Positions 1-64,000 of a stretch of DNA of 64,000 bases are shown here, in pieces. The notes under the pieces are model-generated. The model made no database searches and had not been told where the DNA came from. It was given only the letters and a program-made list of their open reading frames with translations. Origin of the DNA: Alkalicoccus halolimnae (GTDB taxonomy: Bacteria; Bacillota; Bacilli; Bacillales; Salisediminibacteriaceae); contig NZ_CP144914.1 of NCBI RefSeq assembly GCF_008014775.2, positions 2,108,001 through 2,172,000 of the forward strand, in the 5' to 3' direction. Every line of letters starts with the position of its first letter. The stretch's first letter is position 1. A program made the translations under genes and the position numbers.

Positions 1-1216
1 TACTGTCTGAAGCAGGGCTTCCTGCATCCCCAAGAGCACCTGCTGTACCAATTAACGCTATTGTTGCAAGCGGTGAAAACCCCAGCGAGGCAGCAAGCGG
101 CACAAAAATAGCTGCCAGAATGGGGACAGTAGCGAATGAAGAACCAATGCCCATCGTAATAAACAAACCGATCAGAAGCATCGCTATCGCTGCAAGGCCC
201 ATTCTGTCGTTAAACCACACTTCTGTACTTTCAACAAGCAGTTCCACATGACCTGTTTCTCGTATCACTTCAGCGAACCCACCGGCTGTAATCATAACAA
301 AACCGATAAAAGCAAGCATTTTCATACCGCGGGTCATGAGTTCATCTGCTTCCTGAAGTGTGAATTTTCTTGTGATGTGCAGATAAGAAAAATAAATGTA
401 AAGTATGATTAAACCAGTACCAGCTCCTATGATCATGGAATCTGTGCTGACCTGAGCTGCAAGTACTGAAAGAATAGCCGTAAGACCAACGAATATGCCC
501 ATTGGAGATTCTGGTGCTTGGGGACTGCTTTCCTCCCCCTGAGCAAGATCTTTATCTTCATAGGTTCGAGGGTTTTTATAAGTAATCAATATGGAAATAA
601 ATAGACCAACAACCATTCCGAGAACGGGTAGCGCCATGGCTCCGGGTATATCATTTAAAGCTATTTGCAGGCCGCTCGCTTCCATATTATCTGCGATTGT
701 TTCGTGAAAGATTAGGCCGTACCCGGCTGGTATTAAAATATAAGGAGCTTTCAATCCGAACGTCAACGCTGTGGCAGCAGCTCTCCGATCCATTGCCAGT
801 TCATTAAAAACTTTAAGCAGCGGTGGAATCAGCAGTGGTATGAATGCAATGTGAACAGGAACCAAATTTTGGGAAAAGCTCGCGATAATTGCGATAACAA
901 ACAATATTAATGCCTTCTTTAAAGAGCTTCGACGACTTTCCCCTTCTTTACCAACGAGCTTAATAGCCAGTTTAACCATTAATTCGGGAAGGCCGGTAAA
1001 GCTGATAGCAATTGCAAAAGCTCCCAGCAGTCCATAGCTTAAAGCAATTTGAGCATTGTCACCAAGACCTTCACTAAAAATAGAAATTGTTTCTGTTACT
1101 GAAAAACCGGCAGTAAGCCCGCCTGCCACTGCTCCGATAAGTAAAGCAAGTACGACGTGGATCCGCGATAAACTTAAGATAATCATAACTAAAACAGCGA
1201 CAATAACAGCGTTCAT
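1..1216 (-). CDS. yuiF: YuiF-type Na+/H+ antiporter, C-terminus cut by window edge
   Basis: An integral membrane antiporter of the NhaC/YuiF type that would exchange cytoplasmic Na+ for H+. The reading frame runs from ATG at 1216 (GGAG about 9 nt upstream) off the left edge, giving about 405 residues of a roughly 440-residue family. The whole length is hydrophobic. Stretches typical of the family are SFSQNLVPVHIAFIPLLIPP near the middle, and TMGIGSSFATVP followed by GTAGALGDAGSPASDS near the cut end. It reads toward the window edge, so its downstream neighbour is unseen. A strong terminator-like hairpin lies about 215 nt upstream of the start. The assignment rests on recalled similarity to B. 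subtilis YuiF; the exact ion is inferred. Confidence 0.85.
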   Translation of the reverse strand, partial: MNAVIVAVLVMIILSLSRIHVVLALLIGAVAGGLTAGFSVTETISIFSEGLGDNAQIALSYGLLGAFAIAISFTGLPELMVKLAIKLVGKEGESRRSSLKKALILFVIAIIASFSQNLVPVHIAFIPLLIPPLLKVFNELAMDRRAAATALTFGLKAPYILIPAGYGLIFHETIADNMEASGLQIALNDIPGAMALPVLGMVVGLFISILITYKNPRTYEDKDLAQGEESSPQAPESPMGIFVGLTAILSVLAAQVSTDSMIIGAGTGLIILYIYFSYLHITRKFTLQEADELMTRGMKMLAFIGFVMITAGGFAEVIRETGHVELLVESTEVWFNDRMGLAAIAMLLIGLFITMGIGSSFATVPILAAIFVPLAASLGFSPLATIALIGTAGALGDAGSPASDS

Positions 1217-1429
1217 ACCAATTACTCCTTCATCCCTTTAATTTAATAAATCGATAATGTAAAAAAGCCTTTACGAGAATACCATGGCTGGATGCATTCG
1301 TCAATTTCTCCTCAAATAAAAAATATATTAACTTAGAAGTGGAAATATGGGAAAAGGAAAACCATTAAATTCCTTATTAACCGAAGATAATCCCAATAAA
1401 CTATGCAGTATTATTTGTTCCCTTAATAC

Positions 1430-1487
1430 AAAAAAGCTCTCCATAAGATCATCAGATATTTTTCATCTGTATGATCTCACGGAAAGC
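1430..1487 (-). terminator. Long imperfect hairpin plus T run
   Basis: On the minus strand a roughly 22-bp imperfect stem (GCTTTCC...AGATCAT.CAGAT pairing with ATCTG.ATGATCT...GGAGAGC, 7-nt loop) is followed directly by TTTTTT. It is either the terminator of the small membrane protein gene ending at 1951 or an attenuator in the leader of the antiporter gene that starts at 1216. Confidence 0.65.
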
Positions 1488-1610
1488 GGGTTCCATTTTT
1501 TAAATTAAAGTCTTTTCGTATAAAGTGCTGTTAAATTCCAGTGATAAATGTAGAGAAATGTAACAGAGACACTCAAGCAAAACCTTTGCACCATGAGGCA
1601 TGAAAATGAT

Positions 1611-1866
1611 CTTCTACAGGACTTGAATTTTCCCTCTATTCAGGTGGCATGAAAGATAGTCGGAAAGGGCTTCTTTATTTAGAAGGCGGGTTCTGCTCTG
1701 TCTTTTTACCGTAAGCTGGAGGGCACATGGGGCGACTCCGGGGTGATCAAGGACGAGTCCCACCCCGCACAACCGCAGGGAGGACGGGATTAGCTGAGGC
1801 CGGCCCGAAAAGCATCCCCATGGAAACGAAAGCGCACGTTTATCACTTATCTACTTTTTTCAAGCT
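1611..1866 (+). repeat. Interspersed non-coding repeat, copy 1
   Basis: Aligns along about 225 bp with 2397-2655 and over its right half with 8068-8188. Shared blocks include CTTCTACAGG, TTACCGTAAGCT/TCACCGTAAGCT, ACATGGGG, GGGAGGACGG, TTAGCTGAGGCCGGCCCG, and CCCCAT followed by GAAACGAAAGCGCAC, ending near TCTACTTT.TTTCAA. No ORF is conserved between copies. It resembles the GC-richer intergenic repeats ending in GGAAAGCGTCC that I know from other Bacillaceae. Confidence 0.85.
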
Positions 1867-1950
1867 AGCTTACTTTTTGGGCAGACTTATTTAAAAACCT
1901 GCTAAATAAGAAGCTGACCTAAAAAAGCCTGCTGTATTAGCGGTTAGTAA

Positions 1951-2265
1951 TTAACGCTCTGGTTCTTTATTAAATATAATGAACATCCACCAAACAATTA
2001 AATAAAGGTGCAGAAAAACAAGAAATATGGCATCAAAGGAAAAGCGTCTCAGTTCTCTCCATAAAAATACCAGTTCGTGTTCCTCAACGGGGCGCCCCAT
2101 TAAAAAGAGAATTAAGAAGAGAGGCAGCACCAGCACAAGACCAGCAGCGAACAAAGAATAAGCAGGAGATTCTCTTCGGATCGCCGCAGCACCAGCTGCT
2201 GCCAGAGTAAGCGTCATTAAAATGAAATATGTAATCCAGATCCACGCTGGAAATAGACCTAGCAT
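1951..2265 (-). CDS. Small membrane protein of unknown function (104 aa)
   Basis: Not recognised. The protein has three likely membrane segments (about residues 6-28, 38-57 and 75-97) separated by short charged loops, RRESP and an acidic/basic PVEEHELVFLWRELRR, and ends in NKEPER. ATG at 2265 was chosen because AAAGGAG sits 7 nt upstream; a TTG 18 nt earlier lies inside that ribosome binding site. The gene stands alone between two same-orientation copies of the non-coding repeat (ending 1866, starting 2397), an arrangement that could allow recombination across it. No partner gene suggests a role. Confidence 0.6.
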   Translation of the reverse strand: MLGLFPAWIWITYFILMTLTLAAAGAAAIRRESPAYSLFAAGLVLVLPLFLILFLMGRPVEEHELVFLWRELRRFSFDAIFLVFLHLYLIVWWMFIIFNKEPER

Positions 2266-2769
2266 TCCCCCACTCCTTTCCAAGGATTTTCATACCATAA
2301 ACTTTTTATAAAGTTTATCACAGCTGTTTTCTTTTGAATATGACAGCAGATTTGATCAGGACTCCATTTTTGTTTCTTTATTAAAAGCTGTGCTGCCTTC
2401 TACAGGAATGGAACTTCCCATCTATACAGGTGGGGTCAATGTTGTTTAACAGGAATCATCTTTATTAGAAGGCAGATTCTGCCCTGTCTTTTCACCGTAA
2501 GCTTGGGGACACATGGGGAAACTCCGGGGCGATGAAGGACGATCCCCACTCCGCCCGACGGAAGGGAGGACGGAATTAGCTGAGGCCGGCCCGGAAAGCG
2601 TCCCCATTGAAACGAAAGCGCACTTTCACCGATTTTCTACTTTATTTTCAAGGCAGCCTATTTTAAAAGCAGCTTTGTAAATAACCACTTTAAATTTATT
2701 TTTTTGAATTACGAGTAAAAGGGTAAAGGTCATTAAATGCGGCATTCAATCAATCAGGAGGTGTTTACG
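2266..2769. other. 504-nt gap holding repeat copy 2
   Basis: Divergent spacer between the small membrane protein and the CPA1 antiporter. Bases 2397-2655 are the second repeat copy. The remaining AT-rich flanks should contain the promoters of both genes, but I could not pick convincing -35/-10 pairs. Confidence 0.5.
2397..2655 (+). repeat. Interspersed non-coding repeat, copy 2
   Basis: Same orientation as copy 1, about 785 bp away. Shared segments include CTTCTACAGGA, AGAAGGC.G.TTCTGC, ACCGTAAGCT, ACATGGGG, ACTCCGGGG, GGGAGGACGG, AGCTGAGGCCGGCCCG and GAAACGAAAGCGCAC. Its right half is closer to copy 3 (CACTCCGCCCGACGGAAGGG is identical in both). Confidence 0.85.
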
Positions 2770-3954
2770 ATGGAAATGGCTCCTTACATAATCCTGCTTT
2801 TTATCGGCTACCTTGTTTACACGCTTGATTTTAAAAAAGAAAATCTTCCCGTTTCCCCTATTCTGGTTTTTATTGGGCTTGTTTTATCTTTTTTGCCGGT
2901 ATATGAGGATCTTACTATTACTGCTGATTTTTTATACCACGTCCTTCTGCCAGGCCTGCTGTTTGTCAGCGCCTATCAATTCCCCATTAAATACATGAAA
3001 AAATATGCTTCTGTCATCGCAGTACTCGGAACCGCCGGGATTCTGGCAACTGTAATCTTATCGGGACTCGCCGTATACTGGCTTGCGCAGCCATTTACGA
3101 CCATTACTTTGATCGCGGCTATGCTTATTGCAGCTGTCTTAATCCCTACCGATCCTGTATCAGTTGTACAGATTCTTTCAAAAGACTTAAATGATGAGCT
3201 TGTAACGAACGTAGTCGAAGGCGAATCTCTTCTTAACGACGGCACGAGCATCGTCGTGTTTACTTTTCTTTTTACGTGGTACTCCACCGCCCCTCAAGGA
3301 CCCGCAGAAGCACTAACACAGTTTTTGTATGTTTCTTTAGGCGGAATAGGAATTGGGGCAGCGGGCGGATGGCTTTTCGGCAGAGCCGTACACTTTACTC
3401 ATAACCGTACTTACCAGATTATGCTGAGCATTATCGTCGCTTATGCTGTTTTTCTTTCAGCTGAAGCTGTCCATGTTTCTGGAGTGCTTGCTTCGGTATT
3501 TGCCGGCCTGATGCTATCCTCGACGTTCAGTAAAACTGATAAAGAATCGCATTTCCGTGAATCTCTGGACAGCTTTTGGGAAGTCGTGGAAGTGTCCATA
3601 TTGTCTCTGCTGTTTCTATTAATCGGTTTAGTCGCTGCCCCGTACCTGTTTCACCATTTATGGACGGCTGTAATTATTTTTTTCACCGCTCTCCTTCTGA
3701 TCCGCTGGTTTACAGTAGAAACGATGCTCAGGTTTATTCCGTTCAAACATGAATCCACTTTTAAAGAAAGGTTTTTAATCAGCATCTCCGGAGTAAAAGG
3801 AGCTATTTCCGTTTATTTACTGTTAAAACTGGAAACACTAAGCGGTACGGAAATTGATTTAATATCGTCAATCAGTTTCAGTTTAATCGTTCTTTCTCTC
3901 ATGCTTCAAAGTCTTGCTATTCATCCGGTAGCCATGCTTATGAATAAAAAATAA
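2770..3954 (+). CDS. CPA1-family Na+(K+)/H+ antiporter
   Basis: A polytopic membrane protein of 394 residues, predicted to swap protons for Na+ or K+. The CPA1 signature is clear: IPTDPVSVVQILSK followed about 20 residues later by VEGESLLNDGTSIVVFT, in which the paired Asp residues are the ion-binding positions of NhaP/NHE proteins. There is no large C-terminal regulatory domain. ATG at 2770 has CAGGAG about 9 nt upstream; an in-frame ATG at 2737 lacks a ribosome binding site. It converges on the maltose phosphorylase gene with a 10-nt gap and no obvious terminator. With the YuiF-type gene it gives two monovalent cation antiporters within 4 kb, suiting a saline or alkaline habitat. Ion preference cannot be read from sequence. 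Confidence 0.9.
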   Translation: MEMAPYIILLFIGYLVYTLDFKKENLPVSPILVFIGLVLSFLPVYEDLTITADFLYHVLLPGLLFVSAYQFPIKYMKKYASVIAVLGTAGILATVILSGLAVYWLAQPFTTITLIAAMLIAAVLIPTDPVSVVQILSKDLNDELVTNVVEGESLLNDGTSIVVFTFLFTWYSTAPQGPAEALTQFLYVSLGGIGIGAAGGWLFGRAVHFTHNRTYQIMLSIIVAYAVFLSAEAVHVSGVLASVFAGLMLSSTFSKTDKESHFRESLDSFWEVVEVSILSLLFLLIGLVAAPYLFHHLWTAVIIFFTALLLIRWFTVETMLRFIPFKHESTFKERFLISISGVKGAISVYLLLKLETLSGTEIDLISSISFSLIVLSLMLQSLAIHPVAMLMNKK

Positions 3955-3964
3955 CGTTTTATTT

Positions 3965-6268
3965 TCAACGGTGAGAAATAGAAATTTTCCGGCCCGGTTC
4001 AAGAACAACCTTTTCGCTGTTAACGAAAACCTCTGCAGCATCAGCTTCGTTGGCGATCGTTATCTGCTCTTTGTCCACGTGCACAAATAGCCGTGCACCC
4101 CGAAAGACAACTTTGAATGAGAAAGCATCCCACTGGTCCGGTATAAGGGGATTAAAATGCAGTACTCCCTTTATCACTTTCATACCGCCGAATCCCTGAA
4201 CAACAGACATCCACGTCCCTGCCATACTCGTAATATGGCAGCCGTCCTCTGTATCATTGTTATAATTATCAAGGTCGAGACGGGCTGTGCGCAGATACAT
4301 TTCATAAGCTTTTTCTTTATATCCAAGTTCACAGGCAAGAATCGAGTGAACACATGGAGAAAGAGAGGATTCATGAACCGTCATTGGTTCATAGAAGTCA
4401 AAGTTTCTTTTCTTTGTATATATATCAAATTCATGATTTAAGAAATGAAGCCCCTGCAGCACATCAGCCTGTTTTATAAAACAAGAACGCAGTATTCTGT
4501 CCCATGACCAGTTTTGATTAATCGGCAGATGTTTTTGATCAAGTTCATTTACGTGCATTAACTCTTTATCCATAAAGTTATCCTGCTGAAGGAAAATTTC
4601 TTTTTTTTCTTCAATCGGATAGTACATCCGGTTAATTATATCTTTCCATTTTTCTGTTTCTTTCTCTTTCAATGCAAGGCTCCCTGTCCATTCTCTGTAT
4701 AATTGCGGGTGTTCTGATTTTATGAATTCAAGTACTTCCAACGTATATTCAAGAGTCCATGAAGCTATTCGGTTTGTATACCAGTTGTTGTTGACGTTAT
4801 TCTCATATTCATTAGGGCCTGTAACTCCGAGAATCATGTAAACACCTTTGTCGGTCACAAAATTTACCCGTTCTTCCCAGAAACGTGAAATTTCTACGAG
4901 AACTTCCACTCCCTTATCCAGTAAATATGAAGTGTTTCCAGTGTAATTGGTAAAATTATAAATGGCGTGTGCAATCGCTCCGTTACGGTGTATTTCTTCA
5001 AACGTTATTTCCCATTCGTTGTGGGATTCTTCTCCATTCATAGTAACCATAGGATAAAAAGCACCTTTTTCAAAACCCAGTTTAGCAGCATTTTCTTTCG
5101 CTTTTCCTAAATGATTATGGCGGTATACGAGAAGGTTCCTTGCTGTCTGATTATCAGACGTTGCCAGATAGAACGGGAGACAATATGCTTCTGTGTCCCA
5201 ATAAGTGCTTCCTCCATACTTTTCGCCGGTAAATCCTTTTGGACCGATGTTAAGTCTGGCATCTTCCCCGTTATACGTCTGATTCAGCTGGAAAATGTTG
5301 AAACGAATTCCCTGTTGGGCAGAAAGGTCTCCATCAATGACAATATCGCTGTCATTCCATTTCTTTTTCCAAGCTTCTGCCTGTTCTTCTTTCAATAAAT
5401 TAAACCCTTTTGTCACAGCTTTATCCAGTGCTTCTTCAGCGGCCTGATACAAAAGGCTTTCCTCATGATCCCTGTTCGTTACGTTTGCAGCATATTTATA
5501 TATAGTTACTGTCTTTCCTTGAATTAAATCTGCATGAAAATTGACAGCAGCATATTTTGAGCTCTCTTCTGGAACTGCCGATATTCTCAGTTTTTCCCCG
5601 TCCCTGTAAATCTGTGTTTCCATTAACGAGCACAATTGAAAATTTAATTTTTTTGTGCGGACTGTAACATGTGCTCTGTTTGCAAAAGCGTTCTGAGCTG
5701 CTTCTTCCCAAAATTTCTCATCGTAATTTGCATCCGTGTTTTTAATATCTCCATCCAGATAAGAGCAGATTTCAAGATTTCCGTTAAAATTGAACGGGGT
5801 TATTTGATAAGATACTGCTCCAATTTCTTTATCTGCAGCACTTACAAAGCGAACGGCCTCTATATCAATACCTTTATCTTCGTGCAAATAAGCAGTGAAT
5901 TTTCTCTTAAGAAAACCTTCTCTCATGTTTAATTCCCGGACAAAGTTCGTTATTTTCACCTTATTTATATCCAGTTCTTCCCCATCGATATATATTCGAA
6001 GACCGATCCAATTAGTGGAATTGAGCACTTTCGCAAAATATTCCGGATAGCCATTTTTCCACCAGCCTACACGGGTTTTATCAGGGTAATAAACTCCTGC
6101 CATGTAGCTTCCCTGCAGCGATTTTCCAGAATAAGTTTCTTCAAAGTTTGCCCGCTGACCCATGTGACCATTTCCAATACTGAAAACACTCTCGGATATT
6201 TCATGCTTTTTCGGATCAAAGCTTTCTTCAATAATAGACCAGGAATTTTCTTTTAAATAAGGATTCAC
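3965..6268 (-). CDS. Maltose phosphorylase-type GH65 enzyme
   Basis: Cytoplasmic glycoside hydrolase family 65 phosphorylase. It likely converts maltose plus phosphate to glucose and beta-glucose 1-phosphate (EC 2.4.1.8). It is 767 residues, close to the usual 750-770. The general-acid motif GVTGPNEYENN places Glu at residue 487. The phosphate-binding region reads HESSLSPCVHS, and the segment EDGCHITSMAGTWM is typical of maltose rather than kojibiose phosphorylases. GTG at 6268 is preferred because GGAGGCGGGAGCT precedes it; an upstream in-frame ATG at 6391 adds 41 residues absent from the family and has no good ribosome binding site. Unusually, no maltose transporter, beta-phosphoglucomutase or regulator is adjacent. 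Exact substrate is inferred; GH65 also covers trehalose, nigerose and kojibiose enzymes. Confidence 0.85.
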   Translation of the reverse strand: MNPYLKENSWSIIEESFDPKKHEISESVFSIGNGHMGQRANFEETYSGKSLQGSYMAGVYYPDKTRVGWWKNGYPEYFAKVLNSTNWIGLRIYIDGEELDINKVKITNFVRELNMREGFLKRKFTAYLHEDKGIDIEAVRFVSAADKEIGAVSYQITPFNFNGNLEICSYLDGDIKNTDANYDEKFWEEAAQNAFANRAHVTVRTKKLNFQLCSLMETQIYRDGEKLRISAVPEESSKYAAVNFHADLIQGKTVTIYKYAANVTNRDHEESLLYQAAEEALDKAVTKGFNLLKEEQAEAWKKKWNDSDIVIDGDLSAQQGIRFNIFQLNQTYNGEDARLNIGPKGFTGEKYGGSTYWDTEAYCLPFYLATSDNQTARNLLVYRHNHLGKAKENAAKLGFEKGAFYPMVTMNGEESHNEWEITFEEIHRNGAIAHAIYNFTNYTGNTSYLLDKGVEVLVEISRFWEERVNFVTDKGVYMILGVTGPNEYENNVNNNWYTNRIASWTLEYTLEVLEFIKSEHPQLYREWTGSLALKEKETEKWKDIINRMYYPIEEKKEIFLQQDNFMDKELMHVNELDQKHLPINQNWSWDRILRSCFIKQADVLQGLHFLNHEFDIYTKKRNFDFYEPMTVHESSLSPCVHSILACELGYKEKAYEMYLRTARLDLDNYNNDTEDGCHITSMAGTWMSVVQGFGGMKVIKGVLHFNPLIPDQWDAFSFKVVFRGARLFVHVDKEQITIANEADAAEVFVNSEKVVLEPGRKISISHR

Positions 6269-6741
6269 AGCTCCCGCCTCCGTCTCATTTTTTAAAATCA
6301 GGGTCTTTAAGGCCATTGTACAAAAATAAAATACAAGAAAATTTAAGGTAATGGAGGGAATGTGTTTCTGTCTATCATTCAAATGAGGCATTTTAAATGT
6401 AAAATACTTTCTTATTATTCTACCACTTTTATACAGCCATAAAATCTTTGTTTTTCATAATTATGAAGTTAGTTCTGTAAAAACCGAATAAAGCAGAAGA
6501 CCTTCTCTGCAGGCGGACGCTTTCCCCGTTAGTTCGTCATCAGCTGAATTCCCCAAAAAGATCTTCTCAAAATTGGATCCTCAGACGGTTCTCTAAACCT
6601 TCTGGAGTGCCCGTCTTTTGCTGCGATCATTCTTTAATAAGCAATGGAGGAACGCCTTTTTTCCGACAAGGCAGAGTGCACAAAACAGAAAAAACTGCTG
6701 GAATATACATCCAACAGTTTTTGATCCATCTTTCACTATAA
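6269..6741. other. 473-nt gap with a degenerate repeat-like stretch and a terminator
   Basis: No gene seen. Bases 6500-6560 read on the minus strand give GGGGAATTCAGCTGA and, after a short gap, GGGGAAAGCGTCCGCC. This resembles a decayed, inverted relative of the repeat at 1611, 2397 and 8068. The terminator of the YflT gene lies at 6688-6722. Confidence 0.4.
6688..6722 (-). terminator. Rho-independent terminator of the YflT gene
   Basis: Minus-strand hairpin AAAACTGTTGG / CCAGCAGTTTT with a 9-nt loop and T-rich tail, 20 nt beyond the stop codon. The stem has one imperfect pair. Confidence 0.75.
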
Positions 6742-7083
6742 TTAAAAATCTACTTTCTCCTGATTGGTAACTACGAGAAGAGTTTTGCCTTTGTCAAGTT
6801 CTTCTTCCAGTTCAGACGCTTTATCCGCACTAATACCAATTTCTTTCATTTTGGTTTGAAGCGTATTCCCTTTACCGCGGAAAATATTTTTTAAAGAAGT
6901 TCCCAGTCCCTGCTCACTCACACCAATTTTATTGGCATCAGTTGATTTACGGTTTCTTCTTGCATGTCCGTAATCAGAATTTAATACATAAATATCATCA
7001 TCACGTATACCATCTTTTCTCAATTTTCCGATCGATTCACTTAGTGTTTCGTCGTTGTGAAATAATTTGTATTTTGGATCCAC
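6742..7083 (-). CDS. YflT-like general stress protein
   Basis: A small soluble protein of 113 residues matching the heat-induced stress protein YflT (general stress protein 17M) domain. It opens with KYKLFHNDETLSESIGKLRK followed by a DDDIYVLN strand, and ends with the LLVVTNQE strand. Such proteins belong to the SigB regulon in Bacillus; their molecular function is unknown. The start is GTG at 7083, with GAGGAGG 7 nt upstream. A candidate SigB-type promoter lies about 100 nt upstream and a terminator directly follows, so the gene is probably monocistronic. Confidence 0.8.
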   Translation of the reverse strand: MDPKYKLFHNDETLSESIGKLRKDGIRDDDIYVLNSDYGHARRNRKSTDANKIGVSEQGLGTSLKNIFRGKGNTLQTKMKEIGISADKASELEEELDKGKTLLVVTNQEKVDF

Positions 7084-7502
7084 TGTTATTCCTCCTCAGA
7101 AATTAATAATCTTATTTTCTAAAGAATGCAGTATATAAAATATACATTGCCCTCTTTACAAAGCTTCCTGATGATACACGTTCCCTCTATTGACTAAATT
7201 AAATCCTATTATACTAACAATTCTTAAAAGCATGGTTGATCAATAAACCATTAAACAAGTATGATAAAGAAGGAATTTATTTAAAAGTGCTGTTAACGTT
7301 TGTTGTTGTCAATTTTCAGGAATTTTAATTATGGTCTGTACTATTTCCGAATATGAAAAGCCATTGATCGGGTAGATTACTGACTCATGGACGTCCCATA
7401 CTTACAAAACAGGAAAGGGACTGCCATCAGCTTTTCATGCGCAGCCGTTTTTCAATAACACTCGATTTTAACAGAATCAATCAGAAAGAGGGTTACATAA
7501 TT
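7084..7502. other. 419-nt divergent gap between YflT and hpt
   Basis: Apart from the SigB-like site I see no gene or structured RNA. I looked for a purine riboswitch ahead of hpt and did not find the conserved core. Confidence 0.4.
7180..7204 (-). promoter_or_regulatory. Candidate SigB-type promoter for the YflT gene
   Basis: On the minus strand ATTTAA, 13 nt, then GGGAAC, close to the SigB consensus GTTTAA-N12-15-GGGTAT. It lies about 100 nt upstream of a gene whose homologues belong to the SigB general stress regulon. Support is by pattern only. Confidence 0.45.
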
Positions 7503-8030
7503 ATGTCCTATGAAATTAATGAAGTAATGCTTTCCGAATCCAAGATCAAACAGCGGGTAAAGGAACTAGGCGCGGAAATTCAAAAAGATTTTAACGACGA
7601 ACCTGTTGTACTAATTGCTGTTTTGAGAGGTTCTTTTGTTTTCGCTGCCGATCTCATGAGGGAAATGAAAGGGAATATACAGGTGGACTTCATCTCCGTT
7701 TCAAGTTACGGAAACCAGACAAAAACGACTGGTAAAGTCCGTCTTCTTAAAGATCTGGATACAAATATTACAAATGAAAATGTAGTTGTCGTAGAAGATA
7801 TTGTTGACAGTGGATTAACACTTTACTTTTTGATGGATCACCTGAAAATGCACCGGCCTAAACAACTTAAAATATGTACACTTCTCGACAAGCCTGAACG
7901 CCGGCAGGTTGACCTTCCAATTGATTACGTTGGTTTTGTCATTCCTGATGAGTTTATCGTCGGATATGGTATTGACTATGCCCAGTATTATCGAAATCTG
8001 CCTTATATTGCAAGCGTAAAAGAAGTTTAG
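7503..8030 (+). CDS. hpt: Hypoxanthine phosphoribosyltransferase, solitary copy
   Basis: Transfers phosphoribose from PRPP to hypoxanthine or guanine, giving IMP or GMP (purine salvage, cytoplasm). It has 175 residues, the usual size. The PRPP-binding loop VVVVEDIVDSGLTL lies at residues 94-107, and the N-terminal loop LIAVLRGSF at about 37-45. ATG at 7503 is preferred, with AAAGAGGG upstream; an in-frame ATG at 7437 adds an unconserved extension. In Bacillus hpt normally lies between tilS and ftsH. This copy is alone, flanked by a stress gene and repeat copy 3, so it is probably a second copy or a relocated gene. Guanine versus hypoxanthine preference is not evident. Confidence 0.9.
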   Translation: MSYEINEVMLSESKIKQRVKELGAEIQKDFNDEPVVLIAVLRGSFVFAADLMREMKGNIQVDFISVSSYGNQTKTTGKVRLLKDLDTNITNENVVVVEDIVDSGLTLYFLMDHLKMHRPKQLKICTLLDKPERRQVDLPIDYVGFVIPDEFIVGYGIDYAQYYRNLPYIASVKEV

Positions 8031-8067
8031 CTGCATTCCCCCATGACCTGATTAGTAGTTTATAAAG

Positions 8068-8188
8068 AAAAGACGAACCTCACTCCGCCCGACGGAAGGG
8101 AGGACGAAATCAGCTGAGGCAGGCCCGCTCTGAAAGTGTCCCCATGGAAACGAAAGCGCACGATTATCTACTTTATTTTCAATGCAGT
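8068..8188 (+). repeat. Interspersed non-coding repeat, copy 3 (left end missing)
   Basis: Matches the right half of copies 1 and 2: CACTCCGCCCGACGGAAGGG, GAGGACG, CAGCTGAGGC.GGCCCG, GTCCCCATGGAAACGAAAG, CGCAC, TCTACTTTATTTTCAA. It has a short insertion after GGCCCG (CTCT). The left half is absent. Confidence 0.8.
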
Positions 8189-8203
8189 AATAGAAAATAC
8201 AGC

Positions 8204-8243
8204 AAAAAACCGTCCCCGTGAGAATTAATTCTCACGGGGACGG
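8204..8243. terminator. 34-bp perfect palindrome, terminator-like on the minus strand
   Basis: CCGTCCCCGTGAGAATT (8210-8226) is followed with no spacer by its exact reverse complement (8227-8243). On the minus strand it runs into TTTTTTG, so it could terminate the SDR transcript that ends 228 nt upstream. Its GGGGACGG termini resemble REP-like elements of Firmicutes associated with Y1 transposases; no transposase is present in the window. Confidence 0.65.
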
Positions 8244-8470
8244 CAGCCTGAAGCAACATAAAAAAACTTCATTGATGAAATGATGATATACGAAGACAAA
8301 GATATTCGTATTTGTACTTATATTTTACACTAACGCCGCTGATTTTAACGCCGGCTCTACCCATTATAAATACTTTTTTCCAGCATGGCTAAGCAGGTTT
8401 AAAAATTTAAATTGCTTTCGATATGATGTACGGTACTTAATCATATAGCAATTTCCCTCTATTCCTTTTA

Positions 8471-9220
8471 TCAGCCCTGCTGGTTAGGTCTTACTATTAC
8501 TTCATTTACATCTACATGAGTCGGCTGATTTACTGAATAGTAAACCGCTTCTGCAATATCTTTTCCTTGAAGCGGTGTCATTTTATCCAGGCCGATTCCT
8601 TTTTTAAGCATTTCCAACGCTTCTTCATCTGTTATCGTATCAGTCAGTTCTGTATCCACAACACCTGGAGAAATAGAAGTAGTCCTTACATTGCTGCCCG
8701 CAATTTCTTTCCCGAGACCTTCCATGATTACTCTTGCTGCAAATTTTGTTCCACAGTAAACTGCTCCCGCAGGCATAACTTCATGACCAGCGATGGAAGA
8801 TGTAGTTATAATGTGACCCTCATTTCTCTCAAGCATATGTGGAAGCACAGCCCCTATGCCATATAAAACACCTTTAATGTTAACATCAACCATCTTTTCC
8901 CATTCATCAACCTTCTTATTTTTCATAAAGCTGAGAGGCATTAAGCCTGCGTTATTAAATAAAACATCCACAGCATTAAATTTATCAATCGCAAACTGAA
9001 TCAGGTTCTCTACCTGCTGCTGAGACGTAACATCCGTTTCTTTGTAGACGACGTTACCAGGCAGATGACTCAGCCTCTCCTGTAATGACTGCAGACGCTC
9101 TGTTCTTCTGGCAGCTAAAACGACGTTAGCTCCTTCAGACGCGAACTTCGAAGCCGTTGCTTCGCCTATTCCGCTGCTCGCTCCAGTAATGACTATTGTT
9201 TTTCCGTTCCATTCTGTCAT
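8471..9220 (-). CDS. SDR-family NAD(P)-dependent oxidoreductase
   Basis: A classical short-chain dehydrogenase/reductase of 249 residues. It has the cofactor motif TGASSGIG at residues 12-19, NNAG at about 89-92, the catalytic Ser near 141-142, and YCGTK with Tyr155 and Lys159. An Arg-rich stretch after the second strand (AARRTERL) suggests NADP(H). Proteins of this size and pattern are often annotated as YdfG-like, acting on small hydroxy acids or alcohols, but the substrate cannot be told here. ATG at 9220 has GAAGGTGG upstream. It is a single gene; its likely terminator is the palindrome at 8204-8243. Confidence 0.85.
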   Translation of the reverse strand: MTEWNGKTIVITGASSGIGEATASKFASEGANVVLAARRTERLQSLQERLSHLPGNVVYKETDVTSQQQVENLIQFAIDKFNAVDVLFNNAGLMPLSFMKNKKVDEWEKMVDVNIKGVLYGIGAVLPHMLERNEGHIITTSSIAGHEVMPAGAVYCGTKFAARVIMEGLGKEIAGSNVRTTSISPGVVDTELTDTITDEEALEMLKKGIGLDKMTPLQGKDIAEAVYYSVNQPTHVDVNEVIVRPNQQG

Positions 9221-9457
9221 AGTATGACCACCTTCTAAAAAATTAGCTTCACCTTTATTTTCGTTCCCTTGTCAGACTTAAAAAAAACCTGAATTATTTA
9301 TATCAAATTACTAGTATACATAATGTAAATACAGTAAACAAAATCCCGTTCTCCTTATGTTATACGAAGAAGCTCTGTCTGCGCATTAAAATAATCTGTT
9401 ATTATAGATGAAACCATCTGTCGTTACTTCTATTAGGTATTGGAAAGGAGTTTTTTT

Positions 9458-9682
9458 ATGCTGACGTTGATTACCCGCATTACTGCTTTTCTGCTTGTTA
9501 TTCTGGTTATCCTATCCTTTACCAGTCATTTCATCGCTGATGCTTTATTCTTTTACATTACAGGACCTGTATTAATTTTATTCGGAGTTGAGGATTACGT
9601 GCGCAATAAAAGATTTTACAGCTATTTTCTTTTAACAGCAGGAAGTCTGGTTACTTTCTTCTCGATAATTGCAGGGCTTTAG
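9458..9682 (+). CDS. Small membrane protein (74 aa), DUF3953-like
   Basis: Three hydrophobic segments (about residues 5-24, 29-43 and 54-73) with a basic loop RNKRFYSY between the second and third. Size and layout resemble small Bacillus proteins of the DUF3953 type, but I cannot confirm the family. ATG at 9458 lies 7 nt after GGAAAGGAG; an upstream TTG sits within that site and is unlikely. The gene stands alone. A perfect hairpin about 170 nt downstream lies between this gene and the converging gene at 9953. Confidence 0.55.
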   Translation: MLTLITRITAFLLVILVILSFTSHFIADALFFYITGPVLILFGVEDYVRNKRFYSYFLLTAGSLVTFFSIIAGL

Positions 9683-9851
9683 TTATTGTTCAAAAACTGC
9701 TCCCGCTCTTTCCTCTATTCTTTTCGCAGGCCAAGGATGCAGTCAACCTAATTACAGCCAGGAGTACTTACAGAACCTCTATTTAGCAAAAAGTTTCGTT
9801 AAAGCACCTTGAATAATCTGTTGTGAAACCAATTTCATAGTATAGGTGACT

Positions 9852-9888
9852 TAAGAAACTGACGTATAATAAATACGTCAGTTTCTTA
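9852..9888. repeat. Perfect 16-bp hairpin between convergent genes
   Basis: TAAGAAACTGACGTAT (9852-9867), 5-nt loop, then the exact reverse complement (9873-9888). There is no T run on either side, so it is not a standard intrinsic terminator, although it could stop or stabilise the convergent transcripts. Confidence 0.7.
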
Positions 9889-9952
9889 CTGGTGATCATA
9901 CTATGTTAGCTCACGTCTTTTTTTCATAGGTATTGAATGTTTAAAGTATTAA

Positions 9953-10417
9953 TTACTCATATTCTGCTATTACGATATTAACTTCATTCGCAAAGTTCTG
10001 AAGTTCCTGACGTTCAAGAATATTCACATCAATTATTTGTCTGTCTCCATTACTCGGAGAAACTTCCAGGCGGCTGACGAAACAATGGAGCAGCGGAAAT
10101 AAAGCCAACCCGAGAACTATAAATGCATTGGTAAGTGCACTCTCTAACAATATGAGTGATGCAAATAACAAGAAGCATCCAATCACAAATCGAAAGAAAT
10201 AAAATTTAGTATACACATTTACACTCACTAAATTCCTGACAGGATAGGTGATCTCCTGTTTTCCCATTGGAAAAACCCAAAACAGCGTGTTTCTTTTAAA
10301 ACCCATAAAACGGCGGTCTGACAGATACAAACGATGTCGGAGCCAAAACAAAATAATATTGGGATGAAAGGCATGTTCACGGCGGAGGGATTCTTTAGTT
10401 CCGAGTTTCAGTTTCAT
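9953..10417 (-). CDS. Membrane protein with possible PH-like domain (154 aa)
   Basis: Not recognised. The N-terminal 70 residues are basic and strand-rich (RHRLYLSDRRFMGFKRNTLFWVFPMGKQE), followed by two adjacent membrane segments (about residues 77-95 and 98-114). A soluble C-terminal tail contains ISV-like strands and ends NEVNIVIAEYE. The layout, with short strands around a hydrophobic pair, recalls bacterial PH-domain membrane proteins. ATG at 10417 is chosen because AAGGGGTG precedes it; an earlier in-frame start at 10522 lacks a ribosome binding site. Single gene, unrelated to its neighbours. Confidence 0.55.
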   Translation of the reverse strand: MKLKLGTKESLRREHAFHPNIILFWLRHRLYLSDRRFMGFKRNTLFWVFPMGKQEITYPVRNLVSVNVYTKFYFFRFVIGCFLLFASLILLESALTNAFIVLGLALFPLLHCFVSRLEVSPSNGDRQIIDVNILERQELQNFANEVNIVIAEYE

Positions 10418-10655
10418 TAAAAAACACCCCTTATATATATTTTGATTAAACTCCGGTCGAATATTAAACACAGACCGTTCTGTTCCATAAATAATATCAC
10501 AATTTTCTGACTTTTTTAACATTTTTATTCTTAATAACGAATTTTTTTCTTTTGCCGGCGACTAAATTATGATGTTTTCAGTAAATAAGAAAAGAAGGTC
10601 TCGATCAGGGAAAGGAAACCTTCCTTCAAGAACTCAATCAGCTGAACAAAGCATG

Positions 10656-10691
10656 AAAAAGCCTGTCAGAAGGCATATATCTGACAGGCTT
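10656..10691 (-). terminator. Terminator of the pyr operon
   Basis: Minus-strand stem AAGCCTGTCAGA / TCTGACAGGCTT (12 bp perfect, 9-nt loop) followed by TTTTT, 33 nt after the stop codon of the methyltransferase gene. No terminator was seen between pyrE and that gene, so both should lie in one transcript. Confidence 0.9.
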
Positions 10692-10723
10692 CCGGAAAAG
10701 TTTCCTCTGAAACGAAGATTTCT

Positions 10724-11371
10724 TCATTTTCCGGCAATTGTGATCAGGCCAAGTTCGTTCTCAGTTCGTTTTGAAGATACATATGTAAATCCGTTATCTT
10801 TAAGAATTTTACTGATTATTTCTTCTGAGAAGCGGTGCCTCTTCTCCGCTACTCTCCCCCACTGCTCCATCATCGGCCTCTCTTTCTCTGGTAGAAACCG
10901 GGCTGCTTCTGCTGCTTTTTCCAATGTCAATGCCGGAGATGGGTTCAAAAGCGCTGCTTTTCCCCCGGGTTTAAGGATGCGATTCATTTCTTTTATCATC
11001 TGCTTCGGTTCCGGCATTAAGAATAGAACGCATGTACTGAGAGCTATATCAAAGGATTTTTTTTGAAAAGGGAGACGTTCAGCATCCCCATGCAGAAACT
11101 CCACTTTTATTCCCTCCTCTTCAGCAAGGCTCCGTGCAGTTTCTACCATGCCAATGGATAAATCGATACCCGAAGCAGACCTGCATCGGGAAGCTTTTCG
11201 GAGAAGGAGTCTTCCGGTGCCGCATCCAATATCAAGGAGGTCTTCCCCATCGAAATGACCGATCCAGCCGCATAGTTCTTCCTGCATTCCTTTAAACCAG
11301 TCTGACTGGGCCATTGCATCAAAAAACTCTATTTTTTCATCAAACTCTTCACCCTTAAACTTTTTCATCAT
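10724..11371 (-). CDS. Class I SAM-dependent methyltransferase, last gene of the pyr operon
   Basis: A soluble 215-residue methyltransferase with Rossmann motif I LLDIGCGTGRLL (about residues 41-52), an acidic motif II (SGIDLS) and a post-motif region FDIALSTCVLFLMPEP, followed by NRILKPGGKAALLNPSP. This is a Methyltransf_11/UbiE-like fold; the substrate is unknown. The start ATG shares one base with the pyrE stop (TAATG), giving translational coupling, and the operon terminator lies just behind it. It therefore appears to be co-expressed with UMP synthesis, which is not usual in Bacillus. An alternative is that it merely hitch-hikes on the operon after a local insertion. Confidence 0.85.
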   Translation of the reverse strand: MMKKFKGEEFDEKIEFFDAMAQSDWFKGMQEELCGWIGHFDGEDLLDIGCGTGRLLLRKASRCRSASGIDLSIGMVETARSLAEEEGIKVEFLHGDAERLPFQKKSFDIALSTCVLFLMPEPKQMIKEMNRILKPGGKAALLNPSPALTLEKAAEAARFLPEKERPMMEQWGRVAEKRHRFSEEIISKILKDNGFTYVSSKRTENELGLITIAGK

Positions 11372-11993
11372 TATGCCTGCCTTTCACCTGCCGGATTCCA
11401 CGTTTCAGGACTTTGCTGCCACTGCTTCAAACTGTCCAGCTGTGAAGCAGTAATTTCCCCCTTTTTTTCAGCAATTTTCGCAAGTTTGGAAAATGTAGTG
11501 AGAGAAGTAACAGGATATGGTTTTTCAGCAATGATCTTTTGTGAAGCTTCCAGTTCATACGTAAATATAGCTGCAATCCCGACTATTTCTGCCCCAGCTT
11601 CTTCTGCCGCTTGTGCAGCCTGAAAAGCAGAACCGCCAGTTGAAATTAAATCTTCGATAATAACTACTTTCGACCCCGGATCAATTTTTCCTTCAATTTT
11701 ATTCTGCTTTCCGTGACCCTTACTGGAGGATCGAACATAGGCCATAGGCAGGCCGAGTAATTCTGCCGTCCAGGCCGCATGAGGAATACCCGCAGTTGCC
11801 GTCCCGGCTATCACATCAGGATTAAGGCTGCGAATGCTCTCTGCCAAAGCTTCGTAAACTACCTTCCGCTCTTCAGGGTAGGAAAGCAGCAGACGGTTAT
11901 CACAGTAAATCGGTGATTTCAGACCGGAGCTCCATGTAAAGGGCTTGTCCGGAGATAACGTTACTGCTTCAATGGATAATAATGTTTCGGCTA

Positions 11994-12018
<25 letters not shown>
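11371..12018 (-). CDS. pyrE: Orotate phosphoribosyltransferase
   Basis: Converts orotate plus PRPP to OMP, the fifth step of UMP synthesis (cytoplasm). It has 215 residues, the family norm. The PRPP-binding motif VVIIEDLISTGGSA lies near residue 118, and an upstream basic loop YVRSSSKGHGKQNKIEG is the mobile catalytic loop. ATG at 12018 is preferred: AAAGGAG lies 11 nt upstream, whereas the GTG at 12030 sits inside that site. The start overlaps the end of pyrF by 25 bp and the stop overlaps the methyltransferase start. Confidence 0.95.
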
Positions 12019-14387
<2,369 letters not shown>

Positions 14388-14391
<4 letters not shown>

Positions 14392-17300
14392 ACCATCACC
14401 GGTGCTTTCGAAGAAATAGGTTCCGTTGAAAAATGCATCGACTCTATCACCTGCAGTACAGCTTTTGTTGTATCAAGCGATGTGTTGCATACAATGCCGC
14501 GTTCAACCGCTTCCCGGCGGATTCTAAAGCCGTCGCTTGCAGGCTGTTTGCCTTTTGTCAGTGTATTAACGATGAATTGAGCTCTTCTTCCAGTAATAAC
14601 ATCAAGCATATCCGGTTTTCCAGTTCCAATTTTAGCTATCGTTTCCACCGGAAGGTCTGATCTTCTGAACAGTTCTGCTGTTCCTTCTGTTGCCATCAGA
14701 TCAAATCCCAGACAGTGAAACCTTTCTGCAAGCTGAAGTGCTTCCTTCTTATCTTTGTCTGCTACTGTGAATAGCACAGAGCCGTGCATCGGTATTTCCA
14801 TTCCTGAAGCGATCAGCCCTTTATATAAAGCTTTCTCAAGAGATCGGTCTCTTCCCATAACTTCTCCTGTTGATTTCATTTCAGGTCCAAGCGTAATATC
14901 AACACTCCGGAGCTTCTGAAAAGAAAAGACCGGTACTTTGACAGAAACATAATCAGATTCGGGAAGCAGCCCTGTCGTATAGCCCTGAGATTTGAGTGAT
15001 TGTCCGAGCACGGCCTTTGTCGCTGCCCGTGCCATATTAAATCCGGTAATTTTACTTAAAAACGGCACTGTTCTGCTTGATCGCGGATTGACTTCGAGTA
15101 CGTAAATATCCTCACCCTGTATAACAAACTGTATGTTCATTAAACCTTTTACGTGAAAACCTTTAGCCAGGCGAATGGTATAGTCCACTATACGCTGTTT
15201 AAGAGCTTCAGAAAGCTTATGCGGCGGGTAAACGGCAATGGAATCTCCCGAATGAACGCCGGCTCGTTCGATATGTTCCATAATTCCCGGCACAACGACT
15301 GTTTCTCCGTCACTGACGGCATCGACTTCAATCTCTTTGCCTATAAGATAGCGGTCAATTAACACAGGATATTTTTCATTCACACGGACCGCTCGTTCCA
15401 TATATTTCAGAAGTTCTTCCTCATGATAAAGGATTTCCATCGCGCGGCCTCCGAGAACGTAGGAAGGTCGGATCAAAATAGGATAACCGATTCTTTCGGC
15501 AATTTTTCGTGCCTCCACAACAGAGGTTGCTGTTTTTCCAAGCGGCTGCGGAATGGACAATGCTGAGAGTGTCGCTTCAAATTTATCACGGTCTTCGCAT
15601 GCGTCGATATTTTTTAAGTCCGTGCCGATAATTTTCACGCCGCGTTTTTCCAATCCGTCTGCCAGGTTAAGGGCTGTCTGGCCTCCGAACTGCACTATTA
15701 CACCTTGAGGACGCTCATTACGGACGACATTCATGACATCTTCCACTGTGAGCGGCTCAAAATAAAGCTTGTCGGAAATTTCAAAATCGGTGGAAACGGT
15801 CTCCGGATTATTGTTAATAATAATTGCTTCATAACCTGATTCCCGGATTGTCTTTACTGTATGGACAGTGGCATAATCAAATTCAATTCCCTGCCCGATT
15901 CGAATAGGACCTGAACCGAGAACAAGAATGGATGGTTTACCCGTGGGAAGAGCTTCGTTTTCTTCTTCGAAAGTACTGTAATAGTAAGGCGTTTCTGAAT
16001 CGAACTCGGCTGCACAGGTGTCTACCATTTTAAATACCGGATAAGCCCCGAGTTCTTTCTGTTTCGATTCTGCTTCTTCTAAAGAGTTGCTGCAGAAATA
16101 AGCCAGAGCCTCATTGGAGAAGCCTGCCCGCTTCGCATCATGAAACAACTCATCAGTCTCCCTTTCTGCTAACTGCTTTTCAAGATGTACGATACGGGCT
16201 ATTTCATAAAGAAAATAACAGTCAATTTTAGTCAGTTCATGCAGCTCTTCGATTGTTGCTCCCTGCCGCAGGGCTTCGGCAGTATAAAGAAGCCTTTCAT
16301 CATCTTCGGCGGCAATCTTTTCAGTTAATTGCTCACCTGACAGTTTTACCTTTGGCATTAAGTGAAACAAATCCACTTCCGCAGAACGCACGGCTTTTAA
16401 CAGCGATTCGGAAAAGGTGCGTCCGATAGCCATGACTTCCCCGGTCGCTTTCATCTGGGAACCGAGCGTCCGGTTCGCAGAGTCAAATTTATCAAAAGGC
16501 CAGCGGGGCCACTTTGTGACAATGTAATCAAGTGCAGGTTCAAAGCTGGCGTAGGTTGTTTTTGTAATAGGATTAACCAGTTCATCCAGATGGTATCCAA
16601 CGGCGATTTTCGCAGAGAGCTTGGCTATCGGATAACCGGTAGCTTTAGATGCGAGTGCAGAAGAGCGGCTGACGCGTGGATTAACCTCAATAATGTAATA
16701 CTGTTCGCTGTCAGGATCCATAGCGCACTGGACGTTACATCCTCCTTCAATACCGAGCGCCCGGATTATCCGCAGCGAGGCATTCCGAAGAAGCTGGTAT
16801 TCGCGGTCTGACATTGTCTGGCTTGGAGCTACGACAATGGAATCCCCTGTGTGAATGCCCACCGGATCGATGTTTTCCATATTACATACGACGATAGCCT
16901 GGTCGTTTCCGTCCCTCATGACTTCATATTCGATTTCTTTAAAACCCGCGATGCTTTTCTCTATAAGACACTGGTGCACCGGACTGGCGTAAAGCCCATT
17001 GGCCATTATTTCTTCAAGCTGGGATTCTTCGTATGCCATTCCGCCTCCAGTGCCTCCAAGCGTATAAGCAGGACGTATAATGACTGGATAGCCGATTCTC
17101 TCAGTAAACACTTTTGCTTCTTCAATAGTGTGCACGATATCGCTGTCCGGCACCGGTTCATCCAGTTCATTCATCAATGCGCGGAAAGCCTGACGGTCTT
17201 CAGCTTTTGTAATCGCTTCTAAATCTGTGCCAAGAAGTTCGATTCCATACCGTTCCAGAATTCCCAAGTTGGAAAGGTCCATGACCAGATTCAAGCCGGT

Positions 17301-17579
17301 CTGTCCTCCTAATGTGGCAATAATACCGTCGGGACGCTCTTTACGGATAACGGAAGATACAAATTCCGTAGTGAGCGGCTCTATATAAACCCGGTCAGCT
17401 GTCGTTTCATCTGTCATGATCGTTGCCGGATTGGAATTAACGAGAATAACTTCATATCCTTCTTCTTTTAAAGCATGACAGGCCTGCGTACCTGCATAAT
17501 CAAATTCGGCTGCCTGGCCGATAATAATCGGCCCTGATCCTACAACAAGAATTTTTTTGATGTCTGTTCTTTTAGGCAT
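14388..17579 (-). CDS. pyrAB: Carbamoyl phosphate synthase large subunit, pyrimidine-specific
   Basis: Makes carbamoyl phosphate from bicarbonate, ammonia (from PyrAA) and two ATP. It has 1063 residues with the internal duplication typical of CarB: two ATP-grasp halves, starting [20 protein letters not shown] and [19 protein letters not shown], followed by a C-terminal MGS-like regulatory domain (about residues 930-1060). The start at 17579 was chosen because it lies at the end of pyrAA (8-bp overlap) with AGAGGGATT upstream and matches the family N-terminus [11 protein letters not shown]. In Bacillus this pyrimidine enzyme is separate from the arginine-specific CarAB. Confidence 0.96.
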
Positions 17580-18660
17580 GGATAATCCCTCTTTTCTGTT
17601 CCACCATTGTGTGAAAATGATCGAATAATTGTTTGGAGTCTTCCGGACCAGGTGATGCTTCCGGATGATACTGGACACTGAAGAATGGCAGAGTATTATG
17701 TCTGAGTCCCTCCACGGAGCCGTCGTTTACATTTCGATGGGTAACTTGAAGCGGTGTACCTTCAAGTGAATGTTCTGAAACAGTGTAGCTGTGGTTCTGG
17801 GAAGTAATCGAGACGCGGCCGCTGTCCAAATGTTTTACCGGATGGTTGGCACCGCGGTGGCCGAACGTCATTTTTTCTGTCTCTGCTCCGAAGGCCAACG
17901 CAAGAAGCTGATGCCCAAGACAGATTCCAAAAGTCGGAACGGTTTCAGCAACCTGTTTAATATGAGGAAGAACATGGGAGATATCCTCCGGATTCCCCGG
18001 CCCGTTGCTCAGCATGACACCATCCGGCGAAAGCGACAAAATACTTTCTGCCGGTGTATCATATGGCACTACGATAACTTCAAAACCGCGGGAAAGAAGA
18101 TCTTTAACAATTCCTTTTTTTGCTCCATAGTCGATGAGCACGACCCGGTTGTTGTTCGTACCCGGATGCCAGAACTGGCTTTTCGTTGATACCGAAGCTA
18201 CCTGGTCACGAGGAAGTTCTGTTTTTTTAAGTTCTTCCACTACTTTCAAAGTATCCTGCTCGATGTCACAAAGTCTCCCTTTCAGCGTACCGAAAGTCCT
18301 GATAATTTTTGTTAATTTTCTCGTGTCTATACCGCACAGCCCGGGAATGTTTGTCTGCTTCAGCCATTCGTCAAGCGTTTTTTCTTTTCGGAAATGACTT
18401 GGACCTTCTGCCGCTTCTTTGACTATAACGCCATTTACATTCGGATAGATACTCTCAAAATCATCACGGTTAACACCGTAATTGCCAATAAGAGGATAGG
18501 TCATTGTCACGATCTGTCCTTTGTAAGAAGGATCGGTAAGAATTTCCTGATAACCGGTCATGCTTGTATTGAAGACGACTTCCCCTGTCTGCTCAATAGC
18601 TGCTCCAATAGCTTTCCCTGTAAACGTTTCGCCATTTTCTAAAATTAATTTTCTTCTCAT
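17572..18660 (-). CDS. pyrAA: Carbamoyl phosphate synthase small (glutaminase) subunit
   Basis: Class I glutamine amidotransferase that supplies ammonia to PyrAB. It has 362 residues. The N-terminal half is the CarA-specific domain; the C-terminal half holds the nucleophile motif [14 protein letters not shown] and the His-Glu pair in [13 protein letters not shown]. Its start overlaps the pyrC stop by 4 bp (ATGA). All catalytic residues appear intact. Confidence 0.96.
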
Positions 18661-19949
18661 CTGACTTTTTCCTCCTTTTCATTCCAAACGATATTTCCTT
18701 CACATATGGTCATCACCGGCCAGCCGGTCAGTTCCCATTCGTTAAATGGCATGTTCGTTCCTTTGGAAAGAAAATTCTCCGTATCCACGCGCTGTTTTTT
18801 ATGCCGGTCAATTACAACGAGATCTGCATAACCTCCTTCAGTGATTTCTCCATATGGGAGCTGAAAAACTTCTGCCGGCTTTTTAGTCAGCCAGTCGAGC
18901 AGCTGTGATTCGGGAACGGCCTTTGTTTCAACAAGATGGGTGTATAAAAGAGGAAAAGCTGTTTCCAGCCCTACTATTCCGAAAGGTGCTTCTTCAATAG
19001 ACATGTTTTTCTCTTCTGCTGTATGAGGAGCATGATCTGTCGCTATGAAATCCAGCGTGCCGTCCAATAAGCCTTCGATTAGCGCTTCACGGTCTGCCTG
19101 CGCCCGCAGAGGTGGGTTCATTTTATAATTTGCATCGTCCCCGGGAATATCGTCTTCCGTCAGCATTAAATGGTGCGGTGTCACTTCCGCCGTTACGTTA
19201 ATTCCGGCTCGTTTTGCATCGCGTATAACCCTTACAGACTCTTTCGCACTGACGTGGCATACGTGATAGTGGACACCGGTTTCTTCTGCAAGCAGAATAT
19301 CTCTTGCTATGTGAACAGCTTCTGAGGCCGGAAGGATGCCTTTGATACCCAGTTCACGAGCTTTTTCTCCATCATGCAGCATACCGCCATAAAGAAGGGA
19401 ATTGTCTTCACAGTGGGCGACGACAGCTTTATTCAGTCTGGAAGCCTCGATCATAGCTTCATACATTTTCCCGGCCGTCTGCACTCCTACGCCGTCATCC
19501 GTGAATGCAAATGCTCCTCGTTCAGAGAGCGTCTGCATATCTGTGACGCTTTTTCCGAGCTGGCGTTCGGTAATTGCTGCATACGGAAGGACACGGACGA
19601 CCGCATTCTTTTTAATTTTTTTCTGCAATTCATCAATTGTTTCTGCAGAATCCGGAACCGGCCGGGTGTTTGGCATGGCACATACGGTAGTAAAACCTCC
19701 GCGGGCTGCTGCCTGCGTGCCCGTTTCAATTGTTTCTTTCGATTCTCCTCCCGGTTCACGCAGGTGAATATGTATATCAACAAGTCCAGGAGCCAGAAGT
19801 TTTCCTGTTAAGTCATATTCTTCAGCTTCTGCATCTGACAGACTGCGGCCGATTTTTTCAACTTTTCCAGTTGTTCCGTCTATTAATATGTCCTCTATTT
19901 CGGTTTTTCCATCCCGATATACTTCTGCATTTTTAAACAATCGCTTCAT
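18657..19949 (-). CDS. pyrC: Dihydroorotase
   Basis: Cyclises carbamoyl aspartate to dihydroorotate. A class I zinc amidohydrolase of 430 residues: [12 protein letters not shown] (metal-binding HxH) at about 57-68, CHVSAKESV further on, and the metal-binding Asp in [10 protein letters not shown]. It overlaps the end of pyrB by 17 bp in another frame; ATG at 19949 is preceded by AAGGGG. Next in order after PyrB in the pathway. Confidence 0.96.
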
Positions 19950-20829
19950 AATTTCGTGCCCCTTTCGTTTCTAAAAGATAGGATAATACCGCTTTTCTTA
20001 CCTTTACTCCATTCTGCATTTGTTTGAATATCCGGGAACGAGGGCACTCAACGAGCTTATCCGCAAGTTCCACTCCGCGGTTTACTGGAGCGGGATGCAT
20101 AATGATGGCACGGCTATCCATTTCCTTTTCTCTCGATTCCGTCAAACCGTACTGTTCGTGATAGCTTTCTTTTGTCCACTGTTCTGTCCCCCCATGACGC
20201 TCCGTTTGAATACGCAGCATCATCATGACATCCGCCTGACTGACAGCTTCATCCATCGTAAGGATCTCCGATGTCCTTACATGAGAAGGCATCCATTCCA
20301 CCGGTCCTGTGTAGGATACCCTTGCACCAAACTGTTTTAAAATCCAGGCATTCGTATTGGCAACCCGACTGTGCAGAATATCTCCCGCAATAACAACATG
20401 CAGTCCCCTCAGACATCCGAATTCCTGTTTCATCGTCAGTAAGTCCAGCAGCGACTGCGTAGGATGATCTCCGGCTCCGTCCCCAGCATTAATTATTGGA
20501 ATGTTTAGACCCTCAAGCTCTTCGTAAAAACGGGATTTCGGATGGCGGATAACTAAAAGGTCGGTCCCGATTGCTTCAAAAGTCCTCAGCGTATCATAAA
20601 GGGACTCTCCTTTGGAAAGACTGGAAGCTTCCGCAGAAAAGTCCAATCGGTTCACTCCCATCTGGGCTTCTGCCATTTCAAAACTGTACTTTGTACGGGT
20701 ACTTGGCTCAAAAAAGAGATTGGCCACCGTTTTCTCAGACCGCTGGTTCATAAAAGGGTCTTCCGCTTTCTGCAGCAGATAATCAATTTCTGTCAATGTA
20801 AGATCCTTAAATGTCCGAAGCTGTTTCAT
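19933..20829 (-). CDS. pyrB: Aspartate carbamoyltransferase catalytic chain
   Basis: Condenses carbamoyl phosphate with aspartate, the committed step of pyrimidine synthesis. It has 298 residues, typical for the Bacillus enzyme that lacks a PyrI regulatory chain. The carbamoyl-phosphate motif [13 protein letters not shown] is present, as are [11 protein letters not shown] and the C-terminal [14 protein letters not shown] at 20829 has AGGAGG 9 nt upstream; earlier in-frame starts run through the attenuator. Expression is controlled by the PyrR attenuator directly upstream. Confidence 0.96.
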
Positions 20830-20864
20830 TCTGATCATCCTCCTGAAGAGGTGCTTTTCTATAT

Positions 20865-20965
20865 AAAAAAGCACCCGATATTTGATATACGGGTGCCCTG
20901 TTCCAAAATTATCGTTTTGGAACAGATCCACCCTTTAACGTCTCTCGGGACGTTATTAAAAGGTG
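20865..20965 (-). promoter_or_regulatory. PyrR-dependent attenuator between pyrP and pyrB
   Basis: On the minus strand the PyrR-binding loop CGTCCCGAGAGACG (20939-20952) fits the consensus ARUCCNGNGAGGYU with G-to-A at the twelfth base. It sits in a stem closed by CACC/GGGTG. Next come an antiterminator hairpin (CTGTTCCAAAA / TTTTGGAACAG) and a terminator GCACCCG...CGGGTGC followed by TTTTTT. When UMP is high PyrR stabilises the first stem and transcription stops before pyrB. Confidence 0.9.
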
Positions 20966-22273
20966 TTATGCTGCTGAATTATCTTTCATTTTCCTGAACA
21001 TTTCTTCATCTGTCTGCACATAGTCCCTGCCCGGAAGAATTAAATTCAATAGTATGCCGATTACAGTTGCCAGGGCCATGCCGGCAACTTCAATCTGGTC
21101 GGTCACCTGAATAAAGGCGCCTCCTATCCCTATTACGAGAATAACAGAAGCAATTACCAGATTTCTTTTTTTGCCAAGATCAACGTGATTATCGATAAGC
21201 ATCCGCATCCCGTTGGAAGCAATAATGCCAAAGAGGAGAATGGACACGCCTCCCATTACAGCAGTAGGTATCGTAGTGATCAAGGCGGACACTTTCCCTA
21301 TGAAGCCGAACATTACGGCTGTTACGGCCGCACCCCCGATCACAAAAACGCTGAATACTCTTGTAAGAGCAACTACTCCGATGTTCTCTCCATAGGTGGT
21401 GTTCGGAGGACCGCCAATAAAAGAACTAATTACGGTGGCTACTCCGTCACCGAGGATGGAACGATGCAGGCCAGGTGTCCGGACGAGATTTTTTTCCACC
21501 ACTTTACTGAGCACCATTTGATCTCCGATATGTTCACTCAAAGTCACCGCAGCAATTGGAACCATGATGGCAATGATTGTCCAGTTAAATGAAGGGTCAT
21601 ACGTAACAAAAGGGACGAGAAAGTCCGGGGAGCGTATCCACGCTGCTTCCTGAACTGCTGTAAAGTCGACCAGTCCCTGCCAGGCGGCAATCAGATAACC
21701 TCCTGCAATACCCGTCAGGATCGGCAGCAGACTGAAAAATCCTCTGAAAAAAATGGCTGCTATGATAGTAATTCCAAGCGTCGCCATCGCTACGGAGAAG
21801 TGCAGGCCGCTGTAACTTTCTGTTTCCGGGTTATTCATTGCCATATCAATTGCTGTAGCTGCAAGTCCCAGTCCGATTACCATTATTACTGGCCCTACAA
21901 CAATAGGGGGAAGTATTTTCATGATCCACTGGACACCTGTCATTTTTATAAACAGAGCAACCACCCCGTAAAGAATGCCGGCGAAAAAACTTCCGATCAT
22001 GGCTCCTTCAGGTCCTCCAATTCCTATCGCTGCAATTAAAGGCGCTATAAAAGCGAAGGAAGATCCGAGATAAGCCGGGATCCTGCCTTTTGTGATCAGG
22101 AGGTAGGCCAGTGTACCGAGCCCGCTCGATACAAGAGCTACGGCCGGACTCAATCCTGTAAGCAGAGGTACCAGAATGGTAGCTCCAAACATAGCGAACA
22201 AATGCTGCACGCTTAATATAAGCCATTTATCAAGTCTCGGAATTTCTCTGATTCCTACTGTTTTATCACTCAT
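20966..22273 (-). CDS. pyrP: Uracil permease
   Basis: A uracil:H+ symporter of the NCS2 (nucleobase-ascorbate transporter) family with about 12-14 membrane segments and 435 residues, matching the usual length. The N-terminus LDKWLILSVQHLFAMFGATI contains the conserved QH motif of the family; SEHIGDQM near the middle holds the substrate-binding Glu. ATG at 22273 follows AGGGGG; an in-frame start 30 nt upstream lies too close to the terminator hairpin. It has attenuators on both sides, so import and synthesis are controlled together. Confidence 0.95.
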   Translation of the reverse strand: MSDKTVGIREIPRLDKWLILSVQHLFAMFGATILVPLLTGLSPAVALVSSGLGTLAYLLITKGRIPAYLGSSFAFIAPLIAAIGIGGPEGAMIGSFFAGILYGVVALFIKMTGVQWIMKILPPIVVGPVIMVIGLGLAATAIDMAMNNPETESYSGLHFSVAMATLGITIIAAIFFRGFFSLLPILTGIAGGYLIAAWQGLVDFTAVQEAAWIRSPDFLVPFVTYDPSFNWTIIAIMVPIAAVTLSEHIGDQMVLSKVVEKNLVRTPGLHRSILGDGVATVISSFIGGPPNTTYGENIGVVALTRVFSVFVIGGAAVTAVMFGFIGKVSALITTIPTAVMGGVSILLFGIIASNGMRMLIDNHVDLGKKRNLVIASVILVIGIGGAFIQVTDQIEVAGMALATVIGILLNLILPGRDYVQTDEEMFRKMKDNSAA

Positions 22274-22301
22274 GCATTCCATCCCCCTGTTTAGCGCAGA
22301 C

Positions 22302-22415
22302 AAAAAACCTCTTTGTTATCCCAAAGAGGTCATTCACCTGCTTCTGTGCCTGTATATGGCAAGAAAACAGTCGAATATACCCCTTGCCGGTCTCACAGGA
22401 CCAGTTTAAAGGGAG
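22302..22415 (-). promoter_or_regulatory. PyrR-dependent attenuator between pyrR and pyrP
   Basis: Minus strand: PyrR loop GGTCCTGTGAGACC (22389-22402) fits ARUCCNGNGAGGYU apart from the first and twelfth bases, within a stem of CCCTTTAAACT with GGGG. A terminator ACCTCTTT / AAAGAGGT follows, with an 8-nt loop and TTTTTT (22302-22330). Confidence 0.9.
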
Positions 22416-22432
22416 GTTTTTTGCTGAATAGT

Positions 22433-23090
<658 letters not shown>

Positions 23091-23105
23091 TTCAATTCTT
23101 AAGTC

Positions 23106-23134
23106 ATTATGACATTCCTCTTAAAGGAAGTCAA
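23106..23134 (-). promoter_or_regulatory. Sigma-A promoter of the pyr operon
   Basis: Minus strand: -35 TTGACT (23129-23134), 17-nt spacer, -10 CATAAT (23106-23111). The -35 overlaps the stop codon of the preceding pseudouridine synthase gene. The predicted transcript starts near 23098, just ahead of the first PyrR stem. Confidence 0.75.
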
Positions 23135-24051
23135 ATTGAAAATGTACGCGCATGCTGCAGACAGGCTTTAAAATCTTCCGGCGGTTCAGAATTAAAAAGC
23201 ATTTCTTCTCCTGTCCGTGGGTGTTTGAATCCAAGCATGGAAGCGTGAAGGGCCTGCCCTTCAATAGGGAACTGGTGTTTTTTACGCGGGCCGTACTTCG
23301 GATCACCGACGATTGGAAATTCAATATATTTCATATGAACACGGATCTGATGCGTGCGCCCGGTTTCAAGCTCACACGCCACGTGGCTGTGTCTTGAAAA
23401 ACGATCGAGGACCTGAAAATGGGTTACTGCTTCCCGGGAATGCATTTCTGTTACCGTCATTTTCTGCCGGTCCTGTGGATCCCTGCCTATTGGGGCATCT
23501 ACCGTCCCTTTATCGTGAGAAATAACACCCGCCACAATCGTTTCATAACGGCGTTTTGTCGTTTTATTTTTAAGCTGTTCTACAAGAGACTCATGAGCTT
23601 TATCGTTTTTAGCTACCATTATTAACCCGGAAGTATCTTTATCAATGCGATGTACAATACCTGGACGTGCTACGCCATTGATACCGGACAAATCGTTGCA
23701 GTGGTGCATTAAGCCGTTGACAAGAGTTCCGCCTGGATGACCGGGGGCAGGATGAACTACCATGCCTCTCGGTTTATTGACAACAATGACGTCCTCATCT
23801 TCGTAGACAATATCAAGCTGCAGGTCTTCTGCTGTAATTTCAAGTTCGACTACTTCCGGCTCTTCCACCTCGATTACATCATTTGCTTTAATCTTATAAT
23901 TACTTTTTACAATTTGTTCATTGACTGTTACGTGCCCGGACTTAATCCAGTCCTGCACCGCACTTCGTGACCACTCCGAATTCTGCTCCGTGAGCCACTT
24001 ATCCAGCCGGATCCCGTTCGAATCTGCTTTGTAGGAATGCATAGTTTCCAT
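23131..24051 (-). CDS. ylyB: RluD-family 23S rRNA pseudouridine synthase (YlyB)
   Basis: Isomerises uridine to pseudouridine in rRNA. It has 306 residues: an N-terminal S4 RNA-binding domain (RLDKWLTEQNSEWSRSAVQ, about residues 15-75) followed by the RluA/RluD catalytic domain with HRIDKDTSGLIMVAKND near residue 134, which carries the catalytic Asp. Target positions are inferred only by family. ATG at 24051 has CAGGAG 9 nt upstream and lies 3 nt from the lspA stop. The position lspA-ylyB-pyrR is as in B. subtilis. Confidence 0.92.
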   Translation of the reverse strand: METMHSYKADSNGIRLDKWLTEQNSEWSRSAVQDWIKSGHVTVNEQIVKSNYKIKANDVIEVEEPEVVELEITAEDLQLDIVYEDEDVIVVNKPRGMVVHPAPGHPGGTLVNGLMHHCNDLSGINGVARPGIVHRIDKDTSGLIMVAKNDKAHESLVEQLKNKTTKRRYETIVAGVISHDKGTVDAPIGRDPQDRQKMTVTEMHSREAVTHFQVLDRFSRHSHVACELETGRTHQIRVHMKYIEFPIVGDPKYGPRKKHQFPIEGQALHASMLGFKHPRTGEEMLFNSEPPEDFKACLQHARTFSI

Positions 24052-24054
24052 AAA

Positions 24055-24513
24055 TCATTTCTCCTGACGTTTTTCTTCTAAAAATACATGGATAATAATC
24101 ATTATTACCCCGGTCACTAAGGACATATCCGCTATATTGAAAATCGGGTAGTTGTAACTGAAAATATAAACATCTATAAAATCTACGACTGCCCCTTCTA
24201 ATACTCGGTCGATAAAATTACCGATTGCACCGCCCAAAATCAGTCCAAGGGCTGTTCCGTACCATCTGCTTCCTTTAAGCTGCGTTTGAATCATATATAT
24301 TATAACGACTGTAACAACAATAGTTGCTATAAAAAACAGCCACATCTGCCCCTGCAGCATACCAAAGGCTGCTCCAGCATTACGGTGGGAAGTTAAATAT
24401 AATAAATTTTCAATAATAGGTATACTTTCACGAACTTCCATATTCTCAACAATCAGCCATTTTGTAAGCTGATCGAATGCAATGATGATGACTGCAATAA
24501 GATAATAAACCAC
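24055..24513 (-). CDS. lspA: Lipoprotein signal peptidase (signal peptidase II)
   Basis: A membrane aspartyl protease that removes signal peptides from diacylated prolipoproteins. It has four membrane segments. The two catalytic Asp lie in VVDFID and FNIADM, and the conserved GNFIDR precedes them. GTG at 24513 is preferred: GGAGG lies 8 nt upstream and the N-terminus VVYYLIAVIIIAFDQ then aligns with the family. The ATG at 24528 overlaps that site and has none of its own. It is coupled to ylyB. CtaC in this window, with an LAGC lipobox, is a likely substrate. Confidence 0.93.
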   Translation of the reverse strand: MVYYLIAVIIIAFDQLTKWLIVENMEVRESIPIIENLLYLTSHRNAGAAFGMLQGQMWLFFIATIVVTVVIIYMIQTQLKGSRWYGTALGLILGGAIGNFIDRVLEGAVVDFIDVYIFSYNYPIFNIADMSLVTGVIMIIIHVFLEEKRQEK

Positions 24514-24595
24514 GTACTGATCCTCCATTTCTACTGGGCGGTCCCTGAAATATCATAGCACAGCGCACCGTATCCGGCAATTGCCAGCTGCCAAA

Positions 24596-24630
24596 AAGAA
24601 ACCCGCCGGCAGCAAGTATATCCGGCGGGA
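24596..24630 (-). terminator. Terminator of ileS
   Basis: Minus-strand stem CCCGCCGG / CCGGCGGG with a 12-nt loop followed by TTTCTTTTT, about 11 nt after the ileS stop. lspA-ylyB must then start from a separate promoter or by readthrough. Confidence 0.85.
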
Positions 24631-24640
24631 ATAACAACAA

Positions 24641-27409
24641 TTAGGACTGGCTTACATAATGATTTACAACCGTCTCTGTACAGTCCGGACAAAGGTTCGG
24701 GTGTTCCGGATGTTTTCCAAGTTCCGTCGAGACCACCCAGCATCTTTCACACGTTTCTCCTTCAGCTCTCGTGACTCGTACGGCCATTTCATCATATTTC
24801 TTCACATCTTCCGTAGCACTTTCCATACTTGAAACCTTCACTTCAGAAGTGATGAACAATTTAGTGAGCTCATGAATTGACTCCAGCAGAGCTTTATCCT
24901 GATCTGAAGTAAACACTTCAACGGCAGCATGTAGATTCTTCTTGATTCCCTGATCATTGCGCGCATCTTCAAGAGCTTTCATAACATCATCACGCAGATG
25001 CATGAAACGATCCCACTTGGCTACAGTTTCATCAACACCGCTGAACGACTGCACTTCAGGCATGTCTGTCGCCTGCACAGCTTCCGAATCTGTACCAGGA
25101 ATATGCTTCCATACTTCTTCTGCAGTATGAGGAATAATCGGGCTGAGAAGTTTAACAAGCGTTGTGAGGGCTTCATACATGACGGTCTGGATTCCCCGGC
25201 GCTCTGGATGATCAGCATGCTCTGTATAAAGCGTATCCTTTGCAATATCCATAAAGAATGAGCTCAGCTCGATCGTACAGAAGTTATGAACTTTATTGTA
25301 TACCGTAGAAAATTGATAATCGTCATACGCTTTGCGAACGTCTTTAACGAGATCATTTATCTTTACGAGCATATACTGATTCAGACTGGAAAGGCTATCG
25401 TAATCAACATTATCTTTTTTCGGATCAAAGTCCGCCAGATTACCCAGCATGAATCGGAAAGTATTGCGAATTTTTCTGTAAACTTCGGCTACTTGTTTAA
25501 GAATATCATCCGATACCCGGACGTCTGCCTGATAATCAACGGAAGAAACCCAAAGGCGGAGAATATCTGCCCCAAGCTGCTTCATTACTTTATCTGGTAC
25601 AATGACATTCCCAAGAGACTTACTCATTTTTTTTCCTTTTCCATCCAGCGTAAATCCATGGCTGACAACAGATTTGAACGGGGCTTTTCCTGTTACCGCT
25701 ACAGATGTTGTTAGTGAGGAATTAAACCAGCCTCTGTACTGATCCGATCCTTCCAGATAAACGTCTGCCGGACGCTGCAGGTCTTCTCTTTCCTCCAGAA
25801 CAGCCTGATGGGAAGAACCGGAATCAAACCATACATCCATAATGTCGGTCTCTTTAGTAAAAGTTCCATTTGGACTGTGCTCGGACGTATAGCCTGCAGG
25901 AAGAAGTTCTTTTGCTTCTTTTTCAAACCAGATATTCGAACCGTGTTTACGGAAAAGCTCAGAAACGTGGGAGATAGTTTCGTCAGTTATGATCGGTTCT
26001 CCATCTTCCCCATAAAAGATTGGAATTGGTACTCCCCATGCACGCTGTCTGGAAATACACCAGTCGCCCCGGTCCCGTACCATGTTATATAACCTTGTTT
26101 CTCCCCATTTAGGAAGCCATTCTACTTTTTCCACTTCCGAAAGCAGATTATCACGAATGTCATCAATAGAAGCAAACCATTGTGCTGTAGCCCGGTAAAT
26201 GACCGGTTTCTTCGTGCGCCAGTCGTGTGGATACGAATGAGTGAAGAAATCGAGATAAAGCAGTTTCCCTGCCTCTTTCAGTTTATCAGTAATCGGCTTG
26301 TTTGCTTTATCATAAAACATTCCTTCAAACATAGGGGCTTCCTCTGTAAACACTCCCTTATCGTCAACAGGGCAAAGAACATCCAGCTCGTAGCGCTGTC
26401 CGACAATATAGTCGTCTTCCCCGTGTCCCGGCGCTGTATGAACGCAGCCTGTACCGGCTTCCAAAGTCACATGATCCCCTAAAATAATCAGAGATTCCCG
26501 ATCGTACAACGGGTGTTTTGTACGGATTCCTTCCAGCTGCTGACCTTTGAATCTGCCAGTGATTTCGTAGTTTTCCCACTCGAATTTACCAGCAAGTTCT
26601 TCCAGAAGTCCTTCAGCCACAACATACTTTTCCTCGTTTGCTCTAACTACTACATAATCAAGCTCAGGATGAAGAGCAATTGCGAGGTTTGCCGGAATTG
26701 TCCACGGGGTCGTCGTCCAAATTACAAACTTTTCGTCTCCAAGCAGAATTCCTTTGCCCTCTGTAACGTCAAAGGACACATAAATGGAGGCAGAACGCTT
26801 ATCATGATATTCAATTTCAGCCTCTGCCAGGGCAGATTCCGAAGAAGGGGACCAGTAAACCGGTTTTTTTCCTTTGTAAATATATCCTTTTTTAGCCATT
26901 TCCCCGAACACTTGAATCTGCTGGGCTTCATACTCGTGAGTGAGAGTTACGTAAGGATTCTCCCAGTCTCCCCGCACTCCAAGACGTTTAAACTGCTCCC
27001 TCTGGCTGTCGATCTGCTCCAGTGCATACTCTTCACATTTTTGACGGAATTCTGCGATACTGAGTTTTTTTCTATCCACTTTCCCTTTTTTCGTTAAGGC
27101 TGTTTCAATCGGCAGTCCGTGAGTATCCCATCCAGGGACATAAGGAGCGTTATAGCCGGTCATGGATTTGGAGCGGACAATAAAGTCTTTAAGAATCTTA
27201 TTTAAGGCGTGGCCCATATGAATATCACCGTTGGCGTACGGAGGTCCGTCATGCAGAATAAAAAGAGGACGGTCTTTCGTTCGCTCCTGGACCTTTTTAT
27301 ATACTTCTCTCTCATTCCATTCATCCTGCATATCCGGTTCTCTATTCGGAAGATTTCCCCTCATTGGAAAATCTGTTTTAGGCATCAGTAGAGTATCTTT
27401 GTAATTCAT
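24641..27409 (-). CDS. ileS: Isoleucyl-tRNA synthetase
   Basis: Class I aminoacyl-tRNA synthetase that charges tRNA-Ile. It has 922 residues, as in B. subtilis. The order is HIGH-type motif [15 protein letters not shown] near residue 57, the editing (CP1) domain, KMSKS in [10 protein letters not shown], the anticodon-binding domain, and a C-terminal zinc site (CERCWVVS...CPDC) near residues 887-910. This layout is the bacterial, mupirocin-sensitive type. Expression is governed by the T-box leader upstream. The usual upstream neighbour divIVA is missing. Confidence 0.97.
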
Positions 27410-27477
27410 ATTATTTCGCTCCTCCTTATAGTCTTTTCTAACTATTTACTGGCAGTACTTCCCCGCCATAAATTCAT

Positions 27478-27733
27478 AAAAAAACTTCCCGCCCCTCTGT
27501 TACAGAAGGGACGAGAAGTATAACCCGCGGTACCACCCAGCTTAGCTGAACCATATCAGCCGCTTTAACATGAATTAACGGTCATGACCCGGCACTGCTT
27601 AATAGGATAGATCCATTCAGCAACACAGCTTCAGGGAGATATTCAATACAGGAAATCTGCCGGACTTTCACCTTCTCCGGCTCGCTGGGAAATTTCAGAA
27701 GTATTTACTCGGCCCTTTCCACGCTTTGAAAAT
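27478..27733 (-). ncRNA. T-box leader (riboswitch) of ileS
   Basis: The minus-strand T-box sequence GGGTGGTACCGCGGG (27524-27538) is canonical. The terminator ACTTCTCGTCCC...GGGGCGGGAAGT then TTTTTTT lies at 27478-27519. Upstream, about 190 nt can form stem I. An ATC in GAATATCTCC (about 27640) could be the isoleucine specifier, but I did not fold the stem. Uncharged tRNA-Ile should promote readthrough into ileS. Confidence 0.93.
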
Positions 27734-27740
27734 TAACTTA

Positions 27741-27770
27741 ATTATAATCGATTCTGAAAGAGAGCGTCAA
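27741..27770 (-). promoter_or_regulatory. Sigma-A promoter of the ileS T-box leader
   Basis: Minus strand: -35 TTGACG (27765-27770), 18-nt spacer, -10 TATAAT (27741-27746). Transcription would start near 27733, just ahead of the T-box stem I. Confidence 0.8.
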
Positions 27771-27779
27771 GGCCCCGTT

Positions 27780-27817
27780 GGTTATGGCGGGCAAAAAATT
27801 GAAATCTGCCCGCAACC
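27780..27817 (-). terminator. Hairpin after ylmH
   Basis: Minus-strand stem GCGGGCA / TGCCCGC closed further out by GGTT/AACC. The T run lies in the loop rather than after the stem, so termination is uncertain. It occupies the place where divIVA would be expected. Confidence 0.45.
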
Positions 27818-27831
27818 TGATTAAAAACTGT

Positions 27832-28611
27832 TCAGCCTGAACCGATATATCTCAGAATGATCCGTACTTTCCCTTTTTTTGTTTCCCCTTCAATCGATTC
27901 TATCTGGCAGCGTCCTTTGCCGCGCAGCGACAGCATATCGCCTTTTTCAACAATCAATGAAGGGTCGTCTGCAATTCTCCAGTTTACTTTCACTTTATCT
28001 GTTTGAATAAAAGGCTTCACTTTTGACCGGGATAAATTGTAAGCCTCCGAAATAATCACATCAAGACGAAGGGAAGAAACAGTTGTCGATTTTTCTATGT
28101 ACGATTCCTCTTTATCTACAAGATCTTCCAATTCAATAGGAAAAAGAGAAACTTTTGCTTTTCCAATGCTTGTCAGCTGGTGCTCAATATAAGAAGCATT
28201 CTCAGAAGCACAAACGAACTGGATTTTATCCCCTTTTGTGATGATATCTCCGAATTTTTCCCGCTTTAATCCCAGGCCGATTAACGAACCCAGTACCTGC
28301 GGGTGATCAATACGAACGAACTTCACAGGATAATCCAGTTCGAAAGCCTTCAGTTCAAAGTCTTCGGTTGCAGGGTTTACATAATCAGGATACAGTAAAG
28401 CCCGTTTCCTTTCAGCAGTTGAAATGCCGCCTTCGAACATGACAGATACGCTGCTGTTACCTCCAACGATGCTTGACACTATATACTGCTGTCTGGGATC
28501 CAGAAAATCAGACAGTTTTGAGCGATATTCTTCTTCCACTGTATTTTTCCAGTCTGAAACCTGGTCAATAAAAGGATGCTCCTCTTTACGAAAATGCTCA
28601 TAAATTGACAC
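27832..28611 (-). CDS. ylmH: S4-domain RNA-binding protein YlmH
   Basis: A cytoplasmic protein of 259 residues with a C-terminal S4 domain (RLDVIISEAYNLSRSKVKPFI, about residues 180-245). Family members bind stalled ribosome/large subunit complexes and assist rescue or division-related translation; the detailed role in this organism is inferred. The start is GTG at 28611 with AGGAGG upstream. It follows ylmG in the conserved ylmE-sepF-ylmG-ylmH set. Confidence 0.9.
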   Translation of the reverse strand: MSIYEHFRKEEHPFIDQVSDWKNTVEEEYRSKLSDFLDPRQQYIVSSIVGGNSSVSVMFEGGISTAERKRALLYPDYVNPATEDFELKAFELDYPVKFVRIDHPQVLGSLIGLGLKREKFGDIITKGDKIQFVCASENASYIEHQLTSIGKAKVSLFPIELEDLVDKEESYIEKSTTVSSLRLDVIISEAYNLSRSKVKPFIQTDKVKVNWRIADDPSLIVEKGDMLSLRGKGRCQIESIEGETKKGKVRIILRYIGSG

Positions 28612-28634
28612 TGATGCTCCTCCTGACCGTTACG

Positions 28635-28898
28635 TTACATAAACATTGAGAATAGATAGCGAACGCCATCCATTGCAAATCGCAGAGCAATAAGCGCTAC
28701 AATCGGTGATATATCAATCATGCCGATAGGCGGTATAATCTGCCGGAATGGAGCAAAAAACGGTTCTACGATTTTACCGATTGTCTGACCGAACTGAGAT
28801 TCTCTGGCATTAGGCAGCCAGGACATAAAAATATAAATAATACATAAAAACCAGTAGATCTGCATAACCTGAATGATAATATTTGCTAATGTTGCCAC
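28635..28898 (-). CDS. ylmG: YggT-family membrane protein YlmG
   Basis: A small integral membrane protein (87 residues) with two hydrophobic segments and a conserved central loop FFAPFRQIIPPIGMIDISPIVALI. It is linked by position to division gene sepF in most Gram-positives; in cyanobacteria and plastids relatives affect nucleoid or thylakoid organisation. The start is GTG at 28898 with CAGGTG upstream. Confidence 0.88.
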   Translation of the reverse strand: MATLANIIIQVMQIYWFLCIIYIFMSWLPNARESQFGQTIGKIVEPFFAPFRQIIPPIGMIDISPIVALIALRFAMDGVRYLFSMFM

Positions 28899-28919
28899 AT
28901 AAATTCACCTGCCTGACTA

Positions 28920-29345
28920 TTATTCACGGAGCATTTCAGAAATAGAGCCTGCTACTTCAACATTTTCCGGGGTACATAGAAATATGTGATCTCCGAGCTT
29001 TTGGATATCCCCATTAACAGCGTAAACTGTTCCGCTCAAAAAGTCTACAATTCGCTTTGCTTCTCCCCATGGTATTCTTTGTAAATTAATAATGACAGAA
29101 ACTTTTTCTTTTAACTTATCAGCTATCTGCTGAACTTCGTCGTAGGAGTGCGGTTCAATTATGATGACTTTTGAAGCAGGGTGGCGATAAGTATTAAATT
29201 GAACGACCTTGTCTTTTTCCGTATGCCCGCCTTTCATTTTCTCATCGGGCTGAGCTTCATAGCCTTTACTATCATCGCTGCTTTCGTAGTCTTCATAATC
29301 ATCGTCCACATCAAAATACCGCTTAATTTTTCTCATAATGGTCAT
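28920..29345 (-). CDS. sepF: Cell division protein SepF
   Basis: A membrane-binding protein that bundles FtsZ and helps anchor and shape the division septum. It has 141 residues: an amphipathic N-terminal helix (MRKIKRYF), an acidic linker ([15 protein letters not shown]), and the SepF fold from about residue 55 ([19 protein letters not shown]...[21 protein letters not shown]). ATG at 29345 was chosen; a TTG immediately upstream is equally well spaced from AAAGGAG. With divIVA and ezrA-type genes not seen here, SepF and FtsA are the FtsZ partners in this cluster. Confidence 0.93.
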
Positions 29346-29373
29346 CAAATCCGTCTCTCCTTTATACGAAGTG

Positions 29374-30054
29374 TTATTCTTCCCCTACGAGGGAGGAACC
29401 GACACGAATAAACGTTGCTCCTTCTTCAACAGCAATTTCAAAATCATTTGACATACCCATGGAGAGTTCTTTACAGGGAGCGTGTGGAAATCCCTGAAGC
29501 CTTACTTCATCACGAAGATGTTTTAAGTTCCGAAAGTAGTCCCTTACTTTTTCAGGCTTTTCTTCATAAGGTGCCATAGTCATCAGGCCGACCACTTCCA
29601 CGGCAGGATATTTTTTGAGCGTTTCAATAAATTCCAATGTTTGAGCAGGAGCCAGACCGGCTTTCGATTCTTCACCGCTCACATTTACCTGGACAAAACA
29701 TTTTACTGTCTGACCTTCTTCCGATCTTTTATTAATCTCTTTTGCAAGGGAAGTACGATCAAGAGAATGAATATAGTCATAAGCGTGGATCATATCTTTA
29801 ACTTTTCTGGACTGCAGGCTGCCAATAAAATGCCAGGAGACCTGATCCCCTATTGCCTCGTATTTTTCCATGGCGCCCTCAAGGCGATTTTCTCCAAGAT
29901 GTTTTATCCCCGCCTTTACTGCTTCTTCTGCACGTTCGATCGTAACGTACTTCGTAACAGCAACTATATGTATATCCTCTGGATTTCTGCCGGCAACGTT
30001 TGCCGCATTATTTATACGTTCCTGAATTCTTTGCAGATTTTCTTCGACAGACAT
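29374..30054 (-). CDS. ylmE: YggS-family pyridoxal phosphate homeostasis protein
   Basis: A single-domain TIM-barrel PLP-binding protein (226 residues) involved in vitamin B6 balance. The PLP Lys is in HIVAVTKYV at residue 35, and the phosphate site is in [26 protein letters not shown] at 30054 follows AAGGAG. It begins the ylmE-sepF-ylmG-ylmH run. In B. subtilis the sigE-sigG and ylmA/C/D genes lie between ftsZ and ylmE; here they are absent. Confidence 0.93.
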
Positions 30055-30359
30055 TAATCAAGCTCCTTCCTGCTGGTTCGTGCTGTAGATTGCTTTGATT
30101 CTCATAATACCATAAGAAAAGCCTTTTCTGCTATTGAATTGTTATCTCTCGAAATACGAATCTGATTAGAAGCAGGGCTGAAGGGTTAAATGCGGATGCT
30201 GAGAAATCCAAAATAAAAGGTCTCAAGCAAGCCTGTCTCCATTATCAACAAAAAATGCCTTCGTGACAATACTCGTCACGAAGGCATTTTATCGGCTTTG
30301 CTTCAGTTCTATAATCTATCCGCATAGAATTTGTAAGCCTGTTTTGTTTAAATTATACT
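30055..30359. other. 305-nt gap between ftsZ and ylmE
   Basis: Contains only the ftsZ terminator hairpin and presumably the ylmE promoter. The spoIIGA-sigE-sigG sporulation block that normally sits here in Bacillus is missing without a detectable remnant. Confidence 0.7.
30251..30290 (-). terminator. Terminator of ftsA-ftsZ
   Basis: Perfect 16-bp stem AAAATGCCTTCGTGAC / GTCACGAAGGCATTTT with a 7-nt loop. On the minus strand it continues into T. It lies 70 nt past the ftsZ stop. Confidence 0.9.
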
Positions 30360-31505
30360 TTAGCGCTTTCGTCTGTTACGAAGAAAAGCTGGAATGTCGA
30401 GTGTATCGTCTTCCTGCTTGGGCTCAGGCTCCGGCGCTGAATATTCCTGTTGCGCAGGCTCCTGGCGTACATAGGATTCTTTTCTTTGAGAAGACTGCTG
30501 AGGCTGAGGTTTAGACTGGCGCTGAGGCTTGGCTGCGGCCTGCTGCTGCAATCTTTCTTCAAAGCCTGTCGCAATAACGGTAACGACGATTTCATCTTCA
30601 AGATTTTCATTTATAACTGAACCAAAAATCATGTTGACTTCCTGGTCTGAAGCAGATGATACGATTTCGGCAGCTTCATGGACTTCAAATAGACTAAGGT
30701 TGGAGCCCCCGGTAATATTCATAAGAACACCTTGTGCTCCGTCGACACTTGTCTCAAGAAGTGGAGAAGAAATCGCTTTTTTAGCAGCATCTGCAGCACG
30801 ATTTTCACCAGTTGCAACACCAATCCCCATAAGCGCGGATCCCTGTTCACTCATAATCGTTTTTACGTCTGCGAAGTCCAGATTGATTAATCCAGGCACC
30901 GCAATAAGGTCGGAGATGCCCTGGACACCCTGACGCAGAACATTATCTGCTTCTCGGAATGCTTCAAGCATCGGTGTATTTTTATCAACAATTTCAAGAA
31001 GACGGTCATTAGGAATCACAATAAGTGTATCTACAGCTTCTTTAAGTGCTTCAATTCCCGAAGCAGCATGCGTTGTCCGCTTGCGTCCTTCAAATGTAAA
31101 TGGACGGGTAACCACTCCTACCGTAAGAGCGCCTACTTCACGTGCAATTTCTGCAATAACAGGGGCTGCTCCTGTACCGGTTCCGCCGCCCATGCCGGCA
31201 GTAATAAACACCATGTCGGCACCTTGAAGCTGTTCCTGAAGCTGCTCACGGCTTTCTTCAGCGGCTTTTTTCCCTATATCCGGGTTGGCCCCTGCACCAA
31301 GACCTCGTGTAAGCTTTCCACCGAGCTGAAGACGTTCGGTAGCCTGTGACATCTTTAACGCCTGTGCGTCTGTATTGACTGCAATAAACTCTACTCCCTG
31401 CAGTCCATTTTCAATCATACGGTTAACGGCGTTGCTTCCGCCCCCGCCGACACCTATTACTTTAATTTTCGCCATCTGATCTTCTTCCATTTCAAAATCT
31501 AGCAT
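30360..31505 (-). CDS. ftsZ: Cell division GTPase FtsZ
   Basis: Tubulin-like GTPase that forms the Z ring at midcell. It has 381 residues. The GTP-binding glycine signature [14 protein letters not shown] is intact, as are N-terminal [26 protein letters not shown], and the C-terminal peptide [13 protein letters not shown] that docks FtsA and SepF. A Gln/Arg/Glu-rich linker (about residues 320-365) separates them. ATG at 31505 with GGAGG 9 nt upstream matches the family start MLDFE. It lies 54 nt behind ftsA and is probably co-transcribed. Confidence 0.98.
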
Positions 31506-31559
31506 AATTGCGATCCTCCATTTCAAATCTTTGTTCGTTTATAAACGTCCATCCAGCTG

Positions 31560-32846
31560 CTACTCTAAAAATGACTTAAACATTTTCGACATCTTTTGTT
31601 TCAGACCCGGGCCTTCTTTAGCCGGCTGCTGGTGCGGCCGTTCTCTTTTCATTTCCTGTCTGTGAAGCGGAACCGTTACTTTTTCTTCCAGCCCGGAGTC
31701 AAGCTGTTTCCCCTGAATACGTGCATTTTTGTTAGCAAAAGTGATTAACCCTACTCCATTTGTATATTGAGGCTCCCGCACACCAATATAATCAGGAACA
31801 GAGATGCGTACGTTCTTCTGGAAAACTTCTTTAGCAAGCTCCAGAATTCCTGGAATTTTAGCGTTTCCTCCTGTAAGGACAAATCCTCCCGGAAGCGCTT
31901 CATATCCTAGCTCTTTAAGCTCTTTCACGGCCAGCAGAAGAATTTCTTCCGCCCGAGGTTCAATAATATTTGCCAGCTGCCATTGTGAAAATTCCTGAAG
32001 CTGATCACTGCCTATCTCCGAAACTTCAAAAGTCTCATCATCGGAGGCAGCATCGATTAAAGCATGGCCATAGCTGTGTTTCACAGCCTCTGCTTCTTCC
32101 GATGATGTCCGGAGCCCGACAGCAATATCATTCACGATATGGTCGCCGCCAATAGGGATCTGTCTAACGGCCTGAAGCGATCCGTTTTCAAAAACAGAAA
32201 CGGTGGTAGAGCCGCCGCCAAGGTCTAAGAGTGCCACTCCCAGACTCCGTTCATCTTTCGAAAGTGCTATAGAACCGGCTGCGATCGGCTGCAGTACGAT
32301 ATCAGCCGTTTCCAATCCTGCTTTTTCAACACAGCGGAGCAGGTTATGAAGAATGGTCTTTGAACCGGTAAGAATTGTACCTTCCATCTCTAATCGCACA
32401 CCCATCATACCACGAGGGTCATTTATTTCATCAAGTCCATCGACAATAAATTGTTTTGGGATAACGTCTATCACTTCACGATCCGGCGGAATAGACATTA
32501 CCTGCGCAGCATCTATTACTCTCTTTACATCTTCATCAGAAATTTCCCGGTCATCACTTGAAACAGCTACCACTCCATGGCATGGCTGAAGCTTTATATG
32601 ATTGCCGGAAACCCCGACAATAACTTTGGATATTGACATATCTATCATCCGCTCTGCTTTTTCAACCGCCTGTCGGATCGAATTGACTGTTTCGTCAATG
32701 TCCACAATAGCTCCTCTTCTTAAGCCTGCAGATTTGACTTCGCCTACTCCGATTATATTTAATGCTCCGTTTGATACTTCTCCGATAACGATACGGACAT
32801 TGGATGTTCCAATGTCGAGCGTCACGTATGTATGTTCATAATTCAC
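31560..32846 (-). CDS. ftsA: Cell division protein FtsA
   Basis: Actin-like ATPase that tethers FtsZ to the membrane. It has 428 residues: phosphate 1 motif LDIGTSNVRIVIGE near residue 10, DLGGGSTTVSVFENG (phosphate 2), TGGNAKIPGILELA (adenosine), and a C-terminal amphipathic membrane-targeting helix MSKMFKSFLE. The start is GTG at 32846 because GGAGG lies 8 nt upstream; the next GTG upstream overlaps that site. Confidence 0.97.
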   Translation of the reverse strand: MNYEHTYVTLDIGTSNVRIVIGEVSNGALNIIGVGEVKSAGLRRGAIVDIDETVNSIRQAVEKAERMIDMSISKVIVGVSGNHIKLQPCHGVVAVSSDDREISDEDVKRVIDAAQVMSIPPDREVIDVIPKQFIVDGLDEINDPRGMMGVRLEMEGTILTGSKTILHNLLRCVEKAGLETADIVLQPIAAGSIALSKDERSLGVALLDLGGGSTTVSVFENGSLQAVRQIPIGGDHIVNDIAVGLRTSSEEAEAVKHSYGHALIDAASDDETFEVSEIGSDQLQEFSQWQLANIIEPRAEEILLLAVKELKELGYEALPGGFVLTGGNAKIPGILELAKEVFQKNVRISVPDYIGVREPQYTNGVGLITFANKNARIQGKQLDSGLEEKVTVPLHRQEMKRERPHQQPAKEGPGLKQKMSKMFKSFLE

Positions 32847-33149
32847 CGATGGCACCTCCTTCAGCTGATAATATTCAGCTCTCTCTAATATACTTCATTC
32901 TATACTTAATTATAATAGTCATTTGTTCGATTACAATGATAATTCTGTTTCTTTTTTCACGGATTAATCTTCAAGAGATATTTTTAAAAGATCTCCTCTT
33001 TAAATATCCGATAATTACAAGTCTACACTAAGTTGCAGTACGAGAAAAGCAAATAAAGGCAGGAATAAGAGAATTCCTCAAAATAACCCTGCCTTAAATA
33101 TGAAAATCTGAAGAGGAATAGTTTTTAACATATAAAATGTATTTACTTC
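32847..33149. other. 303-nt gap between divIB and ftsA
   Basis: Holds a weak terminator after divIB (33050-33096) and presumably the ftsAZ promoter. The ylxW, ylxX and sbp genes found here in B. subtilis are absent. Confidence 0.5.
33050..33096 (-). terminator. Possible terminator after divIB
   Basis: Minus-strand stem AAGGCAGG / CCTGCCTT with a 24-nt loop containing a second short stem, followed by TATTTGC. Tail quality is poor. Confidence 0.45.
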
Positions 33150-33917
33150 TCATTCTACAGTTATATCCTCTTCTTCCCGGAATGATTCAAAATATGGGTT
33201 GAGCCGCATATGAATGATTCCTTCCTGATCAGGTTCCAGCTGCTGAACTATTGTCGGGTATGGCTCCATTCTCTCTGCAAAGGCTCTTATAGTAGAACTG
33301 ACTGTCCAGCCATCGTTCATTAAAACCGTTACTCTATCCGGGTTACTTTCATCAGGATTATAAATCACTTCTGAAATACGTCCTCTTAACGATTCTGACA
33401 TTTTTCCAAGCTCCATGGCAGTTTCCTCAATCAGCGCCGCATCTTCAAAATCCCGTAGAAGAGGGACACTTCCTATTTTTACTTCTGCTGAATCATAAAG
33501 TTTTCCATTTTCTAAAACTGGTAAAGGTTTTCCTTCATTTTGAGATACACTGGCAATCACTTTATATTCTTCAATGTGGATGATAACTTTGTTAAACCAT
33601 CCTCTTGAAATTGAGGCATCAGTTACAGCATCGTGACTCTCTATCCGCTCCGTTCGGTCCTCTTTATTTAAGCTCCAGATGTTCACTTCATGATTCAGTT
33701 CAGACAAAGCGATCACTTCGCTATCCCCCATTGTTTCTGCTCCAGTAACTTCAATGCTTTTCACATTGCTGAATCCACTTTGTAAATAGACCATTACTGC
33801 AATTAATATCAGGAAAATAGAAACGTAGACAATGAACCTCCGCCGTGATCGCTGCTTTCTTTGTTCTTTCAGCTGGGGTAATTTATCCTGCATATCAACT
33901 ACCGTTTTATCGGCCAT
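33150..33917 (-). CDS. divIB: Cell division protein DivIB (FtsQ)
   Basis: A bitopic membrane protein that works with FtsL and DivIC to activate septal wall synthesis. It has 255 residues: a basic cytoplasmic tail (KEQRKQRSRRR), one membrane helix (about 30-48), a POTRA domain starting VKSIEVTGAETM, and a beta domain ending in an acidic tail REEEDITVE. ATG at 33917 follows GGGGGGAAGG. It lies directly behind murG; murB, which is between them in B. subtilis, is absent. Confidence 0.93.
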   Translation of the reverse strand: MADKTVVDMQDKLPQLKEQRKQRSRRRFIVYVSIFLILIAVMVYLQSGFSNVKSIEVTGAETMGDSEVIALSELNHEVNIWSLNKEDRTERIESHDAVTDASISRGWFNKVIIHIEEYKVIASVSQNEGKPLPVLENGKLYDSAEVKIGSVPLLRDFEDAALIEETAMELGKMSESLRGRISEVIYNPDESNPDRVTVLMNDGWTVSSTIRAFAERMEPYPTIVQQLEPDQEGIIHMRLNPYFESFREEEDITVE

Positions 33918-33933
33918 TACCTTCCCCCCATAA

Positions 33934-35022
33934 TCAGCCTTTTTTCAATGCTTTCATTTCTCTGGACAATAAAGCTGCTGCTTCCGGCACTCCAGCCTCG
34001 AAAGCTTTTTCTTTCATTTTAATCTGGTTATTTTTATCGAGACCGGACCGGATAGAAGCTGTCAGCAGTTCAGCTGTCAGTTCGTTTTCTTCAAGCAGAA
34101 TCGCAGCACCTTTATCCACTAAAGCACTTGCATTTTTGAATTGATGATTATTCGTTACGTGCGGACTTGGTACAAGAATCGAGGGGAGACCGAGTGCCGT
34201 AATTTCCGCTAATGTTGTTGCTCCAGCACGTGCAATGACCAGATGTACTTCTTTTAGGAGTGCAGGCATATCGTCAATATAGGATACAGTTTTAATATTG
34301 TTACTGCTGACTCCTGCCATTTTATCAGCAATTTCCTCGTAATGAACTTCTCCCGTTACATATACCACTTGGAAAGATTCTTCCTTCCAGTCCTGAAAAG
34401 CTGCCATTACTGCTTCATTAATAGGTTTTGCTCCTCTGCTGCCACCTACAATCAAAACTGTCGGCTTATTCTCTGAAAGACCCAGGGCGGCAAGAGAAGA
34501 ATGATCACTTTTATGCTCCGCAACTTCAGAAGCCCGGGGATTCCCCGTGAAGACAACTTTGTCTTTTGGGAAATACTGGGCTGCTTCTTCAAAAGAAACC
34601 GCAACTTTATCTACATATTTTGAAAGGAATTTATTCGTTAAGCCGGGTACACTGTTCTGCTCATGAACGATAGTTGGTATCCCAGCTCTGGCAGCTGCAA
34701 AAACAACCGGACCACAAACATATCCTCCTGTTCCAATAACAACATCGGGATTAAAATCTGATATATATTTTTTTGCTGTACGGGTCGCTTTTACAAATCT
34801 GGCTATCGTTTTTACATTCTCAAAACTGATTTTGCGCCGGAAACCTGTTATATGCACACTTTTAAACGGAACTCCTGCTTTAGGAACGATTGAAGCTTCC
34901 AGACCTTTTTCAGTACCTATATATAGGAATTCTGCGTTCTCTTCTCTTTCCAAATGACGGATAAGTGCTAAAGCGGGATAAATATGACCACCTGTCCCAC
35001 CGCCGGATACTAAAACTTTCAT
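33934..35022 (-). CDS. murG: UDP-GlcNAc:lipid I GlcNAc transferase
   Basis: Peripheral membrane GT28 enzyme that adds GlcNAc to lipid I, giving lipid II. It has 362 residues. The N-terminal glycine loop GGGTGGHIYPALA lies at residues 7-19 and a second one GGSRGAKPINEAV near 187. The UDP-GlcNAc site reads ITALGLPSILVPSPHVTNNHQ. ATG at 35022 follows GGAGG. It starts 3 nt behind murD. Confidence 0.97.
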   Translation of the reverse strand: MKVLVSGGGTGGHIYPALALIRHLEREENAEFLYIGTEKGLEASIVPKAGVPFKSVHITGFRRKISFENVKTIARFVKATRTAKKYISDFNPDVVIGTGGYVCGPVVFAAARAGIPTIVHEQNSVPGLTNKFLSKYVDKVAVSFEEAAQYFPKDKVVFTGNPRASEVAEHKSDHSSLAALGLSENKPTVLIVGGSRGAKPINEAVMAAFQDWKEESFQVVYVTGEVHYEEIADKMAGVSSNNIKTVSYIDDMPALLKEVHLVIARAGATTLAEITALGLPSILVPSPHVTNNHQFKNASALVDKGAAILLEENELTAELLTASIRSGLDKNNQIKMKEKAFEAGVPEAAALLSREMKALKKG

Positions 35023-35025
35023 CGC

Positions 35026-36405
35026 TTACCTGCCTCCATGATTTGCTTTATGATCGGACGTATATTCATTAACAGCTTCAATAAACGTTTCCCCGCGCTC
35101 CTCAAACGTTTTAAATTGATCCCATGATGCACAGGCAGGAGATAACAGAACGATGTCTCCTTCAGCAGAAAGCTTTACCGCTTGTAAAACAGCTTCTTCT
35201 AAACTCTCAAGTTCGTGTATTTCATTTACACGGGCTGCTCTGCCTGCTTCTGCAAGCTTTCCTGCTGTTTCACCATATGTAAGCATAGCTTTAACATTAT
35301 GAAGCGAATTTGTTAATTCGTTAAAAGGCAGTCCTCTGTCAAGACCTCCACAAAGGAGAATTACAGGTTTTTCAAATGCTTCGAGAGAAGTAATGGCTGC
35401 AGGAACATTAGTAGCCTTAGAGTTATTATAAAAACTCCTCCCCTTCCATTCTTTTACAAACTGAAGCCTGTGCTTTACTCCGCTGAATGATTTCATCACC
35501 GATCCGATGCTTTTTATATCTGCTCCAGCTGTTTTGGCAGCACAGCCTGCTGCCATGGCATTTGCAATGTTATATTCTCCAGGAAGAGAAAATGCTTCCA
35601 AAGATGATGCGGGTTCACCCATTATAAAGATCATTCCTTCTTTAATATATGCACCGCTTTTCTGCTCGGATTTCAAAGAAAAGGGAATCTTCTGCGCTGA
35701 GGCATCTTCGACCATATCAACCACTGTTGGATCGTCTGCATTATAAATAAGATAATCGTCTTCTGTCTGGTATCGGAAAATCTGTTTTTTCGCCCGGATG
35801 TATTCTTCTCTGGTTCCGTGATAATCAAGATGGGCATCTACGAGATTTAACAATACGGCCGTTTTCGGACGAAAGGAATCTATTCCCATTAGTTGAAAAC
35901 TGGATAATTCCATTACCAGATTATTATCAGCTTGGGCGTTTCTAACAACTCCGGAAGCAGCTTCTCCTATATTGCCTGCTGTGAGCGGAGATAACCCGGA
36001 TGCTCTGAGCATCTCTCCTATCATCGTAGTAGTTGTTGTTTTTCCATTTGATCCGGTTACCGCAGTAATTGGACAAGGAGATGAATCATAGGCGAGCTGA
36101 ATCTCTGTCAGAATAGGGATGGCGAGCTCTGCCGCTTTAGATATCATCGGATGATCATAACGGATTCCCGGATTTTTCACTACCGTATCCAGTCCATTAT
36201 GAATTAAATCAAGCGGATGACTCCCGCAGATAACCTCTGCGCCCAGTTCTTTCAATTCCTGAGCCTGCTTGTTACCGGCAAATGGCGTCTGGTCATTAAC
36301 TGTTACTTTGGCTCCGAGTTCCAAAAGCAATTTTGCGGCTTCTGTTCCACTTCTTGCCAGTCCAAGTACAAGAACATTTTTATTTAACCACCTTGTTGTT
36401 TGCAT
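35026..36405 (-). CDS. murD: UDP-MurNAc-L-alanine:D-glutamate ligase
   Basis: Adds D-Glu to UDP-MurNAc-L-Ala (cytoplasmic wall precursor synthesis). It has 459 residues. The ATP P-loop is intact: TAVTGSNGKTTTTTMIGEML near residue 120. The central-domain ligands (NLVDAHLDYHGTREEY) and C-terminal SPACASWDQFKTFEERG are also present. ATG at 36405 shares its A with the mraY stop (TAATG), with GGAGG 10 nt upstream. In B. subtilis spoVE follows; here murG follows directly. Confidence 0.97.
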   Translation of the reverse strand: MQTTRWLNKNVLVLGLARSGTEAAKLLLELGAKVTVNDQTPFAGNKQAQELKELGAEVICGSHPLDLIHNGLDTVVKNPGIRYDHPMISKAAELAIPILTEIQLAYDSSPCPITAVTGSNGKTTTTTMIGEMLRASGLSPLTAGNIGEAASGVVRNAQADNNLVMELSSFQLMGIDSFRPKTAVLLNLVDAHLDYHGTREEYIRAKKQIFRYQTEDDYLIYNADDPTVVDMVEDASAQKIPFSLKSEQKSGAYIKEGMIFIMGEPASSLEAFSLPGEYNIANAMAAGCAAKTAGADIKSIGSVMKSFSGVKHRLQFVKEWKGRSFYNNSKATNVPAAITSLEAFEKPVILLCGGLDRGLPFNELTNSLHNVKAMLTYGETAGKLAEAGRAARVNEIHELESLEEAVLQAVKLSAEGDIVLLSPACASWDQFKTFEERGETFIEAVNEYTSDHKANHGGR

Positions 36406-37379
36406 TAAAGACCTACCTCCAGCCAAATTCCAGTAACTGCAAAAAGTAATCCGACAGCCCAGAAAGTTAATACGACTCGCCATTCACTCCAACCGGATAG
36501 TTCATAATGATGGTGAAGAGGGCTCATCTTAAATACTCTTTTTTTCCTGATCTTATACGAGGCTACCTGCAGAATAACAGAGAGAGTTTCAATAACGAAA
36601 ACGCCGCCTATAAGTACTAACAGGAGTTCTGTTTTCGTAAAGATAGCTATCATAGCAAGAGCTCCGCCGAGTGCCAGAGACCCTGTGTCTCCCATAAAAA
36701 CCTTTGCAGGATGGGCATTGAATACTAGAAATCCAAGTACGGCTCCTACTATGGCCAGCGAAAAGATCGACACAGTCCAAAGCCCGGATAAAGCAGCAAT
36801 TATTCCAAAGGCTGTAAAAGCAACCGCTGCAGTACCTGCCACGAGGCCGTCCAGACCATCCGTCAGATTCACAGCATTGCTTGCTCCTACCAGCATAATG
36901 ATGATGAGAGGGAAATAAAACCAGCCGATATCCACTGCCAGATTCGTCCCCGGCACTCCTATTTCAGTCGAAAGGCCAGTCTGCTGAAGAACAAAATAGA
37001 CAACAGCAGAAATCACTACCTGCCCGAGGAATTTTTGTTTTGAAGTAAGACCAAGATTTCTTTTCTTTACGACTTTGATAAAGTCATCCAAAAACCCAAG
37101 CGTTCCAAAACCGATTGTTACGAGTAAAAGCAGCCATACTTCCACTCCGAGAGTATGAAACTGACCGGCAATGATCAATGAAGAAACCGCCGCCGCAAAA
37201 ATGATCATCGTACCGCCCATCGTAGGTGTACCGGTTTTTTTATGATGGGATTCTGGTCCTTCATTCCGTATACTCTGTCCAAATTTTAATTTCTGTAAAA
37301 ATGGTATAAAGACAGGTGAGATAAATACAGTTAATAAAAAAGCAAGTAATAAGGCAAAAAACAGCCCATTTTCAAACAT
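36405..37379 (-). CDS. mraY: Phospho-MurNAc-pentapeptide translocase
   Basis: A ten-helix membrane enzyme that transfers phospho-MurNAc-pentapeptide to undecaprenyl phosphate (lipid I). It has 324 residues, identical to the usual length. Landmarks: [12 protein letters not shown] near 45, [34 protein letters not shown], and the HHH motif in [16 protein letters not shown] at 37379 follows GAGAGGGG. Confidence 0.97.
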
Positions 37380-37394
37380 GAAACTTTCCCCTCT

Positions 37395-38600
37395 CTAATT
37401 CCTGTTCAGTTGATGCAGGATTTGATAAATAAGTTCTCTGTTCGCACCTTTATACATAATAACGTTCGGTCCGTTCAGAGCTCCGCGCAGATCATCAATC
37501 GCATCAACATGCGTTTTGTAGTACTGCGTATTTAAATTTTTTCTTCCCGCTCTCGATAATGCATCAGACACCCAGAATGCTTTTTCTCCTACAGCAAACA
37601 CATCTGTTATCGAACTGGTAATATGATCTGCGAATAATTCGTGTACGGATTTGTGAAACCGATCCGCCTGAAAACCCTCATCAATTACGAGTATGCGCCT
37701 TTCAAACGGCTGAATGTGGGACAGCCAGCCTAATGAATAGTCAAGATTGGTTTTCTCCATTGCTTCTGCTTCAAATAAAACGAGCCCATCTGCTCTCGTT
37801 TTCATCGTCTGAAAGCCAAAAGCTTCCGCTGTAAGCAGTTCCATGGGAGGAACATCCTGGCCGGTAATCACTTTATAAACAGAAGCTGCAGCTTCAAGAA
37901 GCGGTCTGTAACTTTCCAGCCAGGAGGGAATGGTGAGGTGCTTCGTTTCCGGATAATTCGGCAGCAGAGATGCATGAAAAGTATTCGAACTGCCTTCCTC
38001 TACTTCTGCTTCATCAAAAGCATCGGCGTTGTAATAGCTGACCAGTGCTATATCCGGTTGAAGCAGAGAAGCCATCTCATGCATCCGGCGGCTGCTTTCC
38101 ACCGCTTCCACAAAGACTAGTTCCGTATCCAGATCTAAAGACAGGATCAATTCTGCAGTATCAACTGCTTTTGTTTCCTGTTCTTTGATCACTTCTGTAT
38201 TTTTCCCTGAAGTCCACGTTTTCAGAACGCGCAGGATAAAAGATGCTGTATAATCGCCTTCTACAAATACTACTTCTGCACGATGTTCTTTTAAATATTC
38301 CGCAGCCAGGTGACGGCAGACTGAGGCAGGGTCTTCCGTAATAAAAAGGGGAAAGTCTTCAGGAACCGTCTGTGGTATCGGTTCGCCTGCACGCCAGAGA
38401 GCTCCTGCTGCCCCTCCTTCTATTGCTGCTTCAATAAACTGGTGACCGTCGTACCTTTCTTCTTCTCTAGGAATAAAAAGGGTCCCTGTTTCTACATCAT
38501 AAATATTGCTTACCACTTTCGGAAAAGAAATTTTCGAGTTTAAACCCTGTACTTTTTTTACAAGAGGAGCCAACTTTTCGGATGATACGAATGCTGTCAT
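37395..38600 (-). CDS. MurF-like protein lacking catalytic motifs
   Basis: Occupies the murF slot between murE and mraY and keeps the overall outline of UDP-MurNAc-tripeptide:D-Ala-D-Ala ligase in 401 residues (usual about 450). The N-terminal domain is clear: GTLFIPREEERYDGHQFIEA at 39-58, then GAAGALW. At the expected ATP P-loop (GxNGKT) it reads VFVEGDYTASFIL at 111-123, without Gly-Lys-Thr. The central Asn/His ligands and C-terminal DxYN-type motif are likewise unrecognisable, although RRILVIDEGFQADRFHKSVHELF and GPNVIMYKGANREL echo the C-terminal domain. The frame is intact, ATG at 38600 overlaps the murE stop (ATGA) with AAAGGAG upstream, so it looks expressed. It may be a pseudo-enzyme; a functional murF should exist elsewhere. 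It could also be a highly diverged member with changed chemistry. Confidence 0.75.
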   Translation of the reverse strand: MTAFVSSEKLAPLVKKVQGLNSKISFPKVVSNIYDVETGTLFIPREEERYDGHQFIEAAIEGGAAGALWRAGEPIPQTVPEDFPLFITEDPASVCRHLAAEYLKEHRAEVVFVEGDYTASFILRVLKTWTSGKNTEVIKEQETKAVDTAELILSLDLDTELVFVEAVESSRRMHEMASLLQPDIALVSYYNADAFDEAEVEEGSSNTFHASLLPNYPETKHLTIPSWLESYRPLLEAAASVYKVITGQDVPPMELLTAEAFGFQTMKTRADGLVLFEAEAMEKTNLDYSLGWLSHIQPFERRILVIDEGFQADRFHKSVHELFADHITSSITDVFAVGEKAFWVSDALSRAGRKNLNTQYYKTHVDAIDDLRGALNGPNVIMYKGANRELIYQILHQLNRN

Positions 38601-40069
38601 TCTACCCACTCCTTTAAAGCTTTCTCTGCTGCTTTTTTGTCATCGAAATAAATTCGGTCCCTGCCTATTTCCTGATAAGTTTCATGGCCCTTTCCTGCGA
38701 TTAAAACTACATCTCCTGGCTTCGCTTTCCTAACAGCCTCGTTAATAGCTTCTTCTCTGTCAACAATGACATTATAACGTATTCCGCTCATTCCTGATTT
38801 CATTTCTTCAATTATTGCTTCAGGTTTTTCTGTGCGGGGGTTATCTGATGTTAAATAAGTAAAGCTGCTGTACTTCTCAGCAATAGCCGCCATCAGAGGA
38901 CGTTTCTTTCTGTCTCTGTCTCCTCCGCAGCCTATGACTGTAATTATTTTTCCTTCCGCTGCATCCTTAATGGTCTGAAGCACATTTTCCAGACTGTCCG
39001 GCGTGTGAGCGTAGTCCACGAGAGCGTGAACCGGCGCCGAAGAAAATACAGGTTCAAACCTGCCTCTGACCCCTTTTAAAAGTGGAATAAGCGGAATAAT
39101 TTCCTGCCATCTCCAACCATAAGCGTACAATGCTGAAGCAGCTGCAAGAGCATTATAAATAGAAAAACGCCCTGGAAGATTCAGGGTAACGTGATCACGG
39201 ATTCCAGGAGCACAAAAGTAAAAATTTGACCTACCTCCACTGAGCTCCACCTCTTCGGCACGAACCGCTGCATGTTTAGAAAGTCCATAAGTGATGAGCG
39301 GTGCTGCTGAAGCTTCCATCATAATTTCAGAATATGGATCATCAACATTAATAACAGAATAAGGCTGTCGTTCTTTTACAAAACCGCTCCCCAGCTGAGC
39401 GAAAAGCAGACTCTTTGCTCTGGCATAATCTTCCATAGTAGCATGATAATCAAGGTGGTCCTGCGAAAGATTCGTATAAACAGCTATATCAAATCGAGTT
39501 CCGTGAATTCTTCCATTGGAAAGGGCATGGGAAGAAACTTCCATCGCTGCTGCTTCTGTTTCAGCATCCCGCATATCCCTGAGAATTTTTTGAAGTACAA
39601 TCGATTCCGGGGTAGTATTATTGGAGGAAATTTCCTTTCCAGCATATTTTGTGTACATAGTACCAATAATTCCGGTCTCAACTTCGAGAAGCTCCAGCAT
39701 TTGTTCGAGGAAGTGGGTCACGGAGGTTTTACCGTTAGTACCAGTTACCCCGATCATTTTAAGTTCCTGGCTTGGATATTCATAAAAACGAGCTGATATT
39801 AACGCCATCGCTCTTCTTACATCCGGGACCTGGATAACAGGTACGGACATTTGAATCGGCCTGTCCGTTACGAGAGCAGCTGCTCCAGCCTCCACAGCTT
39901 CCTGTGCGAAATCATGCCCATCAACGGTGAAGCCAGGAACGCAAAAGAACAACGATTTTTTTTCAATTAATCTTGAATCCATTGATATCGTTTCTATTAT
40001 CGTTTTCTCTTCAAACCCCGAAACCTCACATACAGGAAGCAGAGAAACTATTTCTTTTAATGACATCAT
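38597..40069 (-). CDS. murE: UDP-MurNAc-tripeptide synthetase (meso-diaminopimelate-adding)
   Basis: Adds the third amino acid to UDP-MurNAc-L-Ala-D-Glu. It has 490 residues with P-loop IGVTGTNGKTSVTHFLE near residue 105, central YTNLSQDHLDYHATMEDY, and C-terminal SDNPRTEKP. The DNPR motif indicates meso-diaminopimelate as substrate, so the wall is the direct mDAP type. ATG at 40069 is preferred over one at 40081, which would touch the AAGGA site. It has a promoter of its own upstream, following the pbpB terminator. Confidence 0.96.
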   Translation of the reverse strand: MMSLKEIVSLLPVCEVSGFEEKTIIETISMDSRLIEKKSLFFCVPGFTVDGHDFAQEAVEAGAAALVTDRPIQMSVPVIQVPDVRRAMALISARFYEYPSQELKMIGVTGTNGKTSVTHFLEQMLELLEVETGIIGTMYTKYAGKEISSNNTTPESIVLQKILRDMRDAETEAAAMEVSSHALSNGRIHGTRFDIAVYTNLSQDHLDYHATMEDYARAKSLLFAQLGSGFVKERQPYSVINVDDPYSEIMMEASAAPLITYGLSKHAAVRAEEVELSGGRSNFYFCAPGIRDHVTLNLPGRFSIYNALAAASALYAYGWRWQEIIPLIPLLKGVRGRFEPVFSSAPVHALVDYAHTPDSLENVLQTIKDAAEGKIITVIGCGGDRDRKKRPLMAAIAEKYSSFTYLTSDNPRTEKPEAIIEEMKSGMSGIRYNVIVDREEAINEAVRKAKPGDVVLIAGKGHETYQEIGRDRIYFDDKKAAEKALKEWVE

Positions 40070-40111
40070 AACTTTTATCATCCTTTTATTATTTCAAAAT
40101 GTCCGTCATCC

Positions 40112-40140
40112 ATTCTACTTATTTACGGTGAGTTTGTCAT
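40112..40140 (-). promoter_or_regulatory. Candidate sigma-A promoter for murE
   Basis: Minus strand: ATGACA (40135-40140), 17-nt spacer, TAGAAT (40112-40117), about 45 nt upstream of the murE start and after the pbpB terminator. It would drive murE-murF-like-mraY-murD-murG-divIB. Confidence 0.6.
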
Positions 40141-40202
40141 ACTTTTTTTAATGTATGTATTATCAAATTTCGAGCAGCATTCCATAATTGGGAAGCAGAT
40201 GA

Positions 40203-40240
40203 TTTAAAAGTGCTGCTTAAACATTAGTAAAGCAGCACCT
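40203..40240 (-). terminator. Terminator of the mraZ-pbpB transcript
   Basis: Minus-strand stem GTGCTGCTT / AAGCAGCAC followed by TTTTAAA, 12 nt beyond the pbpB stop. It divides the dcw cluster into two transcripts at the point where spoVD lies in spore formers. Confidence 0.8.
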
Positions 40241-40251
40241 TCTGAATCTTC

Positions 40252-42435
40252 TTACTCAGGAAGCTGTAAAGTTTCCTCCTGATCTTCCTGCTCTTCCTGA
40301 CTTTCTTCTTCCGGGTCTCCTAATTCAATCTTGATATTATCTATTTCATCTACAGGAGTTCCAGGTAAAGGCTCCTGAGCTACAGCAAACCCGCTTCCAC
40401 TATAGTCCACCTCTGCTCCAATAAGCGAAGCCAGCTGCTGAACATTTCGAAGGCTCCAACCATCGATTTCCGGCATGTAAGCCTCTCCGGAAGCCTGAAG
40501 AATTATCTTTTCCTCCGGTGCAAGCAGCGTCCCTTCCTCATAGGACTGGGCTCTTATTACTCTGCCTTCTCCGATAATAACAGGTTCCATACCTTCTTCT
40601 TCTAATGAGTCTAACACTTTCTCCCTGTTTTCACCCGAAAAGTCCGGAGTTACAAAATCTTCTCCCAGTTCCACGGTTTCCGTACTTTCTTCCTCATGTG
40701 GAGCAATATTCAAATACTGCATACTCTGCTCCATAACCTGCCGGAACACCATGGAGACAGGACGGTTGCCATATTCCGTTTCTTCCAGATCCGGACGTTC
40801 CACGGCTACATAAACGACCACTTGAGGATCGTCTGCCGGTGCCATACCAATGAAAGAGTAAATATTTTCACCATGGCCGGATATATATCCCCCTCCGTCT
40901 TCACGAGGGATTTGAGCTGTCCCCGTTTTTCCAGCAATGTCATACCCTTCTATTCCATAAATACCTCCTGTTCCTTCTTCTTCAGATACTACCGTTTCAA
41001 GAATGTCTCTCACTTCTTTGGCAGTTTCAGCCGATATTGGTTCGCCTGTCGATTCCGGCTCGTTTTTAGTGACTACTTCCCCTGTTGTTCCATCAACTAT
41101 TTCTGATACAACATAAGGTTTCATCATTTTGCCGTCGTTCGCAACTGCAAGTGCAGCATGCACCTGCTGCATCGGAGAAATGGAAGTAGCCTGGCCGAAA
41201 GCCGTAGTCGCTGCATCGATAGTATAGGATTCTGCTATCTGACCACCGCTCACTTCATTAGGAAGATCAATGCCTGTCGGTGTTCTGAATCCAAAAGAAT
41301 CAATATACTCATATAATTTTTCAGGACCAAGAATTTCAATAGCTATTTTCGAAAATGCTACATTGGAAGATCGCTGGACCCCTTCGTTAAAAGTGATTTC
41401 TCCCCAGCCTTCCCCGTTATTGTGATCTCGGATTGTTCTGTCGGTAACCTGATACCTGCCCGATTCAAAGGTATCCTCACCGTCATATACTCCTTCTTCA
41501 ATTGCAGCAGCAAGAGTAAACATTTTCATTGTGGATCCAGGCTCGAACCTGGAGGAGATGTTGTAATTTGTATAGTTTTCCACATTTTCATACTCATTCG
41601 GGTTAAAACTCGGGCGATTGGACATAGCGAGAATTTCCCCGGTTTCAGCGTGTGCTGCTATCGCCATCATTTTTTCCGGTTCGTACATTTCATCAACCTG
41701 GTCCATTGTTTGTTCCATTGCCATTTGTATGCGTGAATCCAGTGTAAGGACTACGTCATCACCGTGATCGGGACTGCTGATAATTTCCTGTGCCTGGGAA
41801 AGCGGCCTGCCTCTTCCATCCTGTTGATATTCAATATAACCAGATTCTCCCTGGAGATAGTTATTCAGGCTGCTTTCCAGCCCCATACGCGCTTCTGACA
41901 TATCACGTTCAGTATAACCGATAATATGGGAGGCGAAGGTCTGGTTGGGATAATACCTGCGCGGATCCTCTCTGAATGTAATACCCGGAAGTTCCAGGGC
42001 TTCGATATTTTCCCGTGTTTCATAACTCAAATTTTTAGCAGTTGCCCCAAGTTCTACCTGCACCGAATCCTTTAAGAACTGGCTCTCATAATAATCTGCA
42101 CTGCCTCCAAGTACCGACGCAAGAGCATCAGCCGTTTCTTTCGGTTCGCTAACGTGGGATTCGTATCTGTCATCAAGAATGGCAACTATCGAATAGGAAG
42201 GAATTTCCTCTGCAAGCGTTTCTCCATTTCTGTCAACTATGTTTCCGCGCTCTCCGTGAATTGGAATTGTCTCCGTCCATCTTGTTTCCAATAACTCTGC
42301 AAGATTTACATCCTGCACTTCTTTAGAAGCCTGAATATATATAAAACGCGAAAACATTATCATTATAGCGAATCCAAAAATAATCACCATCGCTACAGCA
42401 CGCCTTGTAATTTTACGATTCTTTTTTAATTCCAC
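40252..42435 (-). CDS. pbpB: Septal transpeptidase PBP2B
   Basis: Class B penicillin-binding protein that cross-links septal peptidoglycan with FtsW. It has 727 residues. Order: N-terminal membrane anchor (about 14-34), dimerisation domain, then the transpeptidase motifs EPGSTMKMF (SxxK), RSSNVAF (SxN) and AGKTGTAQ (KTG), and two C-terminal PASTA domains. It ends with a very acidic tail (GDPEEESQEEQEDQEETLQ). The start is GTG at 42435 with GAGGTGG upstream. The paralogue spoVD that normally follows is missing, so this is the only class B PBP in the cluster. Confidence 0.96.
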   Translation of the reverse strand: MELKKNRKITRRAVAMVIIFGFAIMIMFSRFIYIQASKEVQDVNLAELLETRWTETIPIHGERGNIVDRNGETLAEEIPSYSIVAILDDRYESHVSEPKETADALASVLGGSADYYESQFLKDSVQVELGATAKNLSYETRENIEALELPGITFREDPRRYYPNQTFASHIIGYTERDMSEARMGLESSLNNYLQGESGYIEYQQDGRGRPLSQAQEIISSPDHGDDVVLTLDSRIQMAMEQTMDQVDEMYEPEKMMAIAAHAETGEILAMSNRPSFNPNEYENVENYTNYNISSRFEPGSTMKMFTLAAAIEEGVYDGEDTFESGRYQVTDRTIRDHNNGEGWGEITFNEGVQRSSNVAFSKIAIEILGPEKLYEYIDSFGFRTPTGIDLPNEVSGGQIAESYTIDAATTAFGQATSISPMQQVHAALAVANDGKMMKPYVVSEIVDGTTGEVVTKNEPESTGEPISAETAKEVRDILETVVSEEEGTGGIYGIEGYDIAGKTGTAQIPREDGGGYISGHGENIYSFIGMAPADDPQVVVYVAVERPDLEETEYGNRPVSMVFRQVMEQSMQYLNIAPHEEESTETVELGEDFVTPDFSGENREKVLDSLEEEGMEPVIIGEGRVIRAQSYEEGTLLAPEEKIILQASGEAYMPEIDGWSLRNVQQLASLIGAEVDYSGSGFAVAQEPLPGTPVDEIDNIKIELGDPEEESQEEQEDQEETLQLPE

Positions 42436-42546
42436 TTTTCCACCTCTTTAATGTCACTCCTGATTCAATGCCTTAGAAGAGAAAAAACCTTTCCGGAAAC
42501 TTTTAAAAAAGCCTCGGAAAAGTTTTTCCAAAAAATCCACTTCTAT

Positions 42547-42912
42547 TTAGTCGATCTGATGCATAACCTGAACCTGTCCTTCTTTTAAAGACATTCCCAG
42601 CTCTGTTTTAGCGATTGTCAAAATACGGTCAGCATCACTAAGTTCGGTAACCTGGAGAGCAAGTGCTTCATTAGCACTTTCCTGTTCACTTATATTGGAT
42701 TCTATCGTCTGCATATCGTGATTGAGGGAATAGAGCGTCGCGTAGTTACTGACGATTAAAAAACTGAAAGCGAGAATAAGAGGGGCGGCTAAACCATAAA
42801 TGAGTTTTTCTCCCCGGGTGATCGATCTTTTAATTTTTCCTGGAAGCGGTTGTCTGTTCGGCTTTGTTTCCGGTGCAGCAGAGGTCTGCCTTTGATCTAG
42901 CAATGGACTCAT
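42547..42912 (-). CDS. ftsL: Cell division protein FtsL
   Basis: A bitopic membrane protein of 121 residues that joins DivIB and DivIC at the septum. It has a basic cytoplasmic tail, one membrane segment (about 38-60), and an extracellular coiled coil (LYSLNHDMQTIESNISEQESANEALALQVTEL). ATG at 42912 follows GGAAGG. Identification relies on topology, size and position between rsmH and pbpB; FtsL sequences diverge quickly. Confidence 0.88.
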   Translation of the reverse strand: MSPLLDQRQTSAAPETKPNRQPLPGKIKRSITRGEKLIYGLAAPLILAFSFLIVSNYATLYSLNHDMQTIESNISEQESANEALALQVTELSDADRILTIAKTELGMSLKEGQVQVMHQID

Positions 42913-42931
42913 GGGAACACCTTCCTCTATT

Positions 42932-43858
42932 TTAAGTTTTTTCTGCTATTCGTAGTTTGGCTGAATGAGCCCGGTTATTATTAATCAATTCTTCCTCAGA
43001 TGCAGTAATTGGTTTTCGCGTAATAAGTTTCAATTCTGGTTCCATCCCGTCCGGAATAACCGGCAGACCTTTCGGAAGATCCGGCAGACTGCTTTTCTTT
43101 TTGAAGAATCTTTTACAGATTCTGTCTTCGAGAGAATGAAACGTTATAACAGCGATACGTCCTTCAGATGCAAGTAAATCAACCGCCTGTTCCAGCGCTT
43201 CTTCAAAAACACCAAGTTCATTATTTACTGCAATACGGAAAGCCTGAAACGTTCTTTTAGCAGGATGTCCGCCTTTACGTCTGGCAGGAGCAGGTATGCC
43301 TTCTTTAATTAATTCAACGAGCTCAAACGTCGTTTCCACCGGCTTTATTTCTCTTGCTTTTTCAATTTTCCTGGCAATCTGCTTGGCGAACTTTTCTTCT
43401 CCGTAAGTATGTATAATCCAGTGCAGATTCTGAAAGCTCCAGCTGTTAATAATCTGATAAGCTGTAAGCTCCTGTGTCTGATCCATCCGCATGTCCAGCG
43501 GAGCATCATAACGGTAGCTGAACCCGCGTTCCGGTATATCGAATTGAGGGGAGGAGACTCCAAGATCAAACATAATTCCGTCTACTTTCGTTACTCCCTG
43601 CTTTATAAGTTCATCTTTTAACCCGCTGAAATTGGAGCGGATAAAAATAATATTGTCTGATTTAAAACGTCCCGACGCTGCCTTCAGAGCAGATTCGTCC
43701 TGATCAAATGCATAAAGCCTGCCTTTACTTGATAATTCGGCTAACAATCGTTCACTGTGGCCGCCACCGCCGAGGGTACAATCAACATAAAGCCCATCAG
43801 GTTTTACATTTAATCCAGAAACTGTCTCTTCTTTTAGTACTGTCTCATGTTCAAACAA
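42932..43858 (-). CDS. rsmH: 16S rRNA (cytosine-1402-N4) methyltransferase
   Basis: SAM-dependent methylation of C1402 in the decoding centre of 16S rRNA. It has 308 residues. The SAM motif [17 protein letters not shown] and the region [16 protein letters not shown] are diagnostic. The start is TTG at 43858: AAGGAGG lies about 10 nt upstream and MFEHETVL then matches the family. An upstream in-frame ATG at 44020 lies inside mraZ and is unlikely. It is 19 nt from mraZ. Confidence 0.95.
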
Positions 43859-43877
43859 AAGCTGCGATCCTCCTTTT

Positions 43878-44306
43878 TTACTCCATATCGAATAATCCTT
43901 CCGCAATTTCTCCAAATGAATCTGCAGAAGCATCCACATAGGATTCCCAAATATGTTTATCCCATATTTCCACTCTTGAAGAAACACCAATAACAACACA
44001 TTCTTTTTCCAATTGAGCATGTTTTCTCAAAACTGCGGGGATATTAATACGGTTTTGTTTATCTAAATCACATTCAGTCGCACCTGAGAAAAAGAAACGA
44101 GTGAAGGCCCGTGCATCTTTTTTTGTAAAAGGAAGCTCCTGTAATTTATTTTCTAATTTTTTCCATTCTTTATGTGGATATACAAACAAACATTGATCAA
44201 GACCGCGGGTAATTACGAAAGAGGCTCCTAAATCCTCCCTGAATTTTGCAGGGACGATCATTCTGCCTTTAGTGTCCAAGTGGTGCTCAAATTCACCTAT
44301 GAACAT
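43878..44306 (-). CDS. mraZ: Transcriptional regulator MraZ
   Basis: A ring-forming AbrB-like DNA-binding protein at the head of the dcw cluster; in studied bacteria it regulates its own operon. It has 142 residues and two repeats with [14 protein letters not shown] (first) and [16 protein letters not shown] (second). ATG at 44306 follows AAGGGG; the longer frame upstream runs through the promoter. Its probable binding site, a row of GTGG boxes at 10-bp spacing, lies directly upstream. Confidence 0.96.
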
Positions 44307-44322
44307 ACACCTGCACCCCTTT

Positions 44323-44367
44323 CCACCGCTTAACACTAACTTACCACATCTCTCCACTTTCTACCAC
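44323..44367 (-). promoter_or_regulatory. MraZ-binding box (GTGG direct repeats)
   Basis: On the minus strand GTGG occurs with exactly 10-bp spacing (plus-strand CCAC at 44364, 44354 and 44344), then a degenerate GTG at 44334 and a further GTGG at 44323. This matches the TGGxx-type direct repeats bound by MraZ rings in other bacteria, placed 17-60 nt ahead of the mraZ start. Confidence 0.75.
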
Positions 44368-44791
44368 TCAATTTCTGCACTTTAATAAAATTTTCAGATT
44401 TCCTACCCACTCCCTGCTTCGACCTCTCAACACAGCCGGAATTTTTGCTTTTAACAAAGCTGTATTAAAGTCTGGTGTTGATACATGCAGAAAACTCCCT
44501 TCAGCTCTGCCATGGAGAAGATTCCCGGGCGGACCTGCGCCCTGCGGTATTTTTTCAATCTTCTTCCACGGGCATATTTCCGCTTCGTTTTGATTTCCCA
44601 ATCCAGACAGCCGGTCCGTTGGTTGAATGACGAATGTACAAAAGCAGAAAGCAATACCAGCGCAGAAACGTCTGCGGAAAAAAGCGCGAAGACCTGAGTG
44701 TCTTTCTCAGATGTATCTGCTCCGGCACTGCTTATTTCTGAATGACAAATATCGTTCATAAAAATCCTCAGACATTGTCAAAATCAGCCGC
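44368..44791. other. Upstream region of mraZ, no assigned gene
   Basis: About 425 nt with no recognised gene. A minus-strand frame (44451-44759, 102 codons) starts with a plausible hydrophobic run (FALFSADVSALVLLSAFV) followed by a basic stretch (WEIKTKRKYARGRRLKKYRR). Many Bacillales have a DUF3397 membrane protein gene here, so it could be a decayed copy, but there is no ribosome binding site and I do not call it as a gene. Confidence 0.3.
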
Positions 44792-44833
44792 AAAAAAACT
44801 CTGATCACCCGGTAAGGAGAATCAGAGTTTTTT
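44792..44833. terminator. Terminator of bshC
   Basis: Stem AAAAAAACTCTGAT / ATCAGAGTTTTTT with a 15-nt loop; T runs on both strands. It lies 41 nt behind the bshC stop on the minus strand. Confidence 0.85.
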
Positions 44834-44874
44834 TGAAAATATTCCCTATAAAAAATCCGCTCTATTTCTAAACT

Positions 44875-46494
44875 TTAAATGAAGTTCACAAAGTGTGATG
44901 GCATTCCGTCTTCCTGTTCCCGGACATGAGCAAGCAGGCGGGGAACAAAATCCAAGCCTCCCTGATTTAAAAACGGAAGAATATTTAAACATCTTTCCTG
45001 TTTTTGTCCTTCCGGAAATAATTCCGCCTCAATAGCTGACAGTCTGCTTAAGTGCACACCTTCCTGCCGTTCCACGGCTTTTTCTATACCTGCTTCATAT
45101 TCCTGAATAAGCCTTTTGAAACGTTCTTCGTATCTCGCGTGAATGTGATTTAGAGAGTTTTCATTCCCTAAAGTTTTCGCTACGTCCTGCAGATCATTTA
45201 CTATCGCTGTTTCTGCCTTTTGAAACAATTGCTTACTATCAGCCGCCTTTGCCTTTTCCACTCTTTTGATCCTTATCTCTTTCGTTCCTGATTCAAGTAT
45301 ATTATCCAGCTGTAATTGATATTGATCTAACGTCTTTTCGGACTTTCTTGAAACGAGTGTAAGAGAATGACGCGGCTTAACTATAGGCATTTGATGACCA
45401 AACAGGTGAAAAACGTTTTTCAAAAGTGCCCAGTATTGGAGTTCCCCGGCACCTGCGATAAATGTATGCACTGGCAGAATCAAATCCTGCATTAAAGGCC
45501 GAGTAACGACATTATTACTGAGTGGTCCACTCTCAAGGGAAATTTTCCGCTTCAGTTCAGCGGTTGTCCATTTTTCACCTTCGTTTTTTAACCACCATTC
45601 TCCATTTTCAGAATGAAGTAAGAGGCGTTCCTGATTTTGATGGAGAAATAAATGAGCATTTTCTTTTTCAACAGCTACCGGCTCACCGAATCCGTCCCTG
45701 CGAAACATATCAGCCTGAGAGTGAAAAGCATTTCTGATCTCTTCATTACGATCCACCATCTCTTCGAAATATGGAGCCTCCATTTCCCGGACAACCGGGT
45801 CATGGGCGTCCATAACTATAAGACCTGTCCCTTTGAAGAGGCGGTATAAAATTTTTGCACACCAGCTTGTATAAGTCAGCTCTTCTTTTATATCCTCCAG
45901 TAAAGCTTCCTTAATAATTTTCGTATCGTTAGTTTCAGACAAATGCTTCAGCCCTGTCAATACTGCTTCCCGTGCTGCTTCTTTATCAATAATACGTTCG
46001 CTCGCAGGTTTTTTTATATCATTTCTTTCCCATATCCGTATTTTTTTCACTTCATTATTTTCATGAAAATAAGTATGATTTATTTCATCAATATCATGAT
46101 CTTCTCCAGCTATCCAGAACACTGGCAGTACAGGCTGATTAAGTTTCTTCTCCAAACGTTCTGCCTCTGTGAGAATAGAAATTATTTTATGTACTGTGTA
46201 TAAAGGACCAGTCAGGAAGCCTGCCTGCTGTCCTCCCACAACAGCTATAGAATCATTCCGTCGCAGTCGTTCTGCCTGAACAAATGATTTTTCGCAGGGA
46301 AAATTTTTATGCTGGAAATCCTGAATGGCATCAGTAATTTTATCGCGCTGGAAATTTAAATCAGCAAGTTCTTCAGCACGTCCTTGTGCATCTTCCCAAT
46401 CGTAATCGTAATAAGAAGCAATAGCTTTATTTTTCAATAAATATTTTCCGGCAAAAGTGTCCGGTTTAAATAGAGTTTTTTTTGTCAGCTGCAT
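44875..46494 (-). CDS. bshC: Bacillithiol synthase (cysteine-adding enzyme)
   Basis: Adds cysteine to glucosaminyl-malate in the last step of bacillithiol synthesis (cytoplasmic thiol buffer). It has 539 residues, the length of B. subtilis YllA/BshC. Recognisable segments: VVGGQQAGFLTGPLYTVHKI near residue 85 and the metal/nucleotide-like VFWIAGEDHDIDEINHT near 130, followed by a C-terminal coiled coil. ATG at 46494 follows AAAGG. bshA and bshB are not in the window. Confidence 0.94.
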   Translation of the reverse strand: MQLTKKTLFKPDTFAGKYLLKNKAIASYYDYDWEDAQGRAEELADLNFQRDKITDAIQDFQHKNFPCEKSFVQAERLRRNDSIAVVGGQQAGFLTGPLYTVHKIISILTEAERLEKKLNQPVLPVFWIAGEDHDIDEINHTYFHENNEVKKIRIWERNDIKKPASERIIDKEAAREAVLTGLKHLSETNDTKIIKEALLEDIKEELTYTSWCAKILYRLFKGTGLIVMDAHDPVVREMEAPYFEEMVDRNEEIRNAFHSQADMFRRDGFGEPVAVEKENAHLFLHQNQERLLLHSENGEWWLKNEGEKWTTAELKRKISLESGPLSNNVVTRPLMQDLILPVHTFIAGAGELQYWALLKNVFHLFGHQMPIVKPRHSLTLVSRKSEKTLDQYQLQLDNILESGTKEIRIKRVEKAKAADSKQLFQKAETAIVNDLQDVAKTLGNENSLNHIHARYEERFKRLIQEYEAGIEKAVERQEGVHLSRLSAIEAELFPEGQKQERCLNILPFLNQGGLDFVPRLLAHVREQEDGMPSHFVNFI

Positions 46495-46620
46495 AGAAGG
46501 TCAACCTTTCTGTCGAAGTCTCGTTCATTATAGCAGAGACTGTTTAAGACACCAACGATAAGACTTTCTCTGACAAAAATAGACTTCAGTTAACCCTGAT
46601 AATAATATATTTTCAAAATT

Positions 46621-47490
46621 CTATTCAGACCGAAAAGAGAGGTCTATTTTTGCATTTACCCGCTTTATAATATCTAAATGAGCAGGAGTATCAACATTTT
46701 TTCTGCTTCCTTCTTTGACGATATATCCATTAATTGCGTCTATTTCGAGCGGCCTCTTCTCCAGATAGTCCACAAACATGGAAGACCTGTTATTACGGGT
46801 CTGTTCCAACAATTCTTCTACGTACCCCCATGTAGACATAGGTAAATCCAAAACTTCGGCTGCTTCTTTAAACAATCGTCGGGCTTCATAGAAAGCTTCC
46901 TTATTAGATAACAAAACAGCGTTTTTATCTTCATATAAAACCGTCAGAGGATTGATCACTGCGTTAACAATTAATTTTCTTTTTAATTCATACTCAATAT
47001 CGTCTGTCCATTCACATTTAAACGGATTTCCTATACCTTGAAGAATGTGAGTGAGAATATTAGTTTTATTTTTACCGCCAAACAGTGTTTTTCCAATTCC
47101 GGTGTGAACTACTTCTATATCGGAAACTCTCATTGCCCCATGAGTAACTACTGCGAAAAGCGGATCTTCCCTGTAGTGGTTGACCAGTTCCAAGTGGCTC
47201 ATTCCATTTTGAACAAACAGAACCGGCACTCCTTCCGGAAGGCCCTTTTCCAATAACTCGGGAACATCATATTGTTTTACGGCAGCAATAACGGCATCAA
47301 CAGGCTCCCGACCGGGAAATACGGAAGCTGTTAACGGGAAAGTTTCCCTACCTCTTTTAACTCCGAATTTCTCTAATTGCTGTGCCTGGGATTTTCTTTT
47401 CGTCCAAACGTGAACTCTATGCCCTGATTCCTGTAAATATGAAGCGAAAAGCAGTCCTACTGCTCCCCCTCCTGCAATTCCTAACCGCAT
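46621..47490 (-). CDS. panE: 2-dehydropantoate 2-reductase
   Basis: NADPH-dependent reduction of ketopantoate to pantoate (pantothenate and CoA synthesis). It has 289 residues with Rossmann motif GIAGGGAVGLLFASYL at residues 4-19. The helical C-terminal domain contains KLIVNAVINPLTVLYE with the catalytic Lys/Asn pair. ATG at 47490 follows TTAGGAG; a longer upstream start is unsupported. It is the homologue of ylbQ and keeps the B. subtilis position. Confidence 0.9.
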   Translation of the reverse strand: MRLGIAGGGAVGLLFASYLQESGHRVHVWTKRKSQAQQLEKFGVKRGRETFPLTASVFPGREPVDAVIAAVKQYDVPELLEKGLPEGVPVLFVQNGMSHLELVNHYREDPLFAVVTHGAMRVSDIEVVHTGIGKTLFGGKNKTNILTHILQGIGNPFKCEWTDDIEYELKRKLIVNAVINPLTVLYEDKNAVLLSNKEAFYEARRLFKEAAEVLDLPMSTWGYVEELLEQTRNNRSSMFVDYLEKRPLEIDAINGYIVKEGSRKNVDTPAHLDIIKRVNAKIDLSFRSE

Positions 47491-47817
47491 ACGTAACACT
47501 CCTAACACTGTAAGTTTGAGCTGCCTTCTGTTTTGAAACAGACTCGAATTTTTTAAAGGCATTTTTATATAGTTCTGTTAGTACTTAAATGAATAGAAGT
47601 TTCGTCAATAAAAAATCAGATCTTCTGTTCTGCTCTGATTTTTACCTTTAAACAAACCATACCACCCTTTACCTGAGGTTTAAAGTTACTTTTATTACTT
47701 CCTCAATGCATATCCTTTCATCCTTGATGCATTTAATATATAATAACAGGGAACGCTTACATAATAATTAAATATTGGATAAAAATTTTACTGCCAACTA
47801 AGATGGAGGGACAATTT
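47491..47817. other. 327-nt divergent gap between panE and ylbP
   Basis: A hairpin AAAAATCAGA / TCTGATTTTT (47611-47643, 13-nt loop) with T-rich ends on both strands lies in the middle of a divergent region, where a terminator is not expected. No ORF or known RNA was identified. Confidence 0.5.
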
Positions 47818-48291
47818 ATGGACAAACACGAAGTAGTACGCTTACGAATCAATTTTAAAACACTGGAAGATTTCGAAAACTTTAAAGAATATGGCGTGCA
47901 GGAACTTTCCATGAAGGAAGATTTACAGGATAATATCGTTGAAAATGACAGCGAATCTCCTTTTTACGGAATTTATTTCGGAGACAAGTTAGTCGGCCGC
48001 ATGAGTCTTTATCGTATCGAGGCAAAATTCGACCGTTACTTTGATCCTCCGCAGGATTATCTTGAATTATGGAAAATGGAAGTTCTCCCCGGGTTCCAAA
48101 ATAAAGGAATAGGAAAAGCTCTTGTTGACTTTTCCAAAACTCAAGGACTCCCTGTAAAAACGAATGCCCGCCAGCGGTCAGATGAATTTTGGAAAAAACA
48201 GGGTTTTGAACCTTTAACTTATGATGAAAACCGCGACCGTGGAGAAAACCCGTATGTATGGTTTCCGCGCGGAGTAGGAGAACAGAAGTAA
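47818..48291 (+). CDS. ylbP: GNAT-family N-acetyltransferase YlbP
   Basis: Predicted acetyl-CoA-dependent acyltransferase of 157 residues. The GNAT core reads LELWKMEVLPGFQNKGIGKALVDF, where QNKGIGKA is the acetyl-CoA phosphate loop, and the C-terminus GENPYVWFP is typical of YlbP. The substrate is unknown. ATG at 47818 is chosen because GGAGGG lies 7 nt upstream; an ATG at 47803 overlaps this site. It is divergent from panE as in B. subtilis ylbP-ylbQ. Confidence 0.9.
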   Translation: MDKHEVVRLRINFKTLEDFENFKEYGVQELSMKEDLQDNIVENDSESPFYGIYFGDKLVGRMSLYRIEAKFDRYFDPPQDYLELWKMEVLPGFQNKGIGKALVDFSKTQGLPVKTNARQRSDEFWKKQGFEPLTYDENRDRGENPYVWFPRGVGEQK

Positions 48292-48304
48292 TTAAAAAGA
48301 CAGA

Positions 48305-48336
48305 GGGCTGCAGCTGAATACGCGCAGTCCTTTTTT
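48305..48336 (+). terminator. Terminator of ylbP
   Basis: Stem GGGCTGC / GCAGTCC (one G-T pair, 12-nt loop) followed by TTTTTT, 14 nt behind the ylbP stop. Its T run touches the stop codon of the convergent crotonase gene. Confidence 0.75.
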
Positions 48337-49075
48337 AATAGGAACTGCGCTTGTTTATAAAGTTATCCACCGCTATGTGATGTTCCTCGGATTCCCAGCA
48401 GGCTGCACAATATCGTGCTTCCCGCTCCATCTCTTCCGCCAAATTCGGACTTTGCAGATGCTGTTTATATATATAAAGAACAGAATTCGGTGTTTTCCAG
48501 TTTAACTGGTCAATTACACCTGTTATATTTTCTGCCCTGCCGTTAGCAAATCCAATTCTTAGTAATTCTTCGGTATTTATCTTTTGTGCCGATCCGAGCA
48601 GCCGCATCGTTTCTGCTTTACCTATTTTTTCTGAAGTAAGAGCAGCCCCGCCCCATCCCGTTGTTAATGCCAGTTTACCTTGAATGAAACCAAGTGAGGT
48701 TCTGGGCGATACATAAATGAGATCTCCCACAGAAGCGAGTTCCGCTCCTCCTCCTACTGCGGCGCCGTCAACAAAGGTAATGACAGGACAAGGCAGAGCT
48801 TTAATCCTTTGCAATGTCCGGTTCATAGGAAGAAGCATTGTCTCAGCTTCCTTTGCTGTCTGAAGCTTATGAAAAGCTGTAACATCTCCGCCGCTGCAAA
48901 AAACTCCATCCTGTCCTGTAATAATTAAAAAGCGAAGGTCTTTCATCTTCTCAAGTTCATCCAAATAATTGTTTAGTAAATTAATCACATCAAAATCGAC
49001 AGCGTTTTTGGCTTCAGGTCTGTTAAGTTTCAGAATCACTATTCCATTCCCAGCATTCTCTTGAAGTACTTTCAT
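48335..49075 (-). CDS. Enoyl-CoA hydratase/isomerase-family (crotonase) protein
   Basis: A cytoplasmic crotonase-fold enzyme of 246 residues. The oxyanion hole is visible in VFCSGGDVTAFHKL (about 58-71) and VDGAAVGGGAELASVGDLIY. The segment SLGFIQGKLALTTGWGGAAL differs from classical hydratases, where two Glu act as catalysts, and recalls methylmalonyl- or ethylmalonyl-CoA decarboxylase-like members. Substrate uncertain. ATG at 49075 follows AAAGGAG. It lies 36 nt behind the rpmF terminator; its promoter would have to overlap that region, or it depends on readthrough. Confidence 0.85.
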   Translation of the reverse strand: MKVLQENAGNGIVILKLNRPEAKNAVDFDVINLLNNYLDELEKMKDLRFLIITGQDGVFCSGGDVTAFHKLQTAKEAETMLLPMNRTLQRIKALPCPVITFVDGAAVGGGAELASVGDLIYVSPRTSLGFIQGKLALTTGWGGAALTSEKIGKAETMRLLGSAQKINTEELLRIGFANGRAENITGVIDQLNWKTPNSVLYIYKQHLQSPNLAEEMEREARYCAACWESEEHHIAVDNFINKRSSY

Positions 49076-49111
49076 ACTAACTCTCCTTTGTAATCGTTTT
49101 CATTATGTATT

Positions 49112-49142
49112 AAAAAAAGCAGGAAGGATACTCCTCCCTGCT
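49112..49142 (-). terminator. Terminator of yceD-rpmF
   Basis: Minus-strand stem AGCAGGGAGGA / TCCTTCCTGCT with a 4-nt loop followed by TTTTTT, 6 nt past the rpmF stop. Confidence 0.85.
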
Positions 49143-49148
49143 CTAATC

Positions 49149-49322
49149 TTATTTGCTTGAAACGTTACGTCCTTTGTAAGATCCGCATGATTTACATACG
49201 CGGTGAGAGAGTTTCATCTCTCCACAATCAGGACATTCAACCATTCCAGGTACGCGTAGCTTCATGTGAGTACGACGCTTATTCTTTCGTGTTTTACTAG
49301 TCTTTCGAAAAGGTACTGCCAT
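49149..49322 (-). CDS. rpmF: 50S ribosomal protein L32
   Basis: A 57-residue ribosomal protein of the zinc-containing type: [19 protein letters not shown] gives the four Cys ligands. It starts [20 protein letters not shown] at 49322 follows AAGGAGG; an upstream in-frame start at 49346 precedes that site and is not used in the family. It is paired with yceD as in most bacteria. Confidence 0.97.
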
Positions 49323-49342
49323 CAGTCCCACCTCCTTGAAGA

Positions 49343-49855
49343 TCATTCATCATTGTTCTTAAAATACTTTTCCAGTTTAGCAAGCCTTGGATCCACTTTC
49401 TGCTGCTTTTCTTCTTCAGCACGCAGTTCCCAGCCATCTCCCTTTTTAGGAGCTGGACCTTCCGGCTTATCACTGAAAACACGAAGCGGTTTCTCCAACA
49501 GAATCCGCTCCCGCACGCAAGGCATTAAATCAACCGTGTTATTTGTTAATTCGTGAACGTCGTCATCCTTATCGAAGGTGGCCCACTCCGACAGCTGAAA
49601 GGATTCAACCGCGTCAATGGAGAAAGGATATTCCACATCATTCAGAGTGCGTGCACAAGGCAGGGTCATCGTTCCGCTGATTGTAAGCGTGAAAGATGCC
49701 AGTTCTCTTGAAATAGATCCTGTCCCTTGAATCCGAACATCGCTTATTTCACGAATTTCACGGTCTGTTGCTTTTAAATCCTGTACATCGACCGATTCAT
49801 TCAGATGCAGCCCTTCATCTTTTAATGATTGAAGCTGCTGTATCGACCATTTCAT
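49343..49855 (-). CDS. ylbN: YceD/DUF177 family protein (YlbN)
   Basis: A soluble 170-residue protein linked to 23S rRNA maturation or accumulation in other bacteria (YceD). Two conserved regions carry Cys residues: [17 protein letters not shown] and [16 protein letters not shown]. The C-terminal tail [19 protein letters not shown] is typical. ATG at 49855 follows TGAGGTG. It overlaps no other gene and leads the short yceD-rpmF operon. Confidence 0.92.
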
Positions 49856-50037
49856 TTATATTCACCTCAAGACAACAAATGTAATTATATCGCTGCAAAA
49901 ATCAATTGTCAAGGTAGTTTCTTTACATTCCTTCTGCCCGCTTATTGTCTGCTTTCATTATATAAACATACCTCTGCATTTGATGCAAGTATCCTGTGCT
50001 ATACTATATTTGACAATTAGGAAAGCAGGTGACAGCT

Positions 50038-51228
50038 ATGCGCAATTTAGGACTGGTAGTGGAATACAATCCTTTTCATCACGGACATTCCGTTCACTTG
50101 AAAGCTTCTAAACAAAAAATCAGACCGGACGTTACTATTGCTGTGATGAGCGGTTCTTTTCTTCAGAGAGGTGAACCAGCTTTAACTGATAAATGGACGA
50201 GGGCGGAAATGGCATTAGCACAGGGAATCGATCTCGTTGTTGAACTTCCCTACTCTTACGCCGTGCAAAAGGCTGAAATTTTTGCCGAAGGTGCGGTCGC
50301 CCTGCTTTCAAAACTGGGAGTGACTGATGTATGTTTTGGCAGTGAAAGCGGGGAAATCTCCCCTTTCCACAGCACGCTGCAGTGGATGAAAAAACATGAA
50401 TTTCATATGAGTAAAGCCATCTCATCTCATCTTAAAGAAGGAAAAAGTTATCCGCGCAGTTTTTCAGATGCTGCTTCGGAAATAGAAGACACGCCTCCGG
50501 AAATAGATTTGTCCCGGCCAAATAACATTCTCGGGTATCACTACGTAAAAGCCGCTGAACAATATGCTATAACCAGTCACACCATTATGAGAGAAGGAGC
50601 AGGATATCACGACAAGGAACCGGCCAGTTCATCAATAGCAAGCGCCACTGCTTTGAGAATGAAGCTTCAGGAAGGAGCTCCTATTTCCAGCCTGTCAGCC
50701 TTTACTCCAGCTGCTACCGTTCAGTTATTAACTGAATATAAACAGCGGTTCGGTCTGCTTCACAGCTGGAATGATTACTATCCTTTTTTTCAATATAAAT
50801 TGTTCACTTCAAGCGCCTCCTCCTTAAAGGAAATCTATGAATGCGAAGAGGGACTCGAAAATCGTCTGCTTCGTTTCCGAACCGCTGGATCCTTTGACGA
50901 GTTTCTTGAGAAAATGAAAACAAAGCGCTACACCCGGACGAGGCTGCAGCGGCTGATGACGCACGTTCTCACTGGAGCATCCAAAGAAGAAATGATAAAT
51001 TTAGCAGCCTCCCCTCCAGAATCGATTCGTGTATTGGGAATGAACAGAAGAGGCCGTTCCTATTTAAATAAAATTAAAAAGGATCTGGACATTCCCCTTG
51101 TAACCAGAGGTGCAGAGCAGACTACCAGAAGTGACAACCTTTCGGTCAAAGCTGCAGATATCCATTCGCTGCCTCTTCCCTCAAATAAAAGAATATATGA
51201 ATATCAGCAGAAAATAAAATTGGAATAA
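50038..51228 (+). CDS. tmcAL: tRNA(Met) cytidine acetate ligase (TmcAL)
   Basis: Uses acetate and ATP to make N4-acetylcytidine at the wobble base of elongator tRNA-Met. It has 396 residues. The nucleotidyltransferase-like HIGH motif reads GLVVEYNPFHHGHSVHLK near residue 5, followed by VMSGSFLQRGEPALTDKW, and then the C-terminal tRNA-binding half. ATG at 50038 with AGGTG upstream is preferred to a GTG at 50029. It is divergent from ylbN, the same order as ylbM/ylbN in B. subtilis. Confidence 0.93.
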   Translation: MRNLGLVVEYNPFHHGHSVHLKASKQKIRPDVTIAVMSGSFLQRGEPALTDKWTRAEMALAQGIDLVVELPYSYAVQKAEIFAEGAVALLSKLGVTDVCFGSESGEISPFHSTLQWMKKHEFHMSKAISSHLKEGKSYPRSFSDAASEIEDTPPEIDLSRPNNILGYHYVKAAEQYAITSHTIMREGAGYHDKEPASSSIASATALRMKLQEGAPISSLSAFTPAATVQLLTEYKQRFGLLHSWNDYYPFFQYKLFTSSASSLKEIYECEEGLENRLLRFRTAGSFDEFLEKMKTKRYTRTRLQRLMTHVLTGASKEEMINLAASPPESIRVLGMNRRGRSYLNKIKKDLDIPLVTRGAEQTTRSDNLSVKAADIHSLPLPSNKRIYEYQQKIKLE

Positions 51229-51234
51229 TCTTAT

Positions 51235-51268
51235 AAATGCCTTCACGACGCTTGTCATGAAGGCATTT
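51235..51268. terminator. Hairpin after tmcAL
   Basis: Stem AAATGCCTTCACGAC / GTCATGAAGGCATTT with one mismatch and a 4-nt loop. The T run is short. The ATGCCTTC arm sequence closely resembles the ftsZ terminator at 30251-30290. Confidence 0.6.
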
Positions 51269-51355
51269 ATACAGAAATATTTAAAAATCCACCTTGTTAT
51301 TTCCACCCGAGCGGGATTTTATTTCTGCCTGACGTGCGCTGGTTCCTTTAATGAT

Positions 51356-52408
51356 TTATGGTTCGATCGACAATAAATAATCAAGTGCTTCATCAAAAGA
51401 TCCTACCGGTACGATTTCCATCTCCGTATCAATTGAGTCAGCCGTGCTCATAGCAATTTCGTAGTTAGTATCCTGCGTTCCTTCTTCCACAGGGACGAAA
51501 AAAACGTCTGCGCCTTCTTCATCCGAAGCATAAACTTTCTGTTTCACTCCGCCAATACGTCCTACATTTCCATCTTCATCAATTGAACCAGTCCCCGCAA
51601 TGTGCAGCCCTTTTGTAATATCTTCTTCCGTTAATTGATTATAAATTTCCAGGGAGAACATGAGGCCGGCAGAGGGGCCTCCTATCTGATTTGTATCGAT
51701 TGTCACTTCAGGGTCATGCTGCAGTTCGCGGTCAGTCACGGGATTGGAAATCCCCAGACCTCCACTCCCGGAATCTGCTCCGTACTCTTCAGGGAATTCC
51801 TGAATTTCTATCGAAGTTTCCATGCTTTCTTCTTCTCTTTCAAAACCTACTTCAACCTGATCATTTATTTCAGCATCAGATAAAATATCCAGCATGTCAT
51901 TAACTTCCGTTACCTCTTCACCATTTATGGAAGTAATCAGGTCCCCTGCCTGCAGCTTATCTGCGGCATCCATTTCCGAAATTATACCCGTCACAAGCAC
52001 ACCGTATTCTTCGAACTCCGCTTCTTTTCCTGCAGCATTATAAGCGACAAGAATGGCCTGGTCCTGAGATGAACTCATGAGCATCATCTGTCTGTGGTGG
52101 TACATTTCATCTGATTCTCCCGGCGGTCTTATTTCATCTTCATGCATTAATTCCCTGCGTTCACTCAAAAGAGACCAGATGTAATTAACGGTATTTGCTT
52201 TTCCCATTTGGATCGTTGTTAACGCAAAGCTTCCTTCGTATTCAAATCCATCCTCTACATCTATTACTTCCGTCAGTTCCTGCGCATCACCGGGCACAGA
52301 AAAATAATAAGGAAGCTGAATAAAATTCAACGCAAATAGGACAGCTGCCAGAACCACCCATTTGATCCAGGGCTGTCTCCATCCCCGACGATTATCCGAC
52401 CTATCCAT
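51356..52408 (-). CDS. ylbL: PDZ-domain and Lon-type serine protease YlbL
   Basis: A membrane-anchored protease of 350 residues; family members cleave division inhibitors or other membrane targets (YlbL with CtpA degrades YneA in B. subtilis). Order: N-terminal anchor (about 13-30), PDZ domain (GVLVTGIISEMDAADKLQAGD...), and a Lon-type protease domain with Ser in GGPSAGLMFSLEIYN and Lys in GRIGGVKQKVYAS. The surface is strongly acidic. ATG at 52408 follows AGAGGTG. In B. subtilis ylbJ and ylbK lie between coaD and ylbL; both are absent. Confidence 0.92.
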   Translation of the reverse strand: MDRSDNRRGWRQPWIKWVVLAAVLFALNFIQLPYYFSVPGDAQELTEVIDVEDGFEYEGSFALTTIQMGKANTVNYIWSLLSERRELMHEDEIRPPGESDEMYHHRQMMLMSSSQDQAILVAYNAAGKEAEFEEYGVLVTGIISEMDAADKLQAGDLITSINGEEVTEVNDMLDILSDAEINDQVEVGFEREEESMETSIEIQEFPEEYGADSGSGGLGISNPVTDRELQHDPEVTIDTNQIGGPSAGLMFSLEIYNQLTEEDITKGLHIAGTGSIDEDGNVGRIGGVKQKVYASDEEGADVFFVPVEEGTQDTNYEIAMSTADSIDTEMEIVPVGSFDEALDYLLSIEP

Positions 52409-52481
52409 TCCTAACACCTCTAATTTCATTCCGTTTCCTACTAAGATACAATATTTAATTACCGTTGGCGACAAATGTGCC

Positions 52482-52967
52482 TCATCCGCCGTGATGGAAT
52501 TTATTTCTTAGAGCATCTTTGACTTCTTCATGTACCAAACCTTCCGGAAGAGAATCGTATCTGGAAACTTCTTTAACTAAAGTAGAACTTATAGAAGCAT
52601 AGTGTGGATCTGTATGAAGAAAAACTGTCTCAATCTCATTATTCATTTTTCTGTTCATAACTGCCATCGGCGCTTCATAGTCGTAATCCGTTACAGAACG
52701 AAGTCCTTTTAGAAGTACGTCAGCTCCCTGTTCCTCAGCGAAATCTATGAGCAGTCCGTCAAATGCTTCTATTTCAACACGCTCAAGGTGCGATGTAGCA
52801 ATTTTTATCAGCTTAACTTTCTCTTCCAACGTAAAAAGTGGACTTTTTTTGCTGTTATGTAAAACGGCTACAATCACTTTATCGAACATTCTTGTGCCCC
52901 GTTCGATGATATTGACATGTCCGTTCGTAACAGGATCAAAACTCCCCGGTACCATCGCTGTAGTCAT
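52482..52967 (-). CDS. coaD: Phosphopantetheine adenylyltransferase
   Basis: Fourth step of CoA synthesis, 4'-phosphopantetheine to dephospho-CoA. It has 161 residues: GSFDPVTNGHVNIIERG with the TxGH nucleotide motif at residues 8-24, and ISSTLVKEVSRY near 127. ATG at 52967 follows AAAGGAGGG and lies within the 3' end of rsmD (32-bp overlap), so the two are coupled. With panE in the window, two CoA-pathway genes lie near each other. Confidence 0.96.
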   Translation of the reverse strand: MTTAMVPGSFDPVTNGHVNIIERGTRMFDKVIVAVLHNSKKSPLFTLEEKVKLIKIATSHLERVEIEAFDGLLIDFAEEQGADVLLKGLRSVTDYDYEAPMAVMNRKMNNEIETVFLHTDPHYASISSTLVKEVSRYDSLPEGLVHEEVKDALRNKFHHGG

Positions 52968-53523
52968 TTTTTTCCCTCCTTTTATATATACTTATAACAG
53001 TTATACCGTAGAATTCCCTTCTAATAAGCTTGAAGCTTTCGAAATCATCGTCAGGCATTACTTTTTTTATATGTTCTACAATAATCAGACCATCTTCCTG
53101 CAGAAGTCCGGCTTCATCAATGTAGATAAGATCTTTTTGTATCTGCTGATTTTCGTAAGGAGGGTCAAGAAAAATGATATTAAACTTATCCCCTTTTCTT
53201 GCTACAGCTTTTAACGCTTTCGATGCATCGTTTCTATAAACCGCCGAACGATCACCGGCTCCTGCAGCCTGTATGTTTTGTTTGATCGTTTTAACTGCTT
53301 TGTAGTCTTTATCAACGAATATTACGTGATCCAGGCCGCGGGACAACGCCTCAAGTCCAACAACCCCGCTTCCGCCATAAAGGTCAAGCATTGTTCCCCC
53401 TTCAAAATAGGGCCCGATAATCTGATAAACTGATTCTCTCACTTTATCTGTCGTAGGCCTTGTGGTCATTCCTGGAACAGCTTTAATGGTTAAGCCTTTA
53501 TTTTCACCACTGATTATTCTCAC
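52936..53523 (-). CDS. rsmD: 16S rRNA (guanine-966-N2) methyltransferase
   Basis: Methylates G966 of 16S rRNA. It has 195 residues with SAM motif MLDLYGGSGVVGLEALSRG near residue 45 and the catalytic NIIFLDPPYENQ (DPPY). The N-terminus VRIISGENKGLTIKAV, with RPTTDKVRES, matches the family. The start is GTG at 53523; another GTG 9 nt upstream is possible, and the long frame to 53628 lacks conservation. Coupled to coaD. Confidence 0.93.
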   Translation of the reverse strand: MRIISGENKGLTIKAVPGMTTRPTTDKVRESVYQIIGPYFEGGTMLDLYGGSGVVGLEALSRGLDHVIFVDKDYKAVKTIKQNIQAAGAGDRSAVYRNDASKALKAVARKGDKFNIIFLDPPYENQQIQKDLIYIDEAGLLQEDGLIIVEHIKKVMPDDDFESFKLIRREFYGITVISIYKRREKNDYSDGTGEF

Positions 53524-53645
53524 ATTGATCACCTTTTGCCTGCTGAAATTTTCCCGCTGATAAAGTTCGCGGCCGCCATCATAATGAAATCCTGCCGCCT
53601 CACCCGGAGCGATGCCCATGAAATGCACTTAACAAGCCTGCAGTT

Positions 53646-53682
53646 TAAAAGACGCCCTATAAGTGTTTCCTTACAGGACGCC
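53646..53682 (-). terminator. Terminator of ricF-ylbG
   Basis: Minus-strand stem GGCGTCCTGTAAG / CTTATAGGGCGTC with G-U pairs and a 6-nt loop followed by TTTTAAA, 9 nt after the ylbG stop. Confidence 0.75.
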
Positions 53683-53690
53683 AATATTAT

Positions 53691-53972
53691 TTATAAACCC
53701 ATTTTATAATCATCGTGCTTTTCTTTATTGGTATCTACTCCTACTCCCTGATACTCTGTTTTGATCCACGGACGCATAGACATTAATACCTGCTTGACAA
53801 AAGGCATTCTCTCCAGCTTCTCAACCGTTTCATCTGCGTCTTCCAGATCACAGTATAAAATCACATACTTCATTTTTTTGGATGCATAATGCACATGCCC
53901 AAAACGCTTAAGCTGCTTCACCTGCTTCAGCGACTGTATATAGACGGCAAGCCCGACCCTTTCTGTAACCAA
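53691..53972 (-). CDS. ylbG: YlbG (UPF0298 family)
   Basis: A small soluble protein of 93 residues with unknown function. Conserved segments: LAVYIQSLKQVKQLKRFG, then YVILYCDLEDADETVEKL, and MSMRPWIKTEY. The start is TTG at 53972 because GGAGGTG lies 8 nt upstream and the residues then align with the family. The longer frame from 54050 overlaps ricF and encodes an unrelated sequence. It is co-transcribed with ricF. Confidence 0.88.
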   Translation of the reverse strand: MVTERVGLAVYIQSLKQVKQLKRFGHVHYASKKMKYVILYCDLEDADETVEKLERMPFVKQVLMSMRPWIKTEYQGVGVDTNKEKHDDYKMGL

Positions 53973-53988
53973 TTCTTTCACCTCCACC

Positions 53989-54432
53989 TCATCCGCATCC
54001 ACAGCTGCCTCCGGAACCACAGCCGCCGCTGCATGAAGACTGCTGAGCATCGAAAAATGGGTTTCCTGTTGGAACTTTTATGTTAGGTGACACTTGATTA
54101 GCCAAAAGCAAGCTTATTTCACTTAACAGCTCATGCAATTCTTTTTCTGTCTGTTTAAACTCTGCCAGCAGTGGATCTGTATCCAGTTGTCTTTTGTATT
54201 CACGTACTTCAGCAGTAATTGAGCGAAAATCGGGATGATACTTGCCAAAGCGCTGTACTTCTTCATATTTTTCTTTTAATTCCTGAAAATAGAGAAGTTT
54301 CTGCTGGCATTCCCGATCATCCTGCACACGTCTCTTAACGTGAATATATGATTGAAACACTTGTGAACTGGTAATAAGGTCACTCAAGTCCTGAGCTTCA
54401 TGGACGAGAGATAAATCGGTCATTGTCATCAT
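53989..54432 (-). CDS. ricF: RicF (YlbF) RNA-processing regulator subunit
   Basis: Part of the RicA-RicF-RicT (Y) complex, which directs RNase Y in mRNA maturation and in B. subtilis affects biofilm, competence and sporulation. It has 147 residues, largely helical (DDRECQQKLLYFQELKEKYEEVQ). The C-terminal cysteine cluster SSCSGGCGSGGSCGCG fits the [4Fe-4S] ligand role of the family. ATG at 54432 with AGGAGGTG 8 nt upstream is preferred to the start at 54576. Retained although sporulation genes are lost, so its RNA-decay role probably dominates here. Confidence 0.9.
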   Translation of the reverse strand: MMTMTDLSLVHEAQDLSDLITSSQVFQSYIHVKRRVQDDRECQQKLLYFQELKEKYEEVQRFGKYHPDFRSITAEVREYKRQLDTDPLLAEFKQTEKELHELLSEISLLLANQVSPNIKVPTGNPFFDAQQSSCSGGCGSGGSCGCG

Positions 54433-54597
54433 ATGAAACTCACCTCCTCCTTCAGTATAGCACGGAACCTTCCGTTCAAGAAAGCCAGGGCAGGATTTGA
54501 ACATATTTGAAAAAAAAACCTCTTCTCGTTGCAACTGCATCGATTTCATAATATCATAGAAGAGGATTGTAAACATTGTTGTAATAGGAGGTTAGAC

Positions 54598-54954
54598 ATG
54601 AAATTCGAACATGTTGAATTGCAAGGAAAAATTATGAATTTTGCAGACTTGGATGAAATAATGGCAGATGCAGGTTTTGACGCCCAGTGGGATTACGAAA
54701 GAATTACTTATGATTACAAAATTATTGATTTAGTTCGTGACGATACGTACTATTTCCGTGTTCCTGCATTAGTTCAGCAGGGGGAAATACCTAAAGATAA
54801 CGCAAAAGTGCAGCTTATGCACCCTTATCTTGGAAAGCATTATTACCCTCATGGGATTGAGTACGATGAAGTATTTCCTGAGAATATTATCGACAAGTGC
54901 AATAAGAAACTTGCGCTGATCGTCGAAAAAGTGAAAGCAGAGTCCGTTAACTAA
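54598..54954 (+). CDS. YugN-like family protein
   Basis: A soluble 118-residue protein resembling the YugN-like family (FDAQWDYERITYDYKI, TYYFRVPA, HPYLGKHYYPHGIEYDEVFP). No function is established. ATG at 54598 follows GGAGG. It is divergent from ricF and monocistronic, with a terminator behind it. Confidence 0.75.
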   Translation: MKFEHVELQGKIMNFADLDEIMADAGFDAQWDYERITYDYKIIDLVRDDTYYFRVPALVQQGEIPKDNAKVQLMHPYLGKHYYPHGIEYDEVFPENIIDKCNKKLALIVEKVKAESVN

Positions 54955-54968
54955 CCCCAGTTTATGGC

Positions 54969-55015
54969 TTTCGATCTTTCCGGAGCTGCCTCTGTTAAGA
55001 TCGGAAGTTTTTTTA
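54969..55015 (+). terminator. Terminator of the YugN-like gene
   Basis: Stem CTTTCGATCTT / AAGATCGGAAG (one mismatch, 17-nt loop containing a small stem) followed by TTTTTTT. Confidence 0.8.
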
Positions 55016-55070
55016 CATCTATATTACATAAGCCGGTATACTTTCAATCTACGGAGAAAGGGGTCTGGCA

Positions 55071-56126
55071 TTGTCACCACTATTAAAGCGTTATTTGTAC
55101 ATAGGAGCAGCCATTATAATTGCCGTACTGCTCCTGTATTTTGTTCTGCCGGTATCACTTCCAATAATTTTAGCTTTCATCACCGCCCTTTTTCTTTCAC
55201 CGGCTGTTAAAAGATTAACAGGGAAATTAAAAATCTCCCGCAATATAGCTGTATTTATTGTTTTTATACTGTTTGTAGCAGTCTTATCACTGGTCGTCTA
55301 CTTTATACTTACAAGAGCCCTCACCCAGCTTAATTTATTCCTTAGTAATCTTCCGATGATTATTAATGAAATAAACATTGCCTGGATGTCAATTCTGGAG
55401 AACCTGCGCGGTCAGCTGGATCATCTTTCAGAAGATATTGTTGATACAATAGATGCAGAAGTAACAAGAATGCTCTTAGATTTACGGGAAACACTTCAGG
55501 GGATGAATGTCATCGGCTGGGTGACAGGATTCATTATCAGTATTCCTTCTTATATCGTTTCCCTGCTCGTTTACTTAATCGCCTTATATATGTTTCTCGT
55601 AGACCTTCCGAGATTAAAAAAGAAGTTTTTCCAGTACTTAAAACCTGAAACAGCCGAAAAAGTTCAGTTTATGTCTTCACGCTTATCCTATGTTATTTTC
55701 GGTTTTTTCAAAGCCCAGTTTTTAGTCAGTATAATCATATTCATTGTAACTTTTATTGGTCTGCTGATCATTGCGCCTGAAGTTGCCCTGCTGATGTCTA
55801 TCATTATATGGCTTATCGATTTCATTCCTATAATCGGTTCCATTGTAGTTCTTGCTCCATGGGCAGTCTACCAGCTTATATCGGGCAACACTCCTGCAGC
55901 ACTGCAGCTGTTTGTACTGGCTCTTATTCTTCTGACAATTAGAAGAACGGTGGAACCAAAAGTTATGGGCCACCATATCGGCCTTTCTCCTCTCGCCACC
56001 CTTATTTCTCTTTATGTAGGATTAATGCTGCTCGGAGCTATCGGCTTTATACTCGGCCCGCTGCTCGTCATTTTATTCACAAGTGCACGGGAAGCAGGCA
56101 TTATTAAAATGAATTTTAAGATTTAA
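55071..56126 (+). CDS. AI-2E/YtvI-family membrane permease
   Basis: A 351-residue membrane protein with about eight membrane segments and the AI-2E transporter domain (TerC/PerM-like, e.g. YtvI, YueF, PerM). Landmarks: ALFLSPAVKRLTGKLKISR near residue 40, LIDFIPIIGSIVVLAPWAVY, and RTVEPKVMGHHIGLSPLATL toward the end. The substrate is not known; B. subtilis YtvI is linked to sporulation, but other members are Na+(Li+)/H+ antiporters in halophiles, which would fit here. The start is TTG at 55071 with AAAGGGG 7 nt upstream. Confidence 0.85.
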   Translation: MSPLLKRYLYIGAAIIIAVLLLYFVLPVSLPIILAFITALFLSPAVKRLTGKLKISRNIAVFIVFILFVAVLSLVVYFILTRALTQLNLFLSNLPMIINEINIAWMSILENLRGQLDHLSEDIVDTIDAEVTRMLLDLRETLQGMNVIGWVTGFIISIPSYIVSLLVYLIALYMFLVDLPRLKKKFFQYLKPETAEKVQFMSSRLSYVIFGFFKAQFLVSIIIFIVTFIGLLIIAPEVALLMSIIIWLIDFIPIIGSIVVLAPWAVYQLISGNTPAALQLFVLALILLTIRRTVEPKVMGHHIGLSPLATLISLYVGLMLLGAIGFILGPLLVILFTSAREAGIIKMNFKI

Positions 56127-56170
56127 TTCAATAACGATTTTTCATCCCTTAAAAATATATTACCATTTAA

Positions 56171-56210
56171 AAGCATCATGACGAATTGAATTTTCGTCGT
56201 GATGCTTTCT
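56171..56210 (+). terminator. Terminator of the YtvI-like gene
   Basis: Stem AAGCATCATGACGAA / TTCGTCGTGATGCTT (one wobble pair, 7-nt loop) followed by TCTTTATT. Confidence 0.8.
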
Positions 56211-56324
56211 TTATTCGCCTGGAATACCTCGAACATTTACTAAGCCTTTATTAATGTTTTCATTCAGTAAAGCTGCCATCCGGTCTGAGATATTTTCTGA
56301 AAGCGCGATTTTTAACTGCCGCAC
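56211..56324 (-). CDS. Possible 37-aa short ORF downstream of ctaF
   Basis: Minus-strand frame starting GTG at 56324 with AGGA 7 nt upstream. It encodes a protein-like amphipathic sequence, LSENISDRMAALLNENINKG then LVNVRGIPGE. It begins inside the tail of the cta operon terminator and stops at the next terminator. It could be a real small protein, or the remnant of a gene that once followed ctaF. No homologue is recognised. Confidence 0.3.
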   Translation of the reverse strand: MRQLKIALSENISDRMAALLNENINKGLVNVRGIPGE

Positions 56325-56335
56325 TAGCAGATCCT

Positions 56336-56370
56336 AAAAAAGGCACCCGCCAATATGACGGGTGCCTTTT
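56336..56370 (-). terminator. Terminator of the cta operon
   Basis: Minus-strand stem AAAAGGCACCCG / CGGGTGCCTTTT (9-nt loop) with T run, 30 nt after the ctaF stop. ctaG, which follows ctaF in B. subtilis, is not present. Confidence 0.9.
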
Positions 56371-56399
56371 CAGCTGGCGGTATTTGTGCCAGCCGTTTT

Positions 56400-56741
56400 T
56401 TAATATTTGTCAATTCCAATCAGCACTGCAAGAGCTGCGACTGTCATTGCTGCAACGAAAAGTCCGGCCCAGATCATTACATTGATCCAGCGGGAGCCTT
56501 CATTCATGTGCATGAAGTTATAAAGCTGCATTACTACCTGTATACCCGCAAGAAGCAGAACAAATGGAATAGCGAATCCAGTTGGAACAATATCACTTGC
56601 AACAGTTAGAAAAGCTGTAGTTGTAATGAAAATCATAAACATAAAAGAAACAAGCTGTGATCGTGATTCTCTTTTTAATTTACGTTCTTCCTCTTTAGAG
56701 GGACCGCCCTCCAGAGGAGCACTGGGATCTACGTGTGACAT
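56400..56741 (-). CDS. ctaF: Cytochrome c oxidase subunit IV (CtaF)
   Basis: Small membrane subunit (113 residues, three membrane helices at about 28-50, 55-75 and 85-108) of the caa3 oxidase. Its start lies 4 nt behind the ctaE stop, with AGGAGG upstream. The short charged N-terminus (SKEEERKLKRESRSQ) is cytoplasmic. Assignment by position and topology. Confidence 0.92.
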   Translation of the reverse strand: MSHVDPSAPLEGGPSKEEERKLKRESRSQLVSFMFMIFITTTAFLTVASDIVPTGFAIPFVLLLAGIQVVMQLYNFMHMNEGSRWINVMIWAGLFVAAMTVAALAVLIGIDKY

Positions 56742-56745
56742 TTAA

Positions 56746-57366
56746 TCAACCTCCTACTCCGAGTAGATAAACAACTGTAAAGATGAAAACCCATACTACA
56801 TCGATAAAGTGCCAGTAAAGCACTGCTGTATAAAATTTCGGGGCGTTTGAAAGTGTTATCCCGCCTTTGCGGTAACGGATAAGAAGGGTTGTAATCCAAC
56901 CTACACCAAATGCCACGTGAGCACCGTGAGTTCCAACAAGTGTATAGAAAGAGGATGCAAAGGCACTTACTGTAAAGCCCAATCCATAATTGTAGTAAAC
57001 AACGAATTCGTAAATTTCAAAACCGAGGAACGCGGCTCCTAATATAACGGTTCCTGCCATCCACAGAATAAGTTTTTTGTGGTTACCTCTCTTCATGTTA
57101 ATTACGGCAAACACACTTGTAAGACTGCTCGTTAAAAGAATCATCGTCATGATGAATACAAGATCGAGGTGAAAGAGATCCTGAGCGGTCGGCCCTCCCT
57201 CGGTACTGCTCCGCAGCCCGAGGAATGTTCCGAACAATGTACCAAAAAGTACTGTTTCGCCGCCTAGAAAGAACCAGAATCCTAAATATTTGTTGCGACC
57301 TTCCAATGTAGCTTTCTGTGGATCGGGTGGAAGGGATTGACGTTCTATTGCGTGATCAGCTGCCAT
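56746..57366 (-). CDS. ctaE: Cytochrome c oxidase subunit III (CtaE)
   Basis: Five-helix core subunit of the heme-copper oxidase (206 residues). Conserved landmarks: YLGFWFFLGGETVLFGTLFG, then FYTLVGTHGAHVAFGVGWI and YWHFIDVVWVFIFTVVYLLG. ATG at 57366 lies next to the ctaD stop with GGGGGAGG upstream. Confidence 0.96.
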   Translation of the reverse strand: MAADHAIERQSLPPDPQKATLEGRNKYLGFWFFLGGETVLFGTLFGTFLGLRSSTEGGPTAQDLFHLDLVFIMTMILLTSSLTSVFAVINMKRGNHKKLILWMAGTVILGAAFLGFEIYEFVVYYNYGLGFTVSAFASSFYTLVGTHGAHVAFGVGWITTLLIRYRKGGITLSNAPKFYTAVLYWHFIDVVWVFIFTVVYLLGVGG

Positions 57367-57368
57367 AA

Positions 57369-59204
57369 TCAGCCCTCCCCCTTATCTTTTTTAATTTCTG
57401 ATACCGGAATATGGTACCCGTGATCTTCTTTTATAGATCGAATGAACATCATCGCAAATGTCAGTAACAGACCCGCTCCTATTACAAACCATGCAGAATA
57501 AATTACTCCAAATGCTGCGATAGATAATCCGAGAGCAATGAAAATTGGAAGAATCGATCCATTTGGCATATGAATCTCATCCAATGGCTCTGCCGCTTTC
57601 ATTTTTCCATTCCCGGACATTTTTTCGTACCACAGTGCGTCCAGATCACGAATGAGAGGCGTCTGAGCAAAATTGTATTCCTGGACCGGTGAAGTTGTAG
57701 CCCACTCCAGTGTACGTCCATCCCAAGGATCCTGAACATTGTCAGTATTCTTTCGTGATATAAGCACGTTAATCACGAGCAGAATAAAGGCAACGGCCAT
57801 TAGGAAAGCCCCCATCGAACTAATAAAGTTCATTTCATTAAATCCTTGTCCATCCAGATAAGATGCCACTCTGCGAGGCATGCCAATTAATCCGAGGAAA
57901 TGCTGAATAAAGAATGTCAGGTGGAAGCCGATTAAGAATAACCAGAAGAACCACTTACCGAGGCTTTCGCTCAAGCGGTATCCAAACATTTTAGGCCACC
58001 AGTAGAAAGTTCCAGCAAAAATACCGAAAACTGAACCTCCGATTATGACGTAATGGAAGTGAGCCACTACGAAGTAAGTATCGTGGAACTGATAGTCTGC
58101 GGCACTCATTGCCAGCTGCACGCCCGTTACGCCGCCTAGAACGAAGGAAGGGATAAAGGCTAATGCGAACAGATTTGCTACAGTAAAGCTGATCCGTCCT
58201 CCCCACAGAGTGAGAAGCCAGTTAAATATCTTAATACCAGTAGGTACTGCTATAGCCATCGTCGCAACTGCGAAAATAGCATTTGCGACAGGTCCCATGC
58301 CTACTGTAAACATGTGGTGGGCCCATACCATGAAGCCTAGAAAACCAATGATCATTGTTGCAAATACCATTGCTGAATAACCAAAAAGACGTTTTTTTGC
58401 AAAAGTAGAAATTATTTCTGAGAAAATACCGAAGGCCGGCAGAATCAGGATATATACTTCCGGATGTCCAAATATCCAGAAAATATGCTGATAAATAACT
58501 ACGTTACCTCCCATAGCTGTATCGAAGAAAGCTCCTCCAAACACCCGGTCCATCATAAGAAGCAAAAGACCAATTGTCAGTGCAGGGAAAGCGAAAAGAA
58601 TCAGCATAGAAGTAACGAATGTCGTCCACGTGAACAAAGGCATACGCATCATGCTCATGCCTGGGGCACGCATGTTAACGATCGTTACAAGAAAGTTAAT
58701 AGCGGACATTAATGTACCAGCACCGGCAACCTGGAGACCCATAACATAAAAGTCGACCCCGTTACCTGGTGAGGTTGTCGAGAGTGGTGCGTAAGCTGTC
58801 CATCCGGCATCCGGCGCTCCACCGGCCAGCATACTAATGTTAAGAATAATACCACCGAAGATGAAAAGCCAAAGCCCCAGGGAGTTAATAAATGGGAAGG
58901 CAACATCCCGGGCTCCTATTTGAAGCGGCATAACAAAGTTCATAAAACCGAAAAATAGTGGCATGGCTGCCAGGAAAAGCATCGTCGTACCGTGCATAGT
59001 TAATAATTCATTATAAGTTTGTTCTCCTAAAAAGCCCATTTCCGGGAACATCAGCTGAATACGCATTAGCATTGCTTCTATACCAGCGATGGTAAAGAAG
59101 AAAAGACCGCCGAAGAAATACATGATACCAATCTTCTTATGGTCTACGGTAGTCAGCCAGTCCCAGAGCACGCTTTTCTTAGACGAAGCTGTGCTGTTAG
59201 ACAC
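57369..59204 (-). CDS. ctaD: Cytochrome c oxidase subunit I (CtaD)
   Basis: Catalytic heme-copper subunit of the caa3 oxidase; reduces oxygen to water and pumps protons. It has 611 residues with the helix-VI motif [13 protein letters not shown] (His-Tyr cross-link and CuB ligand), [10 protein letters not shown] (CuB His pair), and [17 protein letters not shown] holding the heme a3 and heme a ligands. The extended C-terminus with extra helices is typical of the caa3 type. The start is GTG at 59204 with GGGAGG upstream. Heme A comes from CtaA and CtaB next door. Confidence 0.97.
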
Positions 59205-59231
59205 GAGAAAATACCTCCCTTTTTAAACAGT

Positions 59232-60290
59232 TTACTCTAATACTTTCAGTCCATCGATATACTCAATTAAAGCATCCATTTCTTCGTCCGAAATAGTGTT
59301 TTCATCAAAAGCCGGCATTTGATTGTCAGGCTTCAAGGATGCAGGATCACGAATCCAGTCGTGAATATTTTCTTCTTCGTAATCAAGGAAACCGGCTACG
59401 ACCGTTCGTTCACCAAAGTTCGTGAAGTTAGGTCCTTCTGCTCCGCCATCTTCCCCTACTGCATGGCATTGAATACAGTTAGCTTCAAAGATTTCCCTGC
59501 CCTCTACAGCTACTTCACCTTCCGGCTCCGTGAGCTCCTGGTCGGGTTCAGCCATTCCTTCTGCCCACGTATCAAATGTATCAGGATCGACTGCAAGTAC
59601 TTTAAAATCCATCAGCCAGTGAGAAGCACCGCAGAGTTCTGTACATTTACCGAAATAAACTCCTTCTTCCGGGGCTTCGAACCATAAATCATTTGTAATT
59701 CCGGGGACATTATCCTGTTTACCAGCGAGAGAAGGAACCCAGAAGGAGTGAATAACATCACTGGCGTGAAGTTCTACGACAATTCTTCTATCCGTAGGGA
59801 TATAAAGATCCTGTCCTGCGTTAACTTCGAGATCAGGATAGACAAATTCCCACCAGAACTGATGAGCGTGGGCCTCAACTACCAGAGGTTCTTCTCCTTC
59901 CGCTTCTTCTCCTTCCGCTTCTGCCTCTTCCCCATTTTCAGGGATACCAGTGTCAGCCAGAGTAAACGTTTCCATTACGTTTGGAATTGCAAGAATAAGG
60001 AGCAGCAGAATAGGAATAGCTGTCCAGATAAACTCAAGAGCACGATTCCCGTGAACCTGTTTCGGAATGTGCGTATCGCCCGGTTTTTCACGGAAGCGAA
60101 TAAGTACAAAGGTATAAATGGCAAATACAACCACAATTACGAAAATCATGACGTATAGGGACAGCTGAATCAGGGACAGCTGCATCTCTGCAACCGGTCC
60201 ACGGGGATCCAGTGCCGATAAGTTTTCCACTCCGCATCCTGCCAGAAGCAGTATGAAAGAAAATGGAAGCAATCGCATAAGGTGCTTCAT
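59232..60290 (-). CDS. ctaC: Cytochrome c oxidase subunit II with fused cytochrome c (CtaC)
   Basis: Carries the CuA centre and a C-terminal cytochrome c domain, the hallmark of caa3 oxidases. It has 352 residues. Lipoprotein signal with LAGC (Cys19), two membrane helices (about 40-64 and 86-104), CuA ligands in CTELCGASHWLMDF near 216, and heme c motif CIQCH with axial Met in DNQMPAF. An acidic insertion (PENGEEAEAEGEEAEGEEPL) lies at about 117-136 before the CuA domain. ATG at 60290 with GGGG upstream is chosen; the longer frame overlaps ctaB. It is secreted and lipid-modified, then probably cleaved by LspA. Confidence 0.96.
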   Translation of the reverse strand: MKHLMRLLPFSFILLLAGCGVENLSALDPRGPVAEMQLSLIQLSLYVMIFVIVVVFAIYTFVLIRFREKPGDTHIPKQVHGNRALEFIWTAIPILLLLILAIPNVMETFTLADTGIPENGEEAEAEGEEAEGEEPLVVEAHAHQFWWEFVYPDLEVNAGQDLYIPTDRRIVVELHASDVIHSFWVPSLAGKQDNVPGITNDLWFEAPEEGVYFGKCTELCGASHWLMDFKVLAVDPDTFDTWAEGMAEPDQELTEPEGEVAVEGREIFEANCIQCHAVGEDGGAEGPNFTNFGERTVVAGFLDYEEENIHDWIRDPASLKPDNQMPAFDENTISDEEMDALIEYIDGLKVLE

Positions 60291-60324
60291 CTCGTCATAA
60301 ACCCCGCTTTCTTTTTTTACATTT

Positions 60325-61260
60325 TTAGAACATGTGTACAATTACCATCAGCACAAACATAATAGTCAGATAATTCAAGGAATAAATAAACATGCCTGTT
60401 GCCCATTTCATATCATCTTTCGATTTAAAACCAAGCAGGCCGTAAACAAGCCATCCTCCTCCCATTATCAGAGCAGCAGCAGTATATACAATTCCGAAAT
60501 CTGCAACCATTAAAGAAACTGGAATCAGTGCTCCTACGTACCAGATAATTTGACGCTTCGTGAGCGAAAAGCCCGCTTTCACAGGAAGCATTGGAATACC
60601 GGCTGCCCGGTACTCTTCGACTCTCCGCATCGCAAGAGCCAGGAAATGAGGCGGCTGCCAGATGAACATGATCAGGAAAAGTGTCCAGGCATATGGATGA
60701 AGGCCGGGATCAATTGCAGCCCACCCAATCAGCGGCGGTACTGCTCCGGCAAAACTGCCGACAATCGTATTCAGCGTTGTCGTACGCTTCGTCCACATCG
60801 TATACAGAACAACATAAATAACCAGTCCTATTACACCAATTAAAGCAGCTGTCACGGAAGCGGCCGCTAATAAGGCAGTCCCTGCTATTGACACTGCCAA
60901 ACCATATGTAAGTGTCTGCTTTCCTGACAAGGTCCCATTGACCGTAGGCCTTTCTTTTGTCCGCTCCATCAAGTGATCGATATCACGATCAATAAAGTTA
61001 TTCAGTGCACTTGCTCCTGCAATAATAAGAGCAGAACCCAGTAAAGCTAAAAAAGCTGTTAAAGCATTAGCTGCAAGTGTCGTACCAGTGTAATAAGTAG
61101 CCAGATAAAGACCGGCAAAAGTAGTGATCAAGTTGGACATTACTATTCCGGTTTTGGAAATAGTTAAATAATCGCGCCAGCTTACCGATGCTTCCGGGAT
61201 TCCACGTACATCTGTGACTGTTTCTGCTGAAGACATTGCATTCAGTTTACTCAATTTCAT
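60325..61260 (-). CDS. ctaB: Protoheme IX farnesyltransferase (heme O synthase)
   Basis: Converts heme B to heme O by adding farnesyl pyrophosphate. A UbiA-family membrane protein of 311 residues with nine or so helices; Mg/pyrophosphate motifs [20 protein letters not shown] near 85 and a second loop [17 protein letters not shown] at 61260 has AGGGGG very close upstream; a TTG two codons later would have better spacing. It heads the ctaB-C-D-E-F operon and is divergent from ctaA. Confidence 0.95.
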
Positions 61261-61646
61261 TCACCCCCTGTTTATATAATCTTTTTGCTATAGTTAAGCA
61301 AAATAATGATTATAAATGCTTCCTCCCCTCACAGTTTAAGGATTTACTAAGAATTACACAAGTTAACATCCTCAAAAAATGCAGGCATAACAAAAAGAAT
61401 GACAGTTTGCACCGCTCATACACATTATAAAGGAAGGATCACTCTTTTTCATCACATTTTTTTAGAGTTACTATATCTGTTACATGGTTTGTGACGATTA
61501 TGTGAAAGTCGTTTCTTCTTATAACATTTGCTATATTATAGAGAGTGCTCAGGGTTTAATGTTAAATAAACCATGGAATAAATTTGCTTTTTTAGTGTTG
61601 AATTTCTATACTAATATATTTAATTACACGAAAGATGGTGAACAGG
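61261..61646. other. 386-nt divergent ctaB-ctaA control region
   Basis: On the minus strand a TATAAT (61423-61428) is a possible -10 for ctaB. On the plus strand TTTGTGACGATTATGTGAAAG (61489-61509) contains two TGTGA-type half sites that recall ResD or Rex-type operators of oxidase genes. I could not establish any -35/-10 pair for ctaA. Confidence 0.4.
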
Positions 61647-62546
61647 ATGCATCGACTCCTTAAATTTTTTGGAATTATAACCACTTTGGGAATGCTGCTA
61701 GTATTAATTCAAGGAGCCCTCGTTACTCAGACAGGTTCAGGAGAGGCCTGCGGACCAGAATGGCCTCTTTGTTACGGACAGGTAATCCCTGAAAACCCTA
61801 CTATAGAAACAATGATTGAATATACCCATCGTATTGTTTCAGGGGTTCTCGGATTAATGGTTATCACTCACGCTCTTTGGAGCTGGAAAGTAATCGGTCA
61901 CCTTAGAGAAACAAAACTTTTTTCCGTACTTGCCGTCGGTTTTATTATTTTCCAAGGACTTCTAGGAGCTGCAGCGGTAGTCTGGGGGCAATCAGATGCT
62001 ATAATGGCACTGCATTTCGGTTTTTCCCTTGTTTCGTTTGCGAGCGTACTTCTTTTGACTATTTTAGCTTTTGAAGACGGAAAACCAAATGCATTGACTC
62101 GTCCTAAAATTACAAGCAGCTTCCGCGGTATGATTATTTTCAATCTCATTTTTACGTATCTTGTAGTTTACACAGGAGCCTATGTAAAACATACGGGATC
62201 TGGTGGAGCATGTGAAGGCTGGCCTCTTTGCAATGGCCAGCTCTTCCCTGCTCTAGATGGCAGAGTAGCCATTCAGCTCGGACACCGGTTTGCAGCCAGC
62301 CTTTTGGTCATTACAATTTTGATTATGTTCATCCAGATGCTGAAATCCCACGTGAAAAACAAACCGCTGCTATACAGTGGATCATTCAGCCTGGTTCTAA
62401 TCCTTTCTCAGGCTGCAAGCGGTGCTGTCGTTATTTTTACCGGATTTACTTTATATGCTACTCTTTCCCATGCAGTAATCGTAAGTGTATTATTCGGCAC
62501 CCTCAGTTATATGACAATGGTTGCTTCCAGAGCGAATAAATTATAA
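61647..62546 (+). CDS. ctaA: Heme A synthase
   Basis: Oxidises heme O to heme A for the caa3 oxidase. An eight-helix membrane protein of 299 residues made of two similar halves. Each half has an extracellular disulfide loop: TGSGEACGPEWPLCYGQ and TGSGGACEGWPLCNGQ. The heme-binding His residues lie in EYTHRI, MALHFG, LGHRFA and LSHAV. ATG at 61647 matches the family start; the ATG at 61635 has no ribosome binding site. In B. subtilis pycA and ftsW lie next to ctaA; here dps follows instead. Confidence 0.95.
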   Translation: MHRLLKFFGIITTLGMLLVLIQGALVTQTGSGEACGPEWPLCYGQVIPENPTIETMIEYTHRIVSGVLGLMVITHALWSWKVIGHLRETKLFSVLAVGFIIFQGLLGAAAVVWGQSDAIMALHFGFSLVSFASVLLLTILAFEDGKPNALTRPKITSSFRGMIIFNLIFTYLVVYTGAYVKHTGSGGACEGWPLCNGQLFPALDGRVAIQLGHRFAASLLVITILIMFIQMLKSHVKNKPLLYSGSFSLVLILSQAASGAVVIFTGFTLYATLSHAVIVSVLFGTLSYMTMVASRANKL

Positions 62547-62550
62547 ATGA

Positions 62551-62588
62551 AAAGCAGCCTGCGGCTTTGAAACCGCAGGCTGCTTTTT
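62551..62588. terminator. Bidirectional terminator between ctaA and dps
   Basis: Stem AAAGCAGCCTGCGG / CCGCAGGCTGCTTT, 14 bp perfect, 8-nt loop, with T tracts on both strands. It serves the two convergent genes. Confidence 0.95.
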
Positions 62589-62607
62589 TATTATCCACGT
62601 CTTAAGT

Positions 62608-63057
62608 TTATTTTTCTCCAAGATATGCGCGCATCATCCAGTTGTGCTTCTCAACAGACTGACGGATACCAATCAGCATGTCTGCCGTTGCTTCATCATC
62701 AGCATCATCTTCAAGCGTTTCTATATCTTCTTTTAATTCGTTGGAAATTTTATCAAAATCTTTTACCAGTGCTCTTACCATATCCTTGGCTTCTATTTCT
62801 CCTTCCGCTTCATCAAGCGTTGTTTTCTCCAGATAGCCCTTCATTGAAGCAATAGGTTTACCCTTAAGAGCCAGCAGCCTTTCTGCAAGCTCATCAATAT
62901 GTTCTGCAGATTCATTGTAAAGTTCCTCGAATTTTTCGTGCAGGGTAAAAAAATCAGGTCCCTTTACATACCAGTGATAATTATGGAGTTTTACAAACAT
63001 TACGTTCCAATTCGCAACGTGCCTGTTTAGAATTTCAGTTGTCTGCTTATGTGCCAT
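62608..63057 (-). CDS. dps: Dps/ferritin-like iron-storage and DNA-protection protein
   Basis: A 12-subunit mini-ferritin that oxidises and stores iron and protects DNA from peroxide. It has 149 residues. The intersubunit ferroxidase site is intact: His28 (NYHWYVKG), His40 (FTLHEKFEE), Asp55 and Glu59 (HIDELAERLLAL). ATG at 63057 follows GGAGG at 11 nt; the longer upstream frame is not conserved. In Bacillus it is controlled by SigB or PerR; no clear PerR box was seen upstream. DNA binding by the N-terminus is uncertain. Confidence 0.92.
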   Translation of the reverse strand: MAHKQTTEILNRHVANWNVMFVKLHNYHWYVKGPDFFTLHEKFEELYNESAEHIDELAERLLALKGKPIASMKGYLEKTTLDEAEGEIEAKDMVRALVKDFDKISNELKEDIETLEDDADDEATADMLIGIRQSVEKHNWMMRAYLGEK

Positions 63058-63119
63058 AAATAAATCAACCTCCATTTTTATTATCAAATGATTTTCCTAC
63101 TACATATAATTTACCTCTG

Positions 63120-63305
63120 CTAAGTAATCTTAAACATATTCATGAATTTCATAATAAGAGTCAACACAGTAAAAGCCCGGTAGAACACATAACTTCCCCT
63201 TAAGTACATAGGTTTCCGGTGCTTGTCTTTATGTGAACAGCTCGTCGAAAAATTCGCAGGATCGGGCTCATTTTCCTCGGGTCCGCCGTCTTTAACTGCG
63301 CTCAT
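63120..63305 (-). CDS. Doubtful small protein with one membrane segment (61 aa)
   Basis: Minus-strand frame from ATG at 63305. It has an acidic N-terminus (DGGPEENEPDP), a Cys/His-containing middle and a hydrophobic C-terminus (YVFYRAFTVLTLIMKFMNMF) that could span the membrane. There is no good ribosome binding site and no recognised family. Kept at low confidence because the composition looks protein-like and the gap is otherwise empty. Confidence 0.3.
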   Translation of the reverse strand: MSAVKDGGPEENEPDPANFSTSCSHKDKHRKPMYLRGSYVFYRAFTVLTLIMKFMNMFKIT

Positions 63306-63400
63306 TTTCAAAGTGGATATCAGCTTTTAATTCTCTATAAATATTCGTATATTTATGGAAAGAACTTATTACATTAGTTGATACAGAAATGAAGATGGAA

Positions 63401-63434
63401 AAGAAAAAACTGCCTCGAAAGGCAGTTTTTTCTT
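63401..63434. terminator. Terminator of ylaN
   Basis: Perfect 15-bp stem AAGAAAAAACTGCCT / AGGCAGTTTTTTCTT with a CGAA tetraloop, 16 nt past the ylaN stop on the minus strand. T runs on both strands. Confidence 0.92.
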
Positions 63435-63450
63435 GAACTATGTGAAAAAT

Positions 63451-63747
63451 CTATGCATTGTTTTCCCGTGCGCGCATAGTCGCTTCATGTAAAGCAGACA
63501 ACTGCTGCTCTAACTGAGTAAGAAGCTTTCTTCCTTCTTCTTCTGAAACGAGCTTCAGCCGAATCGCGAAATCTATTTCGCGTGATAAACCGAACATCTG
63601 CGTATCTAAAACCTCTTCATAGAGAGGACACTGAGGCATCGTCAAATTTTTCATTTGCACTTCAATAAGTTTGACAATTTTCTCCGCGTCTTCTTTCAGA
63701 AGGGCATAGGCTTTTTCGCTCTGTTCGGACAGGGTTTCAATGGACAC
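63451..63747 (-). CDS. ylaN: YlaN (UPF0358/DUF1507)
   Basis: A small soluble helical protein of 98 residues, nearly as long as B. subtilis YlaN. Diagnostic: [20 protein letters not shown] then [13 protein letters not shown]. Work in other Firmicutes links it to iron homeostasis through Fur. The start is GTG at 63747 with GAGGAGGG upstream. In B. subtilis ftsW and pycA separate it from ctaA; both are missing here and dps lies between. Confidence 0.93.
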
Positions 63748-63914
63748 GCGAATCCCTCCTCTACTTCAAAAAAGCATTAACGCATCGCAAAGGCGATACA
63801 GATGATGCTTTAATATTATCATATCGGTTCTAATCAAAAATTGCAACAATAGATGCAGAGATGACATCTCTCTTCAAGCCTATTATACTAGAAAGAGAAA
63901 GGCAGGTGGTGGGC

Positions 63915-64000
63915 ATGGATAATATGCTCGTAAAAATCACAGGACTGGTAAAATATCCTATTATGATTGATCCCGGTGTCTGGATTTTTGATGAAAGACG
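63915..64000 (+). CDS. YlaL-like protein, N-terminal fragment cut by window edge
   Basis: A plus-strand frame from ATG at 63915 (GGCAGGTGG upstream) runs off the right edge after 28 codons: MDNMLVKITGLVKYPIMIDP, then GVWIFDER. It resembles the start of YlaL, the neighbour of ylaN in B. subtilis. Only 28 residues are available, so both the name and the function are tentative. Confidence 0.5.
   Translation, partial: MDNMLVKITGLVKYPIMIDPGVWIFDER

Follow-up and report, generated by a model that had tools for sequence, protein, structure and literature searches.

A MurF homologue without ligase motifs, maintained by selection in the murF slot of the Alkalicoccus dcw cluster

The dcw cluster of Alkalicoccus halolimnae raises the question of why a MurF homologue that seems to have lost its catalytic motifs is still kept between murE and mraY. 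In the window analysed here, a stretch of 64,000 nucleotides, this gene occupies positions 37395 to 38600 and encodes 401 residues from ATG to TAG, as read from its ORF, homology and fold; murE, mraY and all features of this gene given below lie, like it, on the minus strand. Its frame holds a single stop, the terminal TAG. On re-reading, the open frame, the overlap with murE and the ribosome binding site reported in the preliminary description were all found: murE (38597 to 40081) ends in GAATGA, the ATG of the emptied gene is located inside this ATGA, and AAAGGAG lies upstream. An alternative start is a GTG at 38609. The TAG of the emptied gene is separated by 15 bases, which include AGAGGGG, from the start of mraY (36408 to 37379). 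The neighbours have kept perfect P-loops, as had been described, GTNGKT in MurE and GSNGKT in MurD. No Rfam match at gathering scores that would indicate an RNA element in the gene was found in the interval 36000 to 41000 of the window. Further downstream (33150 to 36483), murD, murG and divIB follow in direct succession, without spoVE and murB, which lie between these genes in B. subtilis.

Carbamyl-lysine, NIGESH and NDAYNASP are ligase motifs of MurF. In the emptied protein, VEGDYTAS (residues 113-120; 38241 to 38264) stands exactly where working MurFs have TGSNGKTT, and no P-loop of the form GxxxxGK[ST] or GxxGK[ST] is found elsewhere in the sequence. A much looser pattern had a single match, GFQTMKT at residue 262; this is not a Walker A motif, and relatives have not conserved it. 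The reported loss of the central and C-terminal ligase motifs also held, since the carbamyl-lysine, NIGESH, NDAYNASP and KASR motifs are all absent. The N-terminal domain (approximately residues 1-108; 38277 to 38600) has retained the DGHQFIE signature, of which DGHQF corresponds to residues 51-55 (38436 to 38450); D51 and H53 are present in all 20 emptied relatives of the clade described below and G52 in 19, although the SxDxR-type motif of this domain is lost. The central domain (approximately residues 109-255; 37836 to 38276) is shortened and devoid of P-loop and carbamyl-lysine motifs, and the C-terminal domain (approximately residues 256-401; 37398 to 37835) is rebuilt, without NDAYNASP and KASR. 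The preliminary description spoke of recognisable outlines of the N- and C-terminal domains. Both are indeed recognisable, but 'outline' understates the C-terminal domain, in which 18 of the 32 columns invariant among 14 relatives are located.

With regard to family assignment, a Pfam scan of the emptied protein gave no domain above cut-off (PF01225 at E 0.18), and the NCBIfam murF model TIGR01143 gave only a weak match (50.3 bits against a cut-off of 288.6). Among the 14 relatives scanned, PF01225 was detected in ten and PF08245 in one at E 0.1 or better, and a profile built from 14 relatives matches MurF structures in the PDB at 1e-24. The predicted structure, which superposes on MurF, shows the three-domain Mur ligase fold, and Mur ligases with their relatives rank first among its fold matches. 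Judged by its sequence the protein is not a ligase, while its MurF fold is a prediction. It could be supposed that the protein has remained a MurF with some different mode of ATP binding. The overall predicted fold, an acidic residue kept at the place of the central Glu in most relatives, and one emptied relative (G023) in which the Pfam central domain still reaches 28.7 bits, over its cut-off of 24, would agree with this. Nevertheless, the P-loop lysine is present in none of the 20 emptied clade members (Ala, Arg or a gap is found instead), a lysine at the carbamyl-lysine position is found in none of the 32 non-intact family proteins, and the Arg of KASR is replaced by Asn in all 20. The last point is weak alone, as the membrane-type MurFs described below also lack KASR; taken together, these losses make a disguised MurF scarcely credible.

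Another gene encodes an intact MurF. The second murF that had been predicted was found in the same genome, with an intact GSNGKT and directly after ddl. A MurF of this ddl type was found by match search in 20 of 35 genomes of the GTDB family (34 plus the source genome); 12 of these 20 proteins were read at sequence level and all have GSNGKT, the other eight resting on the match. The 12 family genomes with neither a ddl-type nor an intact dcw MurF all carry a MurF-like ligase of about 530 residues (526-532), in which hydrophobic segments, judged by eye to be probably membrane-spanning, replace the N-terminal domain. The usual N domain and KASR are absent from this membrane type. Given that its P-loop (GSFGKT or GSYGKT), lysine and NSNP-type motifs are present, we infer that it is an active ligase, and it seems to be the sole MurF of these 12 genomes. 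In the one examined by family search (G016), it reached 239 bits with NCBIfam murF, under the cut-off of 288.6, and the adjoining gene is a D-Ala-D-Ala ligase above its NCBIfam cut-off. By eye, the membrane-type gene lies in all 12 genomes (L134-L145) between an alpha/beta hydrolase gene and a D-Ala-D-Ala ligase-like gene.

Other Mur ligase-like genes were observed along the way. A short MurF-like protein (frames of 367-397 aa, about 32% identity) occurs in seven family genomes, including G025 and G010. Proteins of this kind at L147:1981-3075, L148 and L149:1681-2763 are about 360 aa long and have GSAGKST for GSNGKT, with a Ddl-like gene nearby in L148. Off the dcw cluster, the source genome encodes an extra MurE-like ligase of 499 aa with GTNGKT (C1:2403653-2404255; L146:1599-3098); frames of similar length (510-531 aa), matched by length alone, are present in G003, G006, G014 and G023. 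In addition, murE is split into two frames in L068 (G034, 657-2160) and L115 (G066, 325-1627; both in oriented coordinates), where a sequencing or assembly error is possible.

All 35 family genomes have mraY, and reading the interval from murE to mraY revealed an ORF in every one. Full MurF motifs are present in only three dcw copies (GSNGKT in G022 and G025, GSIGKT in G010), referred to here as the intact copies. The emptied form, without P-loop but with the C-terminal domain, occurs in 20 genomes, namely eight of Alkalicoccus, eight of Salipaludibacillus, three of Salisediminibacterium and one of a fourth genus, with lengths of 383-463 aa in script-called frames; such recurrence in the same slot is more than chance. 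As the frame is open in all 20, a frame error as the cause of the emptied form is ruled out. The remaining 12 copies are cut forms of 220-337 aa without C-terminal domain, one of which (G017) still has GSFGKT, so that the function of the dcw copy is not needed family-wide. These three intact copies occur in exactly those genomes of the family in which neither a ddl-type nor a membrane-type MurF was found, whereas the emptied and cut forms accompany one or the other (Fisher p 1.5e-4, a guide only, the genomes being related). G014, which belongs to the genus of G022 and G025, has a membrane-type MurF and a cut dcw copy.

The emptied gene was found to be orthologous to the dcw-cluster murF in a tree of 82 protein sequences, built without the membrane type and without two copies of very short length. 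The dcw and ddl-linked copies separate at an ultrafast bootstrap of 100; support is 99 for the group of the 33 family dcw proteins and 100 for that of the 20 emptied ones. These groupings indicate that the emptied gene is the original dcw murF, altered at its old site, and rule out a duplicate of the ddl-linked murF. Since the emptied clade spans four genera, the change predates their split.

The preliminary description had proposed that a dN/dS near 1 would reveal a pseudogene. In three close Alkalicoccus pairs (dS 0.42-0.53), the emptied gene gave values far below 1, namely 0.044 (0.023-0.072), 0.040 (0.022-0.063) and 0.064 (0.036-0.104), and 0.028 to 0.078 by domain (N-terminal, central, C-terminal). 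For comparison, the pair G001/G005 gave 0.062 (0.036-0.096) for murE and 0.078 (0.050-0.108) for the working murF. Pairs with infinite or very large dS were excluded, and murE comparisons covered 380 codons from the P-loop onward, without G007. Codon-model omega from IQ-TREE was 0.039 for the dcw gene and 0.057 for murE in Alkalicoccus, 0.106 and 0.044 in Salipaludibacillus, and 0.040 and 0.009 in genus g5; these trees are long and their synonymous sites saturated, and weight is therefore placed on the close pairs. In more distant pairs, divergence of the emptied protein roughly equals or exceeds that of MurE and exceeds that of working MurF: identities for G000/G001, G000/G004 and G001/G004 are 65, 62 and 58%, compared with 65, 66 and 66% for MurE and 73, 70 and 76% for working MurF. 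By the close-pair estimates, the emptied gene in Alkalicoccus is about as constrained as MurE and the working enzymes beside it. The protein thus combines lost catalytic motifs, an intact paralogue and purifying selection, as is characteristic of a pseudoenzyme derived from a Mur ligase.

Slow decay of a pseudogene is nevertheless suggested by the loss of catalytic motifs and the shortened protein, by the weaker constraint in Salipaludibacillus (dN/dS 0.115-0.262 against 0.052-0.087 for murE) and by the truncated copies of 12 family genomes. It is also suggested by a second emptied MurF of the source genome, located outside the window (C1:2892615-2893775; L199:2113-3375, minus strand). This protein is of the membrane type, about 390-420 aa long, with its P-loop replaced and its C-terminal domain absent. 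Membrane-type copies without P-loop are also found in Salipaludibacillus (G019, G009, G028), where the G019/G009 pair gave a dN/dS of 0.149 against 0.024-0.045 for copies with P-loop. Emptied MurF frames can thus linger, so that persistence by itself is a weaker argument, while the one from constraint stands. The low dN/dS excludes decay in Alkalicoccus, and the frame open in 20/20 genomes, the derived invariant residues and a clade common to four genera also make a pseudogene very improbable.

Constraint on the protein also bears on whether the ORF merely carries ribosomes from murE to mraY, its product being irrelevant. The ATGA overlap and the Shine-Dalgarno sequence right before mraY fit such a role, as do the truncated dcw forms within the family. 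Comparable ORFs are found beyond it, in a survey of the order that covered 60 of the 146 outside genomes located, with 46 families represented by one to three genomes each. The dcw slot contains an intact MurF in 28 of these genomes and a short ORF in 15, and 17 have no ORF of at least 100 aa there, their gaps reaching 359 bases. The short ORFs (138-163 aa, including G037 with 161 and G059 with 153) align with the MurF N domain, and GGAGG is present in their last codons just before mraY in 9 of the 13 cases read. Their conservation was judged on 12 sequences, one close pair giving a dN/dS of about 0.25. Against a mere placeholder, the 17 genomes without such an ORF show that none is needed, and a dN/dS of 0.04-0.06 over about 400 codons and all three domains, together with 15 newly fixed residues, points to selection on the protein. 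A placeholder alone is therefore unlikely.

N-domain-only remnants of MurF between murE and mraY were seen in many Bacillaceae (L074, L080, L081, L087, L089, L090, L110, L116, L117, L123, L129, L132 and others). A database search with the short ORFs matched 174 proteins; the 120 listed are 143-167 aa long, without Pfam domain, and include Neobacillus, Cytobacillus, Heyndrickxia, Robertmurraya and others. With the ddl-linked query, 59 of the 60 outside genomes gave a single MurF match of E 1e-60 or better, which is the dcw copy in 28 and lies at another place in 31; the exception, G068, has the membrane type (L203). A split MurF, in which an N-domain protein serves the membrane-type MurF in trans, was also considered but is not supported, given that a ddl-type MurF accompanies the non-intact dcw copy in 20 family genomes and the short N-domain ORF in 15/15 outside genomes.

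The newly fixed residues of the emptied clade include D116, D307, H364, Y383 and N387 (20/20) and Q311 (18/20). According to the DSSP line of the predicted model, nine of the 15 lie in or beside the loops past strands 302-306, 333-337, 357-361 and 380-384. The new motif DEGFQ (residues 307-311; 37668 to 37682) follows the first of these strands, and GEKAFW (residues 338-343; 37572 to 37589) the second; only F342 is new in the latter, the other residues being also present in intact MurF copies. KGANR (residues 384-388; 37437 to 37451), which replaces KASRG, is located past the fourth. This rebuilt edge could be a new active site with ATP-free chemistry, ATP-dependent ligation having been lost. 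The fixed residues are equally compatible with a binding surface, however, no known catalytic set was matched among them, and the predicted fold is matched best by Mur ligases and relatives, so that we regard a new enzyme as improbable. The data favour a function of the protein, without choosing between scaffold, regulator and new chemistry.

Our preferred reading, held with moderate confidence, is that the ancestral dcw murF was emptied after a MurF takeover and retained as a three-domain pseudo-ligase, most likely a scaffold or regulator between MurE and MraY. Another MurF, ddl-linked here and membrane-type in other members, would have taken over D-Ala-D-Ala ligation; the dcw copy would then have lost ATP binding and catalysis while its product was retained. 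The common ancestor of Alkalicoccus, Salipaludibacillus, Salisediminibacterium and the fourth genus would already have had the three-domain pseudo-ligase with its newly fixed residues. The position between MurE and MraY and the coupled genes suggest precursor hand-over or its control as a first guess. Co-translated with both, the protein may hold the precursor, or partner Mur enzymes, between them. The retained N-domain signature of MurE/MurF and the rebuilt C-domain loop edge would point to binding rather than chemistry, and the new job is probably non-catalytic. In MurE, the uridine end of the precursor is gripped by the N domain, and the amino acid to be added is bound by a motif of the C domain. 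The literature describes a carboxylated lysine in MurE and MurD and a central domain of MurE that holds most of UDP-MurNAc-tripeptide; as the conserved residues of the central domain are lost here, substrate binding may be gone. A more specific version, which we put forward only tentatively, is a clade-specific sensor or hand-over factor whose N domain would read the UDP-MurNAc-peptide and whose C-domain edge would bind a new ligand or partner. Wall precursor flow would then be controlled by a descendant of the pathway's own last ligase.

The literature searched, which mostly leaves out subscription papers, contained no paper combining murF with Alkalicoccus and none joining Mur ligase, pseudoenzyme and peptidoglycan; nor was a catalytically empty Mur ligase encountered in it that is kept in a wall gene cluster under constraint similar to that of working enzymes. 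With the emptied gene, nature has set the structural part of MurF apart from the catalytic one, and the graded stages in the surveyed genomes (intact, emptied, cut, N-domain only, absent) make Mur ligase complexes genetically testable.

The nearest known system is MurF itself (UDP-N-acetylmuramoyl-tripeptide--D-alanyl-D-alanine ligase; TIGR01143; PDB 4cvm, 1gg4), from which the emptied protein differs by the absence of P-loop, carbamyl-lysine-position Lys, NDAYNASP and KASR and by its new fixed residues. In a MurE-MurF fusion (PDB 8f5d), known to us from its title and both halves of which we take to be ligases, MurE and MurF are physically joined; in Alkalicoccus, it is the two genes that are linked, through the ATGA overlap. 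Precedents for Mur ligases serving in complexes are provided by Csd5 of H. pylori, which binds MurF (PMC9507126), and by a plant MurE homologue, which is described as PAP11 in the RNA polymerase of plastids (PMC12681378). Within the Csd5-CcmA shape complex, MurF associates with a partner that guides wall synthesis, but it is described as the essential enzyme, whereas the emptied protein of Alkalicoccus exists beside an intact MurF. PAP11 is MurE-like and serves plant transcription, in contrast to the MurF-derived protein of Alkalicoccus.
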